Below, piece by piece: positions 1 to 64,000 of a DNA stretch of 64,000 nucleotides. Below the pieces are notes generated by a model that saw only the letters and a program-made list of their open reading frames with translations, had not been told where the DNA came from and did no database searches. The first letter of the stretch is position 1, and each line of letters opens with the position of its first letter. The translations under genes and the position numbers were made by a program. The stretch is from Hymenobacter oligotrophus. Its GTDB lineage: Bacteria; Bacteroidota; Bacteroidia; Cytophagales; Hymenobacteraceae. The stretch is from assembly GCF_003574965.1 (NCBI RefSeq), contig NZ_CP032317.1, forward strand, positions 2,914,001 through 2,978,000, in the 5' to 3' direction.

Positions 1-1139
1 AGTACGTTGGCAATCGACTGCATAAAGGGCCAGGGCGTTACCGAGTTCATTACCTGAAAATTTTCGATCCAGTTGGTGCGCTCGTCCAGAAAATCGAGGA
101 TGCGCTCCACGGGGTTGTGGGCAAACAACTCACTGAAAATTTCGCTGGTTCGCTCGCCTTCGCGCTGCATAATATCGAGCAGCAACGTGTCGAATAAGCG
201 GAATTGCCACGCGTCGCCGGTAAGGTTGGCAGGCAGCGCATCGTGGTTGGCCAGTGCTTCGGTTAGGCGCGCGGCATGCTGCTGCATGCGCAAAAAAGCG
301 TAGCCGGTGCTGGCTTTTACGCGGCCGCCGCGGGTACCTAAGTGCACCACGTGGGCGCCGCTGCGCGGCTCAAAGGGGTGGTCGGTCATCGGAATGGCCC
401 CGGCCTCGGTTTCGGCTACGCGATAGGGCCGGCCGCCTAGGTGGCTGCTGAGGTATTGGCGCAGGGGCTGCTCGTACTCGGCCTGCGGCAACAGCGTGCC
501 CGAAAACAAGGTGTACTCTACCAAGGCCCGCCTAGGTGAAAACGGCAATACGTACACAAAACGGCACTCGTGGTGTTGGGGCACCCGGAAGTCCATGAAC
601 ACCGGCGTACTGGTGTCGAACGCGTCGTAATCGGTTTCAACTTCCCAGCCTACAAAGTGCTGCCAGAGGTAGCGCTTGTCGGCGCGCAGCTCGGGCTTGG
701 GCGGGCGGCTATCGAAACCCAACCGGGCACTAAAGCTGCCAGCGGAAGTATGAGCCACCACGCCAGTGGGCGTATTCTCGAGCTGCTCTACGCTGGCTTG
801 CACCAGCGTAAACTGCCCGGGGCGGGTACCTAGGGCTTGTTGCACAAAGCGGTAGAAGTCCAGCCCGCGCAAGGTGCAATAGCGGTGCCGCCGCAAGGGC
901 AATACCACATCAATTTGCGGGCTCCGAAACGCGAGTTGCCGCCACTCGGCTGCCAGCACGGCGTCGTAGGGCGTGGGCCGGTCCGTCCAGAACGACCAAG
1001 TGCGGTCGTTTTGGTTTTTCGCTTCGGGCTCGAGCAGCAGCACGCGCTTGTGGCGCAAACGGGTCTCCTGGCTGATGTAGTAGGCCAAGCTTAGCCCGGC
1101 CGCGCCGCCGCCGGCAAGTAGGTAGTCGAAATCAGCCAT
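1..1139 (-). CDS. crtY: Lycopene cyclase, CrtY/CrtL type (3' end cut by window edge)
   Basis: The reading frame opens with ATG at 1139 and runs off the left edge after about 379 codons, so only the last few residues should be missing. An N-terminal dinucleotide-binding glycine motif (GGGAAG, residues 10-15) is followed by NDRTWSFW (residues 44-51), typical of lycopene cyclases, and a C-terminal FLDERTNW segment near residue 350. By family knowledge the enzyme cyclises the ends of lycopene to beta-ionone rings in carotenoid synthesis, acting at the membrane. No other carotenoid gene is visible, though more could lie beyond the left edge. Family assignment is good; whether it makes one or two rings cannot be told. 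Confidence 0.88.
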   Translation of the reverse strand, partial: MADFDYLLAGGGAAGLSLAYYISQETRLRHKRVLLLEPEAKNQNDRTWSFWTDRPTPYDAVLAAEWRQLAFRSPQIDVVLPLRRHRYCTLRGLDFYRFVQQALGTRPGQFTLVQASVEQLENTPTGVVAHTSAGSFSARLGFDSRPPKPELRADKRYLWQHFVGWEVETDYDAFDTSTPVFMDFRVPQHHECRFVYVLPFSPRRALVEYTLFSGTLLPQAEYEQPLRQYLSSHLGGRPYRVAETEAGAIPMTDHPFEPRSGAHVVHLGTRGGRVKASTGYAFLRMQQHAARLTEALANHDALPANLTGDAWQFRLFDTLLLDIMQREGERTSEIFSELFAHNPVERILDFLDERTNWIENFQVMNSVTPWPFMQSIANV

Positions 1140-1263
1140 AGGGGTTGTCACAGGCACAAAAGAACAGCGCGGGCTAAATTGTTTGGGCAAGCTACGCACA
1201 GCGGCCTAGGTGTCCTCGGGCTCATACGCAGCTTGGGCACCTAGGGCAACTGCCTTGGCAAAC

Positions 1264-1293
1264 AAAAGCGGCCCCGGTGAGTACCAGGGCCGC
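1264..1293 (-). terminator. Rho-independent terminator of the LOG-family gene
   Basis: Read on the minus strand, a GC-rich stem (GCGGCCC pairing with GGGCCGC, extended by TGGT/ACCG) is followed by TTTTGTTT. It lies 29 bases past the stop codon of the gene at 1322-2185. Confidence 0.75.
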
Positions 1294-1321
1294 CCAAACA
1301 GAGCAGTAGCTGCGCCGAGCC

Positions 1322-2185
<864 letters not shown>

Positions 2186-2397
2186 AGCCACGCTGATGAA
2201 GTAAGGGGCTTGCCGACGGGCTTGCGCAACCGCGCGGTTGCAGGCGCGGCAAACCGGGTAAGTGGAAAGGTGGGAAAAGAAAGGGCAAAAAGAAAGCCGC
2301 CCTGCCCCTACGGACACGGCGACCAAAAGTATGAGCGGCCAAGTTAACAATTTGTTAACATTGCGCTAGTCATATAGTTAAATTGTTAAGCGCCTGC

Positions 2398-2433
2398 CCA
2401 TCATCCTGGACCTAAGCGAATGACCTTATCACG
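2398..2433. repeat. Degenerate copy of the GTCAT-type intergenic repeat
   Basis: The segment reads as ATCATCCTGG followed by AAGCGAATGACCTTATCACG. It resembles the unit at 2599-2635 in inverted orientation (CATCCTGA, then CGAAGGACCTTGTCAC). It has no coding potential. Confidence 0.5.
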
Positions 2434-2490
2434 TTGGGACCTCACTCCCTGTCCCCTCTTCCGAAGATAGGTGGAGTGTGTATTATCCGG

Positions 2491-2530
2491 CGTCATCACG
2501 CAAGATGTCTCGATTGCGCTCGACATGACG
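2491..2530. repeat. Imperfect palindromic intergenic repeat, CGTCAT...ATGACG
   Basis: A 40-base unit starts with CGTCAT and ends with ATGACG. Its inner part (GATGTCTCGATTGCGCTCGACAT) is partly self-complementary. It belongs to the same GTCAT/ATGAC-bounded class seen at 2599-2635, 29226-29262 and 55081-55125. Confidence 0.6.
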
Positions 2531-2598
2531 GATTAGCCCTAGGTCGTCAGGATTCCTTTCACTTTGGAGGAGGCAGGCAGGCCCTGACGTTTGCAAGC

Positions 2599-2635
2599 GT
2601 GACAAGGTCCTTCGGCTGGCGCCTCAGGATGACAG
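2599..2635. repeat. Intergenic repeat, GTGACAAGGTCCTTCG...CAGGATGACAG
   Basis: The unit reads on the minus strand as CTGTCATCCTGAGGCG, then CGAAGGACCTTGTCAC. This form often recurs between genes in Hymenobacter-like genomes (from memory, not checked). A degenerate inverted copy lies at 2398-2433. Confidence 0.6.
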
Positions 2636-2686
2636 GTGTAATTGCGTGCAGTGCCAAACGGCTTACCACGCGCGGCGCAACGCCCG

Positions 2687-3949
2687 TTACTTCGAGCGGA
2701 TGGCAATTACAGGGTCCATCATGGAGGCGATTACCGCCGGCACGATGCCCGAAATCACCCCAATCAGCACCGACAGGCCCAGGCCCAGGGTAATGCGGTT
2801 CAGTGACATCGACACCTTGAGGGCATCTTGCGGCACCAGCGTAACCAGCCACACCAAGAACAAGCCGGCCGCGCCGCCCACCAAGCATAGAAACACTGCT
2901 TCGAACAAAAACTGCGACAGGATAAACAAGTTGTTGGCGCCAAGCGACTTCTGAATACCGATGATGTTGGTGCGCTCTTTCACCGACACAAACATGATGT
3001 TGGCAATGCCGAATCCGCCCACCAAAATGGCAAACGAGCCAATAACGGCGCCCGCCACCCCAATCACGCTGAAGAGCTTGGTAATGGCGTCGGCCAGCAT
3101 TTCGGGTCGGTTTAAAGCAAAGTCGTCCTCTTCGCGCGGTTTCAGACCCCGGATGTTGCGCATGGCGCCGCGCACCTCGGCCTCTAGGTTCAGCAGGCCG
3201 GGGTCGTCGTCGGTACCCTTAACGCCGATGGTAGCCTGCGCGCCGCCCAGGCTGCCGGTGCTCAGGGCAAACATTTTGGTGAAGGCACCTAGGGGCAGCA
3301 GGCAGTTGGTGTCGTTGCTGGGCGTATCGAGCAGCTTTTTGCCCTCTTTCTCCATCACGCCCACAATGGTAAATTTCTGGCCCTGCGTCCGGAATTCGCG
3401 CCCTAGGGCCGAGCCGTTGGGGTATAGGTTGTGGGCAATGTCATAACCCACCACGGCCACATTGCGCGAGGCATCCACCTCCTGCGCAGTAAAGTAGCGT
3501 CCTTCTTGGATAGGCACGCTCGATACGGAGCGGTAATCGAACGTAATACCTTGCAGGGCAATGCCCTCTACGCTATTGGTACCTGCTTTAAGGGTATTGC
3601 CGCCGCGGGCCGCAAACACGGCCACGCCGCGGTGGTTTTCGGGCGTGAGGCGGCGCTGCAGTTCGCGGAACTCGCGAATAGAGGGGTTGGGCCGGTTAAA
3701 GTACTTCCACCACGGGTAGTCGCCACCAAAAGCCCAGGGCCACTTCTGCACGTAAATCACCTTGTCGCCCACGAAGTTCATGCTCTGCCGGATATTCGCC
3801 TCGAGCGAATCGACCACCGTGAACACCGAAATGATGGCGAAAATACCCACCGTAACGCCCAGCAACGACAGCACCGTGCGCAGCAGGTTGGCGCGCAGGG
3901 CCTGCCAGGCAAAGCGTAAACTCTCGAACAACAGGCGCAACGATTTCAT
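2687..3949 (-). CDS. ABC transporter permease, MacB/FtsX type
   Basis: The protein is about 420 residues from the ATG at 3949; a GTG three codons earlier is a possible alternative. A first membrane segment (about residues 20-43, LLRTVLSLLGVTVGIFAII) is followed by a roughly 230-residue periplasmic MacB-core region. Three C-terminal membrane segments form the FtsX domain, including a GGFGIANIMFVSVKERTNII stretch typical of the family. Such permeases work with a cytoplasmic ATPase in lipoprotein release, peptide or drug export, or mechanotransmission. No ATPase gene lies nearby, so the partner must be encoded elsewhere. The substrate cannot be inferred. Confidence 0.87.
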   Translation of the reverse strand: MKSLRLLFESLRFAWQALRANLLRTVLSLLGVTVGIFAIISVFTVVDSLEANIRQSMNFVGDKVIYVQKWPWAFGGDYPWWKYFNRPNPSIREFRELQRRLTPENHRGVAVFAARGGNTLKAGTNSVEGIALQGITFDYRSVSSVPIQEGRYFTAQEVDASRNVAVVGYDIAHNLYPNGSALGREFRTQGQKFTIVGVMEKEGKKLLDTPSNDTNCLLPLGAFTKMFALSTGSLGGAQATIGVKGTDDDPGLLNLEAEVRGAMRNIRGLKPREEDDFALNRPEMLADAITKLFSVIGVAGAVIGSFAILVGGFGIANIMFVSVKERTNIIGIQKSLGANNLFILSQFLFEAVFLCLVGGAAGLFLVWLVTLVPQDALKVSMSLNRITLGLGLSVLIGVISGIVPAVIASMMDPVIAIRSK

Positions 3950-4105
3950 ATGCGGCACGGCTTGGGGTCAGCAATTACCCGTGAAAGGTACAACACCGAA
4001 GCTCAGCCCCGGGATTGAGCGGCCTCATCTTTCGGGCGGATTTTCACGTAGTGAAGGCTTTTCAGATTTCGAAGGGAAAGTAACGATATATCCAAGCCCG
4101 TTGCG

Positions 4106-4113
4106 TACTTTTG
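4106..4113 (+). promoter_or_regulatory. Probable -7 element upstream of queA (TACTTTTG)
   Basis: The octamer matches the Bacteroidota -7 consensus TAnnTTTG and lies 57 bases before the queA start. A clear -33 TTG at the expected spacing is not obvious. Confidence 0.55.
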
Positions 4114-4169
4114 CAATCCGAAAATTTTGCGTATTCTCCCCGTTTTCTTGCCTGTTCTAAACGCCGGCC

Positions 4170-5222
4170 ATGAAGCTCTCCGAGTTCAAGTTTGAATTGC
4201 CCGATAACCTGGTCGCTCAGCACCCTGCCAAAAACCGCGACGAATCGCGGCTGATGGTGGTGCACCGCGATAGTGGCCGCATCGAGCACCGTACTTTCAA
4301 AGACATCATCGAGTACTTCGACGATGGCGACGTGATGGTGGTAAACGACACGAAAGTGTTTCCGGCCCGCCTCTACGGCAACAAAGAAAAAACCGGCGCT
4401 AAGATTGAGGTGTTCCTGCTGCGCGAGCTCAACAAAGAGCTGCACCTGTGGGATGTGCTCGTGGACCCGGCCCGCAAAATCCGGGTGGGCAACAAGCTGT
4501 ACTTCGACGACGACGGCATCATGGTGGCCGAAGTTATCGACAACACCACCTCGCGCGGCCGCACGATCAAGTTTCTGTTCGACGGCCCGGAGGAGGAGTT
4601 CTACAAGGCCCTGCACGACCTAGGCGAAACCCCGCTGCCCAAGGAGTTCATCCCGCGCGACCCCGAGGCTTCCGACAAAGAGCGTTACCAGACCATTTAC
4701 GCCAAGCACACCGGCGCCGTAGCAGCGCCCTCGGCTGGCTTGCACTTCACGCGTGAGGTCATCAAGCGTCTCGAAATCAGAGGCGTAGAAATGGTGCCGG
4801 TAACCCTGCACGTAGGCTTGGGCACGTTCCGCCCGGTTGATGTGGAGGACCTGACCAAGCACAAGATGGACTCGGAAAACTTCATCGTGCCCACCGATTC
4901 GGCCACGATGGTAAACCGCGCCCTCGACCAGAAAAAGCGCGTGTGCGCGGTGGGCACCACCACCATGCGCGCCATGGAGTCTTCGGTATCAGCCAACGCC
5001 CGCCTGAAGCCGACCGAAGGCTGGACGGACAAGTTCATCTTCCCGCCCTTCGACTTTAAAATCGCCAACACGCTGCTCACGAACTTCCACATGCCCGAGA
5101 GCACGCTGATGATGATGGCCGCCGCCTTTGCCGGTTACGACCTGCTCATTGAGGCGTACCAAACGGCCATTAAGGAGAAGTACAAGTTCTTCACCTACGG
5201 CGACGCCATGCTGATTTTGTAG
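4170..5222 (+). CDS. queA: S-adenosylmethionine:tRNA ribosyltransferase-isomerase
   Basis: The 350-residue protein has full family length and begins [11 protein letters not shown], the usual QueA start. Conserved blocks include [29 protein letters not shown] and the C-terminal [13 protein letters not shown]. QueA transfers the ribosyl part of SAM to preQ1 at the wobble position of tRNA, giving epoxyqueuosine, in the cytoplasm. The gene appears monocistronic: a TAnnTTTG element stands upstream and a hairpin terminator at 5301-5340 separates it from ispD. No other queuosine gene is in the window. Confidence 0.96.
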
Positions 5223-5228
5223 TGGGGT

Positions 5229-5415
5229 CTAGGGAGCTTCGGGTCTTCAGGGCTTAGCTGTTCCGGCTCGCTGATGCTCCTTGCCAACTACTGCTTATTA
5301 CGCCGAACTTCGTTTAGTCGAGGTTCGGCGTTTTTTATTTGCACCCACTCGTCTTTTCTGTTCCTGTTCATGCTCGGCACCAAGCTTCCAAGCCCTCAAG
5401 CTCCCAAGTCCCCCA
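5229..5415. repeat. Low-complexity inverted repeat whose 3' arm enters ispD
   Basis: The arm at 5229-5257 and the arm at 5381-5415 are imperfect reverse complements: AAGCCCTGAAGACCC and AAGCTCCCTAG (minus strand of the first) match AAGCCCTCAAG and CTCCCAAG in the second. The second arm lies inside the ispD reading frame and encodes its proline-rich start. Confidence 0.5.
5301..5340 (+). terminator. Rho-independent terminator after queA
   Basis: The stem CGCCGAAC pairs with GTTCGGCG around a 14-base loop that can pair further (TTCG with CGAG), followed by TTTTTT and ATTT. It shows that the ispD frame upstream of 5370 is not translated. Confidence 0.85.
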
Positions 5416-6083
5416 GATTTGCCATCATCGTAGCGGGCGGCACCGGTACGCGCATGGGCGCCGATCGGCCCAAACAGTTTTTGGAGTTGCAGGGCGAGCC
5501 GGTGCTGCTGCACACGTTGCGCCGTTTTGCTGCCCCGGCCCTAAGTGTGCAACGCTTGGTGCTGGTACTGCCAGCCGATCAGCTGGAAGTATGGCAGGAG
5601 TTGCACGCCCGCTACGCCCCCGAGCTCCGGCACGAGGTGGTAACCGGCGGCGCTACCCGCTGGGCCTCGGTGCGCCAAGGCCTGCTGCACCTAGGTGCCC
5701 AAACCGAAGGCTTGGTAGCCGTGCACGACGGCGTGCGCCCCCTCACGCCCCTAAGCGTAATCGAAAACACGTACGCCGCGGCCGAGCAGCACGGGGCCGC
5801 CATTGCCGCCGTACCGCCCAAAGACTCGGTGCGCGGCCTATCGGCCACGGGTTCGTACGCCCTCGACCGCTCGCGCCTGCGCCTGGTGCAAACGCCGCAG
5901 TGCTTTGAGCTGGGGTTGCTGCGCCGCGCCTACCAAATGCCCGAGCTGCCCACCTTTACCGACGACGCCAGCGTGGTGGAAGACTTGCACCCCATTCAGC
6001 TAGTGCAAGGCGACTACGGCAACATCAAAATCACCACGCCCGACGACTTGCTGCTGGCCGAAGCTTTGTTGCGGCGTGGATGA
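5370..6083 (+). CDS. ispD: 2-C-methyl-D-erythritol 4-phosphate cytidylyltransferase
   Basis: The protein is 237 residues from the ATG at 5370. That start is chosen because a terminator lies just upstream. The CTP-binding signature AIIVAGGTGTRMGADRPKQF falls at residues 18-37, and VAVHDGVRP, TDDASVVE and GDYGNIKITTPDD are conserved IspD blocks. The enzyme couples methylerythritol phosphate to CTP in the non-mevalonate isoprenoid pathway, which would supply carotenoid synthesis. Residues 2-15 (LGTKLPSPQAPKSP) are low-complexity and coincide with an intergenic repeat arm, so the N-terminus may be a recent addition. No promoter is obvious in the 30 bases after the terminator. Confidence 0.93.
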   Translation: MLGTKLPSPQAPKSPRFAIIVAGGTGTRMGADRPKQFLELQGEPVLLHTLRRFAAPALSVQRLVLVLPADQLEVWQELHARYAPELRHEVVTGGATRWASVRQGLLHLGAQTEGLVAVHDGVRPLTPLSVIENTYAAAEQHGAAIAAVPPKDSVRGLSATGSYALDRSRLRLVQTPQCFELGLLRRAYQMPELPTFTDDASVVEDLHPIQLVQGDYGNIKITTPDDLLLAEALLRRG

Positions 6084-6171
6084 GTGGATGAGTGTATTTG
6101 CGGGGTGGCGGGAGGTTGCGAACGGGTGGCTACTTTTACAGCTCCTCATCTGCTCATTTACTCACCCACTG
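6076..6171. repeat. Imperfect inverted repeat between ispD and the hydratase gene
   Basis: The arm at 6076-6094 (GTGGATGAGTGGATGAGTG) is an imperfect reverse complement of the arm at 6142-6171 (CTCATCTGCTCATTTACTCA, then CCCACTG). The ispD stop codon lies inside the first arm. Confidence 0.5.
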
Positions 6172-6182
6172 ATCCTAACCAG

Positions 6183-6983
6183 ATGCCCGATTACACCTGC
6201 CTGCTCTACGAGGTACGTCCCGATGGCGTGGCTACCATTACCCTTAACCGCCCCGACGTTTTCAACGCCTTCAACGACGCGCAGAGCTACGAACTGCAAG
6301 ACGCCCTGAAGCAGGTAGCCCGCGATGCGCAGGTGCGCGCTGTGGTGCTCACGGGGGCGGGCCGCGCGTTTTGCTCGGGCCAGGACTTGAAGGCATCGCA
6401 GCAGGTGGCGGCCGAGGGCGGCCAACGCTCGTTCTACGATTCGCTCCACAAGCGTTACAACCCTATTATCCGGGCCATGCGCGCGCTGCCCAAACCCATC
6501 ATCTGCCGCCTCAACGGCGTGGCGGCCGGCGCGGGCTGCTCGCTGGCCCTGGCCTGCGACGCCATCGTGGCTTCGGCAGAGGCTTCGCTTATTGAGGTAT
6601 TTATCAACATCGGGCTGGTGCCCGATTCGGGTTCGTCGTACTTCTTGCCGCGCATTGTAGGCTCGCTGAAGGCCTTCGAGCTGTGCACGCTGGGCTCCAA
6701 AGTACCCGCCGACGAGGCCCTGCGTTTGGGCTTGGTAAACCAAGTAGTAGCGCCCGAACAACTCGACGAGGCTACCTACGACCTGGCTGCGCGCTACGCC
6801 GCCGCGCCCACCAAAGCCATTGGCCTGATCAAACAAATGCTTAACAAATCGGGCGCGGCCTCGCTCGACGAGATGCTCGATTACGAAGCCTACTGCCAAC
6901 AAATTGCTGGCGAAAGCGCCGACTACCAAGAGGGCGTGCAGGCCTTCAGCGAAAAGCGCAAGCCCGTGTTCCGAGGCCAATAA
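6183..6983 (+). CDS. Enoyl-CoA hydratase/isomerase family protein (PaaG-like)
   Basis: The protein is 266 residues from the ATG at 6183; the frame is open further upstream but crosses a repeat. Crotonase-fold marks are present: LNRPDVFNAF, GRAFCSGQDLK (residues 60-70), the oxyanion-hole stretch NGVAAGAGCSLALACD (111-126) and IGLVPDSG (143-150). The Asp in GLVPDSG rather than a Glu is the pattern seen in PaaG, which isomerises ring-epoxide phenylacetyl-CoA. No other phenylacetate gene is present, so a general role in acyl-CoA metabolism is equally possible. Confidence 0.86.
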   Translation: MPDYTCLLYEVRPDGVATITLNRPDVFNAFNDAQSYELQDALKQVARDAQVRAVVLTGAGRAFCSGQDLKASQQVAAEGGQRSFYDSLHKRYNPIIRAMRALPKPIICRLNGVAAGAGCSLALACDAIVASAEASLIEVFINIGLVPDSGSSYFLPRIVGSLKAFELCTLGSKVPADEALRLGLVNQVVAPEQLDEATYDLAARYAAAPTKAIGLIKQMLNKSGAASLDEMLDYEAYCQQIAGESADYQEGVQAFSEKRKPVFRGQ

Positions 6984-7242
6984 ACATGCCGGCTCCCAAG
7001 GCCCACAGCCTGCTCCGCTACCTAGGGGAGGCTGTTTTTTTGCTGGCTGCTGGGGGTTTGCGCGCTACGTGTGCCTACCTGGGCGGCCTTGCCGAGGCCT
7101 TGCCGCGGGTGGCTTAGGGTACCGATACAAAATCTCCGCGCCCACACGTAGCCCTGACCTCCGCTTTTGCGTACATGCCATCCGCGGCCTGCCCCAAAAG
7201 CAGGCAAGTAGCTAAGCCAAAACCCTACTCATTTTACCCGCT

Positions 7243-7605
7243 ATGGAAAATCAACTCCAGCAAAACCTCGACAAAATCATGCCCGAGGACCTGGCCCGCA
7301 CTTTCGAAAGTGCTTACCACGTGATTCAAGGCAACAACGACCACATGGAAGACCTGCTGCGCCACGGCGGTGCCCTGCTGCGCAAAGCCAGCCAGCGCTT
7401 CACGCCCACGCAGCTCGTGCTCGGCATTGCGGTGCTGGCCGTTGGTACGGTAATCGTACTCACGAAGTACTCCGACCAGATTCAGGACGCCATTGAGGAC
7501 CTGACCGACGGCGACGACAACAACGGCCAGCAAAACCGCGGCGGCGCACAGGCCAAAAGCAAGCCCGCTCAGCAAGGTCAGCAAGGTCAACAAGGCCAGC
7601 ACTAA
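7243..7605 (+). CDS. Small single-span membrane protein, function unknown
   Basis: The 120-residue protein has a polar N-terminal region (1-65), one predicted membrane segment (about 67-85, LVLGIAVLAVGTVIVLT) and an acidic then Gln/Gly-rich tail with a repeated QQGQ motif (about 109-119). There is no signal peptide, and no family is recognised. The gene stands alone, 259 bases after the hydratase gene, and is closed by a strong terminator. Base composition and codon use match its neighbours, so it is likely real. Confidence 0.75.
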   Translation: MENQLQQNLDKIMPEDLARTFESAYHVIQGNNDHMEDLLRHGGALLRKASQRFTPTQLVLGIAVLAVGTVIVLTKYSDQIQDAIEDLTDGDDNNGQQNRGGAQAKSKPAQQGQQGQQGQH

Positions 7606-7623
7606 CGCATAAAGCGCTCATTA

Positions 7624-7670
7624 CCAAAAGGCCCGCTCCGGAACATTGGTTTCCGGGGCGGGCCTTTTGG
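7624..7670. terminator. Strong hairpin terminator
   Basis: A 19-base arm at 7624-7642 (CCAAAAGGCCCGCTCCGGA) pairs with 7652-7670 with one G-U pair. It follows the stop codon of the preceding gene by 18 bases. The flanking A and T runs make it usable on both strands. Confidence 0.85.
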
Positions 7671-7715
7671 CGTGTTCACATCATCATGTGATTGCACTTA
7701 GCCATCATCAGGCTG

Positions 7716-7723
7716 TAATCTTG
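7716..7723 (+). promoter_or_regulatory. Possible -7 element (TAATCTTG) for the first basic small protein
   Basis: The octamer differs from TAnnTTTG at one position and lies 49 bases before the ATG at 7773. No clear -33 partner was found. Confidence 0.4.
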
Positions 7724-7772
7724 CAGCACAAATAATCCATACCAAACCCACAAAGTACCACGCTCCACTGCT

Positions 7773-7982
7773 ATGAAAACCTTTTGCTTCAGCCTGATTT
7801 TCGCCGTGTTGGCCGCTGCTCCGTTCGAGGCTACTTACGCCGCGCCAACCGCTACCCCCGAAACCACCACCCACCTGGCCGCCGACACCGAAGATTTGGG
7901 CGGCGGCTACAAGCTCAAGCGCAAAAAGCGCAAGAAAAACCGTGCGATGCGCCGCTACCGCCGGTTGCGCGGTTTGCGGTAA
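7773..7982 (+). CDS. Tiny secreted, strongly basic protein (paralogue 1)
   Basis: The 69-residue protein has a Sec-type signal peptide (about residues 1-23, ending TYAA). A short Thr/acidic stretch follows, then a LGGG motif, then a tail in which 15 of the last 23 residues are Lys or Arg (KLKRKKRKKNR, then RYRRLR). The gene at 8158-8367 encodes a clear paralogue with the same architecture and the shared core LGGG.K.KRKKRKKNR. No family is recognised. It could be an envelope, polyanion-binding or antimicrobial-type peptide, but this is speculation. A hairpin terminator follows at 8024-8061, so the two genes are separate units. Confidence 0.75.
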   Translation: MKTFCFSLIFAVLAAAPFEATYAAPTATPETTTHLAADTEDLGGGYKLKRKKRKKNRAMRRYRRLRGLR

Positions 7983-8023
7983 GCCATTGAGCTTATCGAA
8001 ATCGGTAAAACCTACCACTTACG

Positions 8024-8061
8024 GCCCCGGTTCAGGATGGATACCTGGATCGGGGTTTTTA
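8024..8061 (+). terminator. Terminator between the two basic-protein genes
   Basis: CCCCGGTTCAGG pairs imperfectly with CCTGGATCGGGG around a short loop and is followed by TTTTTATTTC. Confidence 0.8.
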
Positions 8062-8098
8062 TTTCTTTTCATATAAATACTTGTATTTATTTATTGTA

Positions 8099-8106
8099 TA
8101 ACTTTG
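8099..8106 (+). promoter_or_regulatory. -7 element TAACTTTG upstream of the second basic small protein
   Basis: The octamer is an exact match to TAnnTTTG. It sits in a markedly AT-rich 60-base stretch (8055-8115) and lies 52 bases before the ATG at 8158. A TTG at 8081-8083 could serve as a -33 element with short spacing. Confidence 0.6.
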
Positions 8107-8157
8107 ATTAGCACAACAGTAACCCGATACAACACCAACTACTAACCAACTCACCCC

Positions 8158-8367
8158 ATGAAATTAATTTGCTACGCGCTATTGCTGGCGGTGCTGGCCT
8201 CGGTGCCGGCCGAAGCCGCCGTTTCCGAAACCACCGACGCAGCGGCTGCCTCTACCGCCGTATTAAAAGCCGACGAGCTGGGCGGCGGCGACAAGTTTAA
8301 GCGCAAAAAGCGCAAGAAGAACCGCACCGCCATGCGCCACCGCCGTCAGCGGCAACGCATGCGCTAA
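8158..8367 (+). CDS. Tiny secreted, strongly basic protein (paralogue 2)
   Basis: The 69-residue protein begins with a signal peptide (about residues 1-20, ending AEA). A short Ala/Thr-rich, mildly acidic segment follows, then LGGGDKFKRKKRKKNR and a tail with 15 Lys/Arg in 24 residues. Its length, layout and core motif match the gene at 7773-7982, so the pair arose by tandem duplication. The signal and linker have diverged while the basic core is nearly identical, which suggests selection on the core. It has its own AT-rich promoter region. It ends five bases before the convergent SRAP gene. No function is known. Confidence 0.78.
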   Translation: MKLICYALLLAVLASVPAEAAVSETTDAAAASTAVLKADELGGGDKFKRKKRKKNRTAMRHRRQRQRMR

Positions 8368-8372
8368 GCCAC

Positions 8373-9038
8373 CTAGGCCGCTGGCTGCAGCACCGCGGGG
8401 TCGTTGTGAGCGGGCGAGTTTACCAACGTCGTAACGGCGTATTCCTTCAGCAGGCCGTCGGGCAGCGGGCGCAGCAGCGCCTGGTGCTCGGCGGCTGTTG
8501 CGTCTTCGGCAAGCCAGGCAAGCTCGGCGTCGCGCGAGGGCAAAATCACGGGCATGCGGTTGTGCAGCCGCGCCATCAGCTCGTTAGGCTCGGTGGTAAC
8601 GATGGTGAACGTGGGCACCACCTCGCCGGTGCTGCGGTCGGCCCATTCGTCCCACAGGCCGGCAAAGGCAAAGGGTTGCTCGTCGAGGCGCAAAATGCGG
8701 TGCGGCACCTTGCCGCGGCCCTTTTGCTGCCACTCGTAAAAGCTATCGGCCAGCACAAGGCAACGGCGGCGCTGCAACAACTGCCGGAAAGAAGGTTTTT
8801 CACCAAGGGTTTCGGCCCGGGCGTTGATGGGCTTGGCAGCGGCCCGCACGTCTTTCACCCAGGCCGGAATCAGCCCCCATTGCACCAGCCGAATTTCGTG
8901 TGGGGCCAAGTTGGTAACGATGGGCATGCGCTGCGACGGGGCAGCATTATAGCTGGTAGGAGCGGGTTCGGTAAAGGTGGCATCGAAGCGCTGCTCGACG
9001 GTGGGGGCTGGGGCAATAAAGGTGTAGCGGCCGCACAT
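8373..9038 (-). CDS. SRAP (YedK/HMCES) family abasic-site response protein
   Basis: The protein is 221 residues from the ATG at 9038. That start is chosen because it places the invariant Cys at residue 2 (MCGRYTF), where it becomes N-terminal after Met removal. Other family marks are the NARAE block (residues 72-76), the SFYEWQ block with Glu102, and HNRMPVIL. SRAP proteins form a covalent thiazolidine link with abasic sites in single-stranded DNA and protect them during replication. The gene is single and not linked to SOS genes here. Confidence 0.94.
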   Translation of the reverse strand: MCGRYTFIAPAPTVEQRFDATFTEPAPTSYNAAPSQRMPIVTNLAPHEIRLVQWGLIPAWVKDVRAAAKPINARAETLGEKPSFRQLLQRRRCLVLADSFYEWQQKGRGKVPHRILRLDEQPFAFAGLWDEWADRSTGEVVPTFTIVTTEPNELMARLHNRMPVILPSRDAELAWLAEDATAAEHQALLRPLPDGLLKEYAVTTLVNSPAHNDPAVLQPAA

Positions 9039-9251
9039 AGGCAAAAAGTAAAGATTGGCTTTGTCCTAAAACGCAATAACACGGCGGAAGATGCTTTTCG
9101 GCAATTATTGACGAGCTAGCCGCGGTTTTGCTTCGGCCAAATTGTATCTTTACTAAGTCGGAATCAACCTTTTGCACCAAAACAAGCTACACTAGCTTTT
9201 TAGCAAGGTTGCCTCCAACGCCCTGCTCCGCCCCACCGCCTGCTTCTGCCT

Positions 9252-9764
9252 ATGCCCCAATTTTACCCCCTTTACGAAAGTTCGGAAATTGCCATTGCCC
9301 ACGACAAGCGCAACTGCTGGTTGTACGTGCAATGGCTGGGCAACCACAATGTGGACAGCATACGGAATGGCTGCCTGCTGCTGCTGCATTACCTGCAGGA
9401 AACCAAGTCGGCGAAGCTGCTTAACGACGACACGCACGTAACCATTGCTGCCCAAATCACCGATGCCGACTTGGATTGGCGCCCGGGCGACACGCCCTGC
9501 GAGGGCTCGGCGGTTTGGGTGGGCAGCACGTTCTACTCCATGCTGGCCTCGGCGGGCTTGCAGTTTATTGCTTGGGTAAATGCGCCCAGCGTACTCAACC
9601 GCCGCACCGCCGACCTGGCTCTGAATGTGAGCGAAACCGTGCAGCTACCCGAAAACCGACCGTTGGTGGTCACCTTCGACGACTTGGCCTCGGCTTACGA
9701 GTGGTTGCAGAAACGCGAAATCAAGCGCCCGGTAACCAGCGAAATCCCTTTGTTTATTCATTAA
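9252..9764 (+). CDS. Uncharacterised protein, possibly STAS-like
   Basis: The 170-residue protein lacks a signal peptide and membrane segments. Its pattern of hydrophobic strands and helices, the phrase LYVQWLGNHNVDSIRNG near the N-terminus, and an approximate resemblance to short STAS/SpoIIAA-like Bacteroidota proteins suggest a cytoplasmic binding or regulatory domain, but no diagnostic motif was found. It stands alone between the SRAP gene and oxyR. Codon use matches the genome. Confidence 0.7.
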   Translation: MPQFYPLYESSEIAIAHDKRNCWLYVQWLGNHNVDSIRNGCLLLLHYLQETKSAKLLNDDTHVTIAAQITDADLDWRPGDTPCEGSAVWVGSTFYSMLASAGLQFIAWVNAPSVLNRRTADLALNVSETVQLPENRPLVVTFDDLASAYEWLQKREIKRPVTSEIPLFIH

Positions 9765-10005
9765 CCCCGCACGCGCATCTTTTCCGCTCGATTGCGAACA
9801 TTCTTGGGCAGGGCATCGGGGCGCGGGCAAGTAGCCACGCAACGATGCTGACGCTGCTTAGCATAGAAAGCAAAGCAGGCGGCTTCGGCGCGACGAGCAC
9901 CAAGATCAAAGGCGACGCACAGCTGCACGCATGCGCGAGGTTTTCAGCCCTAGGTGCAACGCAGCCTGGCACAGCTGGGCAGCTGCCGCTGCAACTTAGT
10001 AAGGC

Positions 10006-10047
10006 AAGCTGCCGCCAGCCACCGCTTTGGGTTGCTGGCGGCAGCTT
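10006..10047 (-). terminator. Hairpin at the 3' end of oxyR
   Basis: A perfect 14-base stem (AAGCTGCCGCCAGC with its complement at 10034-10047) surrounds a 14-base loop and overlaps the oxyR stop codon by two bases. The T-rich tail on the minus strand is weak. Confidence 0.6.
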
Positions 10048-10978
10048 ACTTCCACTTGATCTTGTTTCCGGCGCCTTGGGCGCGCAACCGTTCGGGCACG
10101 CGGTTCAGGATAATGTCGCGCAGGGTGGTGAGCAGCGGCAACCGCACAAAGCTGTGGTGCACTACCAGGCTTACTTCGCGCACGGGTTCGGGTGCCTCAA
10201 AGCGCTTGATCATGGGATTGTCGCCGAGCTCATCGAGCACCGATAACTCGGGCACCAAGGTGTAGCCGCGGTTGAGGCGCACCAGTTGCTTTAGGGTTTC
10301 GATAGAGCCGCTTTCATAAGTAAACGGGCGGTTATGAGCGGCCGCGGCGGGCGTACAGATATTCAGTACCTGATGCCGGAAGCAATGCCCCTGCTGCAAC
10401 AGCCACAGTTCATGCGCTTCCAGGTCGGCGGGCTGCACGGTGGCTTGTTTGTACAACGGGTGCCCCTCCGACACGTACGCCAAAAACGGTTCTTCGAGCA
10501 GCGGAATCTCGTGCAGGGCGCGGTCTTCCAGCGGCGTTACCAACAGGCCTACATCGAGGCGGTTGTCTTTGAGGCGCTGCACGATTTGTTCGGTTTGCAG
10601 CTCCTCTACCTGCACGCGCAGCTGCGGGTGGCGCTCCACTAGCTCCAGCAAAAACAGCGGCACGATGTACTGCGCCAGCGTAGGAATGATGCCCAACCGC
10701 AGCTCACCTACCAGTTCTCCTTTTTCGAGTTGCACGGTCTCTTTCAGTTGCTTCACGGAGCGCAGCACCTCGCGGGCGTGCTGCACTACCTTGGCGCCGA
10801 TAGCAGTGGGCTCAATGCCGCCTTTGGTGCGGTGAAAAAGCAGTACTCCCAGCTCGTCTTCCAGCTTTTGCACTTGCATGCTGAGTGTGGGCTGCGACAC
10901 GAAACACTTCTCGGCCGCCAGCACAAACTGCCGATGCGTGTCGAGGGCTACCAAGTACTCAAGCTGTTGCAGGGTCAT
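10046..10978 (-). CDS. oxyR: LysR-type peroxide sensor OxyR
   Basis: The 310-residue protein has an N-terminal winged helix-turn-helix (residues 1-60, with SQPTLSMQVQKLE as recognition helix) and a LysR effector domain. Two cysteines sit in GHCFRHQVLNIC at residues 199 and 208, the same positions and spacing as the redox pair of E. coli OxyR. This strongly supports a peroxide-sensing role through a reversible disulfide. The gene is divergent from katA, with a 120-base shared control region, which is the usual arrangement for a regulator and its target. Confidence 0.95.
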   Translation of the reverse strand: MTLQQLEYLVALDTHRQFVLAAEKCFVSQPTLSMQVQKLEDELGVLLFHRTKGGIEPTAIGAKVVQHAREVLRSVKQLKETVQLEKGELVGELRLGIIPTLAQYIVPLFLLELVERHPQLRVQVEELQTEQIVQRLKDNRLDVGLLVTPLEDRALHEIPLLEEPFLAYVSEGHPLYKQATVQPADLEAHELWLLQQGHCFRHQVLNICTPAAAAHNRPFTYESGSIETLKQLVRLNRGYTLVPELSVLDELGDNPMIKRFEAPEPVREVSLVVHHSFVRLPLLTTLRDIILNRVPERLRAQGAGNKIKWK

Positions 10979-11098
10979 AGGCTTATGGCCAAATCCACGT
11001 ATTAAATTTAGCTATACTGCCATCAAAATTATCGATTTTACTTATAAGATCAAGCCGGCCACCTTTGCTGCGTTCCTCAACAGTAACCGTTGCCGCGC
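10979..11098. promoter_or_regulatory. Shared oxyR-katA control region
   Basis: This 120-base AT-rich spacer separates the divergent oxyR and katA genes. It contains an imperfect palindrome at 11025-11039 (AAAATTATCGATTTT), a perfect CTTATAAG at 11041-11048, and CACCTTTG at 11060-11067, one mismatch from TAnnTTTG and 32 bases before the katA start. The palindrome is the best candidate for an OxyR operator, but it does not match the E. coli ATAG-type consensus closely. Confidence 0.55.
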
Positions 11099-12610
11099 AT
11101 GGCCAATCAAACCACACCAAACAAGCTGACGACTGCCTCGGGCCGTCCTATCTGGGATAACCAAAATTCTGTTTCGGTAGGCCAACGCGGCCCGTTGCTG
11201 CTGCAAGACTATTTGCTGCACGAAAAGCTGGCGCACTTTAACCGCGAGCGTTTGCCGGAGCGTGTGGTACACGCCAAAGGCTCCGGTGCCTACGGCACCT
11301 TTACCGTAACGCACGACCTGACGCGCTACACCCGCGCCAAGCTGTTTGCGGAAGTGGGTAAGCAAACGCGCGTATTCCTGCGCTTTAGCACCGTGGGCGG
11401 CGAAAAGGGCTCGGCCGACACCGAACGCGACCCGCGCGGCTTTGCGGTAAAATTTTACACCGAGGACGGCAATTGGGATTTGGTGGGCAACAACACGCCG
11501 GTGTTCTTCATCAAAGACCCGGTGAAGTTTCCCGACTTCATTCACACCCAAAAGCGCGACCCGTTTACCAACTGCAAGTCGCCCACGGCCATGTGGGACT
11601 TCTGGAGCCTGAACCCCGAGTCGCTGCACCAAGTGCTCATCTTGATGTCGGACCGCGGCACGCCCTACGGCTACCGCCACATGCACGGCTTCGGCTCGCA
11701 CACGTTCTCGTTTATCAACCACGAAAACGAGCGCGTGTACGTGAAATTCCACTTCATTACCGAACAGGGCATCAAGAACTTCTCGGCCGAAGAAGCCACC
11801 GAAATGAAGGGCCTCGACCCGGACTTCGCGCAGCGCGACCTAGTAGATGCCATTGAGCAGGGCGACTTTCCGCGCTGGACGCTGAAGGTGCAGATCATGA
11901 CCGAGGAGCAGGCCGCCACGTTCCGCTGGAACCCCTTCGACCTCACGAAAGTATGGCCCAAGGCCGATTTTCCGCTGTACGAACTGGGCGTGCTGGAGCT
12001 GAACGAGAACCCCGTGAACTACCACGCCCACGTAGAGCAGTCGGCATTTGCGCCGGCGCACGTGGTCGATGGGATCGGCTACTCGCCCGACCGCATGCTG
12101 CAGGGCCGCATCCTCTCCTACCCCGATGCGCAGCGCTACCGCCTAGGTGGCAACTACGAGCAACTGCCCGTAAACCGCTGCCCCTACGCCACCAACAACT
12201 ACCAGCGCGACGGCCTGATGGCCCTCGGCGACAACGGCGGCGGCGGCCCCAACTATTTCCCCAACTCGTTTAACGGCCCGCAGGAAGACCGCACGGTGGG
12301 TGAGCCTGCCGAGCACCTCTCGGGCCTGGCCGCCCGCCACGACCGCAACGCCCCCGGCGAAGACGACCACTACACGCAGCCCGGCAACCTTTACCGCTTG
12401 CTCGACCTAGGCGCCCAGCAACGCCTGGTGCAAAACATTGTGGGCGCCATGAGCGGCATTGCCGGCCCCAAGCGCGACGAAATCATCAACCGCCAACTTT
12501 GCCACTTCTTCCGCGCCGACCTAGGTCTCGGAATGGCTATTGCGCAGGGCCTAGGCGTGACCCTATCGATGCCGGCGCACCACGCGCCCGCCGAAGCAGC
12601 AACCGTGTAA
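11099..12610 (+). CDS. katA: Catalase, small-subunit clade
   Basis: The protein is 503 residues from the ATG at 11099. The distal haem His is His58 (RVVHAKGSGAYGTF), and the proximal haem ligand Tyr341 lies in RILSYPDAQRYRLG. RDPRGFAVKFYTEDGNWDLVGNNTPVFF carries the conserved Asn. The length of about 500 residues and the lack of a C-terminal flavodoxin-like domain indicate the small-subunit, NADPH-binding type. It breaks hydrogen peroxide into water and oxygen in the cytoplasm. Divergent oxyR probably activates it. Confidence 0.96.
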   Translation: MANQTTPNKLTTASGRPIWDNQNSVSVGQRGPLLLQDYLLHEKLAHFNRERLPERVVHAKGSGAYGTFTVTHDLTRYTRAKLFAEVGKQTRVFLRFSTVGGEKGSADTERDPRGFAVKFYTEDGNWDLVGNNTPVFFIKDPVKFPDFIHTQKRDPFTNCKSPTAMWDFWSLNPESLHQVLILMSDRGTPYGYRHMHGFGSHTFSFINHENERVYVKFHFITEQGIKNFSAEEATEMKGLDPDFAQRDLVDAIEQGDFPRWTLKVQIMTEEQAATFRWNPFDLTKVWPKADFPLYELGVLELNENPVNYHAHVEQSAFAPAHVVDGIGYSPDRMLQGRILSYPDAQRYRLGGNYEQLPVNRCPYATNNYQRDGLMALGDNGGGGPNYFPNSFNGPQEDRTVGEPAEHLSGLAARHDRNAPGEDDHYTQPGNLYRLLDLGAQQRLVQNIVGAMSGIAGPKRDEIINRQLCHFFRADLGLGMAIAQGLGVTLSMPAHHAPAEAATV

Positions 12611-12644
12611 GGGTGGGAATAAATCGGTTTGGTTAAACTCATTG

Positions 12645-12683
12645 CACAAAAAAGCCGGCCCTGTTGGGGCCGGCTTTTTTGTG
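12645..12683. terminator. Strong terminator after katA
   Basis: A 16-base perfect stem (CACAAAAAAGCCGGCC and its complement) surrounds a 7-base loop, with A and T runs within the stem flanks. It can act on both strands, serving katA and the convergent M16 gene. Confidence 0.9.
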
Positions 12684-12703
12684 TTTACTCACCTAGGGCC
12701 AGC

Positions 12704-12743
12704 AAGCACGGTGTAGCGCGGAAATCCGCACTACACCGTGCTT
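12704..12743. repeat. Long hairpin, member of the TGTAGCGCGGA repeat family
   Basis: Arms of 19 bases (12704-12722 and 12725-12743) pair with one mismatch around a 2-base gap; each contains GTGTAG next to CGCGGA or its complement. The right arm reaches into the stop codon of the M16 gene. The same TGTAGCGCGGA word recurs at 14161 and, inverted and shortened, at 14281-14292. Confidence 0.7.
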
Positions 12744-14145
12744 ACAACGCTTTCTTGCGCGTGGCCTGGAATTTCTTGATCTGCGGATCAATCACCTTTT
12801 TATCACCCACCACCACAATCGTCATCGACTCGGGCCGGATGTACTTACGCACGGTTTCGCTGATTTGCTGCGGCGTAACGGCGTACGTGTTCTTTACCTG
12901 ATCGGTGAGGTACGAATCGGGTAGGCCGTGCAAATCCAAAAAGTTGAGCTGGTTGATAATGCCGCCGGGGTTGGAGTTGCGCAGGATGAACAAACCGGCT
13001 TCGTAGTTCTGAATGCCCTTCAGCTCGTCTTCGCTAGGAGCTTGCTTTTGCAACCGCTCAATTTCGTACACAATTTCCTTGAGCGAGTTGCCGGTTTCCT
13101 GGGTGGTTACGTCGGCGCTCTGGGCCCACTCGCCCGTGCGGTAACGCGGCGAAATGTAGCTGTAGGGCGAATAGGTATAGCCTTTATCCTCCCGAATGTT
13201 GCGCGTAACGCGCGAGCCAAACGAGCCGCCCAGCAGCGAGTTGGTTACGCGCAGGCGCAAGTAGTCGGGGTTGGTGGGGTCGATAACCGGTAGGCCCATT
13301 ATGATCGTCGACTGCGGGGCGCCGGGGCGGTCTTGGGTCATAATCTGGCCGCGCGTTACGGGTTTGGCCAGCGGGATGCTCGGCGCCGGGCCTTGTGGCC
13401 ACGGGCTGAAGGCTTGCGTAATGGCTTTGCGCATGGCCGCGCCATCGAACTTGCCGGCCACGTAAATGTTGCTGCGCTGCGCCCCGTACTGCGACTGGTA
13501 AAATGCCTGCACCTGCTCCAGCGTCAACGCGTCGATTTCGGCGTCGGTGGGGAGCGTGTTGCCGTACGGGTGGTCGGGGTACATGGCCTTCAAAAACTTC
13601 TGTTGCGCCTGCGTGCTGGGCTGGGCGCGCATCAGGGCCACTTGCCGCTTAAAGTCGGTTTTGAGGCGCGGCAGCTCGGCGGCGGGCAGCGTGGGGTGCT
13701 GCACCATTTCGGCCAGCAGGTTTACCAGCTCCGGCCCAAACTCCGACAGCGACGAAGCCCAAATCATGGTTTGGTTCGAGCCGACGCTGACATCGAGCGA
13801 GCCGCCCATGCGAGCCACTTTTTCGGCCATTTCCTGCGCCGACATCGAGCGGGTGCCTTCGCGCAGCATGCGCCCGAGCAAATCAGCAATGCCCGTTTGG
13901 CCGGCCGGCTCGTGCACGTTGCCGGCCTGCACGGCCAGCGTTACGGTTACTTTGGGAACGTTGCCGTAGGGCACCAGCGTGGCCTGCATGCCGTTGTCGA
14001 GTTTAAACTCTTCCTTGGCGGGCAGGGAAAAATCTTTAGGTGTACCGCCTTCGGGCGGGGTTTGCTTTTTGGGCTGATCCTGCGCCTGCGTGTGCGTGGC
14101 CAGCAGCAGGGCCGCACCAAGTAATCCTAGGTATAGTGGTTTCAT
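12742..14145 (-). CDS. M16 family peptidase-like protein without zinc motif
   Basis: The 467-residue exported protein has a signal peptide (about 1-21, ending TQAQ). It has the two-lobed M16 fold, but the HxxEH zinc site is replaced by GIADLLGRMLREGT. The Arg-Tyr motif of the C-terminal lobe (RNIREDKGYTYSPYSYIS) is kept. This is the pattern of the non-catalytic subunit in two-gene M16 proteases. The gene lies 156 bases downstream of a catalytic M16 gene on the same strand, so a periplasmic heterodimer is the likely product. The substrate is unknown. Confidence 0.9.
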   Translation of the reverse strand: MKPLYLGLLGAALLLATHTQAQDQPKKQTPPEGGTPKDFSLPAKEEFKLDNGMQATLVPYGNVPKVTVTLAVQAGNVHEPAGQTGIADLLGRMLREGTRSMSAQEMAEKVARMGGSLDVSVGSNQTMIWASSLSEFGPELVNLLAEMVQHPTLPAAELPRLKTDFKRQVALMRAQPSTQAQQKFLKAMYPDHPYGNTLPTDAEIDALTLEQVQAFYQSQYGAQRSNIYVAGKFDGAAMRKAITQAFSPWPQGPAPSIPLAKPVTRGQIMTQDRPGAPQSTIIMGLPVIDPTNPDYLRLRVTNSLLGGSFGSRVTRNIREDKGYTYSPYSYISPRYRTGEWAQSADVTTQETGNSLKEIVYEIERLQKQAPSEDELKGIQNYEAGLFILRNSNPGGIINQLNFLDLHGLPDSYLTDQVKNTYAVTPQQISETVRKYIRPESMTIVVVGDKKVIDPQIKKFQATRKKAL

Positions 14146-14158
14146 GGGATGTTGAGGG

Positions 14159-14294
14159 GGTGTAGCGCGGACTTCAGTCCGCGTTCTTCTGGCGGTAATC
14201 CTGGGCGTGGGGCCCTAGGTGAACAAGCAGAAATTACTGTCTGGGGGCTGTGGACTACAACCGAAGGTCGGCATAGCCAAAGTCCGCGCTATTT
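14159..14294. repeat. TGTAGCGCGGA repeat pair between the two M16 genes
   Basis: The copy at 14161-14183 (TGTAGCGCGGACTTCAGTCC, then GCG) is itself a hairpin. A reverse-complement partner (AGTCCGCGCTAT) lies at 14281-14292. Together they bound most of the 156-base spacer and resemble the hairpin at 12704-12743. Confidence 0.65.
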
Positions 14295-14301
14295 GCGTAT
14301 G

Positions 14302-15753
14302 CTAGCTTTTGGCCAATGGGTTAATCAGCAGCACGGTGCGGTTGGTGGGGCGCAGGTACTCTTGGGCGGTTTTCTGCATCAGCTCGGGCGTTACTTTCCG
14401 GAACTCCGCCTCCAAGGTGTTGATGCGCGCGGGGTTGTTGTCGAACAACGCAAACGAAGCCAGCATATCGGCGCGGCCGAAGCCGTCGGAGCCGCCTACT
14501 TGGTCATAAAAGCCGGAGCGCATTTTTACCACGGCCAAATCCAGCATAGCTGGCGTAACGCCGCCGGGGCGCATCAGCTTGCTGATTTCCTGATCGAGCA
14601 CGGCCACCACAGAGTCGGCCTTCACGGTTTGATCGTGCGTGAGGTTGCCCATCCAGAGCATGGGCCCGGCGTAGTTAAACTGGTTGCCTAGGTAGTTGAT
14701 GCCGCCGCCCACGTTGTCGGTGTAGCCGCGTTTTTGCACCATGGCTTGGTAGAGGCGGCTGTCGTTGCCCTGCAGCAGCAGCTGATCGAGCAGGATCATG
14801 GCGTAGTACTCGGGCGAGTTGCGCTCGGGCATGTGGTAAGCAAAGGCCAAGGCGGGCTTGTTGGCCAGCTTATCGTCTTTGGTGAAGCGCTGCTCCTTTT
14901 CCTGGCGCGGCTCTGCCAGGTCGACCTTCGCAGGCTGGGGCGTGCCGGGTATGGGCGCGAAGTACTGCTCGATCCAGCGCTTGGCCTGGGCGGGCTCGAA
15001 GTCGCCGACCACCACCAGCGCCGCGTTGTTGGGGGCGTAATACGTTTTGAAGAACTTCTGCACGTCGGCGAGTGTGGCGGCGTCGAGGTCCTTCAGGTCG
15101 CCGTAGAAGTTATGGGCGTTGTACCAGTTTTTGTTGGCGTACTGCGGCATATCGAGCCACGGAAAACCGCCGTAGGGCTGGTTGAGCACGTTTACGCGCA
15201 CTTCGTTTTTCACCACGCCTTGCTGGTTGGTAAGGTTGGCCTGCGTAATGGCCAGCCCGCGCATGCGGTCGGCTTCGGCCCACAGCATGGTTTCGAGCTT
15301 GTGGGCGGGCACCGTTTCGAAGTAGTTGGTGAAATCGAAGCGGGTAGAGCCGTTGAGCACGCCGCCGTTTTTCTGCACCAACTGGATGAACTCCATTTTG
15401 CCTAGGTTCTGCGAACCCTGAAACATCATGTGCTCGAACAGGTGGGCAAAGCCGGTGCGGTCTTTGGGCTCGTTGCGGAAGCCAATGTTGTAATAAGCTG
15501 CCACCGTGGCAAGCGGCGCGGTTTTATCGGGCGACAGCACCACTTTCAGCCCGTTGGGCAGGGTGTAGTAGTCGACCGGGATTTGGTAGGCGGGCGCAGC
15601 CACGGCGGCGGGTGCGGCCGTGGCCGTGGCGGGCGGTGCTGCTTGGGTAGCCGCGGAGGTGGTTTTTTGGCTGCACGAGGCAGAGGCCAAAGCCAGCAAG
15701 CCAGCTGCCCCCAGCACAAGCCAGGAAAGCGGAGTTTTGGCAGATTGGTACAT
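14302..15753 (-). CDS. M16 family zinc metallopeptidase (catalytic)
   Basis: The protein is 483 residues from the ATG at 15753; a GTG two codons earlier is possible. The N-terminal LLALASASCS looks like a lipoprotein signal (imperfect lipobox), followed by an Ala/Pro/Thr-rich linker. The inverted zinc motif HLFEH is at residues 104-108 (GFAHLFEHMMFQGS), and the C-terminal lobe has the usual layout. These enzymes degrade peptides in the periplasm. The next gene on the strand encodes an M16 protein without the zinc motif, most likely its partner. Confidence 0.92.
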   Translation of the reverse strand: MYQSAKTPLSWLVLGAAGLLALASASCSQKTTSAATQAAPPATATAAPAAVAAPAYQIPVDYYTLPNGLKVVLSPDKTAPLATVAAYYNIGFRNEPKDRTGFAHLFEHMMFQGSQNLGKMEFIQLVQKNGGVLNGSTRFDFTNYFETVPAHKLETMLWAEADRMRGLAITQANLTNQQGVVKNEVRVNVLNQPYGGFPWLDMPQYANKNWYNAHNFYGDLKDLDAATLADVQKFFKTYYAPNNAALVVVGDFEPAQAKRWIEQYFAPIPGTPQPAKVDLAEPRQEKEQRFTKDDKLANKPALAFAYHMPERNSPEYYAMILLDQLLLQGNDSRLYQAMVQKRGYTDNVGGGINYLGNQFNYAGPMLWMGNLTHDQTVKADSVVAVLDQEISKLMRPGGVTPAMLDLAVVKMRSGFYDQVGGSDGFGRADMLASFALFDNNPARINTLEAEFRKVTPELMQKTAQEYLRPTNRTVLLINPLAKS

Positions 15754-15961
15754 GGGCACTACTTGGGGTTGAGAGATTGAGCACGAGGCCGTTAAGCTAA
15801 AAATATTTCAACTCAATCAAAGCTTTGCCCTGTATTAAGCAGGATTATTGAAGCTGCTCGACACGCTGCCCTAGGTGCCCGGGCCCTAAACCCCGGTCCG
15901 GAGCGCGGCGGTTGGGTGCCGGCCACGGTAGGCTTGCCCCGCTGCAAACCGGCCCGGCCAC

Positions 15962-17089
15962 CTATCGCACCACCACCTCTACCCGCCGGTTGCGGGGACG
16001 TTGCTGCGCATCGGCGTTGTTGGCCACGGGGCGCGTGCCGCCGTAGCCCACGGCCAGCAGGCGCTCGGCCGCAATCTGTTGCCGCACCAGGTAGTCGCGC
16101 ACTACCTCGGCCCGCTGCTGCGAGAGTTGTTGGTTCAGGTTCGCGTCGCCCACGTTATCGGTATGGCCGGCTATTTCGAGGCGCAGCGCGGGGTTGTCTT
16201 TCAGAATTTGCGCCAAACGCTCCATTTCGGGCAGCGAGGAAGGCAGCAGCCGAGCCTTGCTTTGCTCGAAGTACAAATGCTGCAGCTCCACCGCAGCACC
16301 CACTGGCAGTTTGTGCAGTTCGCTCAAGCTTGCCTTGGCGGGTGCTGCGGTGGTGGCTTCTGGCTTAGCGGCCGCAGCGGCTGCCCTGGCGGCAGGCCGC
16401 GGTTGGGGGCGCCGCCCCGCCACTACCGCGCCGGGCGCAGGGCTTACGCGCGCCCCGGTCGGTAAATGCGGCGCCGCAACCGGCTGGGGTGCCGGTTGCA
16501 CAGGCGGCGCCACCGCAATTGCTGCCTTGGGGTTGCGGCTAAACAAATAGCGCGCGGGCACCGGCGCGGGGTTTTGCACCGCGGGCAGCAGCCCAAACAA
16601 GTTGTCGACGGTTTTTTCGGGCTCCTGGTTTGGCAATACCCACCCTAGGTAGGCCCGGGTGGGCGCCGTGCCTTGAAAGTACTCGACGCGCAGCGCGTAG
16701 TACTCGCCGGCCTGCAGGCGCACTTGCTTGGTGGCTTGCACTTCGGGCTGGTAGCGCCACTCGTCGAGGATTTTGTTACTGCCGAGCCACACGCGCATGC
16801 CGTCGTCAACGGCTATATGAAAGGTGTACACGCCCGATACCGGCGCCAGCAAGTAGCCCATCCAGCGCACCGAAAAATTCTCGGCCGGCACCCCGGGCGC
16901 CGGCGACTGAAAATTCCAGTTGAAGTTGATCTGCGGATCGATGCGCGTGTGAGCCCGTTGCTCGAAATGCTCGCCTAGGTAGTATTCGGCGCGCAGCCCG
17001 CTGCCCGTTGCCGGAGCCGTGCTTTGCGCTTGCACTGCGTTGCTCATTAGCAGCCCAAATCCTATCGTGAACCACGAGGTGTGTTGCAT
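15962..17089 (-). CDS. PA14 domain-OmpA domain envelope protein
   Basis: The 375-residue protein has a signal peptide (about 1-21), then a PA14-type beta domain (about 28-165; marks include LRAEYYLGEHF, FSVRWMGYLLAPVSGVYTF and the DDGMRVWLG motif). A Pro/Ala-rich linker (about 170-255) leads to a C-terminal OmpA domain (about 265-375) with GHTDNVGDANLNQQLSQQRA and the closing NRRVEVVV. PA14 domains usually bind carbohydrate; OmpA domains bind peptidoglycan non-covalently. The protein may link a glycan or glycoprotein to the cell wall. It is a single gene. Confidence 0.88.
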   Translation of the reverse strand: MQHTSWFTIGFGLLMSNAVQAQSTAPATGSGLRAEYYLGEHFEQRAHTRIDPQINFNWNFQSPAPGVPAENFSVRWMGYLLAPVSGVYTFHIAVDDGMRVWLGSNKILDEWRYQPEVQATKQVRLQAGEYYALRVEYFQGTAPTRAYLGWVLPNQEPEKTVDNLFGLLPAVQNPAPVPARYLFSRNPKAAIAVAPPVQPAPQPVAAPHLPTGARVSPAPGAVVAGRRPQPRPAARAAAAAAKPEATTAAPAKASLSELHKLPVGAAVELQHLYFEQSKARLLPSSLPEMERLAQILKDNPALRLEIAGHTDNVGDANLNQQLSQQRAEVVRDYLVRQQIAAERLLAVGYGGTRPVANNADAQQRPRNRRVEVVVR

Positions 17090-17221
17090 GGCTTAAACAT
17101 AGCGGTTTGCCGGTAGGCAGGTGCTGCGGCTGCTATTCGAGTTGCACTATTGCCGGATTCTTGAACCAACGCGTCAATCAACCGTAAACATCTGTATTAC
17201 AAACACCTAAATCACACCGCC

Positions 17222-17347
17222 ATGCCTACCAAAAAAACCGCTTCCGCTACCCACAAGAAAGAAGATCCGTGCTGGAAAGGCTACGAGCAAGAAGGCACCA
17301 AGAAGAAAGGGGGCAAAACCGTGCCCAACTGCGTTAAGAAAGACTAA
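17222..17347 (+). CDS. 41-residue Lys-rich protein with CWKGYEQ...GGKTVPNCV motif
   Basis: The ATG at 17222 opens a 41-codon frame that ends TAA at 17345-17347. The peptide has two cysteines in DPCWKGYEQEGTKKKGGKT and VPNCVKK. A similar CWKGY...GGKKVPNCV motif is, from memory, common in short stretches of phage structural proteins and in small bacterial proteins of unknown function. Because the motif is recognisable, the gene is likely real despite its size. A GC-rich hairpin follows 33 bases downstream. No function can be assigned. Confidence 0.7.
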   Translation: MPTKKTASATHKKEDPCWKGYEQEGTKKKGGKTVPNCVKKD

Positions 17348-17379
17348 GCCCCTCCGCGGGCACTTGTTGCATACACCCC

Positions 17380-17408
17380 AAAGCCCCTGCCGCTGGCAGG
17401 GGCTTTGG
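17380..17408 (+). terminator. Hairpin after the 41-residue gene
   Basis: CAAAGCCCCTGCC pairs with GGCAGGGGCTTTG around a tiny loop. There is no long T run, so termination strength is uncertain. Confidence 0.6.
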
Positions 17409-17431
17409 CGCACCTAGGGCCCTAGGTGCGC
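17408..17431. repeat. Perfect 24-base palindrome with two CCTAGG sites
   Basis: The sequence is exactly self-complementary over 24 bases (GCGCACCTAGGG and its mirror). It contains two CCTAGG words, one of which provides the TAG stop codon of the DUF6069 gene. Confidence 0.8.
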
Positions 17432-17859
17432 GCGCCGCGGCTAAACAACAGCCACACCACCCCGGCCGCTACCACGTGCATCAGGCCAAGCACCGCGACG
17501 CCGCTGGGGGTATTGCCGGGAATAGCAGCCGGCCCCGCCATCGAGAGCAGGCAAATGCCCACCACCACGATGGTAAATGCCTGCAGCGGCCGATCGGCCC
17601 ACCGAATGAGCGCCGCCATCAGCACGCCCCCCAGCAACGCAGGCACTACCGAGGCCATAACTACGTGCCCCGGGCCAATGGTGCCGCCGGTGGGTTCGCG
17701 CAGGTTGGTGGGGAGCAAGCCCGTGGCCGTGGCGGCGTAGTAAATACCGATGTTTAAGGCCGCCGCCACAAGGGCCGCAGCCGGCGCCAGCCACCATAGG
17801 GCACTAACGCGGCGCCCAGTGGCAGCTAATGATGTACGCTGCTGGTAAGTTGTTTCCAT
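17422..17859 (-). CDS. DUF6069-type four-helix membrane protein
   Basis: The 145-residue protein has four predicted membrane segments (about residues 22-46, 67-86, 95-112 and 118-140) and no signal peptide. Its length and layout fit the DUF6069 family of small bacterial membrane proteins, whose function is unknown. It stops with a TAG formed inside a CCTAGG palindrome. It is divergent from the metH unit. Confidence 0.7.
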   Translation of the reverse strand: METTYQQRTSLAATGRRVSALWWLAPAAALVAAALNIGIYYAATATGLLPTNLREPTGGTIGPGHVVMASVVPALLGGVLMAALIRWADRPLQAFTIVVVGICLLSMAGPAAIPGNTPSGVAVLGLMHVVAAGVVWLLFSRGART

Positions 17860-17955
17860 AGTACTCCGCCCGCTTCTCCTACCAATAATTTACAATTTAA
17901 TATTTATACTTTCAAATGATTTGCCTGCAATTGATGTTGAGCTACACGTGAGTTC

Positions 17956-17986
17956 TTGCAAAAGCTCGCAGCTGCCGCTATCTTCG
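17956..17986 (+). promoter_or_regulatory. Probable promoter of the metH riboswitch transcript
   Basis: A TTG at 17956-17958 and TATCTTCG at 17979-17986 (one mismatch from TAnnTTTG) are separated by 20 bases, the Bacteroidota spacing. The predicted start falls within a few bases of the riboswitch 5' end. Confidence 0.65.
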
Positions 17987-17990
17987 TGGT

Positions 17991-18103
17991 GCTTATCCAG
18001 AAAGACTGAGGGACTGGGCCCGACGACGTCTTAGCAACCGGCCATTGCGGCAAGGTGCTAACTCCCTTCCGAAGCCACTAAGCGGCGTTCGGAGAAGATG
18101 AGC
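17991..18103 (+). promoter_or_regulatory. SAM-I riboswitch (S-box) upstream of metH
   Basis: The closing P1 stem forms from GCTTATC (17991-17997) and GATGAGC (18097-18103). Inside are the conserved AGAAAGACTGAGGGACTGGG and CCCGACGA segments, the AGCAACC core at 18033-18039 and a P4 hairpin (TTCCGAAG with CGTTCGGAG). This is the S-box layout. It binds S-adenosylmethionine and lowers expression of the downstream methionine synthase when SAM is plentiful. Confidence 0.92.
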
Positions 18104-18130
18104 GGAACCAGAGCCCTCGCGGCCCCTAGG

Positions 18131-18171
18131 CTTTCCGGATACGCGCCCGCATCCATCGCTAATCCGGAAAG
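18131..18171 (+). promoter_or_regulatory. Hairpin just before the metH start (possible expression platform)
   Basis: A perfect 10-base stem (CTTTCCGGAT with ATCCGGAAAG) surrounds a 21-base loop and ends five bases before the metH ATG. It has no T run, so a translational rather than transcriptional switch is suggested. Confidence 0.5.
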
Positions 18172-18176
18172 ACCCC

Positions 18177-21100
18177 ATGCCTACTGTTCCCGCCTCCCCG
18201 CTTGCCGAGCTACTCGCCCGCCGTGTCATCGTGCTCGATGGCGCCATGGGCACCATGCTGCAGCGCCACCAGCTTACCGAAGATGATTTTCGGGGCGAGC
18301 GGTTTCGGGACCATCCCAAGCCCCTGCGCGGCAACAACGACTTGCTGTGTCTGACGCGCCCCGACGTGGTGCGCGGCGTGCACGCCGAGTACTTTGCCGC
18401 GGGCGCCGACCTGGTTGAAACCAACACGTTTTCGGGCACCACCATTGCGCAGGCCGACTACGCCCTCGAGCACATTGTGTACGAGCTGAACTACGAGGCC
18501 GCCCGGCTGGCCCGCTCGGCCGCCGACGAGTACAGCACGCCCGAGCGCCCGCGCTTTGTGGCCGGTGCCATTGGCCCCACCAACCGCACGGCCTCGCTTT
18601 CGCCCGATGTAAACCGCCCGGGCTTCCGCGCCATTTCCTTCGATGAGCTGGCTGTGGCCTACCTCGAGCAGATTAAGGGCTTGGTTGATGGCGGCGTGGA
18701 TGCCCTGCTGATCGAAACTATTTTCGACACGCTGAACGCCAAAGCCGCCTTGTTTGCCGCCCAACGCTTCTTCGACGAAGGCGGCCGCGTGGTGCCCATC
18801 ATGATTTCGGGCACCATCACCGATGCTTCGGGCCGCACCTTGTCGGGCCAAACGGTGGAGGCGTTCTGGAACTCCATGCGCCACCTGCCCATCCTGAGCA
18901 TCGGCCTGAACTGCGCCCTAGGTGCCAAGCAGCTGAAAGTATACCTGCAGGAGCTGAGCCGCCTAGCCGACTGCTACGTTTCGGCTTACCCCAACGCGGG
19001 CCTGCCCAACGCCTTCGGGGGCTACGACGAATCGGCCCAGGAATTTGCCGCCGTGCTAGAAGAATACCTGCAGGAAGGCCTCGTGAACGTGGTGGGCGGC
19101 TGCTGCGGCACCACGCCCCAGCACATTGCCGAGGCCGCAAAGCTCGTCGACCGCTACCCGCCGCGTAAAATCAATGATCAATTAACAGTGAGCAATGAAC
19201 AAGCGGCGGCCTTGAGCGGCATTGATCATTCTTCATTGCTCATTGCTCATTCAAAGAAGGCCACGCGCCTGAGCGGTTTGGAACCCCTGAACATTCACCC
19301 CGAGAGCCTGTTCGTGAATGTGGGCGAGCGGTGCAACGTGACGGGCTCGCGCGCCTTCGCCCGCCTGATTCGCTCGGGCCAGTTCGACGAGGCCGTGGCC
19401 GTAGCCCGCGCCCAGGTAGAAGGCGGCGCGCAGGTGCTCGACGTGAACATGGACGAAGGCCTGCTCGACTCGGTGGAGGCCATGACCAACTTCCTCAACC
19501 TGCTGGCCTCGGAGCCCGATGTGGCCCGCCTGCCCATCATGATCGACTCCTCGAAGTGGGAGGTGCTGGAAGCCGGCCTGAAGTGCACGCAAGGCAAGAG
19601 CATCGTCAACTCTATTTCGCTGAAAGAGGGCGAAGAAGTGTTTAAGCACCACGCCCGCTTGGTGCGCGCCTACGGCGCCGCGGTTATCGTAATGGCGTTC
19701 GACGAGCAGGGCCAGGCCGATAACTTCCAGCGCCGCATCGATATCTGCCAGCGCGCTTACCGCATCCTCACCGAGGAGGTAGGTTTCCCGCCCGAAGACA
19801 TCATTTTCGACCCGAACATCCTTACCGTCGGCACGGGCATCGAGGAGCACCGCCGCTACGCCATCGACTTTATCGAGGCGGTGCGCTGGATTAAGCAGCA
19901 CCTGCCCGGTGCCCTCACCAGCGGCGGCGTCAGCAACGTGTCGTTTGCTTTCCGCGGCAACGACCCCGTGCGCGAAGCCATCCATGCCGCGTTCTTGTAC
20001 CACGCCATCAAGGCCGGCTTGGATATGGGCATCGTGAACCCCAGCCAGCTGGCCGTGTACGACGAAGTGCCCAAGGACCTGCTCGAGGCCGTGGAAGACG
20101 TGTTGTTCGACCGCCGCGACGACGCCACCGAGCGACTGGTGCAGCTAGCCGACAAGCTCAGCCAAACCAAGGGCAGCGCCGCCGCCACGGTAGCCGAGGC
20201 CGAAGAGTGGCGCGGCTGGTCGGTGCAGAAGCGCTTGGAGCACGCTTTGGTAAAAGGCATTACCGACCACATCGAGGCCGATACCGAAGAAGCCCTGAAA
20301 CAGCTGCAGCGGCCGCTAGCCGTTATTGAAGGCCCGCTGATGGCCGGCATGACGGTAGTAGGCGACCTGTTCGGCGCGGGCAAAATGTTCTTGCCGCAGG
20401 TGGTAAAGTCGGCCCGCGTGATGAAGCGCGCGGTGGCTTGGCTAGAGCCCTACATGCAGGCCGAGCGCGACGCCGCCGCTGCCGACGGTGTGGGTCGCCA
20501 AACGGCCGGCAAAGTGTTGCTGGCCACCGTGAAGGGCGACGTGCACGACATCGGTAAAAACATTGTGGGCGTGGTGCTGGCTTGCAACAACTACGAGGTG
20601 ATTGACCTAGGCGTGATGGTGCCCCTGGAGAAAATCATCGACGAAGCCCAGCGCCTGCAGGCCGACATTGTGGGCCTCAGCGGCCTGATTACGCCCTCGC
20701 TCGATGAGATGGTGTACGTGGCGCAAGGCATGGAAAAGCGCGGCCTGCGCGTACCGCTGCTCATTGGTGGCGCCACCACCTCGCGCCTGCACACGGCCGT
20801 GCGCATTGCCCCTGCCTACAACGGCCCGGTAATTCACGTAAACGATGCCTCGCGTGCCGTGCCGGTGGCGTCGCAGCTGCTGGGCCTAGGGCGCGATGCC
20901 TACGCCAACGACGTGGCCCAGGAGTACCTGCAGCTGCGCGACGACCACGCCGGCCGCCAGCGCAACAAGGACTACGTAACCATTGAGGAAGCCCGCCGGC
21001 AGAAGTTTCAGGCCGATTGGGCGGCCGCCGACATCACCAAACCCAGCTTTTTGGGGGCGCAGGTGTTTGATGATTACCCGCTCACCGAGTTAGTGCCTTA

Positions 21101-21983
21101 CATCGACTGGACGCCCTTTTTCCATGCTTGGGAGCTGAAAGGCCGCTACCCGCGCATCCTCGACGACGCCACCTACGGCGAGGCGGCCCGCAAGCTGTTT
21201 GCCGATGCGCAGGCGCTGCTGCAGCGCATCATCGACGAAAAGCTGCTCACGGCCCGCGCCACGGTGGGCTTCTGGCCGGCCAACACCTTCGATTCGGACA
21301 CCATCGAGATTTACGCCGACGACAGCCGCGAGCAAGTGCTGGCCCAAACCTTCACGCTGCGGCAGCAAAGCCTGAAAGCGCCGGGCCTGCCCTACTTTGC
21401 CTTCTCCGATTTTCTGGCTCCCAAAGACTCGGGCCGCCACGATTACCTAGGCGGCTTTGCCGTAACGGCCGGTATCGGGCTCGATGAGCTGGTAGCCGAG
21501 TTTGAAGCGCAACACGACGACTACTCGGCTATTCTGGCCAAAGCCCTGGCCGACCGCTTGGCCGAGGCCATGGCCGAGCGCCTGCACGAGCGCGTGCGCC
21601 GTGAGCTGTGGGGCTACGCGCCGCAAGAGCACTTCAGCAACGAAGCCCTCATCAAGGAAGAATACCGTGGTATTCGTCCGGCGCCCGGATACCCCGGCTG
21701 CCCCGACCACACCGAGAAGATTACCTTGTTCCAGCTGCTCGGCAACAACGACACGGGCATTTCGCTCACCGAAAACCTGGCCATGTACCCCACGGCTTCG
21801 GTGAGTGGTTTCTATTACGCCCACCCCGATGCGCGCTACTTCGGCCTAGGTCGGATTGGCAAGGATCAGGTGGAGGACTTAGCCCGCCGCAAGGGCATGC
21901 CCTTCGCCGAGTTGGAGCGGTGGTTGTCGCCGAACCTAAACTACGAACCCACTGCTGCCGAACCGGTAACCGCTGCTAACTAG
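18177..21983 (+). CDS. metH: Cobalamin-dependent methionine synthase
   Basis: The 1268-residue protein has all four MetH modules. The homocysteine domain (about 1-325) has zinc ligands Cys246, Cys309 and Cys310. The pterin-binding domain (about 375-640) starts with [13 protein letters not shown]. The B12 domain carries DVHDIGKN, His790 being the lower axial cobalt ligand. The C-terminal reactivation domain (about 950-1250) contains the SAM-binding [12 protein letters not shown]. It methylates homocysteine from methyltetrahydrofolate in the cytoplasm. An unusual stretch (residues about 331-361) between the first two domains is encoded by an AT-richer inverted repeat. A SAM-I riboswitch precedes the gene, and metF follows 55 bases downstream. 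Confidence 0.97.
19168..19258. repeat. In-frame inverted repeat inside the metH linker
   Basis: This segment is AT-rich compared with the gene. AATGATCAATTAACAGTGAG, then CAATGAA (from 19173) is an imperfect reverse complement of ATTGATCATTCTTCATTGCT and CATTGCTCATT near its 3' end. It encodes about 31 residues ([10 protein letters not shown] to LLIAHSKK) with no counterpart expected in MetH. It resembles low-complexity intergenic inverted repeats elsewhere in the window. Confidence 0.65.
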
Positions 21984-22038
21984 CCGGCTTGCTGCTCCTT
22001 ACCCTCGGGGGCGCGCTACGCCCTGCTTTTCACTAACT

Positions 22039-22995
22039 ATGAAAGTTACCGACCACTTAGCCCAAGCCAACGGCAAAACCCTTTTCTCGTTTGAGGTGCT
22101 GCCGCCGCGCAAGGGCGAAAACATCCAGACGCTGTTCTCGAACATCGAGCCGCTGCTGGAGTTTAAGCCGCCGTTTATCGACGTAACGTACCACCGCGAG
22201 GAATACGTGTACCGCCAGCGCGCAGCCGGCTTGCTCGAGAAGATTACCACCCGCAAGCGCCCCGGCACGGTAGGCATTTGCGCGGCCATCAAAAACCGCT
22301 TCGATGTGGACACGGTACCGCACCTGATTTGCGGCGGCTTCTCGCGCGAGGAGACGGAAAATGCCCTCATCGACCTGCACTTTCTGGGCATCGACAACGT
22401 GCTGGCGTTGCGCGGCGACCCCATTAAATCGGAGCCGGGCTTTGTAGCGCACCCCAACGGCCACGCCTACGCCTGCGAGCTGATCGGGCAGGTTTCGGCC
22501 ATGAACGGCGGCCGTTACCTCGACGAGGAGCAGGTTGATTCGGCGGCTACGAGCTTTTGCATCGGCACGGCGGGCTACCCCGAAAAGCACTTCGAGGCCC
22601 CGAATCTGAACACCGATATGCGCTACCTGAAGCAAAAAATCGACTGCGGCGCCGACTACATCGTGACGCAGATGTTCTTCGATAACCAGAAGTTTTTCGG
22701 TTTCGTGGACAAGTGCCGGCAGGCGGGCATTACGGCGCCCATTATTCCGGGTCTGAAGCCGCTGACTTCCAAAAAACAGCTAACCATGCTACCGCGCACG
22801 TTTTACCTGAACCTGCCCGAAGAGCTGGTAGAAGCTGTGGCCCAGTGCCGCGACGACGCCGATGCCCGCGAGGTAGGCATTGAATGGTGCATTCAGCAAA
22901 GCCGCGAGCTGATGGCCGCCGGCGTGCCCTGCCTGCACTACTACAGCATGGGCAAATCGGAAGCCGTGCGGCGCGTGGCGGCCGAGCTTTTCTAA
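22039..22995 (+). CDS. metF: 5,10-methylenetetrahydrofolate reductase
   Basis: The 318-residue protein shows MetF blocks: FSFEVLPPRKGE with the catalytic Glu (residues 17-28), IDVTYH, ALRGDP and a flavin-binding region, and DYIVTQMFFDN. It is an FAD enzyme that makes 5-methyltetrahydrofolate, the methyl donor for MetH. It follows metH by 55 bases on the same strand with no terminator between, so the two are probably co-transcribed under the SAM riboswitch. A hairpin closes the unit at 23016-23048. Confidence 0.96.
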   Translation: MKVTDHLAQANGKTLFSFEVLPPRKGENIQTLFSNIEPLLEFKPPFIDVTYHREEYVYRQRAAGLLEKITTRKRPGTVGICAAIKNRFDVDTVPHLICGGFSREETENALIDLHFLGIDNVLALRGDPIKSEPGFVAHPNGHAYACELIGQVSAMNGGRYLDEEQVDSAATSFCIGTAGYPEKHFEAPNLNTDMRYLKQKIDCGADYIVTQMFFDNQKFFGFVDKCRQAGITAPIIPGLKPLTSKKQLTMLPRTFYLNLPEELVEAVAQCRDDADAREVGIEWCIQQSRELMAAGVPCLHYYSMGKSEAVRRVAAELF

Positions 22996-23015
22996 CTGTC
23001 CTGCTTTTTGTGGCT

Positions 23016-23048
23016 AGCCCCGGCCCGCTGCAAGAGCGGACCGGGGCT
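23016..23048 (+). terminator. Hairpin after metF
   Basis: AGCCCCGGCCCGCT pairs with AGCGGACCGGGGCT with one mismatch around a 5-base loop. The T run that follows is weak. Confidence 0.6.
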
Positions 23049-23162
23049 GCTTGTTGCTGCCGGGTCCGCCGCCACCTAGGGTAGCACGCCGGAGGTTTGC
23101 CCCCGCCGGTGCGACCAAAGCCTGCCGATTTGCGTTATAAGCCGAGCCAGCTTTTGCGTTTT

Positions 23163-23654
23163 ATGTCAGCCGACCGCCAGCAACAACTCGATGAGCTTTT
23201 TACGCGCCTGCGTACGGCTACGGCGCCGCTCGAAATAGAGGCCCTGCAGCAAGGCATTTGGCAATTGTGGCTCGAAACCGACGACCAAGCCCTGAACAAG
23301 CGCCTCGAAGAAGGAATGCGCGCCATGGCCGCCGGCGACTACACCAAGGCCATCGACGACTTTACTTGGCTGGTGGAAAAGCGCCCCGAGTTTGCCGAAG
23401 GCTGGAACAAGCGCGCCACCGCCCATTACCTGCGCGGCGAGTACAAAGCTTCGCTGGCCGACGTGGCCCACGCCCTCGAGCGCGAGCCCCGGCACTTCGG
23501 GGCGTTGTCGGGCAAAGCCACCATCCAGCGCATGGTAGGCGACGACCGCGGCGCCCTGCGCACGCTGCGCCGCCTGAGCGCGCTGTGCCCCAACTTTCCG
23601 GGTTTGCAGGCCCAACTGCACGATTTGCAAAACCGCCTCGACGACCCGCTGTAA
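23163..23654 (+). CDS. Small TPR-repeat protein
   Basis: The protein is 163 residues from the ATG at 23163; a TTG start 22 codons upstream is possible but less likely. It has no signal peptide. Three consecutive helix-turn-helix units (about residues 50-150) match the tetratricopeptide pattern, for example MAAGDYTKAIDDFTWLVEKR and YLRGEYKASLADVAHALERE. TPR proteins serve as protein-protein docking surfaces. The partner is unknown. The gene is a single transcription unit as far as can be seen. Confidence 0.8.
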   Translation: MSADRQQQLDELFTRLRTATAPLEIEALQQGIWQLWLETDDQALNKRLEEGMRAMAAGDYTKAIDDFTWLVEKRPEFAEGWNKRATAHYLRGEYKASLADVAHALEREPRHFGALSGKATIQRMVGDDRGALRTLRRLSALCPNFPGLQAQLHDLQNRLDDPL

Positions 23655-23833
23655 ATATTTTGTGTATCATTCCGGGATTACCGAAGCTTGTCTTCCGCAG
23701 AAAAAGTGTAATTTCAGTATCCAATGATTTGCTAATAGCAGCAAATCGGCAGATTAAAGGCTTTTTCTAAGAACAGACTTCAACCATCCAAAGTATAACT
23801 TATCTGGGTTTGCTTTGGCTATTACTACCGTCT

Positions 23834-24415
23834 ATGACAACACGCTTACTCTTCATTGCTCTACTGTGTTGTGCCTCGGCTGCTGTGCAAGCCCAAGGAC
23901 GCGTGCGCCAAACCGACCTCGACAGCGGACGCGTTGAAAAAGGCCAGAAAGTAGGCGAATGGACCTACTACGCCTTTACGGGCAGCGGCCGCAAGGTGCT
24001 GGTACAACGCTACGACTACGACCGCAAACGATTGCTGTACTTCCGCAAGCCCGATGAGCACCCTTACCGGCACCAGGTAGCAGGCAACTGGCAAAGCGGC
24101 TACCTCGAACGCCCACCGCTGTACATCGGCGGCGATGGGGCCCTCTCCACGTACATGCGCCAGCTGCAGTACCCCACCCAGGCCCGCACCAAAAACGTGC
24201 AGGGGCGCGTGGTGGTGCGCTTTGTTATCGACACCCTCGGCATGGCCAGCAATTACCAAGTGCTAACCGGCATCGGTGCGGGCTGCGACGAGGAAGCCCT
24301 GCGCGTGGCGCGCTCCATTCCGCACGAGTGGATTCCGGGCCGCAAGGACGGCCGCGCCGTGCCCGTGGAGTACGAGCTGCCGTTTACCTTCCGGATAACC
24401 CAAGCTGCCAACTAA
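23834..24415 (+). CDS. Secreted TonB C-terminal domain protein
   Basis: The protein is 193 residues from the ATG at 23834, with a signal peptide (about 1-22, ending VQAQ). The C-terminal part (about 100-190) has the TonB fold: LQYPTQARTKNVQGRVVVRFVIDTLG and EEALRVARSIPHEWIPGRKDGRAVPVEYELPFTFR. The N-terminal part contains a GEWTYY motif reminiscent of MORN-like antitoxin-type repeats. It has no membrane anchor of the classical TonB kind, so it is likely a soluble periplasmic protein rather than the energy coupler. Function unknown. Confidence 0.82.
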   Translation: MTTRLLFIALLCCASAAVQAQGRVRQTDLDSGRVEKGQKVGEWTYYAFTGSGRKVLVQRYDYDRKRLLYFRKPDEHPYRHQVAGNWQSGYLERPPLYIGGDGALSTYMRQLQYPTQARTKNVQGRVVVRFVIDTLGMASNYQVLTGIGAGCDEEALRVARSIPHEWIPGRKDGRAVPVEYELPFTFRITQAAN

Positions 24416-24465
24416 CGCAGCGGGCGGCAGCATCCTGCATGGCAGAGTTTGCGTAAACTTCGGCC

Positions 24466-25035
24466 ATGAAACCCTCTGCCGCCCCTGCCTTTTTTTGCGT
24501 TGGCCGCGCCGCCCTGCTTGCCGGGGTTGCCCTGCTGATGGCTGCCTGCGATACCACGCCGCGCGAGCGGCAAGACATCGTGAAGGACAGCGCCCGCAAG
24601 CTCGATACCCTCGCCGACAAAGCCGGCGTTGCCCTAAAGCGGGCCAGCAACCGCGCCGCCCGTTTCGATTCGGTATCGAAAACGCGCAGCCGCCAACCCC
24701 TCGACAACTCAGCCGCCAGCCAGTTTACGGAGGAGCTGCTGGGCAGCTACGCCAACATTGGGCAACTAACTGTGCCGGAACTAGTCCCCGCCTACACCCA
24801 ATTGCTGCGCCAAACCCGCGACAAACGCCGAACCTGGACGCAGCGCGACTGGGACTACGCTACGGCCGTGTTCCGCCAGCTCAACGACCAGTACCGGGCC
24901 CTGCGCCTGGATTTGCCAGCCAACCAGGAATTCCGCATTAAGGCCCTGCAAACCGAGTTTACGGCCCTCGAAGCGGGCCGCGACATAAAGGATTTGCGCG
25001 AGGCCGTGCGCGACAAACCTGCCGACGCGCGTTAG
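24466..25035 (+). CDS. Lipoprotein of unknown function
   Basis: The 189-residue protein has a lipoprotein signal with lipobox LMAAC (Cys28). The mature part is mostly predicted helix, rich in Arg, Lys, Asp and Gln, with no known motif. It lies 50 bases after the TonB-C gene on the same strand, with a strong terminator downstream, so the two may form a small operon. A role in the periplasmic leaflet of the outer or inner membrane is all that can be inferred. Confidence 0.78.
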   Translation: MKPSAAPAFFCVGRAALLAGVALLMAACDTTPRERQDIVKDSARKLDTLADKAGVALKRASNRAARFDSVSKTRSRQPLDNSAASQFTEELLGSYANIGQLTVPELVPAYTQLLRQTRDKRRTWTQRDWDYATAVFRQLNDQYRALRLDLPANQEFRIKALQTEFTALEAGRDIKDLREAVRDKPADAR

Positions 25036-25059
25036 CGCAACCTAGGCTGTGCCCACCAG

Positions 25060-25090
25060 AGCCCCGCTGCGCGCGGGGCTTTTCTTTTTG
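25060..25090 (+). terminator. Terminator after the lipoprotein gene
   Basis: AGCCCCGC pairs with GCGGGGCT around a short GC loop and is followed by TTTCTTTTT. Confidence 0.88.
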
Positions 25091-25098
25091 CTTGCCCC

Positions 25099-26625
25099 AT
25101 GCCCCGTTTGTTTGCTTGCTGCCTGACAGCCCTGCTACTAACAATTGGCCTGGCCGACCTAGGGCTGGCCCAAAACCTACCGCGCTTGCTCGAGCGGGCC
25201 GAAGTGGTGCCCGCCCAAGAGCTTTGGCTGGAACCCGGCGACCGGCTGCAGCTGCGCGCCAAGGCTGCACCCGGCGCCCGTGTTACCACCTCCTGGGGCC
25301 TCGCGCTGCCCGAGCTGCACCCCAGCATGGCGGGCGGTCAAACGGGTATCTACCAGGTAAGCTACGTGGTGCGTCCCGGCGATACGCTCAACAACCGCCG
25401 CATTAAATTGTACGCCCAGCTGCCCAACGGCCGCCGCGATTCGCTGCTCACCGGCACTGCCGTGCGCGTGCTCGACCCCAACGTGCCGCAGCTGGCCCGC
25501 ACCCGCGGTCCTTTGGCCTACCTCAACTACGGTTTGGGCGAAGACCGACTGGGCGGCGCCAAACTCGGCTACCTCGACTCCCTGGTGCTGCTGCACGTAA
25601 CCGGGCGCGTGGGTGGCCAGTACCGCGTGCGCTTGGCCGAAAATCAAACGGCCTGGGTGCCGCTGGAGGTGGCTCGGCTGCTGCCGCCCGGGGGTTTGGT
25701 GCCGCAGGCGCTTACGGGCTCGTGGAGCGTGAGCGGCGATGCGCAGTACGACTACGTGCGCGTGAGCTTGCCCGAACGCCTGCCCTACCGCTCGCAACTG
25801 CTGTCCGAACCCGCTCGGCTGGTAATCGACGTATTTGGGGCCACCTCCAATACCAACTGGATAACCCAGCGCGCCGGCTTGCAGGAAATTGAAAACGTTT
25901 ACTACGAGCAGCCCCAGCCCGATGTGTTTCGCATCATCATCGACCTGAAACACGCCCAAAGCTGGGGCTACGCCGTGGGCTACCAGGGCAATACGCTTAC
26001 CATACGGGTGCGGCGCCCGCCTGCCCGGCTGCAACTTAAGGGCCTGACGGTGGCCGTAGACGCGGGCCACGGCGGCGACAACCACGGTGCAGTAGGCGCC
26101 ACCGGCGCCAAAGAGAAAGACCTGACGCTGGCCATTGCCCAACGCCTGCGCCAGGCACTGGAGCAGCAAGGCGCTACCGTGCTGATGACGCGCGATGCCG
26201 ACGTGAGCCTCGACAACGGCGCACGCGTGCTGCGGCTGCGCCAAGCCATGCCGCACCTGCTCGTAAGCGTGCACATCAACTCCGCGGGCTCCCCGGCCGC
26301 CAAAGGCACCGCCACTTTTTACCGCTACGTGGGCTTTCGGCCGCTTTCGCAGGCCATTTACCAGGAGCTGCTGAAAACCGGCCTAGCGCCGTGGGGCAAC
26401 GTGGGCGCGTTCAACTTTGCCCTGAACGGGCCCACCGAATTCCCGAACGTGCTGGTGGAAACGGCGTTCGTCTCGAACCCCGACGATGAACGGCGCCTCA
26501 TCGACCCCGCGTTTCAGCAAGAAGTGGCCGAGCGCATTGCCGCCGGCTTAGAGCGGTTCCTGAAAGAAACCCGCGCCCGCGGACCTAGGGGCTGGTGGCG
26601 CAAGCAACCCGCGCTGGCTAGGTAA
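25099..26625 (+). CDS. N-acetylmuramoyl-L-alanine amidase (Amidase_3) with N-terminal domains
   Basis: The 508-residue protein begins with a signal peptide (about 1-24). About 290 residues of beta-rich, AMIN/SH3-like sequence follow. The C-terminal Amidase_3 domain (about 315-490) has zinc-site motifs VAVDAGHGG, the Glu in KEKDLTLA, SVHIN and the catalytic Glu in NVLVETAFVSN. It cleaves the amide bond between MurNAc and the peptide stem during cell separation or wall turnover. It lacks the regulatory helix insertion that some AmiC enzymes use, as far as can be seen. The gene is single and converges on tamL. Confidence 0.92.
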   Translation: MPRLFACCLTALLLTIGLADLGLAQNLPRLLERAEVVPAQELWLEPGDRLQLRAKAAPGARVTTSWGLALPELHPSMAGGQTGIYQVSYVVRPGDTLNNRRIKLYAQLPNGRRDSLLTGTAVRVLDPNVPQLARTRGPLAYLNYGLGEDRLGGAKLGYLDSLVLLHVTGRVGGQYRVRLAENQTAWVPLEVARLLPPGGLVPQALTGSWSVSGDAQYDYVRVSLPERLPYRSQLLSEPARLVIDVFGATSNTNWITQRAGLQEIENVYYEQPQPDVFRIIIDLKHAQSWGYAVGYQGNTLTIRVRRPPARLQLKGLTVAVDAGHGGDNHGAVGATGAKEKDLTLAIAQRLRQALEQQGATVLMTRDADVSLDNGARVLRLRQAMPHLLVSVHINSAGSPAAKGTATFYRYVGFRPLSQAIYQELLKTGLAPWGNVGAFNFALNGPTEFPNVLVETAFVSNPDDERRLIDPAFQQEVAERIAAGLERFLKETRARGPRGWWRKQPALAR

Positions 26626-26778
26626 GGAGTTTGTGAGCTGTGAAGTTGGAGAGTTTAGGAGTTGAATTCCTGGCCCCCTGCATAAGCAAACGGCCCCGGC
26701 GACCTAGGCCTAGGTTGCCGGGGCCGCGCGTTTTGAGAGCAGACAGCCGAACTCTTTAACTGCTCAACTCACAAACCC
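26626..26778. repeat. Inverted repeat flanking the amidase-tamL terminator
   Basis: The arm at 26626-26660 contains GTTTGTGAGCTGTGAAGTTG. The arm at 26750-26778 reads in complement GTTTGTGAGTTGAGCAGTTA. They flank the hairpin at 26691-26726 and belong to the same low-complexity class as the repeats at 6076-6171 and inside metH. Confidence 0.55.
26691..26726. terminator. Bidirectional hairpin with two CCTAGG sites (amidase/tamL)
   Basis: This 36-base near-perfect palindrome (arms CGGCCCCGGCGACCTAGG and its complement, one G-U pair) is followed by GCGCGTTTTG on the plus strand. It sits between convergent genes. Confidence 0.7.
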
Positions 26779-26783
26779 ATTAC

Positions 26784-29108
26784 CTAGAAAGGATAACCGA
26801 TAGCCAAGTTGAGGCGGCCGGCATTGCCGCCGGTGCCGCCGTAAGGCGTGCGCAGCGGCACAGCGTAATCAAGCCGAATCACGAGGAACTGCACATCGAC
26901 ACGCAGGCCGGCGCCGGCGCCTACGGCCAGCTCCTTGAAAAACGAGTTGAGGGCAAACTGCCCCCCGGGGCGCGTGGGGTCGTTGTTTACGAGCCATACG
27001 TTGCCGGCATCCACAAACAAGGCGCCCTTCACGAAGGGAAACAAGTCCTGGCGGTACTCGGCGTTGGCCTCGAGGCGAATGTCGCCCACTTGGTCGTAGA
27101 AGCTGGTGCTGCGCTGCAGGCTGTCGGTGGGCTCGTAGCGGCCGGGGCCAATTTGGCGGGGCGCAAACGCACGCACGCTGTTGGGGCCGCCAATGCCGTA
27201 CTGCTTCAGGTAGGGCAGCACCGTGGAGTTGCCGTAGGGCAGCCCGAGGCCCACCAGCACGCGGGTAGCAAAGCGGTTGCCGCTGGTGGGGTCGGCGGCT
27301 ACGCGGTAGTAGTTGCGAAACTCGAGGTCGAAGCGGCTGTACTGCGAGTACTCCTGCCCAAAAATTTTGCCCTCGGTGCCCATCAGCTTGCTGACGGCGC
27401 TGGCCAGGTTGCCGGCTACCTCTACCTGCCCGCTGAAGTACGACTGGTTGCGCCGCTGCTCGTACACCTGGTTGTTGTAGGTGTAGCGGTACGACGACGC
27501 CGGAATAAACTGCTGCCGGAAGCTGTTGTCGAGGAACGGGCGGCGGCGGCGCAGCTCGTCAAAGTCGTCGGTGGTTTTGGCCAGTCGCGCGTACTGCAAG
27601 TCAATCGGCCGCAGCTCCTGCTCGTTGGTAATCTTGGTTTTCCAGCTGTAGCCGTAATTCAGGTTCAGGTAATCAACCTGAAAAAATTGCCGCCGCTCCA
27701 CGTAGCGGTAGCCCGCCCCGAAAATGGTGCGCGGCTGAAAATCGGAGTTCGACAGGCGTACGTCGAGAAACGGCAACGGCGGCGTAATCAGCCGGGGTAC
27801 CAGCAGCTGGGCATTGGCGCCTACCTCAATGGAGTTGGCCCCGAAGCCTTGGCTGCCCGCATCGGTGTTGCTGGCCACGCCCTGCCGCCGCTCAAACGTG
27901 CCCACCAGGTTCACGATCAGTTGCTCGGCCCCGCGCAAGGCCGAGCGGTTGCGGAACTGCGCCGTAAAGCCCGGCCCCGTAAAGCCGTTGGTTTTCGATA
28001 CCAGCTGAAACTCGGCCCGCAGCGACTTTTTCTTGAGCTGCGTCATGCGTACCGTCGAGTTCAGGAAGCCGTAGCCCGCCGAATCGGGTTTTTGCCGCGC
28101 CGGCCGAAACTGGATGTCGACGAACTTGAACGTGCCCAGGCTCATCAGGCGGCTCAGGGTCTGGTCGTGGCGACGGCGGCGGTACAACGAATCGGGGTAC
28201 AGAAACACCGCGTTGGTTATGGCCTTGGCCTTGAACACCTTTTCATCGGGCACGTAGCGGTAGCCCCGGTACATAATCGGCCGGGTGGTTTCGGTAGTGT
28301 CGGTGAGGCCGTACTTGGTGTTGAGCGTGATGCGGTTGAGGATGTACGGGTGGTCGGCGCGGCGCGGAATGCTGCCCTTCACGCGGATGTACACGTTGGC
28401 TTGGTTGTGCTGCGTGCTATCCACCTCAAACAGCAGGTAGTCGGGCGCGAAGTAATAGTAGCCGTGCTGCTTCAGCTCGTTGTCGATGCGGGCGCGCTCG
28501 TTGATGAGCGTGTTCAGGTTGTACGGGTCGCCTACCTTGAGCAGCGAGCCGGCCTGCGTTTTCCGGATGTCGCGGTCGATGAGCGTGTCGCGCTCCGGGA
28601 AGTGAATTTCCTTGATGGTGTAGGGCCGCTGCACCCGCGCCACGTAATCGACGCTGGCGGTGCGCCCTTTGGCCTTGATGAGGCTTTGCACCTCGGGCCC
28701 GGCAAAGTAGCCGTTGTTGTAGAGGCGGTTGGTCATCAGCCCCTTCACGCGCTGGGTATCCACTTGGCTGAGCAGCACCGGCGCCTCGCCGTACTTATCG
28801 GCCAGCCACTTGCCGAGGCCCTTGCTTTTGCCCTCGCCGAGGTGCCAGAAGTACAGCTTGGGCCGCAGACCTAGGACGGACGTATTGGGCTTGGGCGAAA
28901 TTACCGCCTCGAGCTCCGCCGTCAGGGCCGACTCGTTCGGGATGGGGTAGTTGGATTTGACGCTTACCGCGCTGCCCGTGTAGAGCTTGTCGTTTTCGGG
29001 GATGAACTTGGTGCCGCTGCAGCCGGCCAGCGCCAGGCCAGCCCCAAGCGCCAGCCCGCGCCAGGTTAGGGAAGTCAACGGGTGATAAAACGGTTTGGGC
29101 TGGTTCAT
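26784..29108 (-). CDS. tamL: Omp85/BamA-family outer-membrane lipoprotein TamL
   Basis: The 774-residue protein has a lipoprotein signal (LALAGCSG, Cys30), a POTRA-containing periplasmic part (about 35-370) and a C-terminal 16-strand Omp85 barrel ending in Phe (NLAIGYPF). The barrel has the Omp85 VRAFAPRQIGPG (VRGF-like) motif of the substrate loop. In Bacteroidota such lipid-anchored Omp85 proteins are encoded beside TamB and replace TamA. It likely acts with the TamB product in outer-membrane protein or lipid delivery. It is downstream of tamB on the same strand, separated by a MITE-like repeat. Confidence 0.93.
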   Translation of the reverse strand: MNQPKPFYHPLTSLTWRGLALGAGLALAGCSGTKFIPENDKLYTGSAVSVKSNYPIPNESALTAELEAVISPKPNTSVLGLRPKLYFWHLGEGKSKGLGKWLADKYGEAPVLLSQVDTQRVKGLMTNRLYNNGYFAGPEVQSLIKAKGRTASVDYVARVQRPYTIKEIHFPERDTLIDRDIRKTQAGSLLKVGDPYNLNTLINERARIDNELKQHGYYYFAPDYLLFEVDSTQHNQANVYIRVKGSIPRRADHPYILNRITLNTKYGLTDTTETTRPIMYRGYRYVPDEKVFKAKAITNAVFLYPDSLYRRRRHDQTLSRLMSLGTFKFVDIQFRPARQKPDSAGYGFLNSTVRMTQLKKKSLRAEFQLVSKTNGFTGPGFTAQFRNRSALRGAEQLIVNLVGTFERRQGVASNTDAGSQGFGANSIEVGANAQLLVPRLITPPLPFLDVRLSNSDFQPRTIFGAGYRYVERRQFFQVDYLNLNYGYSWKTKITNEQELRPIDLQYARLAKTTDDFDELRRRRPFLDNSFRQQFIPASSYRYTYNNQVYEQRRNQSYFSGQVEVAGNLASAVSKLMGTEGKIFGQEYSQYSRFDLEFRNYYRVAADPTSGNRFATRVLVGLGLPYGNSTVLPYLKQYGIGGPNSVRAFAPRQIGPGRYEPTDSLQRSTSFYDQVGDIRLEANAEYRQDLFPFVKGALFVDAGNVWLVNNDPTRPGGQFALNSFFKELAVGAGAGLRVDVQFLVIRLDYAVPLRTPYGGTGGNAGRLNLAIGYPF

Positions 29109-29130
29109 AGCTGTGGTGTTGAACGAAAAA

Positions 29131-29364
29131 CTCCCCTCCTCAGATGAGGAGGGACGCCCTAAGGGCGGGGTGGTTGATGGTCGTTGGACTGACTCCGGAA
29201 CGACTGCCCTAGGCCGGTTTTCCCTAGGTGGTCATGCTTCGACCAGCTCAGCATGACGTTCTTTTATCAGACGACTCAGTAGGTTGAGGTTAGTATCTGA
29301 CGCTAGGTCAACCACCCCAGCGTCCACTGCGTGGCCGCGTCTCCTCCTCAGCTGAGGAGGGGAG
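29131..29364. mobile_element. MITE-like element with long terminal inverted repeats
   Basis: Both ends carry CTCCCCTCCTCAG, then TGAGGAGG and, further in, GGGGTGGTTGA, in inverted orientation; arms are about 45-55 bases with divergence in the middle. The 234-base interior has no gene but includes a GTCATGCTTCG...CAGCATGAC hairpin (29232-29262) and two CCTAGG. No transposase is encoded. Target duplications were not identified. Confidence 0.65.
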
Positions 29365-29377
29365 CTTGGCGGTGTGG

Positions 29378-32300
29378 TTAGTTCAAAGCGTTGTTTTTGA
29401 GCGTATCCTGTTGGGCTTCTTTCTCCTCCTTACGGGACCGGCGGTCGGCTTTTACTTGCTGCTTTACTTGCTCGGGCGTGCGGGCAAACAGCTCTTGCAG
29501 CGAGTTGTAATCGCGCTGGAAAATGAGCGAAGTACCGGTGCGCACAAATTGGCCGTCGATGTCTTCGTAGGCGTTGTTGCGGAACGCGCGCAGGCGCAGG
29601 CGGCCATCGGGCAGAATGTTATACTCGATGCTAACGTCGCCGGCAAACTGGCTGGCCGCGCTGGCGCCGCTGGTGGCCTGGCTGCCGCTGCTGCTGCCCG
29701 ACAATGGCACATCGGTACCTAGGCGCACGGTGAGGCGGTCGTTGAGCAGCTGGCGGCGCACGGCCACGTTCAGGTCGGTGCGGCTGCGCTCCTCGCCGGT
29801 GGCACCCACGGCGCTGTACGAGTTCACGCCCAACTCCAGACCTAGGCCGGCCAGGTACTCGCCCGTGAGGTTGTTGAGTTGATCGGTAAGCACCTGGCTA
29901 GCCGAGCCGCGCAGTTGGTTCTCGACAAACGAACCCGGCCCGGCGGTGCTGCGGAAGGGGTTGTCGGCGATGAATCGGTTGAGCGCCAGCAGGGCAAACA
30001 CCTGCTTGTTCAGCTCGTTGGTTTGGCTGGGTTGCCGCAATTGCTCCAGCTTGGCCCGCACGGCGCCGGCCACGGGGCTACTCTCGGTTTCGGGCAGCCG
30101 AATATCAAACCCAATTTGCGGCTTCAGCAGCTGCTCCGTTACGTTCAGGTACACCTCGAAGGGCAGGCGGTTGCGCGAGAGGTTGGCAAGGGTTTGGTCG
30201 CCTTCAATTTGATTGGCAATGAGGTCGGCGGCCACGGCCCGGAGGCGGTAAATGGCCGATACGTTCACCTGCGCGTTGAACGGGTCGCCGCTCCACACGA
30301 TGTAGCTGCCCGGCGCGATGTCGAATTTCCGCTCGGCCAGGTCGTAAAGCGAGAGTTGGTACTGGCCCTGCGTTACATCGAGGCGGCCCGTGAGGGTTTG
30401 GGCGCCGCGCTCGTCGAGCACGGCATTGAGCGTGCCGGCGGCCCGCACGCGCAGGTTGTCGCCGGCCGCTTCGTCGATTACGATGGTGAACGGCGTGTTG
30501 TCGCGGATGGTGATGTTGGCGCGCACGTCGTAGCCCGTAGCCACGGCGGCGCTGTCTACGTCGGCTACGGTGGCCAGCAGCAGCGAGTCGGCGTTGGGCT
30601 TGGGCGCGTCCTTATCCACAAACACCACAATGCCTTCGCGCTCCACGGCCACGGGCTCGTCGGTGGGTACCACCACGCTTAGGTCGGAGCCCTCTACCAC
30701 GGTGGCGCGGGTACGCACTACCGGGCGGTACAGGTTGCCGGTTACGCGCGTGTCCGAATCGACGAGCAGCTTGCCGTAGTACAGCGGGTTGTCGCGGCGG
30801 GTACTCTGCACAGCCAGAAAATCGTCGGTTACCACATCCAGCGCCAAGCGGTACTGGCCCACCATGGTCAAATCGCGCGCCGGCTCGATGTAACCATTCA
30901 CCACGGCGCGGTTGCCTACCGAGTCAAGAATAGCAAAGTTTTCGAAGCGCAGGCCGCGCTCGTTCAGCACCAACTCGTCGGAGGGCAGCCGGAAGGGCGC
31001 GCCCAGCTGCGTGAGCGTAAAGCCGGCATCCTGGAAGCGCGCCGCCCCGCGCAACTGCGGTGCGGCGGTAGTGCCCGTTACGGTAAACCGGCCTGTAAGC
31101 GCCCCGGTGCTCTGCTGAATTTGCCCGGCCGAAAACGGCTCCACGGTTTTCAGATTCAAGCGCCCTAGGTCGGCCACCACGTCCACGGTGCCATCGGCCA
31201 CGTAGTAGCCGTTCAGGCGTACGTCGTTGCCGTCGGGGCTTACCAATTGGGCGGTTAGGTCGTAGCGGTTGGCGGTGTTGTTTACGGCTTGGGCGCGCAC
31301 ATCGCCCAGCAAGTACTTGTTGTAGGCTAAGCCGGCTAGGTTCAGGTCGGCGGTGAAGGCCTGGCCCGTGCGCCCTAGGTTAAAGGCCACGGCCTGCCCG
31401 TTGAGGGTACCGCCAATGAGAGAATCTTGCAAGCCAGCGGCGTGCCCTAGGGCGTTCAGGTCGAAGTTGCCGATTTGCACCTGCAAGGGGTTGCGGGCAC
31501 CGGGCAGCGTTTGCAGCGCCAAAAAGCGCTCGGCGCGGCCGTTGTAAGTTAGGCGCACATTCTGGGCTTCGATGTTGCCAGTAGCGGGCGTGTAGCGCAG
31601 GTAGTTGCCCGGCGCGGCATCCCACTGCCGGCCATCGAGGGCTAGCTTGGGCTCTGAGCTGAACTGGTAGGTGCGCCCACCACCCAGCACTTGCAACACA
31701 CCAGCCAGGTTTAGACGCTCGGCCGAGTCGCTTTCGGCAATGCGCAGGCGCGTACCTATTTGGTTGTTGGCAATGCTGCCCGTCAGGCTCGGGTTGGGCA
31801 CTTTCAGGGTGGTGTCCTGCCTGATCTGGTCGAGCACCACACTGTAATCGAGCTTCTGCGGATCGGAGCCCACGCGCAGCTTCAGCGAGTCGAATACCAC
31901 GCCTTGGTAGCGCATCCGTTGAATGTCGGAGCGCACGGCCAGGTTGGCCCCACGGCTGTCGTACGAGCCCGCAATGCCGAAGGGCGAGATGCGCGTGAGG
32001 CCCGTTACGAACTTGGGCAGCAGCCGCGCGCCGCTTTGCGGCACGCGCACATCAAACGTGAAGTTGCGCGCCACCGACGAGGGGCGGTACTGCACGCCCG
32101 GCAAATCGAAGTACCGATCGATGTGGCGCTGCAGTTCGGTGGCAATATCACCTAGGCGCGTGTTGCCGCGCAGCGTAGCCGTAACCAAGTTGGAGGCAAA
32201 ATCGACTTCAGCGCGGCCGGGCTGCTGCAAAATGCGGGCATTAATCGAGTCGATGGGGATAACCTGGTTGTTCAGGCTGATGACCACATTGTTGCCTTGC

Positions 32301-34681
32301 AGCGTGCCGTTCAAAGTATTCAGGTCGGCGCCCGAAAGGTTGCTGCTTAGGTCGCCGCGCACGCTCAGGTTGCCACCCGAGTAAAATCCCAGGGCCGTTA
32401 GGTTCAGGCTTTGCAAGTTGCCGCTGAAGCTGTAGCGTGGGGCATCGGGGTTGCGCAAATCAACGGTGGCCTTGATGGCGAAGGCGGCGTTGGCGTCGCC
32501 GGTGCTGCGCGCATCAATGTCGTACTGCTGCCCCCGAATGCCTACGTTGGCGGCCACGTTGCGGTAGGTGTAGTTGCCGTAGCGTGCCTGCTGCAGGTTG
32601 GCCACCAACTGCCCGCGCATGGTAGTTGGCTCGAAGCCCACGCCCTTGTAGGTGCCGCTGCCGGTGATGGGCCCTAGGTCGGGTTGCTTCAGCAGGCGCC
32701 CGAGGTCGAAGTTATTGAGGGTAAAGCGGGCATCGACGGGCTCTTGGCCCGTTGGGCCGGGCCGCAGGTTGGCCACAATGGCCGCGCCGCCATACGAGGT
32801 GTTGGCGCGCAGGTTCAGGGCTAGGTCGTTGGCGGTGGGGCGGCCGCGCACGGTGCCGCTGAGCGTGGCGCGCTCGGGCAACGCAATTACATCTTCGGGG
32901 ATGATGCCCGCGGGCAGAATATCGTTGATGTCGCGGCGCGTGGTGGTCAGTTGCCGAATGTTAAGGTCGGTGTAGAGGCGGCCGTCGGTATTGGGTAAGC
33001 CCCGGATGCGCCCCGAAGCGCGCACAATGGTGTTACGCAGGCCCACCAACTCGAGGTTGTTCAGGGCGAAGTTGTCGAGGCGGCCGTTTACCTGCCCGCT
33101 GATCAGCACCGATTGGTTGGGGCCGCTCGTGAAAGGCTTTTCGGTAATAAGGTCGGGAGCCAGGTACAGAATGTCGCGGAAGCCAAGGCGAGTATTCTGC
33201 AGGTTGGCTTCGAGGCGGGTTTTACCTAGGGTGCGGGTATCGGCCAAGGCTCCCAGCGAGTCGAATCCGATGGCCAAGGTGCGGCGGATGCGGGTGTGCG
33301 GCGTAACGAGGTCGAGGTTATCGAGCCGGATTTGCACCGAGTCGTACACCACGTCGGCCTGCGCCCGATCAACCCGAAAGCCGCTCTGCTCGCGGCCGCG
33401 CAACAAATCGATGCGGCCGGTAGTGCGGTTGTTGGTATACACCAAGTTGCGGGTGCGCAGCGCCAGGCTGTCGAACAGCATGTGGTTGTAATCCATGGCG
33501 GGCAGGCGGGTGCGCTGCCGGGCCTCGTCCACGTTATCGAAGGCAAACCGCACGCCGCTGATATCGGACTGCCGCAGCGAAACGCGCCAGCTGGTGGGCG
33601 CGCCCGTGGTTTGCGCCACGGCCGAATCAACCTTTGCTACCACCTCGGCCGGATTAACCACGCGCTGCTCTACGGGCACGTTCTCGTTTTGAGCGTAGGC
33701 TATTTCCGAGTTGCGCAGCGTTAGGGTATTTAGGGCAATGCGCTGCCGAATCAGGTCGATGTTGTCGGCCGTAACGGCGGCTTGCCCAATGCGCGTGCGG
33801 ATGTACTGCCGCGAAGGGTCGTTGCGGTAGTTTAGGGATACATTGTCGAGGGCAGCGCGCTCCAAACCTAGGGTCAGCGTAAGCGGCTCGGCTGGGGTAT
33901 CGGGCGGTACCTTGGTTTGGGTGATGTTGATGCCCGTGTTTTTGAGGCTGGCCGTGCCGATGCGGTAGATGCTGCGGTCAACGTCCACTTCGTTCATGGC
34001 CACGGCCAGGTCGCCTACACGGGTGCGCACGTTCATGCCGTCTACCTCGTCGCGGTAGGTTAGGTAAATGTTGGCCAGGTGCGCTTCGCCGATATCGTAC
34101 TTGAACCCGCCCGTCGAATCGGCCGGGGTGGTTGTGGTGGTGTCGCCGGTGGCAAACGCCGCCAGTATGTAATCGAAGTTGAAGGTAGAATCGGGCTCGG
34201 TGCGCGCGATGTGCACGGTGCCGTCGGTCAGCTCCACTGCGCTTACGTTGATCTGCGACTTGGTCAGGGCCCACAAATCAATGTCGAGCCCTAGGTGCCC
34301 CACTGCCAACAGGGTGTCGCCCTTCTGGTCTTCGAGGTACACGCCGTCGAGCGAAAGGGCGTGGCGCCAATCGGTCCGGAATTTATTGATGCGCACTTCC
34401 GTGCCGATCTTGTTCTGGAGGTACCCGGCGGCCTTGCGAGCGGCGTAGTTTTGCGCGGCCGGAAACTGCAGGGCCACAATCAGGCCCACCACCAGCAGTA
34501 TAATCAGCAGCAACAAACCCAAAAGCCCGCGCCACAGCCAGCCCCAAGGGCTGCGCGTGTGCGGGCGAGGCGCCGGCGAGGCAGCCGGCGTAGTATCGGA
34601 AGGAGGAGGCGTAGGAGTAGCCAAGCGAGCAGTAGCGTTAGCGCCCCGCACTTGGGCGGGAATGTCCCTTCGGACGCACAA
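29378..34681 (-). CDS. tamB: TamB family translocation/assembly protein
   Basis: The 1767-residue protein has a short cytoplasmic start, one membrane anchor (about 47-71, LLGLLLLIILLVVGLIVAL), a very long repetitive beta region with recurring LT.GRLDV and VNG-type strands (AsmA/TamB bridge), and a C-terminal DUF490/TamB domain (about 1420-1700). Bridge-like members carry lipid between membranes and cooperate with TamA/TamL. No in-frame ATG precedes the membrane segment: the first start after the upstream stop is TTG at 34681, then GTG at 34651. The true start is uncertain by 10-20 codons. tamL follows downstream. Confidence 0.92.
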   Translation of the reverse strand: MCVRRDIPAQVRGANATARLATPTPPPSDTTPAASPAPRPHTRSPWGWLWRGLLGLLLLIILLVVGLIVALQFPAAQNYAARKAAGYLQNKIGTEVRINKFRTDWRHALSLDGVYLEDQKGDTLLAVGHLGLDIDLWALTKSQINVSAVELTDGTVHIARTEPDSTFNFDYILAAFATGDTTTTTPADSTGGFKYDIGEAHLANIYLTYRDEVDGMNVRTRVGDLAVAMNEVDVDRSIYRIGTASLKNTGINITQTKVPPDTPAEPLTLTLGLERAALDNVSLNYRNDPSRQYIRTRIGQAAVTADNIDLIRQRIALNTLTLRNSEIAYAQNENVPVEQRVVNPAEVVAKVDSAVAQTTGAPTSWRVSLRQSDISGVRFAFDNVDEARQRTRLPAMDYNHMLFDSLALRTRNLVYTNNRTTGRIDLLRGREQSGFRVDRAQADVVYDSVQIRLDNLDLVTPHTRIRRTLAIGFDSLGALADTRTLGKTRLEANLQNTRLGFRDILYLAPDLITEKPFTSGPNQSVLISGQVNGRLDNFALNNLELVGLRNTIVRASGRIRGLPNTDGRLYTDLNIRQLTTTRRDINDILPAGIIPEDVIALPERATLSGTVRGRPTANDLALNLRANTSYGGAAIVANLRPGPTGQEPVDARFTLNNFDLGRLLKQPDLGPITGSGTYKGVGFEPTTMRGQLVANLQQARYGNYTYRNVAANVGIRGQQYDIDARSTGDANAAFAIKATVDLRNPDAPRYSFSGNLQSLNLTALGFYSGGNLSVRGDLSSNLSGADLNTLNGTLQGNNVVISLNNQVIPIDSINARILQQPGRAEVDFASNLVTATLRGNTRLGDIATELQRHIDRYFDLPGVQYRPSSVARNFTFDVRVPQSGARLLPKFVTGLTRISPFGIAGSYDSRGANLAVRSDIQRMRYQGVVFDSLKLRVGSDPQKLDYSVVLDQIRQDTTLKVPNPSLTGSIANNQIGTRLRIAESDSAERLNLAGVLQVLGGGRTYQFSSEPKLALDGRQWDAAPGNYLRYTPATGNIEAQNVRLTYNGRAERFLALQTLPGARNPLQVQIGNFDLNALGHAAGLQDSLIGGTLNGQAVAFNLGRTGQAFTADLNLAGLAYNKYLLGDVRAQAVNNTANRYDLTAQLVSPDGNDVRLNGYYVADGTVDVVADLGRLNLKTVEPFSAGQIQQSTGALTGRFTVTGTTAAPQLRGAARFQDAGFTLTQLGAPFRLPSDELVLNERGLRFENFAILDSVGNRAVVNGYIEPARDLTMVGQYRLALDVVTDDFLAVQSTRRDNPLYYGKLLVDSDTRVTGNLYRPVVRTRATVVEGSDLSVVVPTDEPVAVEREGIVVFVDKDAPKPNADSLLLATVADVDSAAVATGYDVRANITIRDNTPFTIVIDEAAGDNLRVRAAGTLNAVLDERGAQTLTGRLDVTQGQYQLSLYDLAERKFDIAPGSYIVWSGDPFNAQVNVSAIYRLRAVAADLIANQIEGDQTLANLSRNRLPFEVYLNVTEQLLKPQIGFDIRLPETESSPVAGAVRAKLEQLRQPSQTNELNKQVFALLALNRFIADNPFRSTAGPGSFVENQLRGSASQVLTDQLNNLTGEYLAGLGLELGVNSYSAVGATGEERSRTDLNVAVRRQLLNDRLTVRLGTDVPLSGSSSGSQATSGASAASQFAGDVSIEYNILPDGRLRLRAFRNNAYEDIDGQFVRTGTSLIFQRDYNSLQELFARTPEQVKQQVKADRRSRKEEKEAQQDTLKNNALN

Positions 34682-34852
34682 TTGGCTGGGAATGTTACAC
34701 GGGTTCTTTGTTTATGCATCCGCCGCACCGGCGTTGCCCGGCACAACCCGTTATCAGCTGCTTGCATGCCTCCTAGCTGGTTAGCTGCGGGTTTGCGTTT
34801 AATTATCCTCGGGTTGGGGCGGCAGGTGTGCGGCTAAGCGCCTACTTCCCGC

Positions 34853-34860
34853 TACTTTTG
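34853..34860 (+). promoter_or_regulatory. -7 element TACTTTTG upstream of the GH77 gene
   Basis: This is an exact match to TAnnTTTG, 23 bases before the ATG at 34883. A -33 TTG at the usual spacing was not seen. Confidence 0.6.
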
Positions 34861-34882
34861 TTGCGTACTTTTTTTCGTTTTT

Positions 34883-37630
34883 ATGCGCGTTCGTTTTCGT
34901 CTTCCCTACTTTACGCAATGGGGGCAACGTATTGAAGTGCGCGGCACCGGGCCTGCGCTGGGCGACTGGCGCCCCGAACAAGCCCTGCGCCTCGATTACG
35001 ACCCGGCTACCGGTTATTGGGAAAAAGAACTCGAAGTGCCCGCCGGCACTACCGAGCTTCGCTATAAGTACCTGCTCATCGACGAGCCCAACCACGCCAC
35101 CCATTGGGAGTGGGGCCCCGACCGCGAAGTGGCCCTCGGCCACGAGCCCTACGCCCGCGTGGTGCTCGATGAATTTTGGCGGGCCCCGCTGCTGGCCGAA
35201 AACGAACTGCTTACAAACGCCTTCACGCAGGCTATTTTCCGGCGGCCGGCGCAGTCGCCGTGCGCGCCAAGCAAGCCCAAAGCCCGCGTAGCCGATTCGG
35301 CTGTGCGCTTTACTTTGGCTGCCCCACGCGTATCGCCCGAGCACTGCCTGTGCATCCTAGGTTCCGACGAAGCCCTAGGTGCCTGGGATGCCCGTAAGGC
35401 CGTGGTACTCTCCGATGCCGGCTACCCCCATTGGTCGGCCGATGTAGCCCTGGAAGCTCCCGATAAGCCCGTGCTGTATAAGTACGCCATCTGGAACCCG
35501 GCCACCAAAGAAGTAGTAACCCTCGAAGCCGGGCCCGACCGCGTGCTGCCGCCCGTGCACGGCCGCGACGTACTGCGCCGCCGCCACGACGAGCAATTCC
35601 GCTACCCGCAAGGGCCATGGCGCGGAGCGGGCGTAGCGTTGCCCGTGTTTTCGTTGCGCAGCAAGCAAGGCCTGGGCGTAGGCGAATTTTCAGATCTGAA
35701 GCTGCTGGTGGATTGGGCCCACGAAACCGGCCTGAAGCTGGTACAGGTGCTGCCCATCAACGACACCACTGCCACACACACCTGGGTCGACTCGTACCCG
35801 TACGCGGCCATTTCGGTGTTTGCCCTGCACCCGCAGTACCTGCGCCTCGATGAAATTGCCGAGCTGCAGGACGCCACCCAACGCGACGAGTTCAACCGCT
35901 TGCGCGAGGAGCTGAACCAGCGCGAGTTCGTCGATTACGAACCCGTAACGCAGGCCAAATGGCGCTTCGTGAAACTGCTGTATCAGCAGGAGAAAGCAGC
36001 GTTTCTGGCCGATGCCGAGTTCCAGCAGTTCTTTGCTGAGCAAAAAGCTTGGTTGGCGCCGTACGCGGTGTTTTCGGGTTTGCGCGACCGGTTTAACACC
36101 GTCGATTTCCGTCAGTGGCCAGCCGAATTTCAGCAGCCTGGTAACCTGCCCGAGCAGTTGTTGCAGCCAACCCACCCCGAGTTCGACGAGTTCGGCCTGC
36201 ACCTGTTCACGCAATTTCACCTCGACAAGCAACTGCGCGCCGCTGTCGACTACGCCCGCTCCAAGGGCGTGGCCCTCAAGGGCGACTTACCCATCGGCAT
36301 TTACCGCCATTCCGTGGAGGCTTGGACGCAGCCCGAGTTGTACCACCTCGATCAGCAAGCCGGCGCCCCGCCCGACGATTTTTCGGTTACGGGCCAGAAC
36401 TGGCGCTTCCCGACTTACAACTGGGCCAAAATGGCCGAGGATGGCTACCAGTGGTGGCAGCAGCGCATGAGCCACTTGGCGCGCTATTTCGATGCCCTGC
36501 GCATCGACCACATCTTGGGCTTTTTCCGCATATGGGAAATTCCGAACCACGCCGTCGAGGGTCTCCTAGGTCATTTCTCGCCCGCGTTGCCGTTGCACCG
36601 CAACGAGATTCGTGACCGGCTGGGTTGGTGGGATGATGCCCGCCTGACGCAGCCGTACATCCGCTGGCATATTTTGGAAGAGCTGTTCGGCCCGGCGGCC
36701 GACGCCGTGCGCGCGGAGTTCTTGGAGGACGCTGGCCACGGCGCCTACCGCCTCCGAAACGAGGTGAACACCCAACGCAAAGTGGAGGCCGTGTTCGAAC
36801 CGAAACTGGCCACGGCCCCGGCCGACCAGCGCGAACACCTGCTGGCGTTGCGTAGCGGCCTATACCGCTTGCTCACCGAGGTACTGTTCGTGGAAGCCGA
36901 CGGCACCCACGGCGAGTTCTGGCACCCGCGCATCACCGTCGACAAGTCGCGCACCTTCCGCGACCTCGACGACGCCACGCGCCACCGCATGCACGCGCTG
37001 TACGTCGATTTCTTCTACCGTCGCCACGAGAATTTCTGGCGCGAGCAAGGCCTCGTGAAGCTGCCGCCGGTGCGCTACGCTACCAACATGCTCATTTGCG
37101 GCGAAGACCTAGGGATGGTACCCGCTTCGGTGCCCGGCGTAATGCGCCAACTGGGCATGCTGGGCCTGAACATCCAGCGCATGCCGGCTGCAACGGGTAT
37201 CGAGTTTTCGCACCCCAACGACGCCGCCTACCTATCGGTGGTGTCGCCCTCTTGCCACGACATGAGCACCGTTCGGGGCTGGTGGGAAGAGGACGCGGAG
37301 CGCACCCAGCGTTTCTTCGAGCACATCCTAGGTCATTGGGGTCAGCAGGCACCGTTTTACTGCGAGCCGTGGGTGGCCCGCGAAATGGCCGTGCAGCACT
37401 TGCACTCGCCGGCCATGTGGGCCATCTTGCCGCTGCAGGATTTTGTGGCCCTCGATCCGCACCTGCGCCGCCCCAACCCGCTCGACGAGCAAATCAACGT
37501 GCCCGCCAACCCCGAGCACTTCTGGAAATACCGCTTCCACCTGCCGCTGGAAGAGCTGGCGCAGGCTACGGCATTCAACCGGCAAGTGCACGAGCTGGTA
37601 ACCCAAAGCGGACGCGATACACCGTATTAG
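34883..37630 (+). CDS. malQ: 4-alpha-glucanotransferase with two CBM20 domains (DPE2-like)
   Basis: The 915-residue protein begins with two starch-binding CBM20 domains (about 1-105 and 135-245; each has the GSDEALGAWD or GTGPALGDWR turn). A GH77 catalytic domain follows (about 250-900). The nucleophile is Asp542 in RIDHILGFFR, and the acid/base is Glu741 in ICGEDLG. GH77 with tandem CBM20 is the layout of plant DPE2, which transfers glucose from maltose to glycan. It has no signal peptide and acts in the cytoplasm on maltose or glycogen-derived glucans. A 29-base perfect hairpin closes the gene. Confidence 0.94.
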   Translation: MRVRFRLPYFTQWGQRIEVRGTGPALGDWRPEQALRLDYDPATGYWEKELEVPAGTTELRYKYLLIDEPNHATHWEWGPDREVALGHEPYARVVLDEFWRAPLLAENELLTNAFTQAIFRRPAQSPCAPSKPKARVADSAVRFTLAAPRVSPEHCLCILGSDEALGAWDARKAVVLSDAGYPHWSADVALEAPDKPVLYKYAIWNPATKEVVTLEAGPDRVLPPVHGRDVLRRRHDEQFRYPQGPWRGAGVALPVFSLRSKQGLGVGEFSDLKLLVDWAHETGLKLVQVLPINDTTATHTWVDSYPYAAISVFALHPQYLRLDEIAELQDATQRDEFNRLREELNQREFVDYEPVTQAKWRFVKLLYQQEKAAFLADAEFQQFFAEQKAWLAPYAVFSGLRDRFNTVDFRQWPAEFQQPGNLPEQLLQPTHPEFDEFGLHLFTQFHLDKQLRAAVDYARSKGVALKGDLPIGIYRHSVEAWTQPELYHLDQQAGAPPDDFSVTGQNWRFPTYNWAKMAEDGYQWWQQRMSHLARYFDALRIDHILGFFRIWEIPNHAVEGLLGHFSPALPLHRNEIRDRLGWWDDARLTQPYIRWHILEELFGPAADAVRAEFLEDAGHGAYRLRNEVNTQRKVEAVFEPKLATAPADQREHLLALRSGLYRLLTEVLFVEADGTHGEFWHPRITVDKSRTFRDLDDATRHRMHALYVDFFYRRHENFWREQGLVKLPPVRYATNMLICGEDLGMVPASVPGVMRQLGMLGLNIQRMPAATGIEFSHPNDAAYLSVVSPSCHDMSTVRGWWEEDAERTQRFFEHILGHWGQQAPFYCEPWVAREMAVQHLHSPAMWAILPLQDFVALDPHLRRPNPLDEQINVPANPEHFWKYRFHLPLEELAQATAFNRQVHELVTQSGRDTPY

Positions 37631-37640
37631 GTCAGAAGTC

Positions 37641-37707
37641 AGCAACGCACTAAAACAACAAAAGGCATCCCAAGCTGAGATGCCTTTTGTTGTTTTAGTG
37701 CGTTGCT
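37641..37707. terminator. Very long bidirectional hairpin terminator
   Basis: Two perfectly complementary 29-base arms (37641-37669 and 37679-37707) surround a 9-base loop. The arms include AAAACAACAAAAGG and its complement. It follows the GH77 stop by 10 bases. Confidence 0.92.
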
Positions 37708-37758
37708 GTTTTTCGATAAGAACACAGTTTACGTAACCCGTTCCTACACATTGTAAGT

Positions 37759-38751
37759 ATGTCGATGCTGAGTCTTGCAACAACCGCTATGCCTACATCA
37801 GCCCGCCGTCCTTTCCGACGCCCTCAGCATATTCCTCCTACCGACTACGACGTTGTGGTAGTTGGTGCGGGTTGCGCTGGTCTAAGCGCAGCACTGGTGC
37901 TCGGTCGCTGCAGGCGCCGGGTGCTACTGTGCGATGGAGGCAAAACAAGAAACGCCCCATCGCCCGCCGTGCACAATTTCCTTTCGAGAGATGGCATCAA
38001 GCCGCAAGAACTTCTTCGGCACGGGCACGAGCAACTAGCGGCCTACCCAACCGTTGAGCAGCGTGAGAACTGCGTACTGCAGGCCGAACGCGACGAAGCA
38101 ACTGGTACCTTCCGGCTTACGCTTGATACTGGCCGTTGTGTTACATCACGCAAAATTATACTCGCAACCGGCGTATTAGATGTTCTACCTCCAATAGACG
38201 GTATGCGTGAATTGTGGGGCGTGGGCGTATTACACTGCCCATATTGCCATGGCTACGAGGTTTCGGACCGACCTTTAGCTATTTACGGCCGCGGCAAGTC
38301 TGTGGCAGGTTTTGCCTTATTGGTAAGTCGCTGGTCGAAGGACGTAGTTGTATGTACTGATGGTACCGCGGGGCTTGCGGAGCATTCACGTCTGCGCTTG
38401 AAGCGTCACGGTATCCCAGTATTTGAGCAACCAATCAAACGCTTGGTAGGCCTCGAAAACAGGGAATTACACCAAATAGAATTTGCAGATGGCGCCGTTA
38501 TAGAAAGAGCAGCTCTTTTTCTACACCCAAACCAACAGCAACGCACTGATTTGGCAACTCAGCTTGGGTGTTACCGGCTAGCTCGCAGCGGCGGTATCCG
38601 CGTCGACAAACGCATACAAACATCAGTACCCGGTGTATATGCTGCAGGAGACACCACTCCCGCCGCGCAGCAAGCCGTTGTAGCGGCCGCAGAAGGAGTG
38701 CAAGCCGGCATTAGCTGCAACGAGCAACTGACCCGCGAGGAATGCTCATAG
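37759..38751 (+). CDS. Thioredoxin-reductase-like NAD(P)/FAD oxidoreductase
   Basis: The 330-residue protein has an FAD-binding start (DVVVVGAGCAGLSAA, residues 31-45), a CPYC redox pair in VLHCPYCHGYEV, and a C-terminal GVYAAGDTT for FAD. It matches the low-molecular-weight thioredoxin reductase family, but the second nucleotide domain (AIYGRGKSVAGFA) is a weak NADPH motif, so it may be a ferredoxin-linked or other flavin disulfide reductase. The GC content is visibly lower than in neighbours (many TTA, ATA and AGA codons), and no CCTAGG occurs in the gene. This suggests recent transfer. An ATG at 37789 is an alternative start. Confidence 0.87.
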   Translation: MSMLSLATTAMPTSARRPFRRPQHIPPTDYDVVVVGAGCAGLSAALVLGRCRRRVLLCDGGKTRNAPSPAVHNFLSRDGIKPQELLRHGHEQLAAYPTVEQRENCVLQAERDEATGTFRLTLDTGRCVTSRKIILATGVLDVLPPIDGMRELWGVGVLHCPYCHGYEVSDRPLAIYGRGKSVAGFALLVSRWSKDVVVCTDGTAGLAEHSRLRLKRHGIPVFEQPIKRLVGLENRELHQIEFADGAVIERAALFLHPNQQQRTDLATQLGCYRLARSGGIRVDKRIQTSVPGVYAAGDTTPAAQQAVVAAAEGVQAGISCNEQLTREECS

Positions 38752-39131
38752 CCAAACCGTGGCCCCCCGAACCTAGGCGCAGCGCAGTATTCTGTAGTGC
38801 TATTAGTAAGTTGAAAGAACAGTCTGCGTATAGGGTCAATTTTCTTACAAAGGGCCAAACGAATATTATCCTAGTGTATGCATTCTCGCCTCTATGCCGA
38901 TTAATACCGACAGGTCATTACTGATCGAGTACAACTCACTTGCTAAATGTCTCTGCGGTAAGAGACCCAATCCGCACCGCAGTGCTTTGGGCACATCTAC
39001 GTTGAATCAGGCCACGTAATACATTGCCCCGGCGGTTCCATTTAAATAACTCCGGACACCCAGACCATCAGCCCTTGTTCGGGCCCGTGCGGAGCAGGAT
39101 CCGCGAAGTTGGCGTTGGGCGCCGCGGGCGT
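38752..39131. other. Gene-free stretch before the rRNA operon terminator
   Basis: This is low-complexity-free intergenic DNA with a GC dip around 38820-38950. It has one CCTAGG near 38771. No gene, tRNA or clear hairpin was found. Confidence 0.6.
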
Positions 39132-39170
39132 AAAACGCAAAAGCCCCCCCGCGGCGGACCGCGGGGGGGC
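39132..39170 (-). terminator. rRNA operon terminator
   Basis: Read on the minus strand, GCCCCCCCGCGG pairs with CCGCGGGGGGGC and is followed by TTTTGCGTTTTA. It lies just past the 5S gene. Confidence 0.88.
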
Positions 39171-39181
39171 GTGGGGACAAG

Positions 39182-39295
39182 GGTTGGCGGCGACCGACTC
39201 TCCCGCCGGCGAAGGCAGTACCATGGGCGCTCCGGGGCTTAACGGCTCTGTTCGGAATGGGAAGAGGTGAACACCCGGGCTAAAGCCACCATTGT
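39182..39295 (-). rRNA. 5S ribosomal RNA
   Basis: The minus strand reads TGGTGGCTTTAGCCCGGG, then TTCACCTCTTCCCATTCCGA, then AACAGAG, with a closing stem of TGGTGGC and GCCGCCA. Ends are approximate (within a few bases). Confidence 0.92.
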
Positions 39296-39394
39296 CGTGC
39301 GCGGACACCTGCTTGCGCGCGGGCAAGCGGGGCCGTGAAGCGTTGACGCACGGCCAGCAAACGCAGGGGAAGAAGAAAAATGCAAGAGCGGGTA

Positions 39395-44028
<4,634 letters not shown>

Positions 44029-44264
44029 AATGTTGTCGCTCCGGCCGAAGCCGAAGCCGTGTCGAGTGCTGATCCGACCCGTGTGTCGAGCCGTGTCTTC
44101 CGGCTACGCTTGCTCGCGCCCTGCCCGAAAGCAGGGCGGTCTTACCTTTTTGTCTTTCCAGTCTTTCAAAGAACGAACTGCGGTTCCAGTTGAACCCGCG
44201 TCGCGGCTGCGCTAAGCAACCCGTCTGTTCTGCGTGGGCCGAGCGGCGTTTCCGTTCGGGGTGG

Positions 44265-44294
44265 CAAAGGTACCACGCTTTTTTTGTTTTGCAA
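44265..44294 (-). promoter_or_regulatory. rRNA promoter, proximal
   Basis: On the minus strand, TTG (44292-44294, in GCTTGC) and TACCTTTG (44265-44272) are spaced by 19 bases, matching -33/-7 of Bacteroidota housekeeping promoters. An A-rich tract lies upstream. Confidence 0.8.
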
Positions 44295-44367
44295 GCCGGG
44301 CGAAGAAAATGTTTGCAACTTTTTTCTTCGGCTTGCGTTGCCGGCCGCCTCCGGTCGAAGCGGGCTG

Positions 44368-44397
44368 CAAAGGTACGCGGCGCGGCGCCACTTGCAA
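44368..44397 (-). promoter_or_regulatory. rRNA promoter, middle
   Basis: The pattern is identical: GCTTGC with TTG at 44395-44397, 19 bases, then TACCTTTG at 44368-44375. An AAAAAAAG tract lies upstream on the minus strand. Confidence 0.8.
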
Positions 44398-44485
44398 GCG
44401 TTTAAGCCAACTTTTTTTCGGCACCCGGAGCCGCCCAAGCACCCCATCCGCCGCCGCCGGCCCCCCTTCCGGCTGAAGGGGACGA

Positions 44486-44516
44486 CAAAAGTAGCAGGCC
44501 GTATTGGTTTGCGCAA
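44486..44516 (-). promoter_or_regulatory. rRNA promoter, distal
   Basis: GCTTGC with TTG at 44514-44516, 20 bases, then TACTTTTG at 44486-44493. Confidence 0.75.
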
Positions 44517-44831
44517 GCAGCCCGGCAAGATTTTTGTTGCCGGCGCGGTCCTAGAGTTACATCACCAGCCGACGGACAACTTAAGTACTAAGAAGTTGTG
44601 CCAAGTTCTGAGCCTTGAAAAAATTTGGCAAGTACCTAACTAAGTATCTCTGCAATTAGCTCGACCAGCACGGATTACCAGCGCTTGAGGAATACATTAC
44701 GATGGAGTCTAAAGTTCAAAACCCAACACATTTCATACAACGCATTAACAATCAACCACAAATACAATGTGTTTATCCTATAAACTTAGTTTTATAATGT
44801 GTTGTACTGCTCCATATGTATGAGCTACCTT
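44517..44831. other. AT-rich gene-free stretch between rRNA promoters and GH13 gene
   Basis: The 44630-44830 portion is well below the local GC level, with runs of A and T. Nine-base inverted arms CAACACATT (44724-44732) and AATGTGTTG (44796-44804) enclose it in part. No gene was found. Confidence 0.6.
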
Positions 44832-46673
44832 CTACTTCTTAAGGATAATACCGGTGAGGGGGGGCAGGGTAATTTGATCTGAATTGATGACTGTTCCTTC
44901 CAAAAGGTTGGTCCAACGTGCTTTATGAGGAAGCTTGAACGCTCGGCTGATACTCTCTAAGTTGAAAAGCACCACGATTTGCTCTTGCTGATTGAAGCGG
45001 CGGTAAGCAAGCTGCTTACCGGTAGCAGTCAGAAATTCGATATCGCCGGTGCGTAAGACGGGGTTAGCCTGGCGTATGCGTGCGAGTTTTTGGTAGAAAG
45101 CGTGATGTTGGGCATTGTAGCCGACGGGGTCGTAGGCTTTAGCGCCCGGCTGGTAATTATTGCGGGCCTCGGGTTCGAACTTGAACTCGGGCCACATTAG
45201 TGGCTTGCGACAATCCGGGTCGTCGGCACCCCACATGCCGAGCTCGTCGCCGTTCCAGATGTGCGGCGCACCAATGTTGGTAAACTGGTGCATGAGGTAG
45301 AGGCGTACGCGCTGGTACGTATCGGCGTCGGGTTTGCCGGTCTTGTAGTTGGCGTTGTCGCGCGGGGTAGCCTGGTACTTGTATTTGCCGGGGTTGTAGA
45401 AGTCGGTGAGTAGGCGCGGAGTGTCGTGGGTGGCCGATACGTTCATCATGGCGTAGCGGTAGGGTTTGGCCAAGCGGTTCCATTCGGCTTGCAACTCGGC
45501 TACGAACTGCTTCGCGTCGATGGCTTCGGCGACGTTGGCGAAGAAGTTGCGCGCCGGGCGGTAAACCTGATAGAACATTACGGCGTCGAAAATGTCGCCG
45601 CTGACGTAGGGCACGGGGTTCATCAGTTTGTCGGGCCACTCCTCCCACCAGATTTCGCCTACGAGGTACGCGTCGGGCTTTATGTTTTTGACATAGGTGC
45701 GGTAGTCGCGCCAGAAGCCCATCGGAACCTGGTCGGCTACGTCGAGGCGGTAACCGTCGATGCCTCTGCTCGGGTCGCCGTCGGGCGCGAGCCAGCGTTT
45801 GGAAACGGCGTAGATGTGCTGCTTAGCGCCTTCGCTTAGGTTGCCTTCGTAAGGCCGTCCCCACTTGCGCTCGGTGGTGAGGTTGGCTTTGCGAATTTCG
45901 GGCAGGCTGGCGAGGTTGGCCCAGCCTTGATAGGCAAACTCGTTGACGGGCGTTGCTGGGTTGTCGAAAGCGGTTATTTGGTACCAATCGGAAAAAGGCG
46001 ACGCTTTTTGCTTCTGGAGTACGTCCTGCCAAGCCCAAAAGCCAACGCCGGTGTGGTTCCAAGAATAATCGAGTACTACCCGCATGTTGCGGCGGTGCGC
46101 CTCGGCTACCAGCTTCAGAAAAAGCTTGTCGGCCGAGGTCCACTGCCAAGTGCTAGGGTCGGCGGGGTTTTCGCTGGCGATAATGCGCCGGTCGCCGGCG
46201 GGGTCGGGCCCGAAGGTTACATCTATATGATGGTAGTTGCGGGCGTCGTACTTGTGCAGCGAAGGCGCGTCGTTAAGGGGATTGAAATACAAGGCCGACA
46301 CGCCTAGGTCGCGTAGGTAGTCGAGCTTGTTGAGCACGCCCTGCAAGTCGCCGCCGTAACGGCGCAAGCCCAGTTCATCGCCCCACGAGAGATTAGCTTG
46401 CTTGGCCCAGGGCTCGGGCTCGTACCAATTGCGGCCCCACGGCGTGGTGCGCCAGCCCGGCGGCGCCACAAATGCCGGTTGCATGGTTTCGGGCGTGGGG
46501 TCGTTTTTGGGGTCGCCGTTGCTGAAGCGCTCCACAAAAATTTGGTACCACACTACCTCCTTGGCCCAAGCCGGGGGCTGGCTGCGCGAAGCAGACGCCC
46601 CCTGACCTAGGGCAAATTGGGAACAAGCAAGCGCAGCACCTAGGAGCAACGAGTTCAACCGGAAGCAAGCCAT
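44832..46673 (-). CDS. Secreted GH13 alpha-amylase family enzyme (cyclomaltodextrinase/neopullulanase-like)
   Basis: The 613-residue protein has a signal peptide (about 1-23). The GH13 barrel has the four conserved regions: DYSWNH (202-207), GYRLDVAD with nucleophile Asp311, GEIWW with acid/base Glu340, and SATHDTPR with Asp417. A C-terminal beta domain ends the protein. It hydrolyses alpha-1,4 (and possibly alpha-1,6) glucan links outside the cytoplasm. It lacks a SusD/SusC context here. It stands alone upstream of the rRNA promoters, convergent with nothing. Confidence 0.92.
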   Translation of the reverse strand: MACFRLNSLLLGAALACSQFALGQGASASRSQPPAWAKEVVWYQIFVERFSNGDPKNDPTPETMQPAFVAPPGWRTTPWGRNWYEPEPWAKQANLSWGDELGLRRYGGDLQGVLNKLDYLRDLGVSALYFNPLNDAPSLHKYDARNYHHIDVTFGPDPAGDRRIIASENPADPSTWQWTSADKLFLKLVAEAHRRNMRVVLDYSWNHTGVGFWAWQDVLQKQKASPFSDWYQITAFDNPATPVNEFAYQGWANLASLPEIRKANLTTERKWGRPYEGNLSEGAKQHIYAVSKRWLAPDGDPSRGIDGYRLDVADQVPMGFWRDYRTYVKNIKPDAYLVGEIWWEEWPDKLMNPVPYVSGDIFDAVMFYQVYRPARNFFANVAEAIDAKQFVAELQAEWNRLAKPYRYAMMNVSATHDTPRLLTDFYNPGKYKYQATPRDNANYKTGKPDADTYQRVRLYLMHQFTNIGAPHIWNGDELGMWGADDPDCRKPLMWPEFKFEPEARNNYQPGAKAYDPVGYNAQHHAFYQKLARIRQANPVLRTGDIEFLTATGKQLAYRRFNQQEQIVVLFNLESISRAFKLPHKARWTNLLEGTVINSDQITLPPLTGIILKK

Positions 46674-46754
46674 AACCAGCAGCGAAAAAGTATCGGAGGC
46701 TGCTAGTATAAATGATTTAGCAGCAACAGCCCCTGCCAGCGCCTGTACTACGGT

Positions 46755-46800
46755 AATTTAAACAACCGGGCAAGGAGCAGCGACGCCCCTTGCCCGGTTG
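46755..46800 (-). terminator. Terminator after galT
   Basis: A 13-base perfect stem (CAACCGGGCAAGG with its complement) surrounds a 12-base loop and is followed on the minus strand by TTTAAATT. It closes the galK-galT unit. Confidence 0.75.
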
Positions 46801-46853
46801 AGTTGCTACTATATAATATAATAGCGCACTGCCCGGCGCCCGGCGCCCGATGC

Positions 46854-47909
46854 TCAGGCCTGACCTAGGGTTTTGTAATGCACCTCGGGCAAGCTGCGCA
46901 GCTTAGCGGCGCTGAACTCGGGCGTGATGTCGCGTTGGGGGTTGCCCAACATTTCGTAGCCCACCATAAACTTGCGCACGGTAGCCGAGCGGAGCAGCGG
47001 CGGGTAAAAGTGCATGTGCAAATGCCACTCGGGGTGCTCCTGCCCATCGGTGGGGCGCTGGTGCAAGCCGGCCGAGTACGGAAACGAGATGTTAAACAGG
47101 TTGTCGTAACGGATGGTGAGGCGGCGGATGGCATCGGCCAACGCGTCGCGCTCCTCCGGGGTGAGCTGGGTGATGTCCTGCACCGGCCGCCGAGCTACCA
47201 GCAGCGTTTCGAACGGCCACACGGCCCAAAATGGTACCAGCACCATGAAGTGCTCGTTTTCGAGCACTACACGCTCCCGCTTTTGCAGTTCTATTCCTAG
47301 GTAATCGGCGAGCAAGGTGCGGCCGTGCTGCTGGTAATAAGCCAGCTGCTGCACGGTTTCCTTTGCGGGCTCGGAGGGCACGGTGCGTTGCGCCCAAATT
47401 TGCCCGTGCGGGTGCGGGTTCGAGCAGCCCATCATTTGGCCTTTGTTCTCGAAGATCTGCACGTAATTGATATCGGGCTGCGCACCTAGGGCTTTAAGCT
47501 CATCAACCCACAAATCCACTACCTGCCGAATGTCGGGCGTGCTCATTTCGGGCAGCGTGAGGTCGTGGCGAGGCGAAAAGCAGATGACGCGCCCCACACC
47601 CGACTCGGCCTCGGCCCGCAGCAAGCCGCCTTCGTCGATGGTTCCGGCGGGGGTGTCGGGCAACAAGGCCGCAAAGTCGTTGTCGAACACGAAGGTGCTG
47701 GCGTATGCCGGATTCACGGAGCCGTTGGCGCGGGTGTTGCCGGGGCACAGGTAGCAACCCGGGTCGTAGGCAGGGCGCTGGTCGGCATCGGGCGTTTCTT
47801 GCTGGCCCTGCCAGGGGCGCTTGGAGCGGTGCGGCGACACCAGCACCCACTCGCCGTTGAGCGCATTAAAGCGCCGGTGCGGGTGCTCGGTACTATCGAA
47901 GGCAGCCAT
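46854..47909 (-). CDS. galT: Galactose-1-phosphate uridylyltransferase
   Basis: The protein is 351 residues from the ATG at 47909. The active-site HPHGQ ([11 protein letters not shown]) has nucleophile His168, and zinc ligands include Cys52 and Cys55 (CYLCPGN). GalT exchanges UMP between UDP-glucose and galactose 1-phosphate in the Leloir pathway. It follows galK by 36 bases on the same strand, so the two are an operon. The epimerase galE is absent from the window. Confidence 0.95.
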
Positions 47910-47945
47910 AGGCAAGCTATATAATAAGGTACGACGAAGAAAAAC

Positions 47946-49118
47946 CTAGGGCTGCGCTACCGCAGCCTCGAGCGCCTCTACCCCCCCTACAATGGTGGTT
48001 TGGTAGGTTTCGAGCGGCCGGCCGTAGCGCTGTTCGTAAGTGGCGCCCACCTCCCGGATGAAATTTTCGACTTGATCGGGCGCTACCAGATTGATGGTGC
48101 AGCCGCCAAAGCCACCGCCCATCATGCGCGCGCCGTACACGCCGGGCACTTGGCGAGCGGCCTCTACCAGCACATCCAGCTCTTCGCAGCTTACCTCGTA
48201 ATCGTCGCGCAGGCCGGCGTGCGAGGCATACATTTCCTGCCCGAAAGCCCCTAGGTCGTGGGCTGCCAAGTGGCGGCAGGCAGCCTCCACGCGCTGATTT
48301 TCTTGCACCACGTAGGCGCAGCGGCGGTACACCACGGGGCCCAGCTCGTCGCGGTGGGCGGCCAGGTGGTCGAGGGTGGCATCGCGTAGGCTTTGCACCT
48401 CGGGGTAGTATTGGCGCAGTACCGATACGCCCCGCTCGCACTCCTTCCGGCGGGTGTTGTACTCGGAGCTAGCCAAGCTGTGCTTTACGCCGGAGTTGCA
48501 GAGCACAATGCGGCAGGCCTGCGTATCGAAAGGAAAGTAAGCGTATTCGAGCGAGCGGCAATCGAGGCGCACCACGTGCTCCGGCTTGCCGAACAGGCTC
48601 GCGAACTGATCCATGAGCCCGCATTGCACCAAGGCGTACTCGTGCTCGGCTTTTTGGGCGATGTGCGCCAACTCCATCTTATCGATGTCGGCGCTTAGCA
48701 GCCGGTTGAGCGCAAACGCCAAGCCGCACTCCACCGCCGCCGACGACGACATACCCGCTCCGATAGGAATATCGCCGCCGAATACGCAATCGAAGCCGGT
48801 AAGCGTCAGCCCGCGCTTTTGCAACTGCGCCACCACGCCCAGCAGGTAGTTGGCCCAAGGGGTATCGGTGCGGTGTACTTGGTCGAGCGCGATGGTAAAG
48901 CAGTCGTTCAGATCGTGGGCTACCAACCGGATTTCGGCGGTGCTGCTCAGCCCCACGGCATAGTAAATGGCTTTGTCAACGGCGGCGGGCAGCACAAAGC
49001 CATTGTTGTAATCGGTGTGTTCGCCGATGAGGTTGACACGACCAGGGGCGCGCACCAGCAGCGGAGCAGCGTAGCCGAAGTGGCGTTGAAAGGCGGAAGC
49101 AACGGTTTGGGCAAGCAT
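47946..49118 (-). CDS. galK: Galactokinase
   Basis: The 390-residue protein has the galactokinase signature GRVNLIGEHTDYNNGFVLP (residues 26-44), the ATP-binding PIGAGMSSSAA (118-128) and a C-terminal GARMMGGGFGGC. It phosphorylates galactose in the cytoplasm. First gene of the galK-galT operon; divergent from the GH43 gene. Confidence 0.96.
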   Translation of the reverse strand: MLAQTVASAFQRHFGYAAPLLVRAPGRVNLIGEHTDYNNGFVLPAAVDKAIYYAVGLSSTAEIRLVAHDLNDCFTIALDQVHRTDTPWANYLLGVVAQLQKRGLTLTGFDCVFGGDIPIGAGMSSSAAVECGLAFALNRLLSADIDKMELAHIAQKAEHEYALVQCGLMDQFASLFGKPEHVVRLDCRSLEYAYFPFDTQACRIVLCNSGVKHSLASSEYNTRRKECERGVSVLRQYYPEVQSLRDATLDHLAAHRDELGPVVYRRCAYVVQENQRVEAACRHLAAHDLGAFGQEMYASHAGLRDDYEVSCEELDVLVEAARQVPGVYGARMMGGGFGGCTINLVAPDQVENFIREVGATYEQRYGRPLETYQTTIVGGVEALEAAVAQP

Positions 49119-49602
49119 AGCAACGGGGATATGGTTACCGGCAGCAGCCGGCCTAGAACTACGAAGAATTGGCCGATGTGGCCGAACCCACCCCTGCCAG
49201 CCCCAGTGGCCGAGCGCCTAGGTGGCCGCCCGCTTCCCGGAAAACGGCAGCTATGCAGCGCCGCATTGGTGGGTCAGCGAAGCGGCACAAACACATTTTC
49301 GGCAAAAAGTTGAAAGCATAGTGGTTCGGCAATGAACCGTTATTTAACTTCGAAAAGTTGAAAACGCCGAACGCTTGGATTAGCCATTACGTTCGGCGTT
49401 TTCATTGCTACCCAAGCACATTTCGGGCTTTGCCAGCACCGAAATGAATGAACAAAACTTCTTGTTTAAATACCAAAATTTTGCTGATTGTGGCTCGCGT
49501 TTTGCCCTTGTTGCGCCGGTGTGGTTGGCTTTGCACGTCAGGCAGCAGGATGAAGCGGCTTGTCGGGTTGGCCTGATTTCTTCCCTTTAAACTTCTCCTG
49601 CT
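49119..49602. other. Divergent galK-GH43 intergenic region
   Basis: This 484-base region has no obvious gene. It has an AT-rich part (49320-49500) likely holding promoters for both sides, one CCTAGG near 49218, and a terminator-like hairpin at 49360-49403. Confidence 0.6.
49360..49403. terminator. Orphan hairpin in the divergent region
   Basis: A perfect 14-base stem (GAAAACGCCGAACG with its complement) surrounds a 16-base loop, with A and T runs at the base. No annotated gene ends here, so it may end a small RNA or unseen leader transcript. Confidence 0.6.
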
Positions 49603-51192
49603 TTGTCTTTCGAATTGGAACCCGGGGCCTACACCCCGACGCCGGACGCCGATTTGCTCGTTGACCGCCCGGAAGTATTGTATGCTGGCGCCGATGCTCC
49701 GGCTCCTGTAGCCCCTGCGCTGGTTGGCTACGACCGCCTCGTGCTGCCCGGCGATTTTCCGGACCCCACGATTACCAAAATCGGCGACACCTATTGGGCC
49801 AGCGCCACCTCGGCTGAGTGGGGCGCCGTGTTCCCGTTGTTTAAGTCCGACGACCTAGTGCACTGGGAGTTGGTAAGCCACGTGTTTCCGCACCGGTTGC
49901 CGGCGTGGTGCGATTCGCAGTTTTGGGCACCCGAGCTGTTTTACGAAGGCGGTAAGGTGTACATGTATTACACGGCCCGTAAAAAAGGCGGCGTGTTGTG
50001 CGTGGCCGTGGCCAGCGCCGACCGCCCCGAGGGGCCTTACACCGACCACGGCCCGCTGGTAGGCGAAGCCGCCGGCTCGATCGACGGATTTCCGGTGCGC
50101 GACGAGAACGGCGTGCTGCACCTAATCTGGAAGAACGACGGCAATAGCATCGGCAAACCCACGCCCATTTGGGCGCAGCGCATCGACGAGGCAACGATGA
50201 AGCTGGTGGGCAAGCGCAAGGAGCTGTTTCGCAACGACACACCTTGGGAAGGCAACCTGGTAGAAGGCTCCGCCCTTGTGCGCCACAACGGCTACTTCTA
50301 CATGTTTTACGCCGGCAATGCCTGCTGCGGCAAGTATTGCACCTACGCCGAGGGCGTGGCCCGCTCGCGCAACTTGCTCGGCCCGTGGGAAAAGTACGAC
50401 CGCAACCCCATCTTGACCGATAACGAGGTATGGAAGTGCCCCGGCCATGGCACCGTAACCGAGAAAGACGGCCGCTGGTTTTTGCTGCACCACGCTTACC
50501 ACGTAAACAGCCACGAGTTTGTGGGCCGCCAGGGCTTGCTGAGCGAGTTTACCTGGAACGAGCAGGGCTGGCCTGAGTTCGTAAACAGCAGCCCGCAAGC
50601 CGCTCCGCTGGCTGATGTAACGCTGCTGAACGTAACCGACAACTTTGCGGGCGAGGCGCTGGGCCTTACTTGGCAGTGGCCCGCAACGCAGCCGCCCCAC
50701 CTCGAGGTGGCCGACGGCCATCTGCACCTAGGGGCCAGCCCGGCGCGCCTAGGCGCCATTGTGGCGCAGCGCACCTACTCCGCTACGTACACCGCTAGCG
50801 TGCAGGTTGATACAACCGGCTTGGGCGAGGGCACGTTTGCCGGCCTGGGCGCCGTGGGCGACCCGTACAACGCCTTGGCCCTAGTGGCCGGCGACAACAT
50901 GCTGCAGCTTTGGCACGTGAAGATGGGCAAGAAACAGCGCCTCACCGAAGTGCTGCTAGAACCTTGCAGCACCCTAGGTTTGCGCCTCGAGTGCTGGGGC
51001 GGCAGCCGCTACCGCTTTGCTTACAGCCTCGACGGTGGCCTGAATTGGGAGCCCATCCGCACCGATGGTTTCGCCATCAACGGCACTTACCTTCCGCCCT
51101 GGGACCGTGGCGTGCGCGTGGGCCTCATTGCCCAAGGCGAAGAAAACCAAACAGCCACGTTTTCGGAGTTTCGGTTGCGCAACCAGCGTTAA
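49603..51192 (+). CDS. GH43-type glycosidase without signal peptide
   Basis: The 529-residue protein has a five-bladed propeller catalytic domain (about 45-340): DFPDPTI with the catalytic base Asp, Asp in SIDGFPVRDENG, and the acid Glu in NLVEGSALV. A C-terminal concanavalin-like beta domain (about 345-525) follows. GH43 enzymes act on arabinans, xylans or beta-1,3-galactans; the gal genes nearby favour a galactose or arabinose-containing substrate. Only TTG at 49603 can serve as start, since an in-frame stop lies 15 bases upstream and no ATG precedes the domain. No signal peptide is seen. Confidence 0.85.
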   Translation: MSFELEPGAYTPTPDADLLVDRPEVLYAGADAPAPVAPALVGYDRLVLPGDFPDPTITKIGDTYWASATSAEWGAVFPLFKSDDLVHWELVSHVFPHRLPAWCDSQFWAPELFYEGGKVYMYYTARKKGGVLCVAVASADRPEGPYTDHGPLVGEAAGSIDGFPVRDENGVLHLIWKNDGNSIGKPTPIWAQRIDEATMKLVGKRKELFRNDTPWEGNLVEGSALVRHNGYFYMFYAGNACCGKYCTYAEGVARSRNLLGPWEKYDRNPILTDNEVWKCPGHGTVTEKDGRWFLLHHAYHVNSHEFVGRQGLLSEFTWNEQGWPEFVNSSPQAAPLADVTLLNVTDNFAGEALGLTWQWPATQPPHLEVADGHLHLGASPARLGAIVAQRTYSATYTASVQVDTTGLGEGTFAGLGAVGDPYNALALVAGDNMLQLWHVKMGKKQRLTEVLLEPCSTLGLRLECWGGSRYRFAYSLDGGLNWEPIRTDGFAINGTYLPPWDRGVRVGLIAQGEENQTATFSEFRLRNQR

Positions 51193-51214
51193 TACTACTT
51201 ATTTCGAGTTTTTG

Positions 51215-51256
51215 ACCGAGCCCCGGCTGCCTGTGCAGCCGGGGCTCGGTGTTTTT
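51215..51256 (+). terminator. Terminator after the GH43 gene
   Basis: ACCGAGCCCCGGCTGC pairs with GCAGCCGGGGCTCGGT around a 4-base loop and is followed by GTTTTT. Confidence 0.9.
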
Positions 51257-51314
51257 GGCGTCACCGGAGCACGCAAATGCCCGTACATAGCGGCTCGGTC
51301 TTTTTGCATCGGAT

Positions 51315-52370
51315 ATGGCACAACCATCTATCACGGCTACTCCGTTTGGCGAGCTGCCCAACGGCCAAACCGCCCAGCTATTTACGCTCACCAACGGCTC
51401 CGGCCTAGAGGTGCGCATTACCAACTACGGCGGCATCGTTACACACTTTTTCGCGGCGGATCGGCAAGGCCAACCCGGCGACATTGTATTGGGTTTCGAC
51501 AGCTTAGCGGGCTACCTCACCGATGCGTACACCGCCGCCAACCCCTACTTCGGCGGGCTGATCGGCCGTTTCGGCAACCGCATCAAGGAGGGCCGCTTCG
51601 CGCTCAACGGGCAACCATTTACCCTAGCCACCAACAACGGCCCCAACCACCTGCACGGCGGCCAGCACGGTTTTAACCAGCAGCTTTGGCATGCCGAGAT
51701 GCTCGTGGACCTAGGACCGGCGTTGCGCCTTACGTACCTGAGTCCCGATGGCGAAGAGGGCTACCCCGGCAACCTCGCCGTAACGGTGCTCTACCGCCTT
51801 ACCGCCGATAACGCCCTGCGCATTGAGTACACCGCCACTACCGACCGCGCCACCCCCCTTAACTTAACCAACCACAGCTACTTTAACCTAGGGGCCGGCA
51901 CCACGCCCGATATTTTGGGCCACGAGCTCACGCTGCACGCCGACCGCTACACCGTAGTCGACGACACCTTAATCCCAACCGGCGAGCTGCGCCCCGTAGC
52001 CGGCACGCCCTTCGATTTTGGGCAAACACACACCATCGGCGAGCGTATTGGGCAAGTACCCGGCGGCTACGACCACAACTGGGTGCTGCGCGGCGAAGGT
52101 TTTCGGTTGGTGGCCGAAGCGCACGAGCCGGCCACGGGCCGTACGTTGCAGGTACTCACCGACCAACCCGGTATACAGTTTTATGCTGGCAACTTTTTGG
52201 CCGGTACGCTTACGGGCAAGCAGGGCCGCGCTTACCCCAAGCACGGCGGCTTTTGCCTCGAAACCCAGCACTTCCCCGATTCGCCCAACCAGCCCGCTTT
52301 CCCTAATACAGTGTTGCAGCCAGGCGAGGTGTTCCGGTCGGTAACAGAGTACCGCTGCGGCGTACGCTGA
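51315..52370 (+). CDS. galM: Aldose 1-epimerase (mutarotase)
   Basis: The 351-residue protein has the GalM fold with catalytic residues in NHLHGGQHGFNQ and NLTNHSYFNL (His) and LETQHFPDSPNQPAFP (Glu). GalM interconverts alpha and beta anomers of galactose before GalK. It has no signal peptide. Though on the opposite strand, it shares the sugar theme of galK-galT. A terminator separates it from the GH43 gene, so it has its own promoter. Confidence 0.95.
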   Translation: MAQPSITATPFGELPNGQTAQLFTLTNGSGLEVRITNYGGIVTHFFAADRQGQPGDIVLGFDSLAGYLTDAYTAANPYFGGLIGRFGNRIKEGRFALNGQPFTLATNNGPNHLHGGQHGFNQQLWHAEMLVDLGPALRLTYLSPDGEEGYPGNLAVTVLYRLTADNALRIEYTATTDRATPLNLTNHSYFNLGAGTTPDILGHELTLHADRYTVVDDTLIPTGELRPVAGTPFDFGQTHTIGERIGQVPGGYDHNWVLRGEGFRLVAEAHEPATGRTLQVLTDQPGIQFYAGNFLAGTLTGKQGRAYPKHGGFCLETQHFPDSPNQPAFPNTVLQPGEVFRSVTEYRCGVR

Positions 52371-52704
52371 GGCAAAATCCGTATTCGACGCTCGGCAAAA
52401 TCGGTATTTGTTGAGCAGCCCTGTGGCAAAGCCCGCCGTTAAAGAACGTGGCAGGCTGCTCATCAAATGCGGCAACTAGCATGCGCTTTCTATTTGGAGG
52501 ATGCATGTAACGATGAGCGGCTTGCCTCTTTTTGTGCCCATACCTAGGGCTCCGCTTGTGCTGCCTAGGTGCTTGGCGCTGCGTGCCGCCCACCGATGCT
52601 CTGTGCCGCTTCTCTCCGCCGCTGCTTCCGAATAACCATTTAATAACACGCCCTATTTGGGGCGCTGTTCGTAGTGAACTAGCAGAAACGCTCTGCTCCG
52701 ACGT
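52371..52704. other. galM-otsAB intergenic region with direct repeats and hairpin
   Basis: It holds a near-perfect 15-base direct repeat (GGCAAAATCCGTATT at 52371 and its one-mismatch copy at 52394), a terminator-like stem at 52406-52468, and two CCTAGG (near 52544 and 52564). No gene was found. Confidence 0.65.
52406..52468 (+). terminator. Probable galM terminator hairpin
   Basis: ATTTGTTGAGCAGCC pairs with GGCTGCTCATCAAAT with one mismatch around a 33-base loop. The large loop and lack of a T run make this uncertain. Confidence 0.45.
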
Positions 52705-54882
<2,178 letters not shown>

Positions 54883-54911
54883 GCTCAAGCAGCAGCGCCG
54901 TTCCCCAAGCT

Positions 54912-54968
54912 GTCATTAGAAGGAGGTACGCCATTCCGCGCGTCAATCGGTTCTGAGCAGGGCATGAC
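54912..54968. repeat. GTCAT...ATGAC intergenic segment
   Basis: It is bounded by GTCATT and ATGAC, the same class as the units at 2491-2530 and 55081-55125, but with a poorly matching middle. Confidence 0.4.
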
Positions 54969-55005
54969 CCTTCGCTCAGCATTAAGCAAAAACGTGCTTG
55001 CGCAC

Positions 55006-55055
55006 AAAACCGCACCGCCCGAACCCTGGCAGCAGGGTTCGGGCGGTGCGGTTTT
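55006..55055. terminator. Bidirectional terminator between otsAB and GH15
   Basis: A perfect 22-base stem (AAAACCGCACCGCCCGAACC, then CT) surrounds a 6-base loop, with A and T runs at the base. It lies between convergent genes. Confidence 0.93.
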
Positions 55056-55080
55056 CGGTTGGTGCCAGCTGAAAGGTTGT

Positions 55081-55125
55081 ATCCTGCTTAGGACCGATTG
55101 CTTCGCTTGGCTCGCAATGACAGCG
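55081..55125. repeat. Intergenic repeat of the ATTGCGAGC...AAGCGAAGCAATC type
   Basis: The minus strand reads GCTGTCATTGCGAGCCAAGC, then GAAGCAATCGGTCC. This is a widely seen intergenic repeat type in Bacteroidota, from memory. Confidence 0.6.
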
Positions 55126-55146
55126 GCTCGGAACGGCGGCACTGCT

Positions 55147-56934
55147 TTACAGGAAGTTGGGCATGTCGAGCTTTTTAGAAATGCGGTAGGCGGCGTTTAC
55201 CAAGCCCACGTGGCTGTAGGCCTGCGGAAAGTTGCCCCACTGCGAACCGGTGCGGGCGTCCACGTCCTCCGATAGCAGCCCTAGGTGGTTGGTGTAGCCG
55301 AGCAGCTTCTCGAACTCGCGTACGGCGTCGTCGAGGCGGCCGACGCAGGCCAGCGCTTCGATGTACCAAAAGGAGCAGATGAGGAAGGTCGTTTCGGGCG
55401 TGCCAAAGTCATCGGCGTGGCGGTAGCGGTAGAACAAGCCCTCGGGGGTTTTCAACTCGGCTTCGAGCGCTGCCAGGTGCGTACGCGCTACCTCCGAATC
55501 GGGCCGCAGGTAGCCCATCATAATGAGCTGCATGGTGCTGGCATCGAGGTGCAGCGAGCCGATGGCGTTGGTGTATACCTGCCGCGCGGGGCTGAAGCAG
55601 GCCTCAATTTTCTGCCCGGCTTGGTGCATCAGGCGCTCGGCCAAGCCAGCCATATCGGCGTTGCCTAGGTTGTTGGCCACCTTGTGGGCGGCATGCGCAC
55701 CAGCCCAGTGAAAGAGGTAGGTATAGCAGTGAAACTGCGCTAGGTTGCGGAACTCCCACAGGCCGGCGTCGGGCTGCTCCATGGTGCGCTCAATAAACGA
55801 CAGGGCATCGTACATGAGTTTTTCGGAGTGCACCCGCTCTTTGGTAACAAAGCGCTGATCGACGTAAAGCGGCAGCAGCGCCACCAACACCTGCCCGTAC
55901 ACATCGTTTTGGATGTGCGTGTAGGCATCGTTGCCGATGCGCACCGGCTGGTTGCCCAGGTAGCCGGCCAGGTGCGAAAGCTCCTGCTCGATAAGCTCGG
56001 AGTTGCCGCTGATGGAGTACAGCGGCTGGTATTTGTCGCGCACCTTCGTGGAGATGTTGGCGATGAAGTGGAAGTACTGCTCCATCTCCTCGAAGTGGCC
56101 AATGTTGTTGAAGGCCGTGAGGATGTAGTAGGTGTCGCGCATCCAGCAGTAGCGATAGTCCCAGTTGCGCGTGGAGCCCGGCGCCTCGGGCAGCGAGGTA
56201 GTGGTAGCCGCGATGATGGCGCCCGTGTCTTCGTACTGGTGCAGCTTCAGCACCAAGCCCGAGCGGATTACCTGCGGTTGGTAAAAGTTGCTGATGCTGG
56301 TGCTTTTTACCCACTGGCGCCAGTACTGCGTGGTTTCGCGCAAAAACCGCTCGCAGGTGCTTTCGAGCGCGGCCTCGAGGGGCGCGCCGTAGGTGAGAAC
56401 CAAATACTTGGTTTCGGTGAGGGCGAAATCTTCCTCATCCAAAATGTAGCTCAACGGCACGTTAGAGGTCAGGCGCACCTCCTCGGATAAGCCCATAAAG
56501 CTGATGTGGTTGGAGGAGCGGCGCGGGCTGAGCACCTGCCGGCCGTAGTCGCCCACGGGGCGGCAAACGGCCCGTACCCGGGGGGTGCCGGCCAAAGGTT
56601 CGAGCTTCCGAATCAGCATCAGCGGCTTGTAGTAACGCTCGTACTGCTGAAACCGGGGGGCAAAATCGGTAACGCGGTAGCGCCCCTGCGCCGACTCTAC
56701 CTCGGTACACAAAATATTGGTGTTGTCGAGGTAGTACTGGTGCGTGCGAAATTCGCCTTCGGCGGGCCGCAGCGTAAACTCGCCGCCCTGCTGCCGATCG
56801 AGCAGGCTGCCGAATACAAAGCCGCTGTCGAAGCGGGGCCAGCACAGCCACTGCAGGCTGGTATCCTGATGAATAAGCGCCAAGTAGGCGCAGTTGCCGA
56901 TTACGCCTAGGTCGTAAGTGTGTCGGTTGCTCAT
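55147..56934 (-). CDS. GH15 glucoamylase/trehalase-like protein
   Basis: The protein is 595 residues from the ATG at 56934. The frame is open to 57432 but that extension crosses another gene. An N-terminal beta-sandwich (about 1-230, starting YDLGVIGNCAYLALI) precedes an (alpha/alpha)6 barrel with the catalytic GH15 motifs: NWDYRYCWMRD and, at the C-terminal end, LSEDVDARTGSQWGNFPQAYSH. Bacterial GH15 enzymes cut alpha-glucans or trehalose. It has no signal peptide, so it acts inside. Its position beside otsAB supports a link to trehalose turnover, though sequence alone does not prove the substrate. Confidence 0.92.
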   Translation of the reverse strand: MSNRHTYDLGVIGNCAYLALIHQDTSLQWLCWPRFDSGFVFGSLLDRQQGGEFTLRPAEGEFRTHQYYLDNTNILCTEVESAQGRYRVTDFAPRFQQYERYYKPLMLIRKLEPLAGTPRVRAVCRPVGDYGRQVLSPRRSSNHISFMGLSEEVRLTSNVPLSYILDEEDFALTETKYLVLTYGAPLEAALESTCERFLRETTQYWRQWVKSTSISNFYQPQVIRSGLVLKLHQYEDTGAIIAATTTSLPEAPGSTRNWDYRYCWMRDTYYILTAFNNIGHFEEMEQYFHFIANISTKVRDKYQPLYSISGNSELIEQELSHLAGYLGNQPVRIGNDAYTHIQNDVYGQVLVALLPLYVDQRFVTKERVHSEKLMYDALSFIERTMEQPDAGLWEFRNLAQFHCYTYLFHWAGAHAAHKVANNLGNADMAGLAERLMHQAGQKIEACFSPARQVYTNAIGSLHLDASTMQLIMMGYLRPDSEVARTHLAALEAELKTPEGLFYRYRHADDFGTPETTFLICSFWYIEALACVGRLDDAVREFEKLLGYTNHLGLLSEDVDARTGSQWGNFPQAYSHVGLVNAAYRISKKLDMPNFL

Positions 56935-57032
56935 GGGCCGGTGCAGCACCCGCTTTTGCCGGGTGCATGGCCTGAGTGTACCCCGTGCGGCCCGCCCAGG
57001 TTGCCTTGCCCGCGCAACTATAGGCTCAACAC

Positions 57033-57269
57033 TTAGCTTGCCATGCCCAGCAGCAGGCCTACGCCCAGTACCACAGTAGCCAACCAGAACAAGCGCGTGG
57101 CCCACTGCTGCTGCCGCTGCAGCATAGCGTAGCGGGCCGAGCAGGCGGGCTCTTGGAGCGCACGCGGCTGCAAGGTTTCTTTGAGCAGTAGCCATACGGC
57201 GGCTACCACTTGCACAAACACAGCGCCGGATACTAGTACTTTCGAGGAAGACAGAAGCGGTGAGTTCAT
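57033..57269 (-). CDS. Small two-span membrane protein, function unknown
   Basis: The protein is 78 residues from the ATG at 57269 with two hydrophobic segments (about 11-29, VLVSGAVFVQVVAAVWLLL, and 58-76, LFWLATVVLGVGLLLGMA) joined by a polar loop. It overlaps the spurious upstream extension of the GH15 frame. No family is recognised. It ends 98 bases before the GH15 start, on the same strand. Confidence 0.6.
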   Translation of the reverse strand: MNSPLLSSSKVLVSGAVFVQVVAAVWLLLKETLQPRALQEPACSARYAMLQRQQQWATRLFWLATVVLGVGLLLGMAS

Positions 57270-57525
57270 AGCTGCAGAAGGGTTGGCTGGCAAGGCTGCT
57301 GGGGCCTAGGTGGTGGTGCTGGGTAGCGGCACTGCCAAGCCGAACGGTGAGGGGTGTAGAACGATTTCGTTGCAAATCTGCACACGACCGGGGTGTTTCT
57401 GCTTTCGCGAAACGGAGTTTCACTTTCGCCAAACGGAATTATGTGTGAAGTGCAGGCTCTACGTTTTGCGCTATTCATTCTTGGTATCCCACTGCCGCTG
57501 CTTACTTTGTAGTACCAAGCGACTT

Positions 57526-58542
57526 ATGGAGACCTTTTTCGAGTTCCGCACGGCCGAGCTCACCGACAATTGCCAAACCGAGCTTCAGCAGCACGCCAAT
57601 GTGGTGCAGGCCGATACGCTGTGGCGCAATCCCGCGGGTAGTACCGCCAAATTCACCGATTATTTTCTCGATGGGTTTCAGCTTACCAGCATGAGCGGCA
57701 AGCTGCTGCAGCCGCTGAAGGCCGAGCTAGAGGTAAACAACCCGTGGGTGGGCATGCTGTTTCAGTTCGACGGCGACACGCACTCGCGCAGCTGCGCCAG
57801 CCGCCCCATGACCCTGGGTGCCAGCCGCCAAAACGTGGTGGGCGACGAAACCACCCGCAACCACTACACCTTTCAAGGCGAGCAGAGCGGGCGCGACTTT
57901 CACATGTTTTCGGTGCACCTCACGCCCGAGTTCTTCCGCAACCTCGTTACGAGCAACGCCGAGTGGCTGCGCATGCACGAGCGGCGCCTGGGCCGTGCCG
58001 AACCTTTTGTGCTGATACCCGATGGCGTGGCCGTAACGCCCATGATGCGCGCCATCATTCAGCAAATTGCCGAGTGCCCCTACTCGGGCGCCCTCAAAAA
58101 GATGTTTCTGGAAGCGCGCTTTCTGGACTTGTTTGTGGAGCAGCACGAGCAAATGGCGCGCAGCCTCTACCGCCTCTCCACCACCGAGCGCGACTTGTTC
58201 TACGCCATTCGCGACTTCCTGGACGCGCACTACGCCAACCCGCCCAGCCTGCTGGAGCTGGCCCGGCAGTTCGGCACCAACGATTTCAAGCTGAAAAAGG
58301 GCTTCAAAGACCTGTTCGGCACCACCGTGTTCGGCTACGTGGCCGAGCGCCGCCTCGCCGTAGCGCACCAGCTGATTACCCACACCGAGCAACCGCTGCA
58401 AGAGGTAGCCGAGTCGGTGGGTTTTACCAACCCCGCGCACTTTGCTACCGCTTTCAAGCGCAAGTTTGGCATGGCGCCCTCGCAAATGCGCCGCTCGCGC
58501 TACACCGTACCCGATACCGGTGCCTGGATGCAGTTGGCCTAG
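57526..58542 (+). CDS. AraC-family transcription regulator
   Basis: The protein is 338 residues from the ATG at 57526; the frame is open to 57310 but that part looks non-coding. The C-terminal third has two helix-turn-helix units of the AraC type, including PPSLLELARQFGTNDFKLKKGFK and the closing ESVGFTNPAHFATAFKRKFGMAPSQMRR. The N-terminal 230 residues are the likely effector domain, with no clear ligand motif. Such regulators in Bacteroidota often control siderophore or sugar genes. No obvious target sits beside it. Confidence 0.9.
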   Translation: METFFEFRTAELTDNCQTELQQHANVVQADTLWRNPAGSTAKFTDYFLDGFQLTSMSGKLLQPLKAELEVNNPWVGMLFQFDGDTHSRSCASRPMTLGASRQNVVGDETTRNHYTFQGEQSGRDFHMFSVHLTPEFFRNLVTSNAEWLRMHERRLGRAEPFVLIPDGVAVTPMMRAIIQQIAECPYSGALKKMFLEARFLDLFVEQHEQMARSLYRLSTTERDLFYAIRDFLDAHYANPPSLLELARQFGTNDFKLKKGFKDLFGTTVFGYVAERRLAVAHQLITHTEQPLQEVAESVGFTNPAHFATAFKRKFGMAPSQMRRSRYTVPDTGAWMQLA

Positions 58543-58580
58543 CCAGCACCTAGGGCAGGGCCCCTCCTAGTTTCGAGCCT

Positions 58581-58631
58581 ATAAGCACCTAGGCCCCGCA
58601 GTACGCAATACTGCGGGGCCTAGGTGCTTAT
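58581..58631. terminator. Bidirectional hairpin with CCTAGG in each arm
   Basis: Two perfect 23-base arms surround a 5-base loop; each contains CACCTAGGCC or its complement. It lies between the convergent araC-type and pdxH genes. A clear T run is missing. Confidence 0.75.
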
Positions 58632-58644
58632 GGTCAAATCAACA

Positions 58645-59274
58645 TCAAGGAGCCAGGCACACTTGCTGCCATCCCATGGGCGCGCGCTCGAAGCGCAAGC
58701 GGCTGGGCAAGTCGCCGGGGTTGCCGGCCCAAAACTCGATCATGGTGGGGTGCACGGCGTAGCCGCCCCACTGCGGCGGGCGCGGCACGGCTTTTTGGCT
58801 AGCAAAGCGCTCGGTAGCCTCGTGCAGGCGTTCGGCCAACTCCTCGGGGCCGCTGAGTACTTGGCTTTGCGGCGAGGCCCACACGCCAAGCTGGTTGGCC
58901 CTAGGTCGTTTGCTGAAAGCGAGCGTGGCGTCGTCGGGTGGCAGCGGGTGCACCACGCCCTCCACGCGCACTTGCCTATCGAGCCCCGACCAGTAAAAGG
59001 TAAGCGCCGCGTGGGGGTTGGCTTCGAGCTCTTGGGCCTTGGGGCTGGTGAGGCTGGTAAAAAACCGGAAACCGGTTTTGTCGGTGGGCACGCCGTGCAA
59101 GTACACCACGCGGGCCGTGGGGTGGCCATCGGGCCGCACTGTGGCCAAGGTCATCGGTACGGGGCCATCGAGCGGGGCTTCGTCGAGCCAATGCTGAAAA
59201 AGGTGCAGGGCATTGGTTTCGGCGAGCAGCGCGGCCCAGCCAGCCGATACGGCCGGCGCAAAGGTTGTTTCCAT
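58645..59274 (-). CDS. pdxH: Pyridoxamine/pyridoxine 5'-phosphate oxidase
   Basis: The protein is 209 residues from the ATG at 59274. Family blocks include MTLATVRPDGHPTARVVYLHG (FMN site), FRFFTSLTSPKAQELEANP, PRPPQWGGYAVHP and the closing RLRFER. It oxidises pyridoxamine or pyridoxine phosphate to pyridoxal phosphate with FMN. Single gene. Confidence 0.95.
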   Translation of the reverse strand: METTFAPAVSAGWAALLAETNALHLFQHWLDEAPLDGPVPMTLATVRPDGHPTARVVYLHGVPTDKTGFRFFTSLTSPKAQELEANPHAALTFYWSGLDRQVRVEGVVHPLPPDDATLAFSKRPRANQLGVWASPQSQVLSGPEELAERLHEATERFASQKAVPRPPQWGGYAVHPTMIEFWAGNPGDLPSRLRFERAPMGWQQVCLAP

Positions 59275-59425
59275 AGCAATAGGTAGGGCAGTGAGGGCGG
59301 AGTACCGGCCGCGCAAGCAGCCGATGGCACAAACGTAAATTATTACTGCTCACAACCAAGCATTTATCACATCAATATGTGAAGCTCAGCTGTGGCAACT
59401 ATTCCTGCTAAATACACCTAGGCCC

Positions 59426-59477
59426 AAACACGGAGCCCCGGCAGCAGCTGTACAACCTGCGCCGGGGCTCCGTGTTT
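59426..59477 (-). terminator. Terminator after the DUF5686 gene
   Basis: A 17-base perfect stem (AAACACGGAGCCCCGGC with its complement) surrounds an 18-base loop. It stands 26 bases past the stop codon. Confidence 0.85.
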
Positions 59478-59502
59478 GCGGCTTGCATCGACTTTATTCG
59501 GC

Positions 59503-62022
59503 CTACAGCTTAAACTGGGCACAGAGTTTAACGCCGAAGTCGCGGGCGCCGGGCAAGTCGCGGTAAGTCAGGCGGTGCAGAAAATCGACCCGCAAAAACT
59601 TGAAGATGTTCTCGACGCCGTAGCCTACCTCCAGGTAAGGCGTGCTACCCAGGGGCCTAAACGTAGGCAGCGGGGCCCCGCTGGCATCGATGGCCGGTGT
59701 GGCGTCGCGGTTGGCTTGGCTTACGCCGCCGTACAGCACATTGCCCGAGGCCAGCAGGCGCCAATCGAGCTTTTTGAGCAGCGGCACCGCGTTCACGAAC
59801 AAGCCCTCGAAGTAGTGCTCGGCGTGCAACGAGGCGTACCGGTCGCTCACGAACTCGAAGTAGCGCATGAGGTTGTAGGCGTTGGAAGTGTAGATGAACG
59901 ACTCGTTGCCTAGGTGCGACTTGAGCACCGGGTACGGCACCGTGCTCGGGATGTAGCCCGCATCCACGATGTACTCGGTACGCCCCAACTGGCCCAGCTG
60001 CACGCTGTGCGTCATCGTGAAGTTGAACTTGTGGTACTCGAAGTCGCTGCCCAGCACATCGGGCAGGCCCAAGGTGTAGCGGAACGTAAACACCGGCCAC
60101 TTCATCAGGCCCACGGCGTAGCGGCGGTTCTGGTTCTGAATCAGCACCTCGTCGGGGGCGTAGCGCGACTCAAACACCACCTCCGACAGAGAATACTGCC
60201 GCGCCGTGGGGGCGTTGGGGCCGTGGTCGGCGCTGGTGTAGTACGCGAAGTTGTACAACGGATCGAAGCGCTGGTGGCGCAGCGTCACCTTTTGGGTGAA
60301 GTTGTGGAACAGGTCGGTTTGCGCCGTTGCGCTCGTCATGTCGCGCCACACCGGCAGGCCGGGCTTGATGTTGCCGAAGCGCGCCGCGGCCTCAAACAAC
60401 GGGCTTTCGAGGGCCAGGTCGTTATCGAGCAGGGCTACTAGGTCTACGTCGTGGCTGTGGCGTACGCTAAAAAGCGTCCAGTTCTGCCGATTCAGGATGC
60501 GGTCGGCCGCGAGGTTGTACTTGAACTGCCCGTCGCGGGTGCCGTAGGCCACGTAGCCTTGCAACAGCCAATTGGGGTTTAGCTCGGGCGTGCTTCGGAA
60601 ACCCAGGCGCAGGCGGTGGCCCTCCACGTTGTTGTAGTTGTACGAGCTGAAAATGGGCCCTAGCTCGAACCGGCCGCGCGGGCCTAGTTCTTTGTAACCG
60701 TTCACCACCAAATCGGCCACCTCCAGGAAGGTGCGCACCGAGGGCAGCTTGCCCACCGAGTCGAGCACTGCGAGGGTGCGCTGCTCCTGCGCCGAGAGCG
60801 TATCGGGCCGGTGCTGCTCCCAAAAGGTTGCCGGCGTTTTCAGGGCTTCGGGCGCGGCGGCAAAGGGCTGGTCGTAAAAGGGCAACTCGTGCGGGCGGTT
60901 GGCGTCGAAGTTGCTGTTGACGGTGGTGAAGCGCACCAGCAAGCCGGTTTGCTTTTTGGTCGGCTTCAGGCCCACCACTACGCGGGTGCGCTGCGGCAAC
61001 CACGGCCCGGCCGGCGAGGGCGCCAAATCCTGGTACACCCGTATTTGGTCCACGAAGTTGATGTTGGCCTTGGGGTCTACCTCCAGGTCGACGCGGCGCA
61101 GGGCGTAGGAGTTGGTGGTAATCCAGATGCGGCCCGTAAAGGCCAGATCCTGCGGGCGGCGCGGAAACACCTTCAGCTGGTAGCAGCGGTCTTGGCCCAC
61201 CATCACCGAGTCTTCGAGGTCGTAGTCGTAGGTAATGCGCCAGCCGTCGGCAATGGGCGAGATGAAGTCCTTGCCCATCACCACCTGCCAGTTCGGGTAG
61301 AAGTCGTAATCCTGAAACGAAGAGCCCAGTACCTGCGAAAGCAGCGTGCCGTCTTTGGGCGCCACGCCGTGCAACTTAGTGTGCTTTATTTCCTCCCGCT
61401 CGCGGTTGGGGCGGTGCCGCACGTAGTACCGCGACATCACCTCCGAGGCAAACACCGGCACCGTGGGCTTGCCCGCCGCGTTGCGCGCCAGCTCGCCCAC
61501 GCCGTTGGCTACGGCCGTCATGTCGCGGATAACCTTGCGGCGCGCCAGCCGGTCGGTAATGTCCGACAGCGACACCTCGGTGCGGTTGTAGCTGTCGAAC
61601 TCAAACGCCGCCAGCTCCTTCTTGTCGTTCTGCTTTTTGTGCTGCTGCACCTTGCGCAGAATGGCGTAGGCCGGGTTCTCGGTGGGCCGGATGGTTACCT
61701 CACCTAGGGCAATGGCGGCCGAGGGCAGGCCAATGTTTACGGTCTGGGCGGGCTGCTTGCCTACGGCCTTGCTGCGCGGCTTAAACCCCACGGCCGAAGC
61801 CGTAACTGAATCCACTGGCTGCAGCACCTTGAGCTCGTAGCGGCCGTCTTCGTCGGCGGTGGTGCCAAACGTGGTGCCTTTCACATACACCGATGCGAAT
61901 GGCACCGGTTGGCCGTTGGCGGCTTCGGTTATCTTCCCGGTAAATACAATTCGCTGTGCAAACGCGGAGCTCGAAGCGGCCAGCATTGCCACCAGCCAAA
62001 CCCAAGCGTAACGGTACTTCAT
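59503..62022 (-). CDS. DUF5686-family outer-membrane protein with carboxypeptidase-like domain
   Basis: The 839-residue protein has a signal peptide (about 1-22), an N-terminal CarboxypepD_reg-like beta domain (about 26-115; TGKITEAANGQPVPFASVYV, GTTADEDGRYEL), and a long DUF5686 region ending in a predicted outer-membrane beta-barrel (C-terminal FKL). Family members are Bacteroidota surface or outer-membrane proteins of unknown function, sometimes placed with TonB receptors though they lack a plug. A promoter with TACCTTTG lies just upstream. Confidence 0.87.
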   Translation of the reverse strand: MKYRYAWVWLVAMLAASSSAFAQRIVFTGKITEAANGQPVPFASVYVKGTTFGTTADEDGRYELKVLQPVDSVTASAVGFKPRSKAVGKQPAQTVNIGLPSAAIALGEVTIRPTENPAYAILRKVQQHKKQNDKKELAAFEFDSYNRTEVSLSDITDRLARRKVIRDMTAVANGVGELARNAAGKPTVPVFASEVMSRYYVRHRPNREREEIKHTKLHGVAPKDGTLLSQVLGSSFQDYDFYPNWQVVMGKDFISPIADGWRITYDYDLEDSVMVGQDRCYQLKVFPRRPQDLAFTGRIWITTNSYALRRVDLEVDPKANINFVDQIRVYQDLAPSPAGPWLPQRTRVVVGLKPTKKQTGLLVRFTTVNSNFDANRPHELPFYDQPFAAAPEALKTPATFWEQHRPDTLSAQEQRTLAVLDSVGKLPSVRTFLEVADLVVNGYKELGPRGRFELGPIFSSYNYNNVEGHRLRLGFRSTPELNPNWLLQGYVAYGTRDGQFKYNLAADRILNRQNWTLFSVRHSHDVDLVALLDNDLALESPLFEAAARFGNIKPGLPVWRDMTSATAQTDLFHNFTQKVTLRHQRFDPLYNFAYYTSADHGPNAPTARQYSLSEVVFESRYAPDEVLIQNQNRRYAVGLMKWPVFTFRYTLGLPDVLGSDFEYHKFNFTMTHSVQLGQLGRTEYIVDAGYIPSTVPYPVLKSHLGNESFIYTSNAYNLMRYFEFVSDRYASLHAEHYFEGLFVNAVPLLKKLDWRLLASGNVLYGGVSQANRDATPAIDASGAPLPTFRPLGSTPYLEVGYGVENIFKFLRVDFLHRLTYRDLPGARDFGVKLCAQFKL

Positions 62023-62042
62023 AACTCTCTCTGCTATTGTCG

Positions 62043-62069
62043 CAAAGGTACGACGTAGCAGGACAGCAA
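62043..62069 (-). promoter_or_regulatory. Promoter of the DUF5686 gene
   Basis: TACCTTTG (minus strand, 62043-62050) matches TAnnTTTG. A TTG (62067-62069) is 16 bases further upstream. The predicted leader is only about 15 bases long. Confidence 0.6.
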
Positions 62070-62521
62070 TTACTTTATAAAGCGAGGGACTTCCCTATTC
62101 AAGCAATAGACAAACAATTGTTTTTCAAACAGTTATCAACTTACAAACTATAAATAGCCAATACTAAGTTTTCACTTCTTGATGATTACGTCTTCGTGCA
62201 CGCCGCCAAACCCGTGTATAAACACGTGTTCGGGGTGCTACAAGGTCTAACTGTTGTGCGTTGCCAAGTCCGGCAAAGCGTCCACCTAGCAAAAACATTA
62301 TTCGCAAACCGTTGGCTTGCTGCCGGCTCCCCGCTGGGCTTCGGACACCTAGGGCTTCTGGGCACTCGGCTTGACTTGCCAGCCAATTAGCTGATTGGGT
62401 TTAACGCACACTGATTTAATTATTTTAATAATCGATTATTTACTTAATACATAAGGTCAATATTATAAAAGATAAAGTCTAAACTTAACACTATGGTAAC
62501 ATACTGGCTGCAAACGTCATC
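62070..62521. other. Gene-free stretch upstream of the nuclease gene
   Basis: It is AT-rich at both ends. The middle (62170-62390) is GC-rich and has a CCTAGG near 62349, but open frames there look random. Nothing else is recognised. Confidence 0.6.
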
Positions 62522-62529
62522 TACTTTTG
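62522..62529 (+). promoter_or_regulatory. -7 element TACTTTTG upstream of the nuclease gene
   Basis: Exact TAnnTTTG match, 75 bases before the ATG at 62605. No clear -33 TTG. Confidence 0.55.
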
Positions 62530-62604
62530 CAGCTTGAATGCACTACATGTCTACATAGATTAAGTGCAATCTTCTTCTCTCTTCATTCCTCCACTGCCCA
62601 CCAA

Positions 62605-63954
62605 ATGAAGAAACACCTACTGCAACGCAGCAAATGGCCTTTGTTGCTCGTTTTGCTTTGCTTACAGCTGCACACCAGCAATGCTGCAGGCAGCTTAACT
62701 TGGTTTACCCCGCCTAGTGCCGCCACGCAAGAAACATTCGAAACAGGTACCAAACCAGATTACGGCACCGGCAGCGTTGCCCTCGGGTCCGGCACTTGGG
62801 CGCTCAACGACGCTGTGCTGGCCAGTTCGGCCGCCGACCGCAAAAACGGCAGCCAGGCCGTGCGCTTGCAGCAAGCCGGCACGCTTACCATGGATTTTTA
62901 CCTGCCCAACGGCGCGGCCAGCGTAACGGTGCAGCACGCCGTTTACGGCACCGATGGCAGCAGCAGCTGGGAACTGTGGGCGCAGCCCGAGGCCTGCGGC
63001 TGCAACAAGTGGACGAAGGTAGGCGCTACCGTACTGACGACGAGCAGCACCTTGCAGTCGGCCGCTTTTACCGTGAACATCCCGGGCAAGGTGAAATTCC
63101 AGATTCGGAAAACCTCGGGCGGCGCGGCCCGGCTGAACATCGACGACTTTACGGCGGTGGAGTACGGCGAGACCCCCACTTCCGTCGACAACGACCACAT
63201 GGCCCTGGGCAACCCCAGCGGCGCCACTGCCGATGTAAACAACCCCAACAACTACCTCATGCGCAAGCCTCAGTTTGCGCTCAGCTACTCGCGCGACCGG
63301 GGCACGCCCAACTGGGTATCGTGGCACCTGGATATTGCGGACCGGGGCAGTGTTAACCGGCAGGAGGATTTCCGGGCCGACCCGGATGTGCCCGCCGGCT
63401 GGTACCAGGTGCAGGGCAGCTCGTACCTAGGCTCGGGCTTCGACCGCGGCCACAACTGCCCTTCGGCCGACCGCACTTCCAGCCCCGAGAACAACTCGGC
63501 CACGTTCCTGATGACGAACATGATTCCGCAGGCACCGCAAAACAACCAAGGCACCTGGGCCAACCTCGAGAACTACACGCGCTCCTTCCTGCCCGGCAAC
63601 GAGGTGTACGTCATCATGGGCAGCTACGGCGTGGGCGGCAAAAACGCTAGCGACGTGACGAACAACACCGTTACGAACACCATTGACCAGGGCCGGGTAA
63701 CGGTGCCCAAGCGTGTGTGGAAGGTAGTAGTGGTGTTGCCGGTGGGCAACAACGATGTGTCGCGCATCAACGCCAACACGCGCATCATTGCCATCGACAC
63801 GCCCAACGAAAACTCGATCAGCCCGGATTGGGGCAACTACCGCACCAGCGTCGACAAAATTGAGGAAGCTACGGGGCTCGACTTGCTTTCGGGCCTACCG
63901 GTAGAAGTGCAGGCCATTATCGAATCGAAAGTAGACAATGGCCCGGTACTCTAA
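62605..63954 (+). CDS. Secreted DNA/RNA non-specific endonuclease (NUC1)
   Basis: The protein is 449 residues from the ATG at 62605; the open frame upstream to 62527 is not needed. A signal peptide (about 1-28, ending SNAAG) is followed by a beta-rich N-terminal domain (about 30-190, carbohydrate-binding-like) and a NUC1 nuclease domain. The catalytic motif DRGH is at residues 280-283 (FDRGHNCPSADRT), with the metal-binding Asn in MTNMIPQAPQNNQGTWANLE. It cleaves single- and double-stranded DNA and RNA outside the cell, for nutrient use or biofilm DNA. No immunity gene was seen. Confidence 0.93.
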   Translation: MKKHLLQRSKWPLLLVLLCLQLHTSNAAGSLTWFTPPSAATQETFETGTKPDYGTGSVALGSGTWALNDAVLASSAADRKNGSQAVRLQQAGTLTMDFYLPNGAASVTVQHAVYGTDGSSSWELWAQPEACGCNKWTKVGATVLTTSSTLQSAAFTVNIPGKVKFQIRKTSGGAARLNIDDFTAVEYGETPTSVDNDHMALGNPSGATADVNNPNNYLMRKPQFALSYSRDRGTPNWVSWHLDIADRGSVNRQEDFRADPDVPAGWYQVQGSSYLGSGFDRGHNCPSADRTSSPENNSATFLMTNMIPQAPQNNQGTWANLENYTRSFLPGNEVYVIMGSYGVGGKNASDVTNNTVTNTIDQGRVTVPKRVWKVVVVLPVGNNDVSRINANTRIIAIDTPNENSISPDWGNYRTSVDKIEEATGLDLLSGLPVEVQAIIESKVDNGPVL

Positions 63955-64000
63955 CGCTCCTGCTTCGGCTTACTCCCACCCTGTAGCTACTCCTCGCATG

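Follow-up and report, generated by a model that had tools for sequence, protein, structure and literature searches.

Several described systems lie close to the proteins reported here, which we call BAS. Asr, the enterobacterial acid shock protein, is small, periplasmic, disordered and strongly induced by an environmental stress (PMC10746267). BAS proteins are likened to Asr by general layout, and they differ in having a compact Lys/Arg tail, a paired locus and a likely NarL-type regulator. Similar to cationic antimicrobial peptides and bacteriocins, they are short, cationic and probably exported, but few of their tail residues are hydrophobic, no recognizable immunity or transport genes lie adjacent and their locus is fixed. 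NarL/FixJ regulons likewise combine receiver and GerE domains with a HisKA_3 kinase. NarL sites consist of two heptamers around a 2-bp centre, and the palindrome described below can be read in the same way; here, however, the half-site is TCACATN, the sensor carries Reg_prop and Y_Y_Y domains, and the predicted targets are often exported. Two database families come near by score. BAS2, but not BAS1, weakly resembles the BRANT His-rich protein NF047414 (residues 1–61, 18 bits against a 44-bit cut-off), from which it differs in that BAS tails are Lys/Arg-rich. New_glue (PF21827) was the only Pfam family matched by the 28 sequences of our alignment A3, most of which were found by position; 2 of the 28 matched weakly (best E 0.0012), probably through composition.

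The window analysed here is the whole 64,000-nucleotide stretch of Hymenobacter oligotrophus DNA. A first-pass annotation had singled out two neighbouring 69-residue genes, tiny and highly basic, and both open reading frames (ORFs) were confirmed (Table 1). Each protein consists of MK, a hydrophobic stretch, an A-x-A signal-peptidase-like region, a spacer, LGGG and a basic tail; 15 Lys/Arg fall within the last 24 and 25 residues of the two window copies, which have KRKKRKKNR in common. The spacer, described beforehand as neutral or acidic, holds no Lys/Arg in BAS1 but one Lys in BAS2. The LGGG motif is present in both window copies but absent from the aligned copies of genus g5, making it a local feature. 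Signal peptides were called by a crude hydropathy rule, hence our wording 'signal-peptide-like' and 'exported-type'. Among 36 sequences from both genera that carry the family, 20–49 residues separate the N-terminal charge from the next Lys/Arg, and the remainder after this Lys/Arg-poor stretch retains 9–16 Lys/Arg. Positive charge early in a mature region hinders export, and the distance kept between Lys/Arg and the signal peptide fits this rule. By eye, A-x-A-like sites were seen after the hydrophobic stretch in the aligned sequences. AlphaFold2 predicted a helix at residues 2–15, a low-confidence linker and a second helix at residues 45–68 (block pLDDT 70–86; mean 66.6). With assumed cleavage sites, the mature peptide would be roughly 46–49 residues long with a net charge of about +11.

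Table 1 Features of the BAS locus (positions in the window)
Feature	Position	Strand	Remarks
F3	7243..7605	+	120-residue protein with one hydrophobic helix; anchor of the locus
Hairpin with short T run, possible terminator after F3	7626..7668	+	Read from sequence; kept in three species
Palindromic site TCACATNATNATGTGR, predicted operator	7676..7691	.	Precedes first-copy orthologues of both genera
-7-like element TAATCTTG	7716..7723	+	24 bp after the palindrome
BAS1, first copy	7773..7982	+	69 residues; ORF read, homology, dN/dS, AlphaFold2
BAS1 signal-peptide-like segment	about 7773..7844	+	Followed by the linker
BAS1 basic tail	7908..7979	+	
Terminator-like hairpin after BAS1	8023..8057	+	Terminator scan; region aligned in three species
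-7-like element TAACTTTG of BAS2	8099..8106	+	No palindrome here
BAS2, second copy	8158..8367	+	69 residues
BAS2 basic tail	8290..8364	+	
SRAP (SOS response associated peptidase) gene	8373..9044	-	PF02586, E 5.5e-68; convergent

Comparison of the window with its two closest relatives revealed purifying selection on the tails (dN 0.00–0.05, dS 0.41–0.70) and drift in the linkers (dN 0.12–0.48). For BAS1 of the window against G004, these values were dN 0.017 and dS 0.471 in the tail and dN 0.483 and dS 0.974 in the linker, single values that are rough because the sequences are short. A homologue was found in all eight genomes of the organism's own genus, its own genome counted, with two copies at the locus in seven and one copy in G001. 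The tandem duplicate is present as annotated, but the duplication is old, given that pairs occur in both genera. BAS1 and BAS2 are real genes of a lineage-specific family.

Neither window copy passed the curated cut-off of any Pfam or NCBIfam family or matched any Pfam family at E 1, in line with the annotation's remark that no family with this layout was known. No paper on the BAS family or its predicted regulon stood among those listed by a literature search. We used two profiles to trace the family, A3 and a 22-sequence profile, A1, built from homology hits and the basic ORFs beside them. At E ≤ 1e-3, A3 matched 67 of the 204 genomes of the bacterial family, many of these matches probably being down to composition. 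At E ≤ 1e-9 it gave 50 matches in 35 genomes, all 50 sharing the strand of F3 and lying under 1 kb past that gene, a result that is partly circular because A3 holds sequences from that place. A1 matches in six genomes that contributed nothing to A1 (G028, G020, G123, G159, G085 and G150) also lay downstream of F3. Order-wide, A3 matched 32 of 390 sampled genomes at E ≤ 1e-3, and those below 1e-9 were all in genera g1 and g5. Eight of the 61 matches at E ≤ 1e-5 lay away from F3 and were left out of the family; one of them, from G132, is counted in this group because its F3 place was not among the matches listed. The survey of homologues, conservation and copy number thus returned one or two copies at a fixed place, with strong matches in only two genera, and supports the view that the two genes form a tandem pair whose small, highly basic products are probably exported and fall outside known families.

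Other identities were considered and set aside. Origin from a mobile element or phage was rejected on finding no match for BAS1 in a plasmid collection and none for BAS2 in a phage collection; one PHROG match to BAS2 was weak (E 0.0085). An RNA element was rejected after an Rfam search of positions 7200–9100 returned no family. Solved structures yielded seven matches, which were taken as chance arising from basic stretches; the strongest was a mitochondrial ribosomal protein at E 0.009. LGGG resembles a double-glycine bacteriocin leader, but its absence from the aligned g5 copies and the signal-peptide-like start already in place led us to discard this identity. A leader or arrest peptide was discarded as well, as no co-directional gene follows BAS2 and a terminator-like hairpin follows BAS1.

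The place of the pair is defined by F3, which was matched in 202 of the 204 genomes, as a rule once, and has no Pfam or NCBIfam family above cut-off. Besides the window, we examined 77 loci downstream of F3 (17 and 60), the g5 loci being taken largely in order of F3 score and not randomly; L094–L096, weak matches elsewhere with neither F3 nor SRAP, were left out. By a crude filter, a basic ORF with a signal-peptide-like start occurred in 35 of the 77 loci, comprising 7/7 in g1, 28/50 in g5 and 0/20 in other genera, and the second copies of L091, L092 and L153 were found separately. Of these 35 loci, 24 had a convergent SRAP gene no more than 900 bp away; in the set L077–L093, SRAP stood next to BAS at 16 of 17 loci. 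F3 adjoined SRAP (88–141 bp) with nothing between them in L128, L154 and L155, and genomes G188, G151 and G161 have F3 next to SRAP without BAS, indicating that the pair can be lost and is dispensable there. Further neighbours include genes for queuosine synthesis, IspD, enoyl-CoA hydratase, LysR, catalase and an M16 peptidase. No immunity or transporter gene was recognized among the nine neighbours scanned, two of which, F3 and a 170-residue protein at 9252, have no family. The annotation had credited each gene with its own terminator, but the scan found such a hairpin only after BAS1; BAS2 stops 5 bp short of the end of the convergent SRAP gene. The hairpin after F3 is not listed by the terminator scan.

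The tails of second copies form distinct types, such as KRRKRKKSRPAYRR and, in another clade, LPYERALRRNELFR. At nine loci of Hymenobacter-like genomes (L092, L093, L144, L145, L153, L157 and L160–L162), another small protein of exported type takes the place of the second copy, with a C terminus that reads like YxxAxRRNELFR; this variant gave 14 strong matches in the bacterial family.

Upstream of BAS1, positions 7600–7790 showed 90% mean column identity in three species despite a whole-gene dS of 0.60–0.85 in the comparisons computed. Within the longest stretch without any change lies TCACATCATCATGTGA, which is perfectly palindromic about a 4-bp centre. Seventeen of the 77 loci, and also the window, have the pattern TCACATN4ATGTG no further than 1.3 kb past F3, and L151 has a variant. 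In L077–L079 and L082 the gene order is swapped, and the site precedes the first-copy orthologue, which is now second; no palindrome was found upstream of the second copy. Both genes had been annotated with a promoter-like context. The -7-like elements do match the Bacteroidota consensus TAnnTTTG, but a sigma-70-type scan found no promoter, and the two species closest to the window lack the exact element TAACTTTG. Among 19 promoters, the distance from palindrome to TAnnnTTG was 24 bp in four and 33–34 bp in seven, and eight g5 promoters had candidate elements at both spacings. Throughout the organism's own genome, the strict pattern with at most one mismatch gave 35 strand matches and a reversed control gave none.

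Two further occurrences of the palindrome were recorded. A near-match with one mismatch, TCACATCAATATGTGA, lies at 59367–59382 of the window, 92 bp from the start of a minus-strand ORF beginning METTFAPAVSAGW, which may encode a pyridoxamine oxidase. Second-locus relatives of the basic proteins, with tails ending in KRKQTLRRRKRMFSF, were seen in L034, L035 and L038 (G140, G136 and G194), where a palindrome stands 96–109 bp before the ATG; these three are weak profile matches outside the family count.

We read the surroundings of 42 sites, comprising 18 of the 21 distinct sites in the own genome and 24 in relatives. An ORF with a signal-peptide-like start began 45–120 bp downstream at 21 of them, six being first-copy BAS genes, and the other half had none; when these six sites were left out, 15 of 36 had an exported-type ORF. 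Random positions in the same loci had such an ORF in 62 of 2,520 cases, a control that overstates the enrichment because most of these positions fall inside genes. When only sites leading into ORFs of 150 residues or more were considered, 12 of 23 were exported-type, recurrent orthologues being counted more than once, compared with 19 of 133 genes of like size in the background (8/35 in the window, 11/98 in L077–L092). Candidate targets in the own genome include an M1-like peptidase (below the Pfam cut-off), a PD40 protein, a DUF2911 protein, a DUF4476 protein, an S41 peptidase, an L-PSP/RidA-type protein, a DUF5916/CBM9 protein and the regulator described below. By eye, the M1-like protein recurs behind a site in G140, G136 and G005, and the DUF2911 protein in G006. 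A palindrome common to BAS1 and exported-type genes points to the envelope.

One palindrome site adjoins a gene for a NarL-family response regulator (Response_reg and GerE domains), the partner kinase of which contains Reg_prop repeats (seven stretches), Y_Y_Y, HisKA_3 and HATPase_c. We followed motif and regulator through a panel of 34 chosen genomes. In 19 of them a BAS gene was preceded by the palindrome or something close to it; the other 15 comprised three with BAS but no palindrome, six without BAS, two with F3 next to SRAP and four from other genera. The strict motif was present in 21 of the 34 (140 strand matches), and a reversed control pattern gave three matches in the panel (G005, G193 and G176). 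A regulator orthologue (E ≤ 1e-110) was found in the same 21 genomes and the other 13 had neither, a co-occurrence confounded with phylogeny because the panel was partly chosen by palindrome and the genomes are related; G010 had only a 50%-identical relative of the regulator. Motif and regulator were present in G151 and G161 with no BAS pair at the locus, and the BAS genes of G123, G150 and G168 had neither strict palindrome nor regulator, so the BAS family does not need this two-component system. Under the strict pattern, 14 of 21 regulator genes had a site no more than 300 bp away; with the 4-bp centre left free, 20 of 21 loci had one beside the gene, 19 just after the stop codon and one only upstream; L277 had no site beside the regulator even with a free centre. 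Judged from sequence, this two-component system is likely to own the motif, and ownership by another regulator is possible.

Behind the regulator, the palindrome is followed by an ORF of 24–25 codons that encodes nothing more than a signal-peptide-like sequence, with ALA or AIA just before the stop codon. This micro-ORF was seen by eye in 16 of the 21 loci (L258–L270, L273, L275 and L276) and by pattern in 15; the own-genome copy lies outside the window, at about G000:C1:2391912-2391989. Its median dN was 0.06–0.11 and its median dS 0.41–0.69. By analogy with MgrB (PMC8404706), the product may sit in the membrane as a micropeptide and adjust the activity of the kinase.

We tentatively favour, as a reading that may well prove wrong, that BAS proteins are exported, disordered polycations that bind anionic polymers of the envelope, with BAS1 under the control of this two-component system. 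BAS1 and BAS2 would leave the cytoplasm through Sec, largely disordered, and signal peptidase would release a mature peptide in which a flexible spacer rich in S/T/A leads into a basic tail able to form a helix. The mature peptide would remain periplasmic or on the outer surface, bound electrostatically to LPS, exopolysaccharide or DNA, where it would stabilize or neutralize anionic polymers. High charge and few hydrophobic residues mean that it should bind such polymers rather than pierce membranes. BAS1 would be a target, probably activated, of the NarL-family regulator and its Reg_prop/Y_Y_Y sensor kinase; the same system may also control the M1-like and S41 peptidases and the DUF2911, DUF4476 and PD40 proteins, and BAS2 would be driven by a separate promoter without a palindrome.

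A periplasmic disordered chaperone of the Asr kind, induced by stress, keeping proteins soluble and protecting the outer membrane, would share the small, exported and disordered layout, and the palindrome that BAS1 has in common with other exported-type genes, peptidases included, would suit it too; the part that is conserved in BAS, however, is a compact Lys/Arg block, and we consider this role unlikely, if worth keeping in mind. Rather improbable is a cationic antimicrobial peptide, in which the linker would be a propeptide and the freed basic tail would kill neighbouring cells. The signal-peptide-like start, the strongly cationic tail, its modelled helix and a maximal hydrophobic moment of 0.47 over 11 residues in the BAS1 tail (0.34 in the second copy) agree with such a peptide, but mean tail hydrophobicity is -0.87 in the first copy and -0.98 in the second, compared with -0.04 to -0.38 for three antimicrobial peptides, making lytic action unlikely. 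A killing peptide is also disfavoured by the fixed place in both genera, by the empty plasmid (BAS1) and phage (BAS2) searches and by the lack of a recognizable immunity or transporter gene among the scanned neighbours, of which F3 and the 170-residue protein have no family. We favour an envelope role over a killing peptide on the grounds of fixed place, low tail hydrophobicity, the absence of such a recognizable gene and the predicted operator shared with other exported-type genes.

Export itself has a competitor. Because the hydrophobic segment is followed by a strongly basic tail, the protein could stay anchored in the membrane and keep that tail in the cytoplasm, where it would bind nucleic acid or the inner leaflet; the positive-inside rule would favour this topology, and the neighbouring SRAP, going by its family, acts on DNA. 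The A-x-A-like sites seen by eye after the hydrophobic stretch, the long Lys/Arg-free stretch before the tail and the often exported-type genes behind the palindrome argue against such an anchor, which we judge distinctly improbable. A type I toxin-like small membrane protein silenced by antisense RNA, which BAS resembles in outline through its tandem copies, hydrophobic segment and charged tail, is very improbable given the lack of any Rfam family in 7200–9100, the conserved upstream palindrome with its promoter-like element and the single stable place.

Returning to exported polycations that bind the envelope, a bolder version can be drawn, which we regard as a long shot: the polycation would coat or cross-link the anionic surface, switched on by the periplasmic beta-propeller sensor system and possibly tuned by the micropeptide, as an extracellular counterpart of protamine. 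The regulation of BAS, that is, the predicted operator and its two-component system, is new relative to the original observation of two basic genes. Annotation of small exported proteins is poor, and context for them is usually missing; BAS, with no entry in the libraries searched, now has a fixed locus, a selection signature, a predicted operator and a candidate regulator, which place its role within reach of a direct genetic test. The predicted regulon offers a genetic handle on the control of envelope and secreted proteins in Hymenobacter-like bacteria. If it is true that a polycation coats the surface, this would be an unusual way of managing surface charge.
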